A stretch of 39,055 nt of DNA, taken from IMG/VR virus record IMGVR_UViG_3300044491_000223, positions 1 to 39,055 of that record; one strand, given 5' to 3'. Both the position numbers and the translations under genes were made by a program. The first letter of the stretch is position 1. Each line of letters begins with the position of its first letter. This document shows, in pieces, positions 1 through 39,055 of this stretch. Below the pieces are notes generated by a model, which saw only the letters and a program-made list of their open reading frames with translations, made no database searches and was not told the DNA's origin. Origin of the DNA: a virus.

Positions 1-1
1 A

Positions 2-2566
2 GTAAAGGTAGTCCGTGCAGATAACTCTGCATTGAAGAATGCAATCGACACTGCAACATTTACAGCAACAACTTTTTCTGCCACAGACACAACACTGTCA
101 GTCCTTAATGCCACTGGTTTTGATATTGGCGATCGTCTTGTAATTGATGCTGAAATTCTTACAGTTACTGCTCTAAGTGGTAATGATCTGACTGTTACTC
201 GTGGTCAGTATTCCACATCGGCAGTGTCTCACGCTGGTGGATCACAAGTTACCCAAGTCAAAGATGCTGGTACAACCAGTCCTCTTAACCAAGGTGGTAC
301 TCTTTCTTCTAGCGCAACTACTATTACTGTAACTTCTGTTGCAACTTTGGGTGCTGTTACCAACTCCTACATTGAGATTGGTACTGAGATTCTTCAAGTT
401 ACTGGTGTTAATGGCAATGAACTGACTGTTACTCGTGGACAACTGCAAACAACTGCTGCTGCTCACACCGACGCAACTGCTGTTGATCTGCTTATTGTTA
501 ACGTCAATCAGACTACAATTAACGAGCAAACCAGCACTGGTGTTACACCTCCCCTGATTAAGAACGTTGATACATACGAAGCAACCACTGAGTATGCTGC
601 CAACAACTGGAAGTTTGCTGCACGTAGTCCTGGTACTTATGGTAATAGCATTCGTATCCTAGTTACTGATGCTGGTCCTGACCAGGTTCTCTTCTTGTCC
701 GAACCAGGCACTGACGAAGCAGAATGGCAGATGTCTCCTGGTAAGAAGATCTCTTTCTCTGCTGCTAACATCTTTGGTCAGATTTATAGTTACTCTTTGG
801 TACTTACACTAAAACCTGGTGTTGACCTGGTTGGTGAGTTCAAAGCAAATAACTTCTTTACTGCTGATAGTGGTAACGTCACTGGTCGTATCTTGGCATA
901 CGAACCCGCTACTCGTAAGTTGGAACTTACCGTTGATAGTTCTTCTTCACGTCACCTTGACGTTGATATGCTGATCACGGAACTTGCTGATAACAGCGAT
1001 ACTCCTGGTTCTGCTACTGGTAACACCGCTAAACCCACTTTGGTTCAACGTCGTGCCACTGTGGTGCTTGACGAAGGATCTAAGAGTTTCTACAACAACG
1101 TTGTTATTAAAGATTCTAGCAGTCTTAACGGTGTTATCAACGATGGTAATAACGTTACTATTTCTGCCGTTGAATCTGAGTATGCTTCCAGAGTTTATGG
1201 AAACAAGCAGAATTGGTCCAGTGTTGCAGCACGTCCTGATACTAGTGTGTGGGCATCCGAGCGTGGTGGATTCCGCGACTTGATGCACATCTTGGTTATC
1301 GATGGCGATGGTGGTATCACTGGCGTTCCTGGTTCAGTTCTTGAAAAATTCTTGGATGTTTCTAAGGCATCTGATGCTAAAACTCCACAAGGCGGAAACC
1401 TGTACTACAAAGATGTCATCAAAGCATCTTCACAGTACATCTTCTGGGGAGCACATGAGAGCACCCAAATCTTTGATGTAAATACCTCCTTGACTGGTGA
1501 TATTGGTGGCGGTGTTCTGAATAAGAAGTTTGACCTGTTCAAGAATACTTATTCTATCCTTTCACTTGACGATCCTACTGGCACAAGTCTGCTGGCACAA
1601 CCACTGGTTAACACCAAGAACACCTCTACTTTGAAGTATCAACTTCGTGGTGGTGCTGATGGTTATAGTGCTGAGCGCGACAAGTTGTTTGATTCTTATG
1701 ATCTGTTCTCTGATCCTGAGACCGAAGAAATTGATTATGTCATCATGGGACCTGCCATGAGCAATGATGAAGATTCTGTTGCTAAGGCACAGAAGATGAT
1801 TGATCTTGCTGAGACACGTAAAGATTGCCTAGCATTCGTTTCTGCCCCTCGCGATACCATTATTGGTGTTCCTAGCAGCAGAGAGATTGTTTCTAAGACT
1901 GTCGAATACTTCAATAAACTGTCTTCTAGTTCTTATGTTGTTTTTGATAACAACTATAAGTACATCTACGACAAGTACAACGACAAGTATCGTTACCTTC
2001 CTTGTAACGCTGATATTGCTGGATTGGTACTTGACACTGCAATTGAAGCAGAACCATGGTTCTCCCCTGCTGGTTTCACCAGAGGACAGATCCGTAACGC
2101 TGTTAAACTTGCATACTCTCCTCTGAAAGAAGAGAGAGATGACCTGTACGCTGCGAGAGTCAACCCCATCGTTGCTTTCCCTGGCGAAGGCATCGTATTG
2201 TTTGGTGACAAGACTGGACTTGCAACACCTTCTGCATTCGATCGCATCAACGTGCGTCGTCTGTTCCTGGTGATCGAAAGAGCGATCTCTGATGCTGCTA
2301 AGGCACAACTCTTTGAAATCAACGATGAGTTTACTCGTCAGTCCTTCAACGACATTGTAGACCCTTACCTCAGAGGTGTTCAGTCACGTCGTGGTGTTGA
2401 AGACTATCTCGTTGTTTGCGATGCGAGCAACAACCCCGATGATGCCATTGATCGTGGTGAGTTCTTCGCGGAAATCTTCGTGAAACCCACACGTTCTATC
2501 AACTTCATCACACTGCGCTTCACTGCTACTCGCACTGGCGCTTCCTTCGCTGAAATCGCAGGTTAA
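2..2566 (+). CDS. 18: Contractile tail sheath protein gp18, 5'-truncated
   Basis: This is the subunit of the contractile tail sheath, which polymerises around the gp19 tube and contracts to drive it through the envelope. The reading frame is open to the left window edge, so the true start lies upstream; about 854 residues are visible, more than the 659 residues of T4 gp18. The C-terminal part is the conserved sheath core, with an RGVEDYLVVCD stretch and a final strand around FITLRFTATRTG. Near the visible N-terminus are two tandem Ser/Thr-rich beta repeats, each carrying an LTVTRGQ motif, which account for much of the extra length. It heads the order 18-19-20-67-21-22-23. The family call is firm from position and C-terminal motifs; the role of the repeats is inferred. 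Confidence 0.93.
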   Translation, partial: VKVVRADNSALKNAIDTATFTATTFSATDTTLSVLNATGFDIGDRLVIDAEILTVTALSGNDLTVTRGQYSTSAVSHAGGSQVTQVKDAGTTSPLNQGGTLSSSATTITVTSVATLGAVTNSYIEIGTEILQVTGVNGNELTVTRGQLQTTAAAHTDATAVDLLIVNVNQTTINEQTSTGVTPPLIKNVDTYEATTEYAANNWKFAARSPGTYGNSIRILVTDAGPDQVLFLSEPGTDEAEWQMSPGKKISFSAANIFGQIYSYSLVLTLKPGVDLVGEFKANNFFTADSGNVTGRILAYEPATRKLELTVDSSSSRHLDVDMLITELADNSDTPGSATGNTAKPTLVQRRATVVLDEGSKSFYNNVVIKDSSSLNGVINDGNNVTISAVESEYASRVYGNKQNWSSVAARPDTSVWASERGGFRDLMHILVIDGDGGITGVPGSVLEKFLDVSKASDAKTPQGGNLYYKDVIKASSQYIFWGAHESTQIFDVNTSLTGDIGGGVLNKKFDLFKNTYSILSLDDPTGTSLLAQPLVNTKNTSTLKYQLRGGADGYSAERDKLFDSYDLFSDPETEEIDYVIMGPAMSNDEDSVAKAQKMIDLAETRKDCLAFVSAPRDTIIGVPSSREIVSKTVEYFNKLSSSSYVVFDNNYKYIYDKYNDKYRYLPCNADIAGLVLDTAIEAEPWFSPAGFTRGQIRNAVKLAYSPLKEERDDLYAARVNPIVAFPGEGIVLFGDKTGLATPSAFDRINVRRLFLVIERAISDAAKAQLFEINDEFTRQSFNDIVDPYLRGVQSRRGVEDYLVVCDASNNPDDAIDRGEFFAEIFVKPTRSINFITLRFTATRTGASFAEIAG
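89..487 (+). repeat. Tandem 78-residue repeat inside the tail sheath gene
   Basis: Two copies of a beta-rich module lie head to tail. LTVTRGQ recurs exactly 78 codons apart, preceded in both by an (I/A)EIL(T/Q)VT strand and a (S/N)GN(D/E) turn. At the DNA level a 17-base identical stretch occurs at 188-204 and 422-438, offset 234 nt. The rest of the copies has diverged, so this is an old duplication. It is probably an exposed decoration domain on the sheath surface (inference). Confidence 0.8.
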
Positions 2567-2573
2567 ATCTCAC

Positions 2574-2594
2574 GGGGAGGGCGACCTCCCCTTT
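2574..2594 (+). terminator. Hairpin terminator after the tail sheath gene
   Basis: A perfect 7-bp GC stem (GGGGAGG/CCTCCCC) closes on a GCGA tetraloop and is followed by TTTCG. It begins eight bases after the gp18 stop. The short T run suggests partial rather than complete termination, which would lower expression downstream relative to the sheath. Confidence 0.7.
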
Positions 2595-2656
2595 CGTAAT
2601 TCCCCTTTACATAATGACATTCACTTAATTATTCTTCCCCAGGAGAAACCCCCAAA

Positions 2657-3373
2657 ATGTCAAGTCCAATTAGAGCACAAAACAAAAGAAAGAATCCTAG
2701 TAATAGGAACGATACTATTGCATCAGAGTCTATTCTGAATTTTAGATCGCAGATTCAGGAACTTTCAAGACCTAATCTATTCCAAGTCACTATTCAGTTC
2801 CCATCCTTTGATGGCGACTCGCCTCGCAATCAGCGCAGAAAAGGTAGACAAGAAAGGAGATCGGGTGGAGGGAGTGCTATGTCTAAGAAGACAACCTTCC
2901 TGGTGAAGGCAGCAAACCTCCCTGCATCTACTATTGGTGTGGTTGAAGTTCCTTACCGTGGTCGTCAATTGAAGATCGCTGGTGACAGAACGTTTGAACC
3001 ATGGACGGTCACTATCATGAACGAAGAGTCCATGCAGTTGCGTGAGCACTTTGAGGAATGGGCAAGGTACATGCAGATGAATCAGTACAACTATTCATCT
3101 GCTGAAACGATTGAGCAGTATCAGACAAATGCAACAGTCGATCATTTAGATAGACAGGGTGCTACTAACGGTTCATATCGTTTTGAAGGTATCTGGCCTT
3201 CTAATATCTCCGCAATTGATCTTGCATGGGATAGCAACGATACCGCTGAGGAGTATACAGTTGAATTCCAAGTTCAATACTGGGAGAAAACTGATGACAC
3301 TAACATGTCTAATGGTCGTCCTAAGCGTAACCGCCGCAATCGTCCTAAGCGTGGCAGAAGCCAAGCGTCTTGA
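2657..3373 (+). CDS. 19: Tail tube protein gp19
   Basis: This forms the inner tail tube through which DNA passes. At 238 residues it is longer than T4 gp19 (163), with a basic N-terminal extension (about residues 1-25), a basic Arg/Gly/Ser-rich insertion near 50-75 and a very basic Arg/Asn/Pro tail (about 220-238). The core holds tube-like segments such as VVEVPYRGRQLKIAGDR near residue 95 and a terminal strand YTVEFQVQYWE. The ATG is preceded by AGGAGA at good spacing. It lies between sheath and portal, as in T4. The basic tail could face DNA or the sheath; that is inference. Confidence 0.88.
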   Translation: MSSPIRAQNKRKNPSNRNDTIASESILNFRSQIQELSRPNLFQVTIQFPSFDGDSPRNQRRKGRQERRSGGGSAMSKKTTFLVKAANLPASTIGVVEVPYRGRQLKIAGDRTFEPWTVTIMNEESMQLREHFEEWARYMQMNQYNYSSAETIEQYQTNATVDHLDRQGATNGSYRFEGIWPSNISAIDLAWDSNDTAEEYTVEFQVQYWEKTDDTNMSNGRPKRNRRNRPKRGRSQAS

Positions 3374-3394
3374 TAAGGTCTCTAATTAAATCTG

Positions 3395-3401
3395 CTAAAT
3401 A
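3395..3401 (+). promoter_or_regulatory. Candidate late promoter box CTAAATA upstream of gp20
   Basis: CTAAATAGTA lies in the 54-base gap between gp19 and gp20, 33 nt before the ATG. The same CTAAATAGTA string occurs 28 nt before the gp67-like gene. It resembles the T4 late box TATAAATA, the site read by gp55-directed RNA polymerase. It is a short AT-rich string that also occurs inside genes, so support comes from repeated placement upstream of virion genes. Confidence 0.45.
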
Positions 3402-3427
3402 GTATTTGAAGTAATTACTTTCATTTG

Positions 3428-5035
3428 ATGTCTCAACTATTTGGTTATTCGTTAGAACGTAAGAAGGGTCAGGCAACTGGTCCTTCTTTTGTTCGTAAAG
3501 AATCAGACGATGCTGCACAACCAATTTCGGCAGGTGGGCATTTTGGCCAATATGTTGAGATGGGTGACGCTGCTAACAAAGCAAGCGAAGCAGATTTGAT
3601 CGGTAGATATCGTGAGATGTCTTTGCATCCAGAAGCGGATGCTGCTATTAATGATGTTGTCAACGAAGCGATTGCTGGGGATCTGAATGATCACCCCGTG
3701 GATATTGACCTCCAACACTTGAAAGTCTCTCAGACTCTGAAAAATAGAATCCGAGAAGAGTTCGTTAATGTTCTAGTGCTTCTAGATTTTGATAGAAAAG
3801 CATACGATATCTTCCGTAGGTGGTATATCGATGGACGCTTGTTCTATCATAAGATGATTGATACTAAGAACCCTGCTGCTGGTATCACAGAGTTAAGGTA
3901 TATCGATCCACGCAAGATCAAAAAGGTTGTTGAATTTGACAAACCTAAGGATCGCGCACAACTCATTGACCCACAGATCACATCGATTGTTCCTAAATCG
4001 ATTGAGTATTATATCTACTCACCGAAAGGTCTGAAAGGATATGAGAATAACGGGATCAAAGTTGCCCCAGATGCTATCACATACTGCCACTCTGGTCAGT
4101 TGGATATGCAGCGCAACTATGTACTATCCCATCTTCACAAAGCAATTAAGGCACTCAATCAACTTAGAATGATTGAGGACTCTCTGGTCATTTATCGTCT
4201 GTCCAGAGCACCTGAACGTCGCATCTTTTATATTGATGTTGGTAATCTTCCTAAGCAAAAGGCAGAACAGTACCTACGTGAAGTGATGTCTCGCTATCGT
4301 AACAAGTTGGTATACAACGCTGATACTGGTGAGATTCGTGACGATAAGAAATTTATGTCTATGTTGGAGGACTTCTGGCTTCCAAGACGCGAGGGCGGGC
4401 GCGGCACAGAAATTACTACCCTCCCTGGCGGGCAAAACCTCGGTGAACTGGAAGATGTCAAATACTTCCAGAAGAAACTGTATAGATCTCTGAATGTCCC
4501 AGAGTCTAGATTGGAATCTGAAAGCAGTTTCAATGTCGGACGCAGTGCCGAAATCACAAGAGATGAAGTTAAGTTCCAGAAGTTTGTCACAAGACTACGC
4601 AAAAAGTTCAGTGATCTTTTTAGCGATCTTCTGAGAACTCAACTCGTCCTTAAAGGTGTTATCTCACTGGATGAGTGGGATGATATGAAAGAACACATCC
4701 AGTATAGTTTTATCGCTGATAATTACTTTGCTGAGATGAAAGAGAAGGAGGTGATGACAGAACGTCTCGCTCTTCTTCAACAAATGGATCCTTATGCTGG
4801 TAAGTATTTCTCTCTTGAATATCTACGACGCAATATTCTAAGACAATCTGATGCTGAGTTCCAAGAGATCGACAAACAGATGCAGGAAGAAGTTGATGCA
4901 GGGTTGATTGTATCTCCTGCTGAGATGCAGCAAATGGAAAAAATGCAAATGGAAATGTCTTTAATGCCACCCGAACCTGAGGTGGAAGAAGAGCAGGGAT
5001 TAGATCCGAAAGATTACGAAAAAGGAAACATCTAA
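3428..5035 (+). CDS. 20: Portal vertex protein gp20
   Basis: This is the dodecameric portal at the unique head vertex, which starts head assembly and is the DNA packaging channel. Its 535 residues match the usual T4-family size (T4 524). Visible family segments include EADAAINDVVNEAI near residue 63, the TELRYIDPRKIKKV strand near 155, and LPGGQNLGELEDVKYFQKKLY near 335 followed by LNVPESRL. The C-terminus is acidic and Met/Gln rich. A TTG lies one codon upstream, but the ATG at 3428 is preferred. Identification is firm. Confidence 0.96.
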   Translation: MSQLFGYSLERKKGQATGPSFVRKESDDAAQPISAGGHFGQYVEMGDAANKASEADLIGRYREMSLHPEADAAINDVVNEAIAGDLNDHPVDIDLQHLKVSQTLKNRIREEFVNVLVLLDFDRKAYDIFRRWYIDGRLFYHKMIDTKNPAAGITELRYIDPRKIKKVVEFDKPKDRAQLIDPQITSIVPKSIEYYIYSPKGLKGYENNGIKVAPDAITYCHSGQLDMQRNYVLSHLHKAIKALNQLRMIEDSLVIYRLSRAPERRIFYIDVGNLPKQKAEQYLREVMSRYRNKLVYNADTGEIRDDKKFMSMLEDFWLPRREGGRGTEITTLPGGQNLGELEDVKYFQKKLYRSLNVPESRLESESSFNVGRSAEITRDEVKFQKFVTRLRKKFSDLFSDLLRTQLVLKGVISLDEWDDMKEHIQYSFIADNYFAEMKEKEVMTERLALLQQMDPYAGKYFSLEYLRRNILRQSDAEFQEIDKQMQEEVDAGLIVSPAEMQQMEKMQMEMSLMPPEPEVEEEQGLDPKDYEKGNI

Positions 5036-5038
5036 ATA
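5032..5038 (+). promoter_or_regulatory. Candidate late promoter box CTAAATA upstream of the gp67-like gene
   Basis: CTAAATAGTA overlaps the gp20 stop codon and sits 28 nt before the next ATG, the same string and nearly the same spacing as upstream of gp20. It could drive a separate late transcript for the prohead core and protease genes. Confidence 0.45.
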
Positions 5039-5059
5039 GTAATAGTATTAATTCACATT

Positions 5060-5311
5060 ATGCCTTCCCAACCTTCACTTGATATCGTTAATGCATTGTT
5101 TGCTGGTCAGAAAGATCTTTCTGATTATGTTGATAATCAAATGAAAACACTCGCTCTCGATAAGATTGGCGACATGAAACAGGAGGTTGGTAAAGCGATG
5201 TTCGCAGTACCAGAAGAAGGTCCTGAGAATACTGAGCAACCAGAAGACGCTGTACCCCCAGACCAAACCGAAGAGGAACCTACTGATGAAACTGATAACG
5301 GAGAAAATTGA
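5060..5311 (+). CDS. 67: Prohead core protein, gp67-like
   Basis: This small acidic protein lies between portal and protease, where T4 carries genes 67 and 68. At 83 residues it matches T4 gp67 (80), a minor scaffold core component that the gp21 protease cuts to internal peptides. The N-terminal half is helical; the middle MKQEVGKAMFAVPEEG resembles the gp67 segment before its acidic tail; the last 25 residues are almost all Glu, Asp, Pro and Thr. Its 3' end overlaps gp21 by 26 bp, so translation is probably coupled. gp68 is the alternative, but the acidic tail fits gp67 better. Confidence 0.7.
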   Translation: MPSQPSLDIVNALFAGQKDLSDYVDNQMKTLALDKIGDMKQEVGKAMFAVPEEGPENTEQPEDAVPPDQTEEEPTDETDNGEN

Positions 5312-5933
5312 AGACGCTAAAATCGTAATTACCGAGGGTAAGAACGGCAAGCGTAACACTTTTATTGAAGGTGTTTTTCTTCAAGCAGAAATCTGTAACC
5401 GTAACGGTCGTATGTATCCCATGCGTACCATGGAACGTGAAGTCCAAAAGTACAACGAGAACTATGTAAAGACTGGTCGGGCTCTGGGTGAACTGGGTCA
5501 TCCCGATGGTCCTACGATTAATCTTGATCGTGCTTCCCACCTCATTACATCTCTTCAAAGAGAAGGTAATAATTTTGTTGGTAAAGCAAGACTTCTAGAA
5601 ACTCCTATGGGTAAAATCGCCAAGCAATTGCTTGACGAAGGTGTGAAGTTGGGAGTTTCTTCACGCGGTCTGGGTTCTATCAAAGAAGAAAATGGTGTCA
5701 AAGTAGTTGGTGAGGATTTTATGCTCGCAACCGCTGCCGATATCGTTGCAGATCCTTCGGCTCCTGATGCATTTGTTAATGGAATCATGGAAGGAAAGGA
5801 ATGGGTTTGGGCAAATGGTTCTGTTGCAGAGTCAGATATTGACCAAATCAAGAAGAGAATTGACAATGCTGCGGCTAGTCAATTGGAAGAAAGAAAGATT
5901 TCCGCATTTTCAGATTTTCTGAAAAATCTTTAA
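5286..5933 (+). CDS. 21: Prohead maturation protease gp21
   Basis: This serine-type protease is built into the prohead core; once active it cuts scaffold, core proteins and the capsid N-terminus, usually after [L/I]xE. The ATG inside the end of the gp67-like gene gives 215 residues, against 212 in T4; the frame stays open for 33 codons upstream, but the family length supports this start. Likely catalytic motifs are His72 in GELGHPDG and Ser125/Ser126 in GVSSRGLG. N-terminal GVFLQAEICNRNGRMYP is also typical of the family. Scaffold and capsid substrates follow directly. Confidence 0.95.
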   Translation: MKLITEKIEDAKIVITEGKNGKRNTFIEGVFLQAEICNRNGRMYPMRTMEREVQKYNENYVKTGRALGELGHPDGPTINLDRASHLITSLQREGNNFVGKARLLETPMGKIAKQLLDEGVKLGVSSRGLGSIKEENGVKVVGEDFMLATAADIVADPSAPDAFVNGIMEGKEWVWANGSVAESDIDQIKKRIDNAAASQLEERKISAFSDFLKNL

Positions 5934-5934
5934 T

Positions 5935-5942
5935 CATAAATA
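5935..5942 (+). promoter_or_regulatory. Late promoter box CATAAATA upstream of gp22
   Basis: CATAAATA begins two bases after the gp21 stop and 49 nt before the gp22 ATG. It differs from T4 TATAAATA only in the first base and matches the relaxed late consensus of T4-like phages. Scaffold and capsid proteins are needed in large amounts, so a dedicated late promoter is expected. Confidence 0.72.
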
Positions 5943-5983
5943 ATTAGAGCAATCACTCAATTCGTAGCACTAAGGAGACCGAA

Positions 5984-7003
5984 ATGTCTGACAAGATTGA
6001 AACAACACTAGATGAATCGAGCGTAACTGCTGGCGCTAAGGCAGCTGACCCTCAGGGTAAACTGTCTGATGAAGGCAGCGGTCTCGGTGGCGTACAAGAT
6101 CTGGGTGGTCCTACCCCTCAGAACAGCAAACCCGATGACGAGAGCAACAAGTATAAGGTAGTCGCCAAGAGTGCTTCTGCTCCTACTACGAAACCTTCTG
6201 ATGCTTCTGCATCCCAAGGCGCTTCCATTAAGAAGGAAGATGCTGAGGTAGAAGGTGAAGAAGTGATTGCTGAGGAAGAAGTCGAAACACTGACTATCGA
6301 CCTTTCTGCTGATGTTGCTGCTCTTACCGAAGGTGAAGACCTGAGTGAAGAGTTCAAAGAAAAAGCAGCAACCATTTTTGAAGCGGCAGTTGTTTCCCGC
6401 TTGAATGAAGAACTTGGACGTATCCATGAGGATTACGCTAAGGTTCTAGAAGAAGAAATTGAAACCGTCAAAGCACAACTTGCTGAACAGGTAGACGAGT
6501 ATCTGTCGTTTGCTGTCAGCAAGTGGGCTAAGGATAACACGCTCGCCATTGAGCACGGCATTAAGACCGAAATGGCAGAGAGTGTTATGGCTGGTCTCAA
6601 ACAGGTTTTCGTCGAGAATTTCATTGATCTTCCCGATGAGAAAGTTGACTTGGTTGACGAAATGATCGAGCAACTTGATATTATGCAGACTAAACTCAAC
6701 GAACAGATCGAAGAGAACGTGGACCTCACCAAAGAGGTTGGCGGTTATATCAAGAATGGGATTGTGAGCGAACTGAGCGAAGGACTGTCACTTTCACAGC
6801 GTGAAAAGTTGGCATCTCTTGCTGAGGGAGTTGAGTTTGATGATGAAGAATCCTTCCGTGGGAAGGTTACGACCCTTCGTGAGTCGTATTTCTCTACCAA
6901 ACCCGAAGTGACTACTGTCACCGAAGACGTTCAGGTTGAGAACGAGATCGTAGGTGAGGCAATGTCCCACTACGTTCAAGCACTTTCCCGCTGGGCTAAG
7001 TGA
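5984..7003 (+). CDS. 22: Prohead scaffold protein gp22
   Basis: This is the main internal scaffold around which the capsid assembles; it is degraded by gp21 before packaging. At 339 residues it exceeds T4 gp22 (269). The first 90 residues are low-complexity Ser/Gly/Pro/Asp, residues 90-310 are acidic and strongly helical (likely coiled coil), and the C-terminus is SHYVQALSRWAK. Several [L/I]xE sites such as RLNEEL could be protease targets. AAGGAGA ends six bases before the ATG and a late box lies further upstream. The position between protease and capsid gene is diagnostic. Confidence 0.93.
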   Translation: MSDKIETTLDESSVTAGAKAADPQGKLSDEGSGLGGVQDLGGPTPQNSKPDDESNKYKVVAKSASAPTTKPSDASASQGASIKKEDAEVEGEEVIAEEEVETLTIDLSADVAALTEGEDLSEEFKEKAATIFEAAVVSRLNEELGRIHEDYAKVLEEEIETVKAQLAEQVDEYLSFAVSKWAKDNTLAIEHGIKTEMAESVMAGLKQVFVENFIDLPDEKVDLVDEMIEQLDIMQTKLNEQIEENVDLTKEVGGYIKNGIVSELSEGLSLSQREKLASLAEGVEFDDEESFRGKVTTLRESYFSTKPEVTTVTEDVQVENEIVGEAMSHYVQALSRWAK

Positions 7004-7009
7004 TAAATT
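7002..7009 (+). promoter_or_regulatory. Possible late promoter box GATAAATT upstream of gp23
   Basis: GATAAATT overlaps the gp22 stop codon and lies 50 nt before the capsid ATG. It keeps the ATAAAT core but has T instead of A at the last position, so it is weaker evidence than the exact boxes. Its place before the most highly expressed virion gene makes it plausible. Confidence 0.4.
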
Positions 7010-7051
7010 AAGGATCCACACTAAACCCTACTAAAAGTAATTTAAAAGCAA

Positions 7052-8398
7052 ATGTTCAACTCCGAATCTTTGCAGGAAAAGTGGGCACCTATTCTGGAAC
7101 ACTCTGAGATCTCTGGTATCTCTGACAAGTACAGAAAGGCCGTCACCTCCATCCTGCTCGAAAACCAAGAAAAGTTCCTCAAAGAGGAAGCAGGCATTCT
7201 TAACGAAGCGTCTCCTACCATGTCTGCTGGCACGGCTGGTTTCTCTGGTAGCAGCACCGCCACTGGACCTGTTGCAGGTTTCGATCCTGTTCTGATCTCC
7301 TTGATCAGACGCTCCATGCCTAAGTTGATCGCCTATGATATTGCTGGCGTTCAACCGATGACTGGACCTACTGGTCTCATCTTTGCCATGCGTTCACGCT
7401 ATGGCACCAACCGTACCGCTGGCGCTGAGTCCTTCTTCAATGAAGCAGACACAGAGTTCTCTGCTGAGAACGCAGCATCCAACCTCGGTCGCACCGCTCA
7501 GAGCGGAAGCAACCCTGGTCTGCTGAACGACAGCGGCACCTACACCGTCTCTGACGGTATGCCGACTGCTGAGAGTGAGGCACTTGGCGATGCCGCTGGC
7601 AACGCCTTCGCAGAAATGAACTTCTCGATCGAGAAGGTCACTGTGACTGCCAAATCCCGTGCTCTGAAAGCAGAATACTCGCTCGAACTCGCCCAAGACC
7701 TGAAAGCAGTTCATGGTCTTGATGCTGAATCTGAGCTTGCCAACATCCTCTCGACAGAGGTTCTTGCCGAGATTAACCGCGAAGTGGTTCGTACCGTCTA
7801 TCGCATTGCTCGCCCTGGCGCTCAGAACAACACAGCAACTGCTGGCGTATTTGACCTCGACGTTGATTCCAACGGTCGCTGGTCTGTTGAGAAGTTCAAA
7901 GGACTCCTCTTCCAAATCGAACGCGACATGAACGCGATTGGTCACGAGACTCGTCGTGGAAAGGGTAACATCCTCATCTGTTCTGCTGACGTTGCTTCGG
8001 CATTGTCCATGGCAGGTGTTCTGGATTACACCCCTGCTCTCTCTGGTAACAGCAACTTGCTTCCAGACGACAACAGCAGCACACTGGCAGGCACCCTGAA
8101 CGGTCGCATCAAGGTCTATGTTGACCCTTATTCCGCTAACGTAAGTGATCGTCACTTCTACGTTGCTGGTTATAAAGGTTCTAGCGCCTATGATGCTGGA
8201 CTCTTCTACTGCCCATATGTGCCCCTGCAAATGGTTCGCGCCGTTGGTCAGGACACATTCCAGCCCAAGATCGGCTTCAAGACCCGCTACGGCATGGTCG
8301 CTAACCCATTCGCAGAAGGAACAGCACAGGGGAGTGGTGCTCTTAATGCAAATGCTAACCGCTACTACCGTCGTGTGTTGGTTGACAACCTCATGTAA
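7052..8398 (+). CDS. 23: Major capsid protein gp23 (precursor)
   Basis: This forms the hexamers of the head. At 448 residues it is typical of cyanophage gp23 and shorter than T4 (521). The N-terminal delta domain ends in an LNE^A site at Glu52/Ala53, fitting the gp21 [L/I]xE cleavage rule. HK97-fold landmarks follow, including SLIRRSMPKLIAYDIAGVQPMTGPTGLIF near residue 89 and a conserved end with NRYYRRVLVDNLM. GC content and codon choice are visibly richer than in the neighbours, as expected for the most expressed phage gene. No clear Shine-Dalgarno precedes the ATG, only an A-rich leader. Confidence 0.97.
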   Translation: MFNSESLQEKWAPILEHSEISGISDKYRKAVTSILLENQEKFLKEEAGILNEASPTMSAGTAGFSGSSTATGPVAGFDPVLISLIRRSMPKLIAYDIAGVQPMTGPTGLIFAMRSRYGTNRTAGAESFFNEADTEFSAENAASNLGRTAQSGSNPGLLNDSGTYTVSDGMPTAESEALGDAAGNAFAEMNFSIEKVTVTAKSRALKAEYSLELAQDLKAVHGLDAESELANILSTEVLAEINREVVRTVYRIARPGAQNNTATAGVFDLDVDSNGRWSVEKFKGLLFQIERDMNAIGHETRRGKGNILICSADVASALSMAGVLDYTPALSGNSNLLPDDNSSTLAGTLNGRIKVYVDPYSANVSDRHFYVAGYKGSSAYDAGLFYCPYVPLQMVRAVGQDTFQPKIGFKTRYGMVANPFAEGTAQGSGALNANANRYYRRVLVDNLM

Positions 8399-8417
8399 AT
8401 CGAATTTACATTTCCTA

Positions 8418-8443
8418 GGGACCTCTTCGGAGGTCCTTTTTTT
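8418..8443 (+). terminator. Strong intrinsic terminator after gp23
   Basis: An 8-bp stem (GGGACCTC/GAGGTCCT, one G-T pair) closes on a UUCG tetraloop and is followed by seven T residues. It starts 20 bases after the gp23 stop and marks the end of the head-gene transcript. Confidence 0.92.
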
Positions 8444-8485
8444 ATGCCTAGTGATATATGCTTATATCAAGATAAACACCCACAC

Positions 8486-8698
8486 ATGGATGACGTTTAT
8501 GTTAAATATTACTATACTGAACTTGCCATTATGCCAAGGTCCACAATGTTGAAGATTGATTTACTGGCAAGAATATACAAAGAGAAGACTAAACTATACG
8601 AGAAAGAAAATACAGATACTAAAACGGATGAGTGGTACAGTGGTGCCCATTCTGCCTACAACACTATGCTAGATATATTAAACGAATACCGACAATGA
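8486..8698 (+). CDS. Small hypothetical protein downstream of gp23
   Basis: A 70-residue protein of unknown function. It is charged and probably helical, with a Tyr-rich start (VYVKYYYTEL), a basic middle and the end DEWYSGAHSAYNTMLDILNEY. An ATG 14 codons upstream would begin directly in the T tract of the gp23 terminator, so the ATG at 8486 is preferred; no good ribosome site marks either. Its stop overlaps the next small ORF as ATGA. I do not recognise a named family. The link to the following small ORFs is only positional. Confidence 0.6.
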   Translation: MDDVYVKYYYTELAIMPRSTMLKIDLLARIYKEKTKLYEKENTDTKTDEWYSGAHSAYNTMLDILNEYRQ

Positions 8699-8805
8699 AA
8701 GACCTAGATTTTATCGATGACTTGTTTCCAGAAGAAACCAATCCTGCTATCACAGAAGCAGATAAAAAAGATTGGGAAGACTTCTGGGAAAACGAAGACA
8801 TATAA
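8695..8805 (+). CDS. 36-residue acidic small protein
   Basis: This ORF opens with ATGA overlapping the stop of the preceding gene and encodes 36 residues, about a third of them Asp or Glu, with Trp-rich motifs (KKDWEDFWENEDI). The tight coupling and the absence of any other feature in the stretch support it as real. Its acidity resembles small phage inhibitor or adaptor peptides, but no family is recognised and no function is claimed. Confidence 0.5.
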   Translation: MKDLDFIDDLFPEETNPAITEADKKDWEDFWENEDI

Positions 8806-8829
8806 CAAAAACACAAAAGGTATATTAAA

Positions 8830-8937
8830 ATGCTATTTGGAGAAACAGTTCAAGGACAACTCACATGTTTTGTAATAGCACTTATTATAGGTTGCCTTTA
8901 CATTACAGTAATCACTTGCAGAGAACGTCGTCAGTAA
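8830..8937 (+). CDS. 35-residue single-span membrane peptide
   Basis: The ORF encodes a short N-terminus, one hydrophobic helix (about residues 12-29) and a basic end RERRQ, so it would sit in the inner membrane with the C-terminus inside by the positive-inside rule. AAAAGG lies upstream at usable spacing. A late-promoter box begins three bases after its stop. Function unknown. Confidence 0.5.
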   Translation: MLFGETVQGQLTCFVIALIIGCLYITVITCRERRQ

Positions 8938-8939
8938 TC

Positions 8940-8947
8940 TATAAATA
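8940..8947 (+). promoter_or_regulatory. Late promoter, exact T4 consensus TATAAATA
   Basis: An exact match to the T4 late promoter box lies 28 nt before the gp3-like gene. This is the clearest late site in the window and implies that gp3 and the genes after it are read late by the gp55 holoenzyme. Confidence 0.8.
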
Positions 8948-8967
8948 TTTAAAATAGAAATACTCTC

Positions 8968-9531
8968 ATGGCGACATATGGTATTGCGGACCAGACAGAT
9001 CTCTGGTCCAAACAAATTGAGAACAGAAACTTTCTGTCACCAATCGGATTTAAGATGTTACTGGAACAGTTTCCAAAGGTACCATACTTTTCACAATCCG
9101 CTAATATTCCTGGTATTGGTTTAAACACCGTAGAAGCACCGACCTTTCTGGGTCGTAGTATCCCTTTCGATGCTGCGGGTTTGAACTATGAACCACTCAA
9201 CCTAGCATTTCTAGTAGATGAAGATTTAGAGAACTATCTAATCATGCATAACTGGATGCGATCTATTGCTGGTGGTGATATGCTAGGAGAGCGTGCTGAT
9301 TTTGAAGAAGATTATAGTGTAGTTTGTGATGGTTCTCTTGCTATTATGAATAGCAACATGCAAACTAATTTCTTTGTAAGTTTTAAAGACATGTTCCCTG
9401 TATCATTGAGTGGACTAGAATTTAATGCTACAATTGATGGTACAGAATATGCAACTGCAACTGTGGAGTTCAGATATAGTACATATTCAATTCAGAACCT
9501 TGATGGTAATAGGAGAAAAGCACTTAAATGA
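8968..9531 (+). CDS. 3: Tail completion / sheath stabiliser protein, gp3-like
   Basis: In T4, gp3 caps the end of the tail tube and stabilises the sheath before heads join. This 187-residue protein is close to T4 gp3 (176) and shares tube-fold features: an early strand with VPYFSQSANIPGIG, a central YEPLNLAFLVDEDLENY element and a C-terminal strand ATVEFRYSTYSIQNL. It follows a consensus late promoter and overlaps uvsY, the order usual in cyanophages (23-3-uvsY-uvsW). The fold resemblance to gp19 is expected because tube and cap proteins are related. The exact gene number rests partly on position. Confidence 0.72.
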   Translation: MATYGIADQTDLWSKQIENRNFLSPIGFKMLLEQFPKVPYFSQSANIPGIGLNTVEAPTFLGRSIPFDAAGLNYEPLNLAFLVDEDLENYLIMHNWMRSIAGGDMLGERADFEEDYSVVCDGSLAIMNSNMQTNFFVSFKDMFPVSLSGLEFNATIDGTEYATATVEFRYSTYSIQNLDGNRRKALK

Positions 9532-9950
9532 ATCTAGATGAAATTCGTGATATGTGGAAAGAAGACTGCGTTGTTGATCAAAACGACCTAGACACGGAAA
9601 ACTTTAAGTGTACAGTCATCCACGAAAAATATTTAAACATATGGTCTCATTTTAAATTGATGGCATCCGATGCTGATACCAAAGGTAGGATGCTATACAA
9701 AGCAAAGTTTGAATACTACTCTGGTAAAGCACCTGCCAAAGTATATGCTGAGAAACCATTTAGTCATAAGGTACTTAAAACTGACATCAACACTTACATC
9801 TGGGCAGATGAAGAATGGTTGAAAAATAAACAAAAGATTGACTACCTTGAAACCTGTATAAATTACTTAGAGATGATTCTTAAACAGTGTGCCTCCCGTG
9901 GGTTCCAAATTAAGAATTTTATTGATCTGAGGAAAACAGGTGATTACTAA
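9528..9950 (+). CDS. uvsY: Recombination mediator UvsY
   Basis: This loads UvsX recombinase onto gp32-coated single-stranded DNA. At 140 residues it matches T4 UvsY (137), sharing the central ARLDYYSG-like stretch (here KFEYYSGKAP near residue 62) and the C-terminal signature ASRGFQIKNFIDLRK. The start overlaps the gp3 stop as ATGA, and the end overlaps uvsW. Its partner uvsX is about 24 kb downstream in the window. Confidence 0.93.
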   Translation: MNLDEIRDMWKEDCVVDQNDLDTENFKCTVIHEKYLNIWSHFKLMASDADTKGRMLYKAKFEYYSGKAPAKVYAEKPFSHKVLKTDINTYIWADEEWLKNKQKIDYLETCINYLEMILKQCASRGFQIKNFIDLRKTGDY

Positions 9951-11406
9951 GATTGAGAAAAAGAATGAAGTTTACATCAAGGTAACAGCAGAACCACATG
10001 TTCATCAAGAACTGAGCGACCACTTCCAGTTTGAAGTGCCCCAAGCAAAGTTCATGACTCAGTATCAAAAATGGAAATGGGATGGAAAGATCCGTTTATA
10101 CTCACCAGCAACAGGTGAGATGTATGCGGGTCTTTTTGATTATCTAACAGAGTTCCTAGAACAACGTGGTTATGATTGGGAAGTTAAAGACAGTAAATTT
10201 TACGGTAAACCAAATGAATGTGAACTTCTCGTATCTCCTGAGGCAATTGCGGGGTATGTTAGATCTCTGGGTCTTCCTTTCAAAGTCAGAGACTACCAGT
10301 TACGAGCAATTTATCAAGCACTTAGGTACAATCGCAGACTTCTACTATCCCCGACAGGATCAGGAAAATCTCTGATCATCTATGCATTGGTGAGATGGCA
10401 TCTAGGACTGGATAGACAAATTCTTATCATCGTTCCTACTGTCTCACTCGTGGAACAAATGTATAAGGATTTCCAACAGTATGGGTGGAGAGCAGACGCA
10501 TATGTACATAAGATCATGGGGGGTACTGAGAGGTATGTAGATGCCCCTGTGGTGGTTTCTACATGGCAATCCATATACAAAGAACCTCGTAAGTTCTTTA
10601 AACGATTTGATGTAATTATCGGTGATGAAGCACACCTGTATAAAGCGAAAAGTTTGTCAGGTATTCTCACTAAATGTCATGATGCAAAATACCGCGTTGG
10701 ACTGACAGGTACTCTCGATGGTATGAGTGCTCATCAGTTAGTGTTGGAAGGATTGTTTGGTAAGTGTGAGCAAGTTACTAAGACAGTAGACCTTATGAAG
10801 AAAGGTCATCTCACACCATTGAAAGTAAATATCCTTTTGTTAAAACATGGGTTTGTTCCATTTGATGACTACCACCAGGAAATGGATTACATTGTAAGTC
10901 ATCAAAAAAGAAATAATCTAATCACAAACCTAGCATGTGATCTGAATGGAAACACTCTTATCCTATTCAACTATGTGGAGAAGCACGGGGAACCTTTGTG
11001 GGAGATGCTAAATAGTAAGGTGAGAGAAGGTCGCAAGGTCTTCTTTATACATGGTGGTATTGATGCCTATGATCGTGAAGAAGCACGATCAATATGTGAG
11101 AAAGAAAAAGACGCAATTATTCTTGCTTCTTATGGAACTTTCTCTACTGGTATTAATATTAAAAACCTACATAATGTGATCTTTGCTAGTCCATCTAAAT
11201 CGAGAGTCCGAAACCTACAATCAATTGGACGTGTACTCCGAAAGGGTGATAACAAAGCACAAGCAGTTCTTTATGATATTGCAGACAATTGTGCCAGAGG
11301 ATCCAAAAGTAATTATACCCTTCGTCATCTTGTAGAACGTATCAAGATATATCAAGAAGAGTCATTCAATTACGAGATTAAGGAGATCAAATTGAAAAAT
11401 GATTAA
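9940..11406 (+). CDS. uvsW: UvsW-type RNA-DNA / branch-migration helicase
   Basis: This superfamily 2 helicase unwinds R-loops and branched intermediates; in T4 it shuts off origin replication in favour of recombination-dependent replication. The 488 residues (T4 503) show an N-terminal UvsW domain, a Q-like element at FKVRDYQ (about 114-120), Walker A in SPTGSGKS (137-144), DEAH at 229-232, a TGT motif near 257 and motif VI QSIGRVLRKG near 422. The start is GTG inside the end of uvsY, which probably gives coupled, reduced translation. Confidence 0.95.
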   Translation: MITKIEKKNEVYIKVTAEPHVHQELSDHFQFEVPQAKFMTQYQKWKWDGKIRLYSPATGEMYAGLFDYLTEFLEQRGYDWEVKDSKFYGKPNECELLVSPEAIAGYVRSLGLPFKVRDYQLRAIYQALRYNRRLLLSPTGSGKSLIIYALVRWHLGLDRQILIIVPTVSLVEQMYKDFQQYGWRADAYVHKIMGGTERYVDAPVVVSTWQSIYKEPRKFFKRFDVIIGDEAHLYKAKSLSGILTKCHDAKYRVGLTGTLDGMSAHQLVLEGLFGKCEQVTKTVDLMKKGHLTPLKVNILLLKHGFVPFDDYHQEMDYIVSHQKRNNLITNLACDLNGNTLILFNYVEKHGEPLWEMLNSKVREGRKVFFIHGGIDAYDREEARSICEKEKDAIILASYGTFSTGINIKNLHNVIFASPSKSRVRNLQSIGRVLRKGDNKAQAVLYDIADNCARGSKSNYTLRHLVERIKIYQEESFNYEIKEIKLKND

Positions 11407-11851
11407 TTACATTCGACACGACGAACAGTTCTACGCTACGCTCAAACTAGTTACTGGGGAAGAAATCCTTGGTGAAGTATTAGTTAGTGAGGATCCTGAT
11501 ACTAAAAAAGATATGATCTTTATTCAGAATCCTGCTAAGACTAAGATTGTAGAATTAAATGTAGACGAAGATGAGAAGGCACAAAAAGTTGCCATGGGAT
11601 TCATCAAGTGGATGAACTTCTCTGATGAAGACTTCTATGTTGTTGATGATAAATCTGTCATCTCTATTGCTCCTATGTCAAAGGAAGCAGTAAATCTATA
11701 CAAGAGATGGATCAGAAAAGAATTTAATAAAGGGGAAGAACCAAGTGAAAGTCAAATACCCATCAACAAGAGTATGGGTCTGATTGCTAAGGTAGAGGAC
11801 GCAAGGAAGATTCTAGAAAGAATCTATAAAGATGCATCTCACTTTCACTAA
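11399..11851 (+). CDS. Sm-fold-like phage protein, paralogue 1
   Basis: A 150-residue protein of unknown function. It begins with the beta pattern ATLKLVTGEEILGEVLV, which looks like the strand-turn-strand of Sm/LSm-type small barrels, and ends the barrel with DFYVVDDKSVISIAPMS followed by a helix EAVNLYKRWI. The same layout recurs in two adjacent proteins upstream of gp43, so a phage-specific family with three members is proposed. The fold is inferred from pattern only; RNA binding would be typical of Sm folds but is not shown. The start overlaps uvsW by 8 bp. Confidence 0.75.
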   Translation: MINYIRHDEQFYATLKLVTGEEILGEVLVSEDPDTKKDMIFIQNPAKTKIVELNVDEDEKAQKVAMGFIKWMNFSDEDFYVVDDKSVISIAPMSKEAVNLYKRWIRKEFNKGEEPSESQIPINKSMGLIAKVEDARKILERIYKDASHFH

Positions 11852-11884
11852 GTGTCTCTAAGTAACTTAAAGACACCCTGTTTC
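11852..11884 (+). terminator. Long hairpin after the uvsW operon
   Basis: Directly after the stop codon, GTGTCT-c-TAAG / CTTA-a-AGACAC forms about 10 bp with one mismatch around a TAA loop, followed by CCTGTTTC. The T run is short, so it may pause transcription or protect the 3' end as well as terminate it. It separates uvsW from the gp55 transcript. Confidence 0.6.
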
Positions 11885-11904
11885 TGAACCCTTACAGTGT
11901 TGAG

Positions 11905-11910
11905 TATAAT
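11905..11910 (+). promoter_or_regulatory. Host-type -10 box TATAAT upstream of gp55
   Basis: A perfect TATAAT sits 62 nt before the annotated gp55 start and between two hairpins. The -35 position with a 17-bp spacer reads TTCTGA, a poor match. It suggests gp55 is transcribed by host sigma-70 polymerase before late transcription begins, as expected for a gene that creates the late polymerase. Confidence 0.5.
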
Positions 11911-11920
11911 GATTATTCTT

Positions 11921-11951
11921 AGACCTGTCAACCCCCTTGACAAAAAGGTCT
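11921..11951 (+). promoter_or_regulatory. Bulged hairpin in the gp55 leader
   Basis: AGACC-TGTCAA and TTGACA-aaaa-GGTCT pair perfectly (5 + 6 bp) across a CCCCC loop, leaving only an AAAA bulge. If transcription starts near 11917 the hairpin is the first structure in the mRNA and ends 15 nt before the first ATG. The 3' arm contains TTGACA, which with a 17-bp spacer meets TAACAT at 11960-11965, so the element could instead be a second promoter. Both readings point to control of late sigma synthesis. Confidence 0.5.
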
Positions 11952-11966
11952 TGATAAGTTAACATT

Positions 11967-12476
11967 ATGACATCCGTGAGTACCTCTATGTCTATGCTAA
12001 TGCCACGGAAGAACGCTAAAAAGAAAGAACACTATGTAGATAACAAACAGTTCCTTCATGAACTGATTATTTATCGCAACAAATGTGCAGTCGCCAAAGA
12101 TAAAGGACTGACTAAACCTCGTGTTTCTAATTATATTGGCGAATGCTTCCTCAAAATTGCAACCCATTTGTCATACAGACCAAACTTCATCAACTACATG
12201 TATCGAGAAGATATGATTGGTGATGGGATTGAGAACTGTATCCAGTACATTCATAACTTTGATCCTGAGAAAAGTTCTAATCCGTTTGCATATTTCACAC
12301 AGATTGTGTACTATGCATACCTTCGTCGTATTGCCAAAGAGAAACGACAGCAAGCAATCAGGGAGAAGATTCTCGAACGGAAAGGTTGGGATGAGGTCAT
12401 GCACTCTGATGACCTTGACAATAGCGCCGATTTGAATTATATTAAGTCGCGAGTCGAGACCAATACGAGGTACTGA
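11967..12476 (+). CDS. 55: Late-transcription sigma factor gp55
   Basis: gp55 is a small sigma-70-family protein that binds host RNA polymerase and recognises the late TATAAATA box. The ORF gives 169 residues (T4 185). Matching family segments are YREDMIGDGIENCIQYIHNFDPEKSSNPFAYFTQI, a region-2-like block near residues 74-110, then RRIAKEKRQQ. The first ATG lies next to a possible -10 element and has no ribosome site; in-frame ATGs at residues 8, 10 and 12 are alternatives, and residue 12 (MPRKNAKKK) would give a lysine-rich start. The stop overlaps the next ORF as TGATG. Confidence 0.92.
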   Translation: MTSVSTSMSMLMPRKNAKKKEHYVDNKQFLHELIIYRNKCAVAKDKGLTKPRVSNYIGECFLKIATHLSYRPNFINYMYREDMIGDGIENCIQYIHNFDPEKSSNPFAYFTQIVYYAYLRRIAKEKRQQAIREKILERKGWDEVMHSDDLDNSADLNYIKSRVETNTRY

Positions 12477-12658
12477 TGTCTACAAAATTGATCAATGATT
12501 ATTGGAACGGTGGATCTTCTTCCGTTAACAGTCATGAACTTCTTACTGAGTTGGTCCATTCTCTAAACGGTATAACATATACTCAAACCTGCACAACCAC
12601 TGACGGTAGAACGTACAAAAAACTTATCATTGAATATGAAGATACTTCTGATAACTGA
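12476..12658 (+). CDS. Small hypothetical protein between gp55 and gp47
   Basis: This 60-residue protein starts on the TGATG of the gp55 stop and runs 23 bp into gp47. Composition is Ser/Thr rich with a C-terminal beta-like segment RTYKKLIIEYED. No family is recognised. Its coupling to gp55 suggests coexpression, but no role can be stated. Confidence 0.6.
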   Translation: MSTKLINDYWNGGSSSVNSHELLTELVHSLNGITYTQTCTTTDGRTYKKLIIEYEDTSDN

Positions 12659-13664
12659 TCAACATTTCGGTGCTCGTAATGATAGTCAAGTATACATTGA
12701 TAAGTACCGAAAGTTTTATAGTGAAACAGTTTTACCTTACATTGATAAACATAAGATCACTAATGTAATTGCTCTTGGAGATACATTTGACAGACGTAAG
12801 TCTGTTAATTTTAATTCTCTCCAAGCAGCAAAAGATATGTGGTTTAATCCATTGAGAGATCGTAATGTCAACATGCATATGCTTGTAGGCAATCATGATA
12901 TCTTCTATAAGAATACTCTCAGAATTAATTCACCACAGTTACTTCTTGGCGATTATGATAACATTACCGTCGTGGACGATCCTACTGAATTATCCATTGG
13001 TGGTATTTCTATACTTCTTCTGCCTTGGATATGTGACGACAATCGTAAAAGATCCATGGATCTTATCTCAACTAGTGATGCAACTGTCTGTCTGGGCCAT
13101 CTTGAACTTGATAGTTTTGAACCTATTCCTGGATATACTATGGACCATGGAGATGATCCAAACATGTTCAGTAGATTTGATCTAGTGTGTAGTGGTCACT
13201 TCCACCACATATCTTCCAAGAAAAATATTAAATATCTCGGTAATCCGTACCAAATGTTTTGGAATGATTACGGTTGTGAACGTGGGTTTCATGTACTAAA
13301 TACTAAAACCACAAAACTAAGTTTTGTAAAAAATCCCAACACAATGTTTCACAAAATCTATTATCGTGATAGTGAAACTCCAACCATTGAATATGAACAA
13401 CTACGAGGTAGTTATGTTAAACTGATTGTTGAAAAGAAAGAAGATCAACTTCTTTTTGATAAAACTCTCAGACAAATTAATAACAGCGATATTGCTGATC
13501 TTAAAATTATTGAGGATACATTTGTACACCTTGATGATGTTGATGATTCCTTGGAACAAGAAGATACATTAACTATGTTGCAGAATTGTGTTCAAGAAAT
13601 TGATAACAAAGATGAAGTGTTTGGTATTTTAAAATCATTATATGTCGAAGCACTTAGACTCTAA
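12636..13664 (+). CDS. 47: Recombination nuclease subunit gp47 (SbcD/Mre11-like)
   Basis: gp47 is the nuclease subunit of the gp46/47 complex, which resects double-strand ends for recombination-dependent replication and host DNA breakdown. At 342 residues it fits T4 gp47 (339). Metallophosphoesterase motifs are all visible: TDQHFG near residue 8, GDTFDRR near 48, GNHD near 88, and GHLELDSF plus GHFHH further on, supplying the metal-binding Asp, His and Asn residues. A TTG two codons upstream is possible, but ATG is preferred. The partner gp46 follows after one small gene. Confidence 0.95.
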   Translation: MKILLITDQHFGARNDSQVYIDKYRKFYSETVLPYIDKHKITNVIALGDTFDRRKSVNFNSLQAAKDMWFNPLRDRNVNMHMLVGNHDIFYKNTLRINSPQLLLGDYDNITVVDDPTELSIGGISILLLPWICDDNRKRSMDLISTSDATVCLGHLELDSFEPIPGYTMDHGDDPNMFSRFDLVCSGHFHHISSKKNIKYLGNPYQMFWNDYGCERGFHVLNTKTTKLSFVKNPNTMFHKIYYRDSETPTIEYEQLRGSYVKLIVEKKEDQLLFDKTLRQINNSDIADLKIIEDTFVHLDDVDDSLEQEDTLTMLQNCVQEIDNKDEVFGILKSLYVEALRL

Positions 13665-13665
13665 A

Positions 13666-13929
13666 ATGTTTGTACTAGTTGACAAAAGTAGCGGGGGCGT
13701 GTATGCTGTCCGTGATGGCAACATCGATGAAAAAGTTGTTCAAATTTTTGAGCAAGAAGATGATGCTACTCGCTACTATGGTTATCTAAAAGCAGATAAT
13801 TACCAACGTAGTTTGGAAATTATAGAAGTAGAAGAAGAAGTTGTTAAAGACAATTGTACTTCTTATGGATATAATTACACAATCATTACACCCAACGATA
13901 TTGTATTCCCACCAATAGATGTAGATTAG
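13666..13929 (+). CDS. DUF3110-like small protein between gp47 and gp46
   Basis: This 87-residue protein resembles the cyanobacterial DUF3110 family: a start like MFVLVDKSSGGVYAV, then VVQIFEQEDDATRYYGYL and an acidic EVEEEVV segment. DUF3110 proteins are short and found widely in cyanobacteria, without known function. An in-frame ATG eight codons upstream overlaps gp47, but the internal ATG matches the usual N-terminus. Its presence between two nuclease subunits is best read as cargo from a cyanobacterial host. The family call comes from memory of the pattern. Confidence 0.7.
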   Translation: MFVLVDKSSGGVYAVRDGNIDEKVVQIFEQEDDATRYYGYLKADNYQRSLEIIEVEEEVVKDNCTSYGYNYTIITPNDIVFPPIDVD

Positions 13930-13930
13930 T

Positions 13931-15646
13931 ATGATCGTTTTTGAGACTATCCGTTGGAAAAACTTTCTGTCAACAGGGCAGCAGTTTACCCAAGTGGATT
14001 TGAGTGAGTCACCATCTACTTTAATTGTGGGTAATAACGGCGCAGGTAAGAGTACCATTCTTGATGCGCTTTGTTTTGTTTTGTTTAACAAACCATTTCG
14101 GAAGATTAACAAACCACAGTTGATGAACAGTGTTAATGAACGGGAACTTCTAGTAGAAGTTGAGTTTCAAATTGGCACTGTTAATTATAAAATAGTTCGT
14201 GGTCTTAAACCTGCTGTGTTTGAGATCTATCGTAATGGCGAACTAGTAGATCAGAATGCTGCTAACAAAGACTACCAAAAGTATTTGGAGCAAAGTATAC
14301 TTAAACTTAACTACAAGTCTTTCACTCAGGTTGTTATTCTTGGTAGTAGCACCTTTGTTCCTTTTATGCAATTGCCTGCTGCACATCGAAGAGAAGTTAT
14401 TGAAGATCTTTTGGATATTCAAATCTTCTCACAGATGAATGGTCTCTTGAAAGAAAGACTTAAAGATGCCAAAGATGAGCAACGCCAGTGTGAGTATGAA
14501 CTTGAAATGGCACAACAGAAAGTTGACATGCAAGTTCGTAACATTAACAATCTAGAAAATGTAGATAAGCAATACGTTGAGAATCAACAGCAGAAATTTG
14601 TTGCGAATGAAGATCGTGTAGTTGAAATCAAAGCACGTATTAAGGAAGTAGAAAAAGATATTTTAATTATTGAACCTGAGATTCTTAAATTAGATCTTGC
14701 TGTCGAAAAACACGACAAGTTTAAGGACATGAAGTCTAAGATGTATCATAAATTAAATACATCTAAGAAGAACTATGATTTCTTTGTAGAGAATCAAACA
14801 TGTCCTACTTGTACTCAGGAGATTGATAAAGAACTTCGTATTGCTAAGCAAGCAGAACTCAATCAAAGATGCATTGAACTAACTGATGCTGGGTCTCAGA
14901 TCATGGGGCAGATCACCACACTCAGTAAGAACATTACAGAACTTCGCGAGAAGGCAACTAAGATTAATGAGTACAGGTATGAGATTCAATCTCTCACCAA
15001 GGAAGAGATGCGTCTACTGAAAGACAACACTTCTATTATGTCTGAGGTAGGTAGCGATACCAGTAACTTGGAGAAAGAGAAGCAAGATCTTGAAATCATG
15101 ACACAAGCACTTGACAAGAAAGTCATTTCATGTTCTAATATAAACAAGCAGACAGATCATCTCAAATCGGTTGCTAATCTTCTGAAAGACGGTGGTATTA
15201 AGACTAAGATTATTTCTAAGTTTATTCCTATCATCAATCAGAGAATCAATAAGTATCTTCAAAGCATGGATTTCTATGTGAACTTCACGCTTGATGATAG
15301 TTTTAACGAGAAGATTCTTTCTCGTTTCCGTGATGATTTTTCCTATGCTTCTTTCTCTGAGGGTGAGAAGCAAAAGATTGATCTGGCGCTGTTGTTTACT
15401 TGGCGAGAAGTTGCTAAATTAAAAAATAGTGTGAGTACAAACCTTCTTCTTCTGGATGAAGTTTTTGACTCTTCACTCGATCAGTCTGCTACGGATGAAC
15501 TTATGAGGATTTTGAAAGGTCTAGGAGAGAAGACTAATCTTTTTGTGATATCTCACAAGGGTGACGTGCTCTATGATAAGTTTGAGCGAATCGTAGAGTT
15601 CTCCAAAGAAGGTGACTTTTCAACTATGTCAGCGGTGCAGGGATGA
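13931..15646 (+). CDS. 46: Recombination ATPase subunit gp46 (SbcC/Rad50-like)
   Basis: gp46 is the SMC-like ATPase that, with gp47, processes DNA ends. The 571 residues (T4 560) show Walker A GNNGAGKST at 34-42, two coiled-coil arms flanking a zinc hook CPTC at 291-294, the ABC signature SFSEGEKQKIDLAL near 476, Walker B LLLLDEVFDSSLD near 512 and a late switch His in ISHKGD. It starts one base after the preceding stop and its end overlaps speD by four bases. Confidence 0.96.
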   Translation: MIVFETIRWKNFLSTGQQFTQVDLSESPSTLIVGNNGAGKSTILDALCFVLFNKPFRKINKPQLMNSVNERELLVEVEFQIGTVNYKIVRGLKPAVFEIYRNGELVDQNAANKDYQKYLEQSILKLNYKSFTQVVILGSSTFVPFMQLPAAHRREVIEDLLDIQIFSQMNGLLKERLKDAKDEQRQCEYELEMAQQKVDMQVRNINNLENVDKQYVENQQQKFVANEDRVVEIKARIKEVEKDILIIEPEILKLDLAVEKHDKFKDMKSKMYHKLNTSKKNYDFFVENQTCPTCTQEIDKELRIAKQAELNQRCIELTDAGSQIMGQITTLSKNITELREKATKINEYRYEIQSLTKEEMRLLKDNTSIMSEVGSDTSNLEKEKQDLEIMTQALDKKVISCSNINKQTDHLKSVANLLKDGGIKTKIISKFIPIINQRINKYLQSMDFYVNFTLDDSFNEKILSRFRDDFSYASFSEGEKQKIDLALLFTWREVAKLKNSVSTNLLLLDEVFDSSLDQSATDELMRILKGLGEKTNLFVISHKGDVLYDKFERIVEFSKEGDFSTMSAVQG

Positions 15647-15978
15647 AACATATATTATTCACCCTACGCGAATGTAACTCTGAACTTCTAGATGATGAAT
15701 CATACATTCGTGACATGCTGGCAAAAGCGGCGGAGTGTGCAAACAGTACACTTCTAGGTATCCAATCACATAAGTTCTCTCCACAAGGCGTGACTGCCAT
15801 CGCTATGCTTGCTGAGTCTCATATCAGCATTCATACATGGCCTGAGACAGGCGAAGCAGTATGCGATGCCTTTACTTGTGGAGACCATACGGATCCTCAC
15901 GAGGCGTTTTCTTTCATGAAAGCGTCGTTACTGAGTAAGCGATGGGTATATCAGACCGTTAAGCGACCAGTTATATAA
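15643..15978 (+). CDS. speD: S-adenosylmethionine decarboxylase proenzyme SpeD
   Basis: This pyruvoyl enzyme decarboxylates AdoMet to provide aminopropyl groups for spermidine. The 111-residue size fits the small prokaryotic class. The self-processing site is Glu58/Ser59 in AESHISIHTWPE; Ser59 would become the pyruvoyl group, and His64 and Cys79 sit at the same offsets (+5 and +20) as the processing and catalytic residues of the Thermotoga enzyme. It is a known cyanophage auxiliary metabolic gene; polyamines may help condense DNA. No spermidine synthase lies in the window, so it would depend on host SpeE. Confidence 0.94.
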   Translation: MKHILFTLRECNSELLDDESYIRDMLAKAAECANSTLLGIQSHKFSPQGVTAIAMLAESHISIHTWPETGEAVCDAFTCGDHTDPHEAFSFMKASLLSKRWVYQTVKRPVI

Positions 15979-15986
15979 GTGTACTA

Positions 15987-16017
15987 CCCTCCTAGGTCTG
16001 TTGACTAGGGGGGTTTA
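15987..16017 (+). terminator. Hairpin terminator after speD
   Basis: CCCTCCTAG pairs with CTAGGGGGG (9 bp, one T-G pair) around a nine-base loop, then TTTATAC. It lies eight bases after the speD stop and ends the gp55-speD unit. The T tract is short. Confidence 0.68.
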
Positions 16018-16030
16018 TACTATCTGTATA
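16016..16030 (+). promoter_or_regulatory. TATACT -10 box within an inverted repeat upstream of the VWA-peptidase gene
   Basis: TATACT begins 29 nt before the ATG, and the surrounding TATAC-tatct-GTATA is a perfect 5+5 inverted repeat. No good -35 hexamer is visible. The same hexamer lies 30 nt before the AAA+ gene, so both genes of the pair appear to have matching host-type boxes. The inverted repeat could be an operator (inference). Confidence 0.42.
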
Positions 16031-16044
16031 CACACAAGGACACT

Positions 16045-18195
16045 ATGCTAAAAGAGATCAAGAGTACCCTTGCTCGTCTACTTGCTACCGAGAACCTCCT
16101 GGTGGAGCACAAGCAAGTACCTACTGCATCGTTCAATGTTGAGACACGGGTGTTGACTCTACCCATGTGGACTCGTGCTAGTGATACTGTTTATGATCTG
16201 TTGGTTGGTCATGAGGTTGGACATGCCTTGTATACACCTAATGATGACTCCCTTGATAACTTGGATTGTCCTCAGTCTTACGTGAACGTTACTGAGGATG
16301 CACGTATCGAGAAACTTATGAAGCGTAAGTATCCTGGTCTAGGAAAAGATTTCTATCAGGGATATAAAGAACTCAATGATGATGATTTCTTTGCTATTGC
16401 TGATGTAAAACTAGAAAGTATGTCTCTCATCGATAGAGTCAACCTTCACTACAAAATTGGTGCATATGCAATGCTTCCATTCAGTGCCCCTGAGACCCCT
16501 CTGAGAGACGCTGTGGGCGTTGCCGAAACATTTCAGCAAGCAATTGATGCTGCCATTGCTATTTACGAATTCGCCAAGCAGGAACAGGAACAAAAAAAGC
16601 ATGAAGTTCCTGCCACACCTAGTGCTTCTGCCCCTGGTAATACTACCGAGCAAGACACCAAGCAAGTTACCGAGCAAGTAGGTGAAGGTGAAACACCTCG
16701 TCCTTGGTTTACTGATGATGAAGGTGATGAGAGAGATGAGCAAAATGATGATGAAGATTCTGCCGATCTTGATACTCCTTCATACGATTATATACAACCA
16801 AACATTGATAACGTTCAGACACAACGTAACTTTGATGAAAATGCTGCTGATCTAATCAACAATAGTATTAGTAGTCCAACATATCTTTCTTTCCCTAAGA
16901 TTAATTTTAAAAATGTAATTGTTCCTAATGAACCGTTGTGGGATGATGCTGAATCTTATTGGAAGTCATACTATGAAGACTTTCCGAGCGATCCGTTTGT
17001 AGATGTTGATGAAGAGTTTCGTCAATTTTGTATTAACACTTCCAAGGATGTCAACTACCTAATTAAGGAGTTTGAGTGTAAGAAGTCTGCCTCATCATAT
17101 GCTCGTGCTACCACGTCTCGCACAGGTGTTCTTGATACAACTAAACTTCATAATTACAAATTCAGTGATGACATCTTTAAGAAAGTAACTCGTACTACTG
17201 ATGGAAAAAATCATGGTCTTGTATTTTTACTTGACTGGTCTGGTTCTATGTCTCCTGAAATCTTCGATACCGTATGTCAAGTAATCAATCTTGCTCAGTT
17301 CTGTAAGAAAGTTGGTATTCCTTTCGATGTATATACTTTCGTGACTGATGCTACCTTGTTAAAGTTCTTTGGTGTTCCTTGTGATACTCCTACTTCGGAT
17401 CTCCCACAAGTATCAAACTCTAAGGTAGGTGACTTTTACATTGATCCTCGTTTCAAACTAGTTAATGTATTGACTAGTGAAGGTAATCAAAGTAATTTCA
17501 AGCGTCAGTGTAATTATATGTACCGTGTTGCAAACTACTGGCACGAACGTCGGGATGTATTTAAGTTCCGTCCAGCACCACCATATACCATGGGTCTTGG
17601 TGGAACTCCATTGAACGATGCCTTAATTGTTATGCGACAGTATCTTGGTGAGTGGCAAAGGAGTGCAGGTGTTGAGAAGTCTCACCTAGTTATTCTGACA
17701 GATGGTGAGTCTCAGTCTGCTGCATATATGAAAGAACCAATGGAAGGAAGTTATCACAAGGATCCTTATCCCTATTATCTTCATAATCAACAGGTTACTA
17801 TTCGTACTCGTAATCGGTATTACAATTGTGATTGTCATTATGCTATAACCAATACACTTTTGAATATAATTCGTGATACACATCCTGAGTGTTCTGTTAT
17901 TGGTTTCCGTATCTGTTCCAATCGTGCATTGGGTCAATACCTGAAAGTTCTTGGTCTGACTGATATTGGGTCTACATATTGTAAGACACTTAGTCGTGAT
18001 AAATCTGTTGCTATTTCTAAGTCGCCTTATACTCAGTTGTATGTAGTTCAGTCTAGATCTTACAATGCTGATACTGAGATGACGGTTGCTGATGATGCCA
18101 CCAAGGGTCAGATTAGATCTGCGTTCCGAAAGTCATTGAAGTCAAAGTCGGTGAATCGTAAAATGCTCTCAGCGTTTGCTGGTCAAATTGCATAG
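16045..18195 (+). CDS. Metallopeptidase-like protein with a C-terminal VWA domain (CobT-like partner)
   Basis: This 716-residue protein has an N-terminal zinc-peptidase-like domain with HEVGH at 56-60 and a likely third ligand Glu84 in NVTEDARIEK. A long acidic low-complexity linker follows (about 178-255, rich in Gln, Glu and Asp). The C-terminal von Willebrand A domain has a MIDAS motif DWSGS at 397-401, a later Thr in GLGGTPLND and TDGES. This layout resembles CobT and other VWA partners of MoxR-family ATPases, and the next gene is such an ATPase. AAGGA precedes the ATG. Function is unproven: protease, metal insertion or complex remodelling are possible. Confidence 0.85.
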   Translation: MLKEIKSTLARLLATENLLVEHKQVPTASFNVETRVLTLPMWTRASDTVYDLLVGHEVGHALYTPNDDSLDNLDCPQSYVNVTEDARIEKLMKRKYPGLGKDFYQGYKELNDDDFFAIADVKLESMSLIDRVNLHYKIGAYAMLPFSAPETPLRDAVGVAETFQQAIDAAIAIYEFAKQEQEQKKHEVPATPSASAPGNTTEQDTKQVTEQVGEGETPRPWFTDDEGDERDEQNDDEDSADLDTPSYDYIQPNIDNVQTQRNFDENAADLINNSISSPTYLSFPKINFKNVIVPNEPLWDDAESYWKSYYEDFPSDPFVDVDEEFRQFCINTSKDVNYLIKEFECKKSASSYARATTSRTGVLDTTKLHNYKFSDDIFKKVTRTTDGKNHGLVFLLDWSGSMSPEIFDTVCQVINLAQFCKKVGIPFDVYTFVTDATLLKFFGVPCDTPTSDLPQVSNSKVGDFYIDPRFKLVNVLTSEGNQSNFKRQCNYMYRVANYWHERRDVFKFRPAPPYTMGLGGTPLNDALIVMRQYLGEWQRSAGVEKSHLVILTDGESQSAAYMKEPMEGSYHKDPYPYYLHNQQVTIRTRNRYYNCDCHYAITNTLLNIIRDTHPECSVIGFRICSNRALGQYLKVLGLTDIGSTYCKTLSRDKSVAISKSPYTQLYVVQSRSYNADTEMTVADDATKGQIRSAFRKSLKSKSVNRKMLSAFAGQIA

Positions 18196-18200
18196 TGTCT

Positions 18201-18237
18201 ACTCTGCCCCTGACTCTGCCTCACTCTGCCCTATACT
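18201..18237 (+). promoter_or_regulatory. Direct-repeat operator-like element and TATACT promoter upstream of the AAA+ gene
   Basis: ACTCTGCC occurs three times on one strand (starts 18201, 18213, 18223), the last two exactly 10 bp apart, one helical turn. TATACT follows at 18232-18237, and CTGACT at 18210-18215 lies 16 bp upstream as a possible -35 box within the repeats. This is the whole 66-base gap between the two genes. Repeats overlapping a promoter suggest binding of a regulator, but the element may also be a slipped duplication. Confidence 0.5.
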
Positions 18238-18261
18238 AACTACATCAACACAAGACAACCA

Positions 18262-19353
18262 ATGCCTGCCCCATCTGACTTGAACATCACTGACCTGCTT
18301 GCATATTTTCTTGATACATACGCTACACCTGAGGTAGATACTTCAAAAGTTCTTGCTGCTGCTGACCACTTTAAACTTTCATACCCCACTGTATGTAAGC
18401 GTATTGAAAAGTTTAAAGTGGGTCGTGGTAAGTGGAACTTGACTCCATCAGAACTGGAAAAAACATATCGATCACCTTCTGCATCTCCCGCTGTTGAGGT
18501 TTCAACCTTGATCCCAACCAAAGATAAAAACTATGTTCCTTTTGGAAACTTCACAGATCTGAAAAAGATCATCAACTCAGGTGTATTCTATCCTACTTTC
18601 ATCACGGGTCTGTCTGGTAACGGTAAAACCATGGGAGTTGAGCAAGCATGTGCTCAGACCAATCGTGAACTGATTCGTGTCAACATCACCATTGAGACTG
18701 ATGAAGATGATCTTATTGGTGGTTTCCGTCTAGTTGATGGCAACACTGTGTGGCACAATGGTCCTGTTATTGAGGCATTGGAACGTGGTGCAGTCCTACT
18801 CCTAGATGAGATTGACCTTGCATCGAACAAAATTCTTTGTCTTCAATCTATTCTTGAAGGTACAGGTGTGTACTTGAAGAAGACTGGTGTCACCGTTACA
18901 CCCGCACCTGGATTTACTGTATTCGCTACTGCCAATACAAAGGGTAAGGGTTCTGATGATGGACGATTCATCGGCACTAACGTGTTGAATGAAGCATTCT
19001 TGGAGCGTTTCCCTCTTACGTTTGAGCAAGAGTATCCTATTCCTCGTATTGAGACTAAGATGCTCAACAACTACTGCTCAGATTTGGGTTGTTGTGACGA
19101 TGAGTTCATTACTAACCTTTGTACATGGGCAGATGTTATTCGTAAGACTTTTGCCGAGGGTGGTATTGATGAAGTCATCTCCACACGTCGTCTTGTTCAC
19201 ATTATTCGTGCTTTCTCTATCTTTAATAATCGTTTGAAAGCAATTAAACTGTGCCTTAACCGTTTCGATGATGAAACTAAGAGTGCTTTCTTGGAACTGT
19301 ACTCTAAGATTGATGCTAATGTTGAACTGAACCCTACTCTTCTTGACTCCTGA
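18262..19353 (+). CDS. cobS: CobS/MoxR-type AAA+ ATPase
   Basis: A 363-residue AAA+ ATPase of the type annotated cobS in cyanophages. Residues 1-75 form a helix-turn-helix-like N-terminal domain (SYPTVCKRIEKFKVG); the ATPase domain has Walker A GLSGNGKT at 116-123, Walker B LLLDEIDLA near 180-187, a sensor-1 FATANT at 221-226 and a later STRRLVHIIRAF. CobS with CobT and CobN inserts cobalt in aerobic B12 synthesis, but here the partner is the preceding VWA-peptidase and no CobN is seen, so a general MoxR-VWA remodelling role is at least as likely. It overlaps the next gene as TGATG. Confidence 0.85.
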   Translation: MPAPSDLNITDLLAYFLDTYATPEVDTSKVLAAADHFKLSYPTVCKRIEKFKVGRGKWNLTPSELEKTYRSPSASPAVEVSTLIPTKDKNYVPFGNFTDLKKIINSGVFYPTFITGLSGNGKTMGVEQACAQTNRELIRVNITIETDEDDLIGGFRLVDGNTVWHNGPVIEALERGAVLLLDEIDLASNKILCLQSILEGTGVYLKKTGVTVTPAPGFTVFATANTKGKGSDDGRFIGTNVLNEAFLERFPLTFEQEYPIPRIETKMLNNYCSDLGCCDDEFITNLCTWADVIRKTFAEGGIDEVISTRRLVHIIRAFSIFNNRLKAIKLCLNRFDDETKSAFLELYSKIDANVELNPTLLDS

Positions 19354-19916
19354 TGCTATATCGTACACAAATTCTTGATGACTCTGGAACATCCAGGGTC
19401 CTTTCCCAAGTTGATCCTGTTCTCATTGTAAATCCTATCAAACGTGTTGATGAAGACAAGGGTATTGACCCCGAATGGTTGGATGAGCAAGTAGACAACT
19501 CTCTACACCCAGAACTTACTCTTTCTAGTGGACGAACTGGTTACACTTATAAGAAGTACAATCCAGGACAAGACTACGATTGGCACCAAGATGAAATTAC
19601 TGATGGTGCTGGATTGAGAATGGATATGTCTACTACACTATTTCTTAATGACCCAACTGACTATGAAGGTGGCGAGTTAGAGTTGCGTTTTGGTGACTTT
19701 GGTGTTAGTATTAAACTTCCAGCAGGTCATGCTGTAATTTATCCAACAGGTATTATCCATCGTGTAAAACCTGTCACTTCTGGTGTTCGTAAAGTAGTTC
19801 ATTGGTGGGACGAATCAACCGTCCAGAATCCTTTCCAACGAGATGCCATTATTCAACTCAACAAACACCCCGACAGGTTTGACCTACACACTGCAACACT
19901 TGAACGTTTCTGTTAA
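19353..19916 (+). CDS. 2OG-Fe(II) oxygenase, PKHD / prolyl hydroxylase type (first of three)
   Basis: A 187-residue double-stranded beta-helix oxygenase using 2-oxoglutarate, oxygen and ferrous iron. The metal triad is clear: His78 and Asp80 in WHQDEI and distal His136 in IIHRVKP, with Arg146 as the 2-oxoglutarate ligand. YEGGELEL between them is typical of the PKHD group. The substrate is unknown; family members hydroxylate proline, lysine or nucleobases. It is translationally coupled to the AAA+ gene, so it may act with that module or simply share its transcript. Confidence 0.87.
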   Translation: MLYRTQILDDSGTSRVLSQVDPVLIVNPIKRVDEDKGIDPEWLDEQVDNSLHPELTLSSGRTGYTYKKYNPGQDYDWHQDEITDGAGLRMDMSTTLFLNDPTDYEGGELELRFGDFGVSIKLPAGHAVIYPTGIIHRVKPVTSGVRKVVHWWDESTVQNPFQRDAIIQLNKHPDRFDLHTATLERFC

Positions 19917-19918
19917 TT

Positions 19919-20203
19919 ATGAACAAATACAATGAAGATGCAATCCTTAAAGAACTTAAAGATTACATCGGTGCAACATACAGTCAGCACTACTCTGCTG
20001 GTCCAGAGGGATTCCAAACCCTAGACTTGATTGAAGCATGTGGTGATGGCGAATCGTTTTGCAGGTCCAACATCTTAAAGTATGCATCTCGATACGATAA
20101 GAAGGGTACTGCTAGACGTGACATTCTAAAAGTGCTACACTATGCTGTGCTCCTAATGCACTTTAATGACAAAAACGCCATCTCAGAAGACTATCCTCAA
20201 TGA
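19919..20203 (+). CDS. DUF3310 family protein
   Basis: This 94-residue protein matches the phage/bacterial DUF3310 pattern: YSQHYSAGPEGFQTLDLIEACG, then FCRSNILKYASRYDKKG and RRDILKVLHYAVLL. The family is common in phages and has no agreed function; some members are annotated as nucleotide kinases on weak evidence. It overlaps gp45 as ATGA, placing it in the replication operon. Confidence 0.83.
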   Translation: MNKYNEDAILKELKDYIGATYSQHYSAGPEGFQTLDLIEACGDGESFCRSNILKYASRYDKKGTARRDILKVLHYAVLLMHFNDKNAISEDYPQ

Positions 20204-20931
20204 CCTGTATGAAATTTACTGAACCACAACTAGAAATCCTCGGGTTGTTCATGAACATCAACCCATCTATCATGTTTAAACCTGGTCAAAAGGTTTCAAC
20301 TATCTCTAACAACAAGAATATTCTGGGTTCCTGCACTTTCAAAGACATTGAGTTCCAGCGTACTGCACCCATCTATGACTTGGGTAACATGATGAAGACC
20401 ATCAAGGTCCTCTCACGTAATACTAGTAACACTCCTGACGTTGACTTTGGTGAGAAGCATGTTGACATCAGCATGAACAACAGTCGAATGAAGTATTACT
20501 ATGCTGATGAGCGTATGATTACTGTTCCACCTGATGTTATTAACAGTATCGGTGAACCCTCTATCTCTACTGAACTCAGTAATGATCACCTGTATCAAAT
20601 CTTTGCTGCTGCATCTGGGTATCAACTGCCAGACCTTTGCTTTACAGGTCACAATGGTATTCTGTCTGCTGTTGTTACTGACAAGCGTAACTCTACTGCT
20701 AACACACTAGAAATCCAACTAGGTGAGACTGACAAAGAGTTCTGCTTCTGTATGAAGATCGAGAATATTTCTATCGTGATGACTGGTGGTCAACCATGTC
20801 GTGCTGCAAAAGGTTACAAGATTGACCTTTACGATCGTAAGGTCGCCAAACTGTACGGTATTATGAGTGAGAGTTCCACTGTTGAGAACCTAGAACTCAT
20901 GATCGCTCTTGAACCTGATTCAGAATACTGA
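20200..20931 (+). CDS. 45: Sliding clamp gp45
   Basis: gp45 is the trimeric ring that tethers DNA polymerase and, in T4, activates late transcription through gp55 and gp33. The 243 residues (T4 228) share the N-terminal pattern (F/L)MNINPSIMFKPGQ and the C-terminal ELMIALEPDSEY, close to the T4 ending VVALEADSTHDF. The coupled ATG is used here; an ATG three codons later (MKFTEPQ) lines up better with the T4 N-terminus. The loader gp44 follows after one unknown gene, whereas in T4 they are adjacent. Confidence 0.91.
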   Translation: MTCMKFTEPQLEILGLFMNINPSIMFKPGQKVSTISNNKNILGSCTFKDIEFQRTAPIYDLGNMMKTIKVLSRNTSNTPDVDFGEKHVDISMNNSRMKYYYADERMITVPPDVINSIGEPSISTELSNDHLYQIFAAASGYQLPDLCFTGHNGILSAVVTDKRNSTANTLEIQLGETDKEFCFCMKIENISIVMTGGQPCRAAKGYKIDLYDRKVAKLYGIMSESSTVENLELMIALEPDSEY

Positions 20932-21458
20932 TGAACATCTTCGTTACGGACCAGTCCCCATACAAGTCTGCTGTGGTTCTTCCTGACAAGCACATTGTCA
21001 AGATGCCCTTAGAGACCTGTCAGATGCTTGCTATTGTATGCTCTGACAAATGGGGTCATGGTTTTGGCACCCTTCCCAAAGCAGACGGTACTCCCTATGC
21101 TACTGAGAAGGGTGCTTTTCGTAACCACCCATGTACCAAGTGGGCGAATGAGTTTGTAACCAACTGGCAGTGGTTGCTTGCTCATGGACTTGCTATGTGC
21201 GACGAGTACACTGCCAGGTATGGTAGAGTACACACATGCGAGAAGACTCTTCTAGCAGCGAAAGAGATCCTACCTACTGCTGATCCTCAGGGTCGGTCAG
21301 GTAAGGAGACCACACCATTCGTCAGAGCAATGCCTGATGAGTACAAACTTGACACTAGTATCTCTACCATTGATGCATATAAAATGTATATTGCATCTAA
21401 ACCCTGGGTAGCAGATAACTATATTAAACTTCCACATCGTAAACCTGACTGGGTTTGA
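20931..21458 (+). CDS. Conserved phage protein of unknown function (DKHIVKM family)
   Basis: This 175-residue protein belongs to a family I know only from phages, marked by an N-terminal IFVTDQSP start and the strongly conserved PDKHIVKMPLETCQML (about 18-33). Other likely conserved parts are NHPCTKWAN and WLLAHGLAMCDEYTARYG, and a C-terminal PHRKPDWV. The His, Lys, Cys and Trp residues suggest an enzyme or nucleic-acid-binding protein, but no activity is established. It is coupled to gp45 and separates the clamp from its loader. Confidence 0.8.
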   Translation: MNIFVTDQSPYKSAVVLPDKHIVKMPLETCQMLAIVCSDKWGHGFGTLPKADGTPYATEKGAFRNHPCTKWANEFVTNWQWLLAHGLAMCDEYTARYGRVHTCEKTLLAAKEILPTADPQGRSGKETTPFVRAMPDEYKLDTSISTIDAYKMYIASKPWVADNYIKLPHRKPDWV

Positions 21459-21467
21459 CACTAAATT

Positions 21468-22409
21468 ATGAATGATTTCCTTTGGGTAGAAAAGTACCGT
21501 CCTCAGACGGTTGATGATTGTATCCTTCCAGAGGAGACTGCGACCATGTTCAAGGGTTTCCTTGGCAAGGGTGAGATCCCCAACATGCTGCTTGCTGGTC
21601 CTGCTGGTATTGGTAAGACTACTATTGCTAAGGCACTATGCAATGAACTAGGTGCTGACTACTATGTGATCAATGGGTCCGATGAGGGACGCTTTCTAGA
21701 CACTGTGAGGAATCGTGCCAAGGCATTCGTTTCGACCGTCTCACTGACCTCTGAGGCACGTCACAAGGTGCTTATCATTGATGAGGCAGACAACACCACC
21801 CAAGACGTGCAGATGCTCCTGAGAGCATTTATTGAGGAGTTCCAGAACACCTGTCGTTTTATCTTTACTTGTAACTATAAGAACAAAATTATCCAACCAC
21901 TACACTCACGGTGTTCGGTTATTGAATTCAATGTCAAGGGTAAGGAGAAAGCACAACTCGCTGCATCCTTCTTCAAGCGTGTCCATACAATCATGGCACA
22001 AGAGGGTGTTGACTTTGAACTCCCAGTGCTTCGTGAGGTTGTTATGAAGCACTTCCCTGACTTCCGACGTACAATCAACGAACTACAACGGTATTCTTCT
22101 AAGGGTATTATTGACACAGGTATTCTGGGTCAGATGTCAGACATTGCCATGACTGATCTTATGGAGTTCTTAAAGAATCGTAAGTTTACTGATGTTAAGA
22201 AGTGGGTTGTCGCTAACATGGACAACGAACCTCATGCTGTCATGAGAAAAGTGTATGACTCTCTCTATACATACTTACAACCGAAGAGTATTCCCGAAGC
22301 AGTTCTTGTTATCGGTGAGTATCAATACAAAGCAAACTTTGTCATGGATCAGGAGATCAATCTCGTTGCATTCATGACTGAGATCATGATGAGGTGTGAA
22401 TTCAAATGA
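21468..22409 (+). CDS. 44: Clamp loader large subunit gp44
   Basis: gp44 is the AAA+ ATPase of the gp44/62 complex, which opens the gp45 clamp and loads it at primer junctions. At 313 residues (T4 319) it has the start FLWVEKYRPQTVDDCILP, Walker A GPAGIGKT at 44-51, Walker B with DEAD at 105-108 and the SRC motif at 147-149 that supplies the arginine finger. The gp62 partner is separated by four genes rather than adjacent as in T4. Confidence 0.97.
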   Translation: MNDFLWVEKYRPQTVDDCILPEETATMFKGFLGKGEIPNMLLAGPAGIGKTTIAKALCNELGADYYVINGSDEGRFLDTVRNRAKAFVSTVSLTSEARHKVLIIDEADNTTQDVQMLLRAFIEEFQNTCRFIFTCNYKNKIIQPLHSRCSVIEFNVKGKEKAQLAASFFKRVHTIMAQEGVDFELPVLREVVMKHFPDFRRTINELQRYSSKGIIDTGILGQMSDIAMTDLMEFLKNRKFTDVKKWVVANMDNEPHAVMRKVYDSLYTYLQPKSIPEAVLVIGEYQYKANFVMDQEINLVAFMTEIMMRCEFK

Positions 22410-22795
22410 AAAAAACTCGTTATGTATATACGCACAACTTTCATGGCACACCTAATAGTGCTAATGCGAAGGAAGTTCGGAACTTTTTTGAATCATGTGG
22501 AATAAAATTACATATCGACTATGATAAAAAATACTTTTATACTTGGGAAGATGCTGGATATGAATGTTCTTGGTTTACATTTTCTCATGTAGAAGAGGTG
22601 GAGATTTCTCAAACGGTAACTAAACTTGATTCAGAAAACAAATATACTAATGGCATGAACTGGAAAAATGTTGGTAACCCTTATGCTAATTCTCGTCTTC
22701 GTAAAGTAAATACTAATAATAAAGGTCACAATGTTAAAAAGTCAACCAAACTTCCAATCAATCCAAGAACAGGACTTCGTGATGGTGGAGTGTGA
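22406..22795 (+). CDS. Hypothetical protein downstream of gp44
   Basis: A 129-residue protein coupled to gp44 by ATGA. The first 60 residues are mixed alpha/beta and aromatic rich (KKYFYTWEDAGYECSWFTF); the last 60 are Asn/Lys rich and probably disordered (NTNNKGHNVKKS). No family is recognised. The AT-rich codon use and Asn/Lys content differ from gp44, consistent with a later insertion between gp44 and gp62. Confidence 0.68.
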   Translation: MKKTRYVYTHNFHGTPNSANAKEVRNFFESCGIKLHIDYDKKYFYTWEDAGYECSWFTFSHVEEVEISQTVTKLDSENKYTNGMNWKNVGNPYANSRLRKVNTNNKGHNVKKSTKLPINPRTGLRDGGV

Positions 22796-22801
22796 GTTTA
22801 A

Positions 22802-23425
22802 ATGATAAAAACCCATGAGTTATTTCCAACGAGAGTCTATGAGTTTCGCCTAGAAGGTGATGACATGGCAATCTCTGATCAAGCATTAAAATATATTAAG
22901 ACCTTAGAGATGGCAATGTATAATTTCCCTGCTGGTGTTCGTACCAGTCGTGGAGACATACATAAGGAAGATGAGATGCTGCCTCTAACTGGTTTCTTCC
23001 ATGACTGTCTGGACTACATTCGTTGTGACCTTGCTCTCCAAGCAAAGGAACTTCGTATCTCTTTGTCTTGGGCAAATTGGGCACCACCTGGTTCAGGTGC
23101 TGGTCATCCTCTTCATCGTCACAATTATTCTTATCTCTCTGGCGTATACTACTTCACCGAAGGAAGTGATACTGTCTTTCAAGACCCTGTTGATATCCGT
23201 AATCTTGATACCTTGGAGATTATTCGTGATTACTTCGACGGACCCTTTGAAAATATCAAGGCAGAACCTGGTAAACTTCTTATCTTCCCTGGATGGTTAA
23301 GACATTATAGCAATCCCCATAGCGGTAAAAAAGATCGCTATACTATGTCTTTCAACTCATTGCCTCATGGACCTGTGAATGCTGGTCCCCAAGGTGTACC
23401 AATGGCAAACCTTAACATACTATGA
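22802..23425 (+). CDS. 2OG-Fe(II) oxygenase family protein (second of three)
   Basis: A 207-residue protein of the putative 2OG-Fe(II) oxygenase type with the pattern HRHNYSYLSGVYYF (His105/His107 region), PGKLLIFPGWLRHYS (distal His168), then RYTMSFN with Arg179 as probable 2-oxoglutarate ligand. In this family the first motif is HxH(x)n rather than the classic HxD, as seen here. The substrate is unknown. It is unrelated in detail to the other two oxygenases in the window. It lies in the insert that separates gp44 from gp62. Confidence 0.82.
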   Translation: MIKTHELFPTRVYEFRLEGDDMAISDQALKYIKTLEMAMYNFPAGVRTSRGDIHKEDEMLPLTGFFHDCLDYIRCDLALQAKELRISLSWANWAPPGSGAGHPLHRHNYSYLSGVYYFTEGSDTVFQDPVDIRNLDTLEIIRDYFDGPFENIKAEPGKLLIFPGWLRHYSNPHSGKKDRYTMSFNSLPHGPVNAGPQGVPMANLNIL

Positions 23426-23940
23426 TTAACTCTGAACGGTTTGATTTTCCATCTATCTTTGGTGTGGTCAAATCAACTGATGGGTTGAAGCGACCACAGA
23501 CGAGACCACTCCGAGCAGAAGTCCAAGAGATTTCTATTGCTAAGTACAGCGACAGTCAATTGAAGTATGTTGGCGACACTGATAAAGGTAGAGACTTCTA
23601 TGGACTAGAAGATAAACTCTTCTATGAGTCTAAGGGTATGGACAACCTCTTCTGTAAGAGGATTCCCTGGACAAAAGAGATTACACTTAAAAACTTTCAG
23701 GGAGCAAACCTAGGTTTACCTGAAAAAACCTTTGACTACATGCTACTATGGGATACCAAGCAGTACACTGTTGGTATTTGTGACTGGGAATCCTGCATGA
23801 AGTACACCAAGGTCAAAGATGCAGTTATTTCTTTCCGAGTCCATTTTGATGATATAACAATTCTTGCTAAGAATGTTATTCCAGTAGAGAAGGAAGACTT
23901 CGCTACTAAACTTTATAATCTTATTGAGTCAACAGTATGA
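23422..23940 (+). CDS. Hypothetical protein upstream of dam
   Basis: A 172-residue protein with no recognised family. It has no signal peptide or membrane segment, and is rich in aromatic and charged residues, with a possible beta core around FDYMLLWDTKQYTVGICDW and VISFRVHFDDITILAK. It overlaps both neighbours by four bases (ATGA), so it is translated in series with the oxygenase and the adenine methylase. It is too dissimilar from T4 gp62 to be the small clamp-loader subunit, which is found two genes later. Confidence 0.68.
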   Translation: MINSERFDFPSIFGVVKSTDGLKRPQTRPLRAEVQEISIAKYSDSQLKYVGDTDKGRDFYGLEDKLFYESKGMDNLFCKRIPWTKEITLKNFQGANLGLPEKTFDYMLLWDTKQYTVGICDWESCMKYTKVKDAVISFRVHFDDITILAKNVIPVEKEDFATKLYNLIESTV

Positions 23941-24776
23941 AATTATTGAAGACACCCCTACGTTATCCTGGTGGTAAGTCAAGAGCAGTCACTCAGTTGT
24001 ACAACTGGTTCCCTGGTGGTATCACAGAATACCGAGAACCTTTTGTAGGTGGTGCTTCGATGGCATTATATTTTTCGCAATTGAATCCTGAGATTCCTAT
24101 CTGGATCAATGACAAGTATACCTATCTCTACAATTTCTGGTTACATCTCAGAGATGAAGGAGACGATCTATCTGATGTTTGTTATGCAATTAAGGAAGAG
24201 CACCCCACACCTGACCTTGCTAAGGAGTTGTTTATACGAAGCAAAGAAGAAATATCCGAGGCCGATCCTTTTCGTCAAGCTGTTCTATTTTGGGTTCTTA
24301 ATAAGTGCTCTTATTCAGGGTTAACTGAGAACTCTTCTTTCTCGGAGACAGCATCAAATCAAAACTTCACCAGACGTGGAGCAAGAAATCTAAAAAACTA
24401 TCAAGACATCATTAGGGATTGGCATATCACCAACCTAGACTACACTGAACTTCTTGATGATAAGAATTCTTTTGTCTTCCTTGACCCACCATACAGGATC
24501 AATTCATTCTTATATGGGACCAATGCTGAGATGCATAAGAACTTTGATCATGAAAGGTTTGCTGATTCATGTAAAGAGTGTCCTAGTAATTGGATGATCA
24601 CATACAATGTCGATGCAGAGATTGAACGTATGTTCAGTGAATATCAACAAAGGTATTTTCAACTCACATATGGCATGAAGCATCGAGTAAACAACAAGAA
24701 GTCTGAACTTCTCATTAGTAACTACAACGTAGAACCAGTCAACCCTCTTCAAGAGTTTCTTTATGGACAAGTTTGA
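23937..24776 (+). CDS. dam: D12-class DNA adenine-N6 methyltransferase (Dam-like)
   Basis: This transfers a methyl group from AdoMet to adenine N6, in T4 Dam and relatives at GATC. The 279 residues (T4 Dam 259) have the conserved start PLRYPGGKS at 7-15, AdoMet motif EPFVGGAS around 34-41 and catalytic DPPY at 183-186, with VLNKCSYSGLTE near 120 also typical of the class. No restriction gene accompanies it, so it probably protects phage DNA or affects its processing. GATC is frequent across the window. The specificity is inferred. It overlaps gp62 by 14 bases. Confidence 0.92.
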   Translation: MKLLKTPLRYPGGKSRAVTQLYNWFPGGITEYREPFVGGASMALYFSQLNPEIPIWINDKYTYLYNFWLHLRDEGDDLSDVCYAIKEEHPTPDLAKELFIRSKEEISEADPFRQAVLFWVLNKCSYSGLTENSSFSETASNQNFTRRGARNLKNYQDIIRDWHITNLDYTELLDDKNSFVFLDPPYRINSFLYGTNAEMHKNFDHERFADSCKECPSNWMITYNVDAEIERMFSEYQQRYFQLTYGMKHRVNNKKSELLISNYNVEPVNPLQEFLYGQV

Positions 24777-25158
24777 ATACCAACTCAAAGACTACCTCAA
24801 TGGTATCAACTTGAAGCAGGGTTCTCTTCATGAGGACGATCGTGCTATGGCAAAGTATCCAACCTTTGTTGTTAACAAGTGTCTTGCTGGACATCTTGAC
24901 TGTATCTTACATGTCAATCAAATGAATATGCACTATGAATTGGATAATGACATGCAATATAATTATTACCTACATAGTATTAGGAAATCCAAACGCTTTG
25001 CGCCTTGGAACAAACACACGGCAGAAAATGATCTAGAACTAGTAAAACAGTTCTACGGATACAGCACCGACAAGGCGAGAGATGCCCTGAAACTGCTCAA
25101 CAAGGATCAGTTGGAAGTCATCAAAACTAAATTAAATGTTGGAGGAAATTCAAGATGA
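24763..25158 (+). CDS. 62: Clamp loader small subunit gp62
   Basis: gp62 binds four gp44 subunits to form the clamp loader. The 131 residues are shorter than T4 gp62 (187) but retain its core: YPTFVVNKCLAGHLDCILHVNQMN near residues 28-52, the NYYLHSIRKSKRFAPW segment corresponding to T4 NYLMAAVPRGKRYGKW, then a helix with QFYGYSTDKARDALK. It lies immediately before regA as in T4. The match is by pattern plus position and is convincing. Confidence 0.87.
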   Translation: MDKFEYQLKDYLNGINLKQGSLHEDDRAMAKYPTFVVNKCLAGHLDCILHVNQMNMHYELDNDMQYNYYLHSIRKSKRFAPWNKHTAENDLELVKQFYGYSTDKARDALKLLNKDQLEVIKTKLNVGGNSR

Positions 25159-25577
25159 CTAGTGAAGAGATCACCTGGTCTCAGGATATGATGTTGGAAG
25201 TTGCACTTAAAGAACCTGATGATTTTTTGAAAGTGCGCGAGACTCTAACTCGAATTGGTGTGGCATCACGTAAAGATCGTAAACTATATCAATCCTGTCA
25301 TATTCTGCATAAGAAAGGAAAGTATTACATCGTTCATTTTAAAGAGTTGTTTGCTCTCGATGGTAAAACAGCAAACATTACTAAGAATGATATCGAACGA
25401 AGAAATCGTATTGCCAAATTGTTGTTTGATTGGGGTCTAGTAAACTTCCAAGCAGATGAACTAGTCGAGATTGCACCGTTAAACCAAATCAAAGTTCTTT
25501 CTTACAAAGATAAGCAAGACTGGATACTTGAAAGCAAGTATAATATTGGTAAAAAGAGAGTCGCTGTTGAATCTTAA
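25155..25577 (+). CDS. regA: Translational repressor RegA
   Basis: RegA binds ribosome-binding sites of early phage mRNAs, including in T4 gp44, gp45, rIIB and its own, and blocks translation. The 140-residue product (T4 122) is strikingly conserved: PDDFLKVRETLTRIGVASRKDRKLYQSCHILHKKGKYYIVHFKE corresponds almost residue for residue to T4. A short N-terminal extension of about 12 residues is present. A strong GGAGGAA lies 14 to 8 bases before the ATG inside gp62 and is a natural self-regulation site. Targets here are inferred from T4. Confidence 0.97.
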   Translation: MTSEEITWSQDMMLEVALKEPDDFLKVRETLTRIGVASRKDRKLYQSCHILHKKGKYYIVHFKELFALDGKTANITKNDIERRNRIAKLLFDWGLVNFQADELVEIAPLNQIKVLSYKDKQDWILESKYNIGKKRVAVES

Positions 25578-25579
25578 TC

Positions 25580-25768
25580 ATGTATGATGAAATGGACTGT
25601 TATGACAAAGCAATCCAACTCTTTGGGAATCGTGTGAGTATGATCTGTGCCATGGAAATGGCAAAGAAATTAGACGCCGAAACTGCTTATGCTAACATCA
25701 AAATTGAACTGAAAGAATTGAAAAAAGTTCGCAAAAAATGGAACAAAGAACATTGTGATGATTGCTAA
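25580..25768 (+). CDS. Small hypothetical protein after regA
   Basis: A 62-residue charged, probably all-helical protein beginning MYDEMDCYDKAI and ending in a Lys-rich helix and CDDC. Two terminal cysteines two residues apart could bind metal, but only one pair is present. It starts two bases after regA and abuts the carbamoyltransferase gene. No known family is recognised; the tight packing supports it as a gene. Confidence 0.65.
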   Translation: MYDEMDCYDKAIQLFGNRVSMICAMEMAKKLDAETAYANIKIELKELKKVRKKWNKEHCDDC

Positions 25769-27214
25769 ATGAAATTTATTGGATTGAGAGTCGAAGATCA
25801 CGACTCTAACATTTGTTACACTGATGGAACCAAAGTAAAGTATCTCTCCACGGAGAGATATTTTCATATCAAGCACCATGGACTAGACAATACGTGGCAG
25901 TGGCAAGACCTTACTGACGAGTTAGGTGTGCATATCAATGAAGTTGATGCTCTATGTATCGTTAGCGATCAAGTAACCTTTGCTGAGGGTGAATTATATC
26001 GTGAGATAGACATTGGATTGCCTTGTAAAACATTTGCAATAGATCATCACTGGGCGCATGTACTTTCGCAATGGCCAGTAGGTATTCCAGATACTAACTA
26101 TGTGTTTGATGGTTATGGTAGTAACGATCGATCGCACTCTTTGTTTAAGAATGGAAAACTTACAGTTGCACATGATGTACACACTAATGGATCTATCGGT
26201 ATTGAGATGGCCAAGGTGGGTGCTACCTTAGGACTGAAAGATGTGACCCCACATGGTTTAGATCTTGCTGGTAAGATCATGGGACTAGCAGCATATGGTC
26301 TCATAGACTATAAGTATTTGAAATTCCTTGATCAATTTTCTATTGATCAGGTTAAAACTATTTGGAACTTTGATCAATGGACTCGCAAGTGGGATGAAAG
26401 TTTTGATATCAATTGGTTACGCACTGTTCATGAGAGCACAGCAATTAAACTAGCAGACTATGTTGTTGGTGAAAACTTAGTAGGTCTCACTGGTGGTGTG
26501 GCACTTAATTGTGTATTCAATGGGCGTATTGTTGAGAGAGGACAGCAGATTAATACTATTCCACATGCAAATGATTGTGGATTGTCACTTGGTGCAGTAG
26601 AGTTCCTTAGACAGCACTATCATTTAGAAGAATTTGATGCTACTGGATTCCCATTCTGGCAGGAAGATGAAGCACCTGAGGAAGTTAATGATGGCACTAT
26701 CGAAATAGTTGCTGAGGAGTTAGCAGCAGGTAACATTGTTGCATGGTATCAAGGTCATGGTGAGATTGGACCTCGTGCGTTAGGTCATAGGAGTATTCTT
26801 GCCAACCCTAGACTCACAAACATGAAGGATGTTTTAAACAGCAGAGTAAAACAACGCGAGTCCTTCCGTCCTTATGGGGCATCAGTCCTACGAGAAGACG
26901 TTCATAAGCACTTTGACGTACCTGAGGGTGCATCTATGCCCTGGATGAATGTATCGGTTGATGTTTGTGATGGGGGTCTTCAATCTGTGACACATATTGA
27001 TAATACATGTAGAGTTCAGACAGTTGAGGGTGATGATTGTTACGCTCAACTACTTAGAAAGTATAAAGAACTTACTGGTGATAGTGTATTGTTGAATACA
27101 TCACTAAATCTTGGGGGTAATCCTATTGCATCTTCTATGTGGGAAGCAAAGGAATTGTTCTCTAAAAAAGATATTGATTTTTTAGTCATTGGGAACGATG
27201 TATTACATAAATAA
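25769..27214 (+). CDS. NodU/CmcH-type carbamoyltransferase
   Basis: A 481-residue protein of the O-carbamoyltransferase family that moves a carbamoyl group from carbamoyl phosphate to hydroxyls of sugars or antibiotics. The N-terminal TsaD-like fold shows DHHWAH at 92-97 (nucleotide/metal His residues), VFDGYGSND near 112 and GLTGGVALNC near 245; the C-terminal YrdC-like extension has GEIGPRALGHRSIL near 331 and LNTSLNLGGNPI. It is a known cyanophage accessory gene of unclear substrate; glycan or nucleoside modification is plausible. It is shorter than many bacterial members (540-600). Confidence 0.9.
   Translation: MKFIGLRVEDHDSNICYTDGTKVKYLSTERYFHIKHHGLDNTWQWQDLTDELGVHINEVDALCIVSDQVTFAEGELYREIDIGLPCKTFAIDHHWAHVLSQWPVGIPDTNYVFDGYGSNDRSHSLFKNGKLTVAHDVHTNGSIGIEMAKVGATLGLKDVTPHGLDLAGKIMGLAAYGLIDYKYLKFLDQFSIDQVKTIWNFDQWTRKWDESFDINWLRTVHESTAIKLADYVVGENLVGLTGGVALNCVFNGRIVERGQQINTIPHANDCGLSLGAVEFLRQHYHLEEFDATGFPFWQEDEAPEEVNDGTIEIVAEELAAGNIVAWYQGHGEIGPRALGHRSILANPRLTNMKDVLNSRVKQRESFRPYGASVLREDVHKHFDVPEGASMPWMNVSVDVCDGGLQSVTHIDNTCRVQTVEGDDCYAQLLRKYKELTGDSVLLNTSLNLGGNPIASSMWEAKELFSKKDIDFLVIGNDVLHK
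27206..27213 (+). promoter_or_regulatory. Late promoter box CATAAATA before the membrane-protein genes
   Basis: CATAAATA overlaps the end of the carbamoyltransferase gene and lies 29 nt before the next ATG, the same box as upstream of gp22. It is followed at once by a small perfect hairpin (AAAGAG/CTCTTT, 27214-27230) that would lie at the 5' end of the transcript. It marks a change from early replication genes to a late-expressed membrane group. Confidence 0.65.
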
Positions 27215-27234
27215 AAGAGCCTAACTCTTTACTT

Positions 27235-27519
27235 ATGGATAATCCAAAGAAAGAGGAAGCCAAAAAGGAAAACAAATTTGAGTGGGCGGATGAGGGTGTA
27301 TCAACTCTCGTCCGAGTTATCATACTTGGATGGTCAGCAGCAATTCTGACCCTTAATTATGTAACTGTTCCTGGTATTCCTCAAAAAAACATCGATCCAA
27401 CTTTTATTGCCAGCGTGTTCACGGGGACGCTTGCGACGTTCGGTGTCGTTGCGTCTAAAAAGAAAGACGATTCAAAAGAAGCACCTACATTGGAGAAGAA
27501 AGATGCAAAAATTGATTAA
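27235..27519 (+). CDS. Two-span small membrane protein, holin-like topology
   Basis: A 94-residue protein with a charged N-terminus (first 20 residues), two hydrophobic helices (about 24-43 and 56-74) joined by a short loop with PGIPQKN, and a Lys/Asp/Glu-rich C-terminal tail. This is the layout of class II holins, which form membrane holes at the lysis time, and a late promoter precedes it. No endolysin is adjacent, so a membrane role other than lysis is equally possible. It overlaps the next gene by 17 bp. Confidence 0.7.
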   Translation: MDNPKKEEAKKENKFEWADEGVSTLVRVIILGWSAAILTLNYVTVPGIPQKNIDPTFIASVFTGTLATFGVVASKKKDDSKEAPTLEKKDAKID

Positions 27520-27790
27520 CGGTATTGCGTTGTTATCTGGTCTAGTTTCTTTATCTATCCTAGGGGGTGGTGCTTATCTCTATGTTCAAAAGGATGCACT
27601 CATTGAGAGTGCTACAAAGGCAGCAACAGAGGCAGCGACAGAAGCAGTCGTAGGCGCATTGCCTGGTCTGGTTGGTGGTCTCATGCCAGATGTTCCTGAG
27701 TTACCTGGTGCAACTGGTGGTGTTATTCCTGGTGCTCCTGCTCCTGGTGTATCTGCCCCATCTGCAACTGGTGGAGTCTTGCCCTTCTGA
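27503..27790 (+). CDS. Membrane-anchored Ala/Gly/Pro-rich small protein
   Basis: A 95-residue protein with one N-terminal hydrophobic segment (about 7-28), an Ala/Thr-rich helix (ESATKAATEAATEAVVGAL) and a flexible C-terminal half containing two ATGGV(I/L)P motifs separated by Pro/Ala linkers. The frame is open 32 codons upstream, but the ATG inside the preceding gene gives the sensible N-terminus. The segment could be an anchor or an uncleaved signal. The stop and the next ATG overlap as TGATG. Function unknown. Confidence 0.65.
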   Translation: MQKLINGIALLSGLVSLSILGGGAYLYVQKDALIESATKAATEAATEAVVGALPGLVGGLMPDVPELPGATGGVIPGAPAPGVSAPSATGGVLPF

Positions 27791-28581
27791 TGGAGATCCG
27801 TGAAATAAGGTTGGATAATATTAATATCAAACGGATTGAAATACCCGTTTGGAATTTTAATGATCCATCCGCTACATTATATGTGTCTTCACCCGCCACT
27901 ATTAATATCGGTGTTCCTGTTATTAATATGCCTGGATGTGTGGAGGCACATGAAACTAATAATTCAAAAAACAATCAGGTAAGTATAGACGATGCAAACG
28001 GTTTGGTCACGTACTGCGATTCTGGGTATCCTAGTTTTAATCCTATTCAGTTTGAACCTGAACAGATGATTATGACTGGTCCACCTGCTGTGGGTGGTAC
28101 CAAACCAGATAAACCTAAACCACCACAAGCAGACACAAAGACACCACCTCCACCATCAGCACCTACTGCCAAAATAGAATGTCCGACAAAGGTTCAGGTA
28201 GCACAAGAACCAGTAGGAACATTCGTAGAAGGATTTAGAAAGAAAGTTACTGGTTATGAACTCATTGATAAGACGTGTGTTCAGATAAAAGAATCAGTAG
28301 GAATCCCCACACAAATTATTGCTGGTCTACCTAGTGGGGGGCAGGTAATGCAGGTAGGTGGCATTGCTGTCATCGCCACTACATCAGCACTACTAGCAAA
28401 ACCGTTGGCAGACATACTATTGAAAGTAGTCAAACCAACGGTTAAGAAAGTTATTAAAAAGATTGATGCTATCCGTGGTAAGGAAGTTAAGGTCTTGTCT
28501 CTAAGGGAGCGCCAAGTGGAGCAGCGTCATCGGAATCAGGCAATACGGGTATTGAAGTCGGCACTGAAACCGAAGGGATAG
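27790..28581 (+). CDS. Pro-rich protein with a C-terminal membrane segment
   Basis: A 263-residue protein with a beta-type N-terminal domain (1-100), a Pro/Lys-rich linker (about 103-126, PDKPKPPQ...PPPPSAP), four cysteines (50, 76, 131, 163), a hydrophobic helix near 187-213 and a very basic C-terminus (VKKVIKKIDAIRGKEV, then RERQVEQRHRNQ). The Pro linker resembles stalks that span a periplasm. It may be a virion or envelope protein; no family is recognised. Its last 95 bases overlap the end of a gene on the opposite strand. Confidence 0.72.
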   Translation: MEIREIRLDNINIKRIEIPVWNFNDPSATLYVSSPATINIGVPVINMPGCVEAHETNNSKNNQVSIDDANGLVTYCDSGYPSFNPIQFEPEQMIMTGPPAVGGTKPDKPKPPQADTKTPPPPSAPTAKIECPTKVQVAQEPVGTFVEGFRKKVTGYELIDKTCVQIKESVGIPTQIIAGLPSGGQVMQVGGIAVIATTSALLAKPLADILLKVVKPTVKKVIKKIDAIRGKEVKVLSLRERQVEQRHRNQAIRVLKSALKPKG

Positions 28582-29383
28582 AGTGACGATGTTGCTTGAC
28601 AGTAGTTACATTTTGCACCACAACGTCAGCACATATTTTATAGTAAGGACTTCTAGGGTGGAAACTGATTCCTTCCTTCATTAGATTTCCACAATTTTTA
28701 AGTCTTGCAATCTCAAAGTCCAATCTTTTATTGGCAGTCAACTGAGCGTTCAGTTCAATCTGTGTTGTTGCTGCTTTCTTACATAGATCTTGTAATGACT
28801 TATCGGTAGGTGTGCTCCATGTCATAGAGAACCCTATACCTAAACTGTAATTATCTTTCTGCCCTGTTCTAGTTCTCTTAGTGAATAGAATATCTCCTGG
28901 ATTATCAATACGACCATCTGGAATAGGTTTCCCATCATCATCGAATGCACCAGTGTTATCGGTGACATCGTATACTGGGTCATCAAAGAATGGTTCGTAT
29001 GGTTTAGAAGCAGAAGCACTTCCTGTTACATAGGGAGTGAAGTTGCGAGTGGGACCTTGACACTGTATCCCTCCACCATATGTGTTTGTAATGTATGGTC
29101 CTTGAAGGACTTGTATAGCCTGGTTTGTAACGGAGCCTGAACTGTTAGCCACAGGAGAAGCAGTAGCAGAAACACCACCAATAGTTTCAGCATAAGAAGG
29201 ATTAGTAAATAATAATGTTACTGCGAGAAGATACTTGTGGTATCGGTTACGCTTGTGACCTCTGTCACCCTCTGAATAATTGTTTGATTGCTTAAACCAG
29301 GTCCTTGATAAGTTTCTGTGAACTGAAACGCTGCTCCTGGTGTTGTCTGTGTGAACGATGGCTTGCTTGCTACACCTGTCCAT
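28487..29383 (-). CDS. Secreted protein of unknown function, start codon uncertain
   Basis: The convincing part begins with a signal-peptide-like segment RNRYHKYLLAVTLLFTNPSYA, cut probably before ETIGG, followed by Ser/Gly-rich sequence, then QVLQGPYITNTYGGGIQCQG, a DDGKPIPDG loop and a helical C-terminal half. No ATG, GTG or TTG lies at the natural N-terminus; the nearest is the ATG at 29383, 45 codons further upstream, which has GGAG ten bases before it and lies out of frame within the preceding gene. Either that nested start is used or the true start is non-canonical or mutated. It is unrecognised beyond resemblance to cyanophage/cyanobacterial hypotheticals. Confidence 0.7.
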   Translation of the reverse strand: MDRCSKQAIVHTDNTRSSVSVHRNLSRTWFKQSNNYSEGDRGHKRNRYHKYLLAVTLLFTNPSYAETIGGVSATASPVANSSGSVTNQAIQVLQGPYITNTYGGGIQCQGPTRNFTPYVTGSASASKPYEPFFDDPVYDVTDNTGAFDDDGKPIPDGRIDNPGDILFTKRTRTGQKDNYSLGIGFSMTWSTPTDKSLQDLCKKAATTQIELNAQLTANKRLDFEIARLKNCGNLMKEGISFHPRSPYYKICADVVVQNVTTVKQHRHSIPSVSVPTSIPVLPDSDDAAPLGAPLETRP

Positions 29384-29652
29384 GATGAAGTCACTCCATT
29401 AATAGTTACATTACTAGCACCTGTTCCTGGGGAGAGGTTGCCCGATGCATTGACACCAGAACCAGTAGCAGAATACTGATACCCAGTATTGTAGTCCATG
29501 CTATTTATCGTCTCTGTTATGGTCTGAGTCGTCTCCGTGTGACTCGACATACTTCCCTGAGTGAAGTTTGGAACCACGGGGACCGCCATGGCAGGAGCAA
29601 GTGTGACACTTACACCCACCACACCTAGGACAGACCAATGAATGATATTCAT
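29218..29652 (-). CDS. Secreted Thr/Ser-rich protein, middle gene of minus-strand trio
   Basis: A 144-residue protein with a clear signal peptide (HWSVLGVVGVSVTLAPAMA, cut near residue 23). The mature part is Thr/Ser/Gly rich and low in charge, with beta-type sequence such as TETTQTITETINSM and FTQTTPGAAFQFTETYQGPG. It would be exported to the periplasm or cell surface of an infected cell. It lies 11 bases after the preceding secreted gene, and its last 165 bases overlap the next one in a different frame. No known family; an adhesin- or fibre-like role is only a guess. Confidence 0.75.
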   Translation of the reverse strand: MNIIHWSVLGVVGVSVTLAPAMAVPVVPNFTQGSMSSHTETTQTITETINSMDYNTGYQYSATGSGVNASGNLSPGTGASNVTINGVTSSWTGVASKPSFTQTTPGAAFQFTETYQGPGLSNQTIIQRVTEVTSVTDTTSIFSQ

Positions 29653-29663
29653 TGTTCTTATCC

Positions 29664-30158
29664 TCAGTCAATTACAGTAATTTCAGACACATATTGTCCC
29701 GTTGCAGTCGTACCCGCTCCACCAGCAGTCACCGTAAGTACACCAGCAGAGGTAATGGTACCTGCTAATGTACCAGCAGTTCCTGCTGTATAACTTGTAG
29801 TATTTGAGAAGTTAGGAACAGTTCCTACGGTAGGAGCAGCAGTTGGGACTGTATCACCTTGTGTATACGACTGACTGAATGAGAACGCAGAACCTGAGGT
29901 ATTCTGTGTCGCAGAAATAGTGCCAGGTGCATAGATTCCAGAGGTGATGGTGCCAACAGATACTATGCCAGCAGTTGTGCCATCTGTGGTATCAATGTTT
30001 GTACCAGAGATACTAAATGAAGAACCAATCCTTGTTGCTTGTGTTCTAGCAGAGTCAACAGTTAGTTGAACACTAGAAGCATGTTTTGATACAAGTCCGC
30101 CTGCATTTGCTGCACTTGCGGTCATCAATAGCATAACGACAGAGATGAAGTTTTTCAT
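29664..30158 (-). CDS. Secreted Thr/Gly/Ser-rich protein, first gene of minus-strand trio
   Basis: A 164-residue protein with a textbook signal peptide (MKNFISVVMLLMTASAANA, cut before GG). The mature part is Thr, Gly, Ser and Ala rich with short beta-prone blocks (GIVSVGTITSGIYAPGTISATQ, FSFSQSYTQGD). FSFSQSYTQGD resembles FQFTETYQGPG in the next gene, so the two may be distant paralogues. Similar sequences are, from memory, found in cyanophages and marine Synechococcus. It follows a CTAAATA box on its own strand by 29 bases. Function unknown. Confidence 0.8.
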   Translation of the reverse strand: MKNFISVVMLLMTASAANAGGLVSKHASSVQLTVDSARTQATRIGSSFSISGTNIDTTDGTTAGIVSVGTITSGIYAPGTISATQNTSGSAFSFSQSYTQGDTVPTAAPTVGTVPNFSNTTSYTAGTAGTLAGTITSAGVLTVTAGGAGTTATGQYVSEITVID

Positions 30159-30187
30159 TCTTGTCTTGGTATAGATGTCTCTCCTGC

Positions 30188-30194
30188 TATTTAG
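30188..30194 (-). promoter_or_regulatory. Candidate late box CTAAATA for the minus-strand secreted genes
   Basis: On the minus strand CCTAAATAGC lies 36 nt before the first secreted gene, like the boxes upstream of gp20 and the gp67-like gene. With the plus-strand CTAAATA 58 bases away it makes a divergent late-promoter pair. It is the only such box oriented for minus-strand genes in this gap. Confidence 0.5.
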
Positions 30195-30196
30195 GC

Positions 30197-30217
30197 AAGG
30201 TCACCTTTTGGTGATAA
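30197..30217. other. Hairpin between the divergent promoters
   Basis: GGTCACC and GGTGA-ta-ACC pair around a TTTT loop, with a two-base bulge. It lies between the two divergent CTAAATA boxes and is not followed by a T tract on either strand, so a protein-binding or RNA 5'-end role is likelier than termination. Confidence 0.4.
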
Positions 30218-30245
30218 CCGAACGTGCGCTGTGATACAAACCTGT

Positions 30246-30252
30246 CTAAATA
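30246..30252 (+). promoter_or_regulatory. Candidate late box CTAAATA upstream of hsp20
   Basis: CTAAATAAAC lies 64 nt before the hsp20 ATG, in the 151-base divergent gap. The leader it would give is longer than for other boxes, and ends with an AGGAG ribosome site. Besides this box, its minus-strand partner and the hairpin, nothing else is seen in the gap. Confidence 0.42.
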
Positions 30253-30309
30253 AACCTGATTGCCTTCGGGGATCACACAATAAAACTCGCTTTAACTAGG
30301 AGAATACCA

Positions 30310-30834
30310 ATGACGGGACTTAGAAAGTTCACGACGAAAGATCTTAATGCCGTGGTAGATGCTGCGGAAAAATATTCAGTAGGATTTGATGATCTGTTTT
30401 ATCGATTACATTCCTACGGAATGGGAAGTGTTAATGAAGCATACCCTCCATATAATATTGTCCAGGAATCCAGTATTAAATGGAGAATTGAATTAGCACT
30501 GGCGGGGTGGGCACCAGAGGAGGTTGAAGTTACTACTGAAAGTAATGTTCTTTTAATCAGATCGATTGCACCAAAGAATAAAGGTGAGGAGGACTATGTA
30601 CACAGAGGCATTTCCACTCGCACTTTTGCTAGGGGATTCAACCTTTCAGATGATGTAGAAATTGGCACAGTCAGTTTCAATAATGGAATGCTTGTGGTAG
30701 AATTACAAAGAATCATTCCAGACCACCAGAAATTAAAGGTTTATGAAATTGTTTCTAAACTTCATAACGAATCCAGGAACGCTGACCTCCCTCACACTAT
30801 TGGGGATGATAGCACTGATAGGGGCACTGCATAA
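30310..30834 (+). CDS. hsp20: Small heat shock protein Hsp20
   Basis: This is an ATP-independent chaperone that holds unfolding proteins. The 174-residue product has an alpha-crystallin domain at about 47-146: PPYNIVQESSIKWRIELALAGW, then YVHRGISTRTFARGFNLSDDVEI and the closing NGMLVVELQRIIPD. These match the IbpA-type Hsp20 common in T4-like cyanophages, where it may protect virion or photosynthetic proteins. The N-terminal arm includes FDDLFYRLHSYG, as in IbpA. AGGAG precedes the ATG. Its last 92 bases overlap a small membrane gene. Confidence 0.94.
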   Translation: MTGLRKFTTKDLNAVVDAAEKYSVGFDDLFYRLHSYGMGSVNEAYPPYNIVQESSIKWRIELALAGWAPEEVEVTTESNVLLIRSIAPKNKGEEDYVHRGISTRTFARGFNLSDDVEIGTVSFNNGMLVVELQRIIPDHQKLKVYEIVSKLHNESRNADLPHTIGDDSTDRGTA

Positions 30835-30949
30835 CCATGCCCACTTCACAATGGATAAGGATGCAGATTCTTATGTGAGACAGTGGTGTAGGTCATCACC
30901 AGAAAACAAAAAGATCTGTATCAGATATGGTGGAAACGATGACTACTAA
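30743..30949 (+). CDS. Small single-span membrane protein overlapping hsp20
   Basis: A 68-residue protein with a hydrophobic helix (about 13-30, LTSLTLLGMIALIGAL) and a hydrophilic tail containing two cysteines (WCRSSPENKKIC). It begins inside hsp20 in another frame and continues 115 bases past it, a stretch otherwise empty, and ends near a promoter and terminator. The fraction outside hsp20 makes it a credible gene. The product is likely in the inner membrane with the tail either side; function unknown. Confidence 0.58.
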   Translation: MKLFLNFITNPGTLTSLTLLGMIALIGALHNHAHFTMDKDADSYVRQWCRSSPENKKICIRYGGNDDY

Positions 30950-30957
30950 CTGACCTA

Positions 30958-30963
30958 TATAAT
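30958..30963 (+). promoter_or_regulatory. Possible -10 box TATAAT before the gp43 block
   Basis: CTATATAATAC contains a perfect TATAAT 54 nt before the next ATG, but no clear -35 hexamer. Initiation would fall at the start of the following terminator hairpin, so the transcript could begin with that structure. It is kept as a candidate host-type promoter for the polymerase gene block. Confidence 0.35.
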
Positions 30964-30971
30964 ACACAACC

Positions 30972-30997
30972 AAAGAGACCTCACGGGGTCTCTTTTT
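30972..30997 (+). terminator. Intrinsic terminator after the hsp20 unit
   Basis: A perfect 9-bp stem (AAAGAGACC/GGTCTCTTT) closes on a six-base loop and runs into TTTTTG. It is the second-clearest terminator in the window and separates the hsp20 unit from the gp43 unit. Confidence 0.87.
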
Positions 30998-31011
30998 GTT
31001 TGAGGTAACCT

Positions 31012-31254
31012 ATGAACATGTATGTAAATCTATGCCCTGCCTATGCTGAAAAGAGTGAGACACTTACTCTTGACATTGCACCTGAGGAAATGGATCAATT
31101 TATGCAGTATGTTCACATCCTTGCTGATGAAAAGAACATTACTGCTAGACGCGCCTTTACTGATATGGTAAAGTACACCTATGAAAATCTGATGGAGAAG
31201 AGTTATGAGCGTAAGAATCGTAAGAATGCAAAACGGCGAGGACGTGATCGCTGA
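31012..31254 (+). CDS. Small hypothetical protein, basic C-terminus
   Basis: An 80-residue protein with an N-terminal beta segment (TLTLDIAPEEMDQFMQYVHIL), a helical middle and a strongly basic tail (YERKNRKNAKRRGRDR) that could bind nucleic acid. GAGG lies eight bases before the ATG. It overlaps the next gene by 50 bp. I do not recognise a family. It heads the unit that leads into gp43, so it may be expressed with replication genes. Confidence 0.68.
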   Translation: MNMYVNLCPAYAEKSETLTLDIAPEEMDQFMQYVHILADEKNITARRAFTDMVKYTYENLMEKSYERKNRKNAKRRGRDR

Positions 31255-31618
31255 TGTGTATGAGATGAGGGATGATCGAGAAGGTCCCCCTCTTGCTTAC
31301 AAGTTGGATAAACCATATACTGTTGTGATTCAAGAGAAGCATAACCTGTTTGAAGAACCTTCATACACTGATGAACCAAAAACTTTGGACCAGATTGATA
31401 TTGAGTTCCAAGCATATGTACCTTTCTCTAAGAGTTCGCACATCTATTTGCCTCTTCCATCTGTAACATTCATTTACAACCCTATCGATCAAGTGGTCGA
31501 AAAATATAACGAACTTATTGCTAACAATGCTGAAATTACTGTTGTTGAAGAACGATCCGAGCACGTATCTGATGGGGACGCTGACGGAACTGGACGAGGA
31601 ACCGAGTCTACTACTTGA
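31205..31618 (+). CDS. Sm-fold-like phage protein, paralogue 2
   Basis: A 137-residue protein starting VRIVRMQNGEDVIADVYEM, a strand-turn-strand like LVTGEEILGEV in the protein after uvsW, and closing with IYLPLPSVTFIYNPIDQVVEKYNELI, a strand-strand-helix also shared with it. The last 30 residues are acidic and disordered (SDGDADGTGRG). The NGE(D/E) turn is reminiscent of Sm/LSm barrels. The function is unknown; its place just before DNA polymerase is notable. An ATG seven codons in (MQNGEDV) is an alternative start. Confidence 0.72.
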   Translation: MSVRIVRMQNGEDVIADVYEMRDDREGPPLAYKLDKPYTVVIQEKHNLFEEPSYTDEPKTLDQIDIEFQAYVPFSKSSHIYLPLPSVTFIYNPIDQVVEKYNELIANNAEITVVEERSEHVSDGDADGTGRGTESTT

Positions 31619-31769
31619 AAACTGTTTTCGAGTAGCACCTGATGGAACTCTTAGCGTCTTCCCTCTACACACAGACCAAAGAGATGTCTTCTTGACTTCC
31701 GACCTGATCTTTACTATACTGGACCCATCCACTGCTCTGGTGGATCAGTATAAATCGATGGTTAGTTGA
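31572..31769 (+). CDS. Truncated Sm-fold-like protein, paralogue 3
   Basis: A 65-residue protein whose body PSLLLENCFRVAPDG...DVFLTSDLIFTILDPSTALVDQYKSMV lines up with the second half of the preceding gene (PPLAYKLDKPYTV...IYLPLPSVTFIYNPIDQVVEKYNELI). The first strand pair is missing, so it looks like a shortened tandem copy. It overlaps the preceding gene by 47 bases and gp43 by TGATG. The frame is open 18 codons further upstream with other ATGs, but those would lie deeper in the preceding gene. It may form mixed rings with its paralogue (inference). Confidence 0.62.
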   Translation: MGTLTELDEEPSLLLENCFRVAPDGTLSVFPLHTDQRDVFLTSDLIFTILDPSTALVDQYKSMVS

Positions 31770-34270
31770 TGAAGTTTTACACGGATGTAATTCTACTCGG
31801 TGATGTTATCCTTTATCGGGGATACGAAAACGGAGAACCCGTTGAGTATCGAGAGAAGTGCCGTCCTACCCTGTACTTTGTACCTGACAATCAGAACAAA
31901 GAGTCTAAGTTCAAGACTCTTGATGGTAGATATGCACATCCTAAACGCTTTGATGGTGCTAGGGATGCTCGTAAGTTTATCGATCAGTATACTGATGTTG
32001 ATGGGATGGAAGTGCATGGATATGACAGGTTCGTGTATCAATTTATCGCTGATAAATTCCCTGATGAAATTCGTTTCGATATGAACGCGATGAAGATCTA
32101 TACGATTGACATCGAAGTTGGTTGTGACAATGGATTCCCCTCAGTAGAGGCGTGTCAGGAGGAGATTCTTTGTATTACTATCAAGAATCTTGCCACCAAG
32201 GAGGTGATAACTTGGGGTACTAGGGAGTTTACACCGAAGGACACAGAGTATCGTGTCTTTTGGAAGGAAGTGGAGATGTTGGAAGACTTCCATTCGTGGT
32301 GGTCACAAAACACTCCTGATATTATTACTGGTTGGAATTGCAACTTGTATGATATTCCTTACATCTGTCGTCGATTTGAACGGGTGCTAGGGGAGACGTG
32401 GAAAAAGTCACTCTCCCCATGGAACCGTGTGATTGAACGTGAGATTACTATGATGGGTCGCACTCAGATCGCTTATGACATTAGTGGTGTGACAATTCTA
32501 GACTATCTAGATCTGTATAAGAAGTTCACCTATTCTGCACAGGAATCATATCGTCTAGATCACATTGCAAATGTAGAACTAGGTCAAGCAAAGATCGATC
32601 ATAGTGAGTATGAGAACTTCAAAGAGTTCTATACTAAGGATTGGCAGAAGTTTGTTGAGTATAACATCGTTGACGTAGAACTCGTTGACCGTCTAGAAGA
32701 CAAGATGAAACTCATTGAACTGGCACTGACTCTTGCGTATGATGCTAAGGTTAATCTCAGTGATGTTTACTCTCAGGTTAGGATGTGGGATACCCTCATC
32801 TATAATGACTTGAAGCAACGCAACATTGTGGTTCCACCTAAGATCTCTACGCAGAAGAATGATCAGTATGCTGGTGCATATGTCAAAGAACCTATACCAG
32901 GTGCTTACGATTGGGTAGTATCGTTTGACCTTAACTCTCTATACCCTCACCTTATCATGCAATACAACATCTCACCAGAAACTCTGGTAGAGAGGCGTCA
33001 CCCAACAGTGACTGTTGATAAGTTGCTTAATAAGGAAGTTGAGATTGATGGAAAGTATGCTGTGTGTGCCAATGGTGCTCAGTATCGTAAAGACATACAT
33101 GGTTTCCTACCCGAAATGATGCAAAGGATCTACGATGAACGGACCATATACAAGAAGAGAATGCTTCACGCTAAGCAAGCTCTTGAAAATGCCACCACAC
33201 CTAAGGAAACCTTGGCATTACAAAAGGATATTGCAAGATATACCAATATCCAAATGGCAAGAAAGATCCAACTCAACTCTGCCTATGGTGCCATTGGAAA
33301 CCAATACTTCCGATACTTCAATCTGGCAAATGCTGAGGCGATTACTCTCTCGGGGCAAGTAAGTATTCGATGGATTGAGTCTGATGTCAACAGATACCTA
33401 AATAAAATATTGCAAACTGAGGGAGAAGATTATGTCATTGCATCTGACACTGACTCAATCTATCTTAATCTTGGACCTCTTGTTACTAAATTTCTTGGTA
33501 GTAAGTCTGACGATAAAGCAGCAACTGTTTCCTTACTTGATAAGGTATGCCAAGAAAAATTGGAACCTTTTATTGAACGTTCATATCAAAACCTGGCAAC
33601 GTATGTTTCAGCGTATGATCAAAAGATGCAAATGAAACGTGAGAACATCGCTGATCGTGGTATCTGGACTGCCAAGAAGCGATATATCTTACATGTATGG
33701 GATAGTGAGGGAGTTCGATACGAGAAACCCAAACTCAAAATCATGGGCATTGAAGCAGTCAAGTCATCTACTCCTGCACCTTGTCGTACAGCAATTAAGG
33801 ATGCTCTTAATGTTGTTATGAGTGGTACTGAGGAAGATATCCAAAAGTTTATTGCAAAATTTCGTCGTGACTTTGAGAGTCTTCCGTTGGAAGACATTGC
33901 ATTCCCACGTAGTTGTAATAACATAGGGAAGTTCTCTTCACCCACAGGAATATATGGTAAAGGATGCCCCATGCATGTGAGGGGTTCTTTGTTGTATAAT
34001 TATTACTGTAAGAAGTTGAAGATCTCCCACAAGTATCCTCTGATTCAAGAGGGAGAGAAGATCAAGTACATCTATCTACGAAAACCTAATAGGATGGGGG
34101 AGAATGTTATTTCATTCTTCCAGACTCTACCCAAAGAGTTTGATGTCCATGGTTCAGTTGACTATGATGAGCAATTTACCAAGTCTTTCCTCAGTCCTGT
34201 CAAGGTTGTTCTTGATGCTGTTGGTTGGACACCTGAAAAACGTAACACTTTGGAGTTTTTATTCGGATGA
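31769..34270 (+). CDS. 43: DNA polymerase gp43 (family B)
   Basis: This is the replicative polymerase with 3'-5' exonuclease. The 833 residues match cyanophage gp43 and are shorter than T4 (898). Exonuclease motif I is YTIDIEV with Asp114/Glu116; polymerase motif A is FDLNSLYP with the catalytic Asp at 387; motif B is [13 protein letters not shown] near 505; motif C is SDTDSIYL with Asp560 and Asp562. The C-terminus ends TLEFLFG, a likely clamp-binding tail as in T4. A TTG lies one codon upstream, but ATG overlapping the previous stop is preferred. No intron or intein is present. Confidence 0.97.
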
Positions 34271-35283
34271 GTTTTCTTAACGATGTAGTCAAGGAGATTG
34301 GCAATGAGTATGCTGGCGTTGTCAGCGAAGGGGTTGCTGCTGGCGATGTTACATCTTTTGTTGATACTGGGTGTTATCTATTTAACGCCGTGGTTTCTGG
34401 TTCTATTTTTGGAGGAGTGCCTTCCAACAAAATTACGGCTATTGCTGGTGAGTCAAGCACGGGAAAGACTTTTTTTACTCTTAGTATCGTTCGTAACTTT
34501 CTTGACTCTGATCCTGATGCTGGATGCATTTATTTTGAGTCCGAGTCTGCAATTTCTCGCGACATGATTGAGAGTCGTAATATTGATTCCAATCGTATGA
34601 TGATTGTTCCTGTTGTTACAGTGCAAGAGTTTCGTACCCAAGCAATCAAGATCATTGATAAGTATTTGGATCAGAAACCTGAGGACCGTAAACCTTTAAT
34701 GTTTTGTTTAGATTCTCTTGGTATGCTTTCAACAACCAAGGAAGTTCAAGACGCTACTGACGGTAAAGAAACTCGTGACATGACACGAGCACAGATTGTA
34801 AAGTCTATCTTTCGTGTGTTGACCTTGAAACTGGGTAAGGCAAACGTTCCTATGATCGTGACAAACCATACTTATGATGTGGTTGGTGCCTATGTGCCAA
34901 TGAAAGAAATGGGTGGTGGTAGTGGACTAAAATACGCTGCATCCTCTATAATTTACCTAAGCAAATCAAAGGAGAAAGACGGCGACAAGAAAGTGATTGG
35001 CAACATTATCAAGTGTGAGACTAAAAAGTCTCGATTTACCCGAGAGAATGCTAAGGTTGAGACTAGACTTTTTTATGATGAACGTGGACTTGACAAGTAT
35101 TATGGACTACTGGAACTGGGTGAGAAGCATGGAGTCTTCGAGCGCATTGGGAATCGTTACAAGACTGATTCTGGGAATGTATATCCTAAGGTTATCCTTG
35201 CCAACCCCGAGAAATATTTTACAGAAGAAGTGATGGCAAAACTAGAAGAAGCAGCACACAAGGAGTTTACCTATGGATCATGA
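34267..35283 (+). CDS. uvsX: RecA-like recombinase UvsX
   Basis: UvsX forms filaments on single-stranded DNA and catalyses strand exchange, feeding recombination-dependent replication with UvsY. The 338 residues (T4 391) begin near the core; Walker A is GESSTGKT at 61-68, a probable catalytic Glu lies in YFESESAI, and Walker B is [12 protein letters not shown] near 145, followed by [20 protein letters not shown], the L2-like region. It is coupled to gp43 by ATGA and overlaps the next gene by 11 bases. Confidence 0.96.
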
Positions 35284-35836
35284 TTATTTTATTAAAATTT
35301 ATGATGACGTTCTAGACGAGAACCTCATCAAGAACATCATGGAGTCTTCCCGAGATGTTGATTGGGAATATTGGGATCGTGGTGGAAGACCACAGTTTCA
35401 TCAGTTCAACGTGACTGAGTATGCTCAGGACAATGCAGATTCCATCTGGGCTAAGATCCACAATCGACTGATTGAGGCAATCAAAGATGTCTCTGAGCGA
35501 TACATGGAAGACACTGATTGTAAGTCAGCATGGCCAGCAGAGAACGCATTAGAACAGATTCGTTTGAAGAAGTATGTTGCCGAAGATGGTGATCGTTTTG
35601 ATCCTCATGTTGATGTGGGTGATCATAGCAGTGCTCGTAGGTTCCTTGCTCTATTCTTCTACCTCAATGATGTTGACGAAGGGGGAGAAACGTGGTTTAC
35701 TAAGATGGGAATCAAAGTAAAACCAAAAGCAGGTCGCTGTCTTATCTTCCCTCCTACTTGGACCTATCCCCACGCAGGACTACCACCACTTAATACTAAC
35801 AAATACATTATTGGCACCTATCTCCACTACATTTAA
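35273..35836 (+). CDS. 2OG-Fe(II) oxygenase, prolyl 4-hydroxylase type (third of three)
   Basis: A 187-residue oxygenase with the classic P4H layout: His112 and Asp114 in FDPHVDVGD, then [15 protein letters not shown], the strand [13 protein letters not shown], distal His167 in WTYPHAG and Lys177 as the 2-oxoglutarate ligand, typical of prolyl 4-hydroxylases. The target is unknown; a virion or host protein is possible. It lies between uvsX and gp41 and overlaps both, so it is produced with the replication proteins. Confidence 0.9.
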
Positions 35837-37218
35837 TGCAAAAGATCGAAGAAATTGCTCTCAGTAAACTTATACGTGATGATAATTACTGTCGATCTGT
35901 ACTACCTTTTTTAAAGGATGAATACTTTGACAGTCAACCACATCAAGTATTGTTTCACGAGATCAATGATTATGTGACAGAGTATAATCAAATCCCAGAG
36001 ACTACTGCTCTCAAAATTGAGATCGAGAAGAGGAGGGATTTGAGTGCAGAGATTATCAAGGACATCGAAGACTTTCTTGATACTAAGATTGATGACACCA
36101 CATACAATGAAGAGTGGTTGTATACGACCACAGAAAAGTGGTGCAAAGAACGTGCTATATATCTTGCCCTGATGGAATCTATTAAGATTGCTGATGGACA
36201 GGATAAATCACGAACCAAAGATGCTATTCCCCACATCATGGCGGAAGCACTTGGTACATGTTTTGATGATACTGTTGGCCACGACTACTTACTAGACTCA
36301 GATGATCGCTACGACTTCTACCACAAGCAGGAAGACAAACTCCCATTCGATTTGGAATATCTTAACAAGATTACCAAAGGTGGTCTCCCTAGCAAGACTC
36401 TCAACATCGCTCTTGCTGGAACGGGTGTCGGGAAAAGTTTATTCATGTGCCATATGGCTAGTGCCGCCCTCTTGCAAGGCAAAAACGTACTCTATATTAC
36501 ACTTGAAATGGCAGAGGAGAAGATTGCTGAACGAATTGACGCAAACGTCCTGGACGTTAACATCAAACAACTCTCCGATCCGTTATTCACCAAACAACAA
36601 TTCCGATCCAAAGTAGATAAGGTTGCTGCACAAACTCAGGGTCGTCTAGTTATCAAAGAATATCCTACTGCTTCTGCTCACGTCAATCACTTCAAGTCTC
36701 TCTTGAATGAACTGAGTATGAAGCGTGGATTCGCTCCTGATATCATCTTCATTGACTACCTAAACATCTGCGCCTCTGCACGTTATAAGAACGCTGTGGT
36801 AAACTCTTACACTTACGTCAAATCCATTGCAGAAGAACTGCGTGGTCTTGCTGTTGAGATGGACGTGCCTATTGTATCTGCCACCCAGACTACACGTTCT
36901 GGATTTGGTAGTTCTGATGTTGATCTTCAAGATACATCTGAGTCTTTCGGTCTTCCTGCTACCGCTGATCTAATGATTGCTCTCATTTCCACAGAGGAGT
37001 TGGAGCAAATGGGACAGATTATGGTTAAGCAATTGAAGAATAGATACAATGATGTGAATATGAATAAAAGATTCATCATAGGTATTGACAGAGCGAAGAT
37101 GAGACTGTATGATTGTGATCAGTCCGAACAAGACAATATTCTTGACTCTGGTCAAGACATTGAGGATAAGATCCTCGAACACAAACCCCAAAGTAAATTT
37201 GATTCCTGGCAAGTATGA
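35836..37218 (+). CDS. 41: Replicative DNA helicase gp41 (DnaB-like)
   Basis: gp41 is the hexameric 5'-3' helicase of the replication fork, which works with primase gp61. At 460 residues (T4 475) it has an N-terminal helical domain with YNQIPETTALKIEIE, Walker A AGTGVGKS around 194-201, a following ITLEMAEEKIAERIDAN, Walker B with FIDYLN near 305 and SATQTTRSGFG motif H4. The start overlaps the previous stop (TAATG). gp61 is not in the window. Confidence 0.96.
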   Translation: MQKIEEIALSKLIRDDNYCRSVLPFLKDEYFDSQPHQVLFHEINDYVTEYNQIPETTALKIEIEKRRDLSAEIIKDIEDFLDTKIDDTTYNEEWLYTTTEKWCKERAIYLALMESIKIADGQDKSRTKDAIPHIMAEALGTCFDDTVGHDYLLDSDDRYDFYHKQEDKLPFDLEYLNKITKGGLPSKTLNIALAGTGVGKSLFMCHMASAALLQGKNVLYITLEMAEEKIAERIDANVLDVNIKQLSDPLFTKQQFRSKVDKVAAQTQGRLVIKEYPTASAHVNHFKSLLNELSMKRGFAPDIIFIDYLNICASARYKNAVVNSYTYVKSIAEELRGLAVEMDVPIVSATQTTRSGFGSSDVDLQDTSESFGLPATADLMIALISTEELEQMGQIMVKQLKNRYNDVNMNKRFIIGIDRAKMRLYDCDQSEQDNILDSGQDIEDKILEHKPQSKFDSWQV

Positions 37219-37886
37219 CCGATTCCGCTAACCAAAGATCCCGTAACAACAATGTTGATGTTGATTTCGGTGGTAACGACGCTGCATCAGCAGCAGCAGA
37301 ACAACTTTCTAATGCTGCTCAGGATATCAAGGAAGGTATGGAAACCAACCTTGAAGATATGCAAGAGGATACTCCTCAAACACCTGAGGATTTCATCAAT
37401 AAGAAAGGGTTCAATGCCTGGGTTACTGCTGAAAAGATTAAAGAGAAAGAAGCAGAGAAGAACAAAAAGAAAGATGAGCGTTTTCGTGTAGATCTAGATA
37501 AGTATCTACACTTTGCTGATGATACATGCTCAGGACCAAGTAAAGATCAGACTAAGTATATCGAACGCCTTCGTCAACTGCATGAGGAGGGTGTCAACAT
37601 TGCTCGTCTTGATACTGCTGCTGCTGGTCTGTCTGCTGAGTCTGGTGAGTTCATGGAGATTGTTAAGAAGTTGAAGTTCCAAGGTAAACCTTGGAATGAT
37701 GCTAACAAAGAGCATCTGGTCAAAGAACTTGGTGACATCATGTGGTATGCTGCTCAGGCATGTCTCGCTCTTGACGTTACTATGGATCATGTTCTTTATG
37801 TCAACTCTCTGAAACTGGCAGCACGTTACTCCGAAGGTAGTTTCTCTATCGAAGAATCTGAGAATCGCGTAGCAGGCGATATCTAA
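37215..37886 (+). CDS. MazG-like nucleotide pyrophosphohydrolase with a long N-terminal extension
   Basis: The C-terminal half is an all-alpha NTP pyrophosphatase domain of the MazG type: AAGLSAESGEFMEIVKKLKF with Glu142, Glu145 and Glu149 region, then KELGDIMWYAAQACLALDV with Glu171 and Asp174, the usual metal-binding set. Such enzymes hydrolyse NTPs or dNTPs, and cyanophage MazG proteins have been linked to nucleotide-pool or alarmone control. The first 90 residues are low complexity (Asn/Asp/Ala, then Lys/Glu-rich coil), unusual for the family. It is coupled to gp41. Total length is 223. Confidence 0.85.
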   Translation: MTDSANQRSRNNNVDVDFGGNDAASAAAEQLSNAAQDIKEGMETNLEDMQEDTPQTPEDFINKKGFNAWVTAEKIKEKEAEKNKKKDERFRVDLDKYLHFADDTCSGPSKDQTKYIERLRQLHEEGVNIARLDTAAAGLSAESGEFMEIVKKLKFQGKPWNDANKEHLVKELGDIMWYAAQACLALDVTMDHVLYVNSLKLAARYSEGSFSIEESENRVAGDI

Positions 37887-38110
37887 TGCTCTCCCTCTGG
37901 ATCCACTTGCGAGCATTCTTTGCTGTTGTAGTTGTTGGTTGTGCTCAACCTGTCAACTGGCAGCATTGCTATCGAGTGGACCAGTGGTTGCTACCAGAGA
38001 TCGTACAGGGTTATAGACTGTGGACTGGGGAAGAAACACCATATCAGAATGAAAGAGATTATCTAAATAGTTTGGATAATCAGTGCCTAGAAGATGGCAA
38101 GATCGATTAA
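37886..38110 (+). CDS. Small lipoprotein-like or membrane protein
   Basis: A 74-residue protein with a hydrophobic N-terminus LSLWIHLRAFFAVVVVGC followed by AQP, which resembles a lipoprotein signal with the lipobox VVGC and Cys19 as the modified residue. The mature part has two more cysteines and several Trp residues. If processed it would be a short outer-membrane lipoprotein; otherwise a single-span protein. It starts on the overlap TAATG of the MazG gene. No family recognised. Confidence 0.62.
   Translation: MLSLWIHLRAFFAVVVVGCAQPVNWQHCYRVDQWLLPEIVQGYRLWTGEETPYQNERDYLNSLDNQCLEDGKID
38063..38069 (+). promoter_or_regulatory. Candidate late box CTAAATA before the last gene
   Basis: CTAAATAG lies inside the end of the preceding gene, 31 nt before the next ATG, the same spacing as for gp20 and gp67-like. 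It could begin a late transcript for the last gene, but coding sequence alone could also produce the string. Confidence 0.33.
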
Positions 38111-39055
38111 AGAAGCATGGGATGACTACAAACGTCATTACCAAAAAGGATTTGAGATTGTATCTAAGAAAGAGATCGTTGTATACGATGGTGCTCAGAG
38201 TAAAACAAAGGTAGGAGTTATCGCTAAGGGTGATGGTGTTCATGTTAAACCCATCAAAGGTGGTAACTACCAGGCCAGAATAGAAGTCTTGTATCAGAAT
38301 GACAAGTCGGGGTGGATCTCTACTCCTTTGTTAGGCAAACCTAGGTCTGCCACAGGTAAGAAGAAGATGCCTGAGTTAAAACCTCAGGCGTTTGACATTC
38401 CTATGGATACTAAGATGTCTTTTGATACTTACTATAAGAAAGTCATCGCTGCTATTAAGAAAAGGGATGATCTTCAACTGGTAATCAAAGAGTATCTAAT
38501 TGAACTAACGGATTTTTGTATGGAGCATGGTGCTACTGAGAAGAAGGAACTACTTAAAGCATATGCAGACTTAGCAGCATCAGAATACATTGATATTATG
38601 AATAACGTGGAGAAAGATTTCTCTGAGATTACTGCTCCACTATGTGTATTGGAACGTGGTGCTGCTGACTTAGATAAACTAGGGTATGGTAGGTTAAATA
38701 AGAAGAATGCACAGGTGTTCCTACCTGCTGCTGGTAATGAACCACTGATTGACTTTGTTATATTTGATGAGGAAAATACGTCATACCCCTTCTCCGTTAA
38801 GAAGATCAGTAAGACAACTAACGTAGTTAAACCTCAGGATATTATTTCTCTTATCAATAAGAAACAGATTGATGGTAAGAGAGATGATTGGGTTGAGAAA
38901 TATAAGAAGACTGTTGAGTTTAAGATCTTAGAAGTTCTTGCTGAGAACAAAGTGAAGGATGGTTCTTTCCTTGCACTGGAAGTGATTGCTAAGGATTTAA
39001 AATTAAAAAAGAAACTACCTGATGGTGTAGTTAAGAATATCGATGCCCTGGTCAA
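38094..39055 (+). CDS. Hypothetical protein, 3'-truncated by the window edge
   Basis: A frame begins with ATG 17 bases before the end of the preceding gene and stays open to the end of the window, giving at least 320 residues. The N-terminal 100 residues are basic and beta rich (SKKEIVVYDGAQSKTKVGVIAKGDGVHVKP); the rest is mixed and Lys rich, with helical blocks such as SEYIDIMNNVEKDFSEI and VEKYKKTVEFKILEVLAENK. I see no catalytic motif and no signal peptide. A late-type box upstream would fit a virion or packaging role, but no family is recognised. Confidence 0.85.
   Translation, partial: MARSIKEAWDDYKRHYQKGFEIVSKKEIVVYDGAQSKTKVGVIAKGDGVHVKPIKGGNYQARIEVLYQNDKSGWISTPLLGKPRSATGKKKMPELKPQAFDIPMDTKMSFDTYYKKVIAAIKKRDDLQLVIKEYLIELTDFCMEHGATEKKELLKAYADLAASEYIDIMNNVEKDFSEITAPLCVLERGAADLDKLGYGRLNKKNAQVFLPAAGNEPLIDFVIFDEENTSYPFSVKKISKTTNVVKPQDIISLINKKQIDGKRDDWVEKYKKTVEFKILEVLAENKVKDGSFLALEVIAKDLKLKKKLPDGVVKNIDALV

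What the first reader, a model, noticed from the sequence alone, without database searches (positions are those of the whole stretch)
16016..19353. A two-gene VWA-metallopeptidase plus CobS/MoxR ATPase module that is probably not a cobalamin system
Seen: a 716-residue protein joins HEVGH (56-60, likely third ligand Glu84) to a VWA domain with a full MIDAS motif (397-401) through a long acidic linker. The next gene is a CobS-type AAA+ ATPase with intact Walker A and B. Known: MoxR/CobS ATPases work with VWA partners to insert metals or remodel proteins. No CobN-like chelatase subunit or other B12 gene is present here. Inference: the cyanophage 'cobS' may be the motor of a proteolytic or remodelling machine acting on host or virion proteins, with the linker or VWA domain as adaptor. 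The helix-turn-helix-like N-terminus of the ATPase is also unusual.
Basis: partly seen in the sequence, partly recalled or inferred. Interest (0 to 1): 0.82.

Follow-up and report, generated by a model that had tools for sequence, protein, structure and literature searches.

The report
Phage protease-motif CobT with CobS motor
Two neighbouring genes that marine cyanobacterial viruses carry, usually described as vitamin-B12 genes, look instead like an ATP-driven protein-processing machine: its partner protein is a relative of the B12 protein CobT that still has an intact zinc-protease site, which the bacterial B12 version has lost.

Summary
ORF 16045-18195 (716 aa) has HEVGH (56-60) with Glu84, an acidic disordered linker and a VWA/MIDAS domain. 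ORF 18262-19353 (363 aa) is a CobS-type AAA+ ATPase. The window is a Kyanoviridae (T4-like cyanophage) fragment.

The 716-aa protein is a distant CobT homologue, linked through phage and phage-plasmid CobTs that pass Pfam's CobT cut-offs and carry HExxH...NxxEDxxIE. Bacterial CobTs (80/80) have lost HExxH (mostly SMALR) but keep the downstream Glu. In Kyanoviridae the zinc motif, MIDAS residues and pairing are invariant, including 40/40 full-length N-termini from a CobS-seeded search. The N-domain folds confidently (pLDDT 93) and resembles zincins; the VWA is closest to midasin and NorD.

A dedicated B12 role is unlikely: relatives live in E. coli, Klebsiella, Vibrio and Pelagibacter phages, and 101 of 290 alphaproteobacterial genomes have CobT without CobN or CbiC. 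Neighbours are replication, recombination and sigma-factor genes. Best reading: an AAA+/VWA-coupled zinc metallopeptidase/remodeller, perhaps acting on DNA-bound complexes. Catalysis and target are untested. Earlier papers described parts (PMC8651126, PMC7824862).

The parts
16045..18195 (+). CobT-like metallopeptidase-VWA protein, 716 aa (phrog_459 'peptidase')
16045..16605 (+). N-terminal zincin-like domain, residues 1-187
   Evidence: AF2 pLDDT 93.2, pTM 0.89; PDB matches mostly zincins
16210..16224 (+). HEVGH, residues 56-60 (predicted Zn ligands H56, H60; catalytic E57)
   Evidence: invariant in A5 and in 40/40 CobS-seeded loci
16294..16305 (+). E84-D85-A86-R87, predicted third Zn ligand E84 on the following helix
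   Evidence: E84, D85, R87 invariant; E84, D85 invariant over 63 N-domains incl. phage-plasmids
16606..16800 (+). acidic disordered linker, residues 188-252
   Evidence: pLDDT <50
17197..18192 (+). VWA domain, residues about 385-716
   Evidence: VIA-align Z 16.5 to midasin MIDAS 8ql1, 16.3 to NorD VWA 9qh6
17233..17247 (+). MIDAS D397-x-S399-x-S401
   Evidence: invariant
17605..17607 (+). MIDAS Thr T521
   Evidence: invariant
17701..17703 (+). MIDAS Asp D553
   Evidence: invariant
18262..19353 (+). CobS-type MoxR-class AAA+ ATPase, 363 aa (phrog_249)
   Evidence: AAA_5 4.5e-17; TIGR01650 PD_CobS 1.3e-19, below its equivalog cut-off
18262..18456 (+). HTH-like N-terminal extension of the ATPase, residues about 1-65
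   Evidence: conserved pattern in cyanophages; weak Pfam DUF2089-HTH E 0.051
18607..18630 (+). Walker A GLSGNGKT
18805..18810 (+). Walker B D182-E183
15643..15978 (+). neighbour: speD (S-adenosylmethionine decarboxylase)
   Evidence: PF02675 3.6e-35
13931..15646 (+). neighbour: gp46 recombination endonuclease subunit
   Evidence: SMC_N/AAA_23; synteny
19353..19916 (+). neighbour: 2OG-Fe(II) oxygenase, start overlaps the CobS stop by one base
   Evidence: PF13640 3.3e-13

Best explanation
The two genes encode one ATP-driven machine. Shown: the ATPase is a CobS-type MoxR-class AAA+ protein; its partner is a CobT-family VWA protein whose N-terminal domain keeps a complete, strictly conserved HExxH...E zinc-peptidase motif that bacterial CobT has lost. 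Inferred: the AAA+ ring (a hexamer, as known for this ATPase class) binds the VWA domain of the partner via MIDAS; ATP hydrolysis remodels or unfolds a substrate brought in by the VWA domain, the acidic linker and the ATPase's N-terminal domain, and the zincin domain cuts it. More speculative: the substrates are proteins in phage DNA complexes (replication, recombination, late transcription), because the pair sits among those genes in unrelated phages and plasmids and because mobile-element CobS proteins carry HTH-like or ROS/MucR-like N-termini. It is not primarily a cobalamin system. My sub-estimates: CobT-family descent 0.93; zinc-binding, peptidase-competent domain 0.75; function not mainly B12 0.85; target in DNA metabolism 0.4.
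For: Motif and MIDAS invariance. N-domain model pLDDT 93.2 with the HExxH helix 47-63 followed by a 'glutamate helix' 77-95; PDB matches dominated by zinc metallopeptidases: ArdC Z 7.7, selecase/jannalysin/abylysin 5.9-6.5, Wss1 5.9, BlaR1 5.8, ZMPSTE24 5.5, IrrE 5.4. VWA closest to AAA+-coupled VWAs (midasin Z 16.5, NorD 16.3; other VWAs 12.7 or less). Profile homology: cyanophage N-domain to mobile-element CobT N-domain E 1.4e-18, that to bacterial CobT 2.1e-9, VWA regions 1.2e-12; best of 20 column shuffles 0.0066 or worse. PhiR41_1 protein passes Pfam CobT (94.7 bits) and CobT_C (274.6 bits) and has HEVAH. Bacterial CobT: 0/80 HExxH, Glu kept. Hosts: E. coli, Klebsiella, Vibrio, Pelagibacter. 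CobT without CobN or CbiC in 101 of 290 alphaproteobacterial genomes. Neighbours DnaE (10), sigma factor (13), UDG (6), DNA ligase (2) among 102 flanking proteins.
Against: No zinc, proteolysis, complex or substrate has been shown. N-domain fold matches are individually weak (Z below 8, Foldseek E 0.04 or more). Cyanobacteria do have CobN (Synechococcus elongatus control), so hijacking remains possible there. The motif was lost at least once more in a mobile element (A. baumannii phage-plasmid, QEVAK), so an intact site is not needed for every member. Early/middle phage regions are rich in replication genes anyway, so context is weak evidence for a target.
Confidence: 0.6

Rival explanations
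1. Cobaltochelatase motor: viral CobST replaces the missing cellular CobST (or ChlI/ChlD) and drives host CobN to insert cobalt, raising B12 supply (proposed in PMC8651126).
For: CobST homology; CobN present in Synechococcus elongatus; almost every alphaproteobacterium with CbiC also has CobT (111 of 112).
Against: The zinc site lost in all 80 real CobTs examined is invariant here. Relatives are in phages and plasmids of hosts without aerobic B12 synthesis (E. coli, Klebsiella, Vibrio, Pelagibacter; host physiology from general knowledge). CobT exists without CobN in 104 of 228 CobT-positive alphaproteobacterial genomes.
Confidence: 0.12
2. Non-proteolytic MoxR/VWA chaperone or metal-insertase (NorQD- or CbbQO-like) that activates another enzyme, for example the adjacent 2OG-Fe(II) oxygenase; the zincin domain is a binding scaffold.
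For: VWA closest to NorD and midasin; CobS stop overlaps the oxygenase start here and in S-WAM1; bacterial CobT works with a degenerate version of the domain.
Against: Strict conservation of E57 as well as H56, H60 and E84 is hard to explain for a scaffold; the oxygenase does not follow CobS in ACG-2014d or in the phage-plasmids.
Confidence: 0.15
3. Virion assembly or maturation protease/chaperone, as proposed for jumbo phages (PMC7824862).
For: That paper cites a MoxR-vWA system needed for tail assembly of the Acidianus two-tailed virus; in the window the gp22 scaffold gene lies about 10 kb upstream.
Against: No virion structural family appears among the 25 most frequent PHROGs of 102 proteins flanking the pair in diverse non-cyanophage loci; conjugative plasmids, which make no virions, carry a MoxR-DUF3150-VWA(HExxH) version.
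Confidence: 0.12

Closest known systems
Aerobic cobaltochelatase CobS/CobT (TIGR01650; PF06213 + PF11775; PDB 9uka)
   Same: Adjacent CobS-type AAA+ and CobT-type protein with N-domain, acidic linker and C-terminal MIDAS/VWA; profile homology through mobile-element CobTs
   Different: Intact HExxH + Glu (lost in 80/80 bacterial CobTs); no CobN; ATPase has an HTH-like N-terminus absent from bacterial CobS; the window protein itself does not match the CobT Pfam models
MoxR AAA+ / metallopeptidase-vWA pair of group 2.2 jumbo phages (PMC7824862)
   Same: Same domain architecture: metallopeptidase fused N-terminally to vWA next to a MoxR ATPase
   Different: Here in the T4-like cyanophage core and linked to CobT; sequence relation to that exact jumbo-phage protein was not tested
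NorQ/NorD
   Same: Same class of ATPase; VWA domains structurally alike (Z 16.3)
   Different: No zincin domain is known in NorD; it serves NO reductase (general knowledge)
Minigluzincins (abylysin, jannalysin, selecase) and Wss1/IrrE/ArdC zincins
   Same: Fold arrangement and HExxH helix followed by further helices
   Different: No sequence similarity detected; those are not fused to VWA

Membership tests
CobT (PF06213/PF11775) | Match to the CobT Pfam models above cut-off | tested here: not met
   Window protein: no match; relatives in E. coli phage PhiR41_1 and an A. baumannii phage-plasmid do match
CobT (PF06213/PF11775) | Homology by profile comparison to CobT | tested here: met
   Transitive: 1.4e-18 and 2.1e-9 (N), 1.2e-12 (VWA to mobile-element CobT), shuffles 0.0066 or worse; the direct cyanophage-bacterial comparison is not significant (0.041 and 0.0048)
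Aerobic cobaltochelatase | CobN large subunit encoded or required | tested here: inconclusive
   No CobN in the 39-kb virus record, a fragment; CobN present in the S. elongatus control; actual host unknown
Aerobic cobaltochelatase | ATP-dependent cobalt insertion activity | not testable with these tools
   needs biochemistry
CobS (TIGR01650 equivalog) | Score above the equivalog cut-off (558.55 bits) | tested here: not met
   70.5 bits
Zincin/gluzincin metallopeptidase | HExxH plus Glu on a following helix, conserved | tested here: met
Zincin/gluzincin metallopeptidase | Zincin fold | tested here: inconclusive
   Best matches are nearly all zincins but Z is 7.7 or lower
Zincin/gluzincin metallopeptidase | Zinc binding and peptidase activity | not testable with these tools
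   needs biochemistry
MoxR AAA+/VWA systems | MoxR-class AAA+ with intact Walker A/B next to a MIDAS VWA partner | tested here: met
MoxR AAA+/VWA systems | Physical ATPase-VWA complex | not testable with these tools
   only single chains can be modelled here

The most novel reading that the evidence does not exclude
The cobaltochelatase motor CobST is a protease-dead, domesticated offshoot of a widespread mobile-element machine, an AAA+/VWA-coupled zinc metallopeptidase that processes proteins on phage DNA complexes; even cellular CobST keeps a B12-independent job, which explains its presence in alphaproteobacteria without CobN.
Probability: 0.3. Interest if true: 0.82.

Novelty: new variant of a known kind. 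Interest (0 to 1): 0.66.

Why it matters
cobS is a core cyanophage gene and is treated in the literature as a B12 auxiliary metabolic gene. If its partner is an active zinc peptidase, statements about viral support of B12 supply in the ocean lose their basis, and a core machine of common ocean phages becomes a defined protein-processing problem. It also offers an origin for CobT and makes a puzzle testable: why about 100 of 290 alphaproteobacterial genomes keep CobT without CobN or CbiC.

Tried and rejected
phmmer and hmmsearch of the whole protein against PDB sequences: nothing useful. Plasmid tblastn with the cyanophage protein: no match; its CobS did find phage-plasmid relatives. PADLOC: no hit for the window pair. 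Direct profile comparison cyanophage to bacterial CobT: not significant, only the route through mobile-element CobTs is. PDB fold search did not list CobT 9uka, which excludes nothing. Scans 52 and 53 used HExxH peptides as seeds, so their motif counts were not used as evidence of conservation; the CobS-seeded check was made for that. Staphylococcus, Acinetobacter P577 and Microbacterium AAA+ hits are remote, without a HExxH partner where looked at, and were set aside.
Full report
WHAT IS THERE. Two + strand ORFs, 16045-18195 (716 aa) and 18262-19353 (363 aa), lie between gp46/speD and a 2OG-Fe(II) oxygenase. Upstream are uvsW, a sigma-like gp55, gp47 and gp46; downstream a DUF3310 protein, a pyrimidine-dimer glycosylase and the gp44 clamp loader. 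The order matches Kyanoviridae such as S-WAM1. The window is a 39-kb virus record.

CONSERVATION AND PAIRING. tblastn finds the 716-aa protein in 463 phage records and the ATPase in 718; counts for Synechococcus (365), 'Cyanophage' (61) and Prochlorococcus (24) records are identical for the two genes. These are counts by name, not a record-by-record join, but the listed accessions overlap, and in four records inspected the genes lie 0.1-2.8 kb apart. With CobS as bait in viral contigs, 54 of 65 new loci hold the partner; the other 11 have under 1.5 kb upstream of CobS. All 40 full-length N-termini have HExxH and NxxEDxR. In 56 relatives the zinc and MIDAS residues are invariant.

THE N-DOMAIN. 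Modelled alone with 63 sequences it reaches pLDDT 93.2 and pTM 0.89; HExxH sits in helix 47-63 and E84 in helix 77-95. Fold comparison returns mostly zincins: ArdC, selecase/abylysin/jannalysin, Wss1, BlaR1, ZMPSTE24, IrrE/PprI, BepA. Each match is modest (Z 7.7 or lower); the consistency of the list together with the motif is what carries weight. The VWA domain is closest to midasin MIDAS and NorD VWA, both partners of AAA+ motors.

RELATION TO CobT. The window protein does not match the CobT Pfam models. But the protein beside CobS in E. coli phage PhiR41_1 matches both (94.7 and 274.6 bits) and has HEVAH...NALEDVFIE. Profile comparisons join cyanophage to mobile-element CobT (1.4e-18 N-domain, 1.2e-12 VWA region) and mobile-element to bacterial CobT (2.1e-9), against 0.0066 or worse for shuffled profiles. 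The direct cyanophage-bacterial comparison is not significant. At the HExxH position 80 of 80 bacterial CobTs read SMALR, SIALK and the like, while the downstream Glu is kept as VEQARVE. In a VWA tree bacterial CobT is one clade (100/100, long stem) nested among HExxH-bearing mobile-element proteins, and the A. baumannii phage-plasmid (QEVAK) lies elsewhere. Two losses from an active ancestor is the simplest reading; the root is a midpoint, several branches are long and chromosomal sampling was confined to close relatives of S. meliloti CobT, so the direction is inferred. Of 398 Pseudomonadota genomes, 9 have a hit to the N-domain profile, several beside a DUF3150-like gene as on plasmids.

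WHY NOT B12. Relatives occur in phages or phage-plasmids of E. coli, Klebsiella, Acinetobacter, Vibrio and Pelagibacter; that such hosts lack aerobic corrin synthesis is general knowledge, not tested here. In 290 alphaproteobacterial genomes CobT occurs in 228, CobN in 126 (E up to 0.001), CbiC in 112; 101 genomes have CobT with neither. Completeness of these genomes was not told. Bartonella washoeensis, B. vinsonii and Nitrobacter sp. Nb-311A encode CobT but no CobN was found. So CobT alone does not imply B12. Against this, 111 of 112 CbiC-positive genomes have CobT, so CobT does serve B12 where B12 is made, and cyanobacteria do have CobN.

CONTEXT. In diverse non-cyanophage loci, 102 flanking proteins include DNA polymerase III alpha (10), a sigma factor (13), uracil-DNA glycosylase (6) and DNA ligase (2); no virion structural family is among the 25 most frequent. 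Plasmid versions or remote relatives lie by RecT/exonuclease or ssb-bet-exo. Cyanophage CobS has a conserved HTH-like N-terminus, and 25 of 55 phage-plasmid-type CobS have a CxxC..H..H finger, one scoring to ROS_MUCR at 1.6e-4, just below cut-off; the four bacterial CobS shown have neither. This suggests, without showing, a DNA-associated target.

LITERATURE. PMC8651126 calls the pair cobST, says cobT is mistakenly annotated as a peptidase and proposes that it hijacks host CobN. PMC7824862 reports a MoxR plus metallopeptidase-vWA pair in jumbo phages and proposes a virion role. PMC5083919 states that the cyanophage cobS is not actually homologous to bacterial cobS; the data here show it is a distant relative of the cobaltochelatase CobS. 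The present data reconcile the first two: the protein is both CobT-related and peptidase-like. I found no paper stating that CobT's N-domain is a degenerate zincin, but the library is incomplete.

VERDICT. Real, conserved, partly described before, function unproven. An AAA+/VWA-coupled zinc metallopeptidase or remodeller is the best explanation (0.6).

Noticed in passing
L034, L035, L200-L279; 290 genomes: Bacterial CobT is found without CobN or CbiC in 101 of 290 alphaproteobacterial genomes, and in two Rhizobiaceae replicons looked at cobST lies beside BolA, DnaJ-domain and rpmB genes rather than B12 genes: a likely B12-independent role.
   Followed up: partly
L038, L039, L041, L360-L362, L365: MoxR ATPase + DUF3150 + HExxH-VWA triples on plasmids and in genomes, the Proteus NDM plasmid one beside RecT and lambda-type exonuclease; function unknown.
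   Followed up: partly
L172, L184, L189, L196: Relatives with one residue inserted in the zinc helix (HEVAGH, HEAGGH) while the downstream ED motif is kept.
   Followed up: no
PDB 9zq6_B versus N-domain profile A8: Anti-CRISPR AcrIIA26 matches the Glu-helix segment (LNFVEDNFIE) at E 0.00046 over 50 residues; chance or a remote link.
   Followed up: no
L158, L176, L187: The VWA part is an ORF of its own with another long ORF just upstream, possibly the peptidase-like domain split off as a separate gene.
   Followed up: no
window:19353: The CobS stop and the start of the 2OG-Fe(II) oxygenase overlap by one base, as in S-WAM1; possible translational coupling.
   Followed up: no
L025:5659-6894, L036:4455-5699: Phage-plasmid CobS proteins carry an N-terminal C2H2 ROS/MucR-like zinc finger not seen in the bacterial CobS looked at.
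   Followed up: partly
L006:6647-8780: One close relative's CobT-like gene is split by a frameshift (two overlapping ORFs), maybe an assembly error.
   Followed up: no
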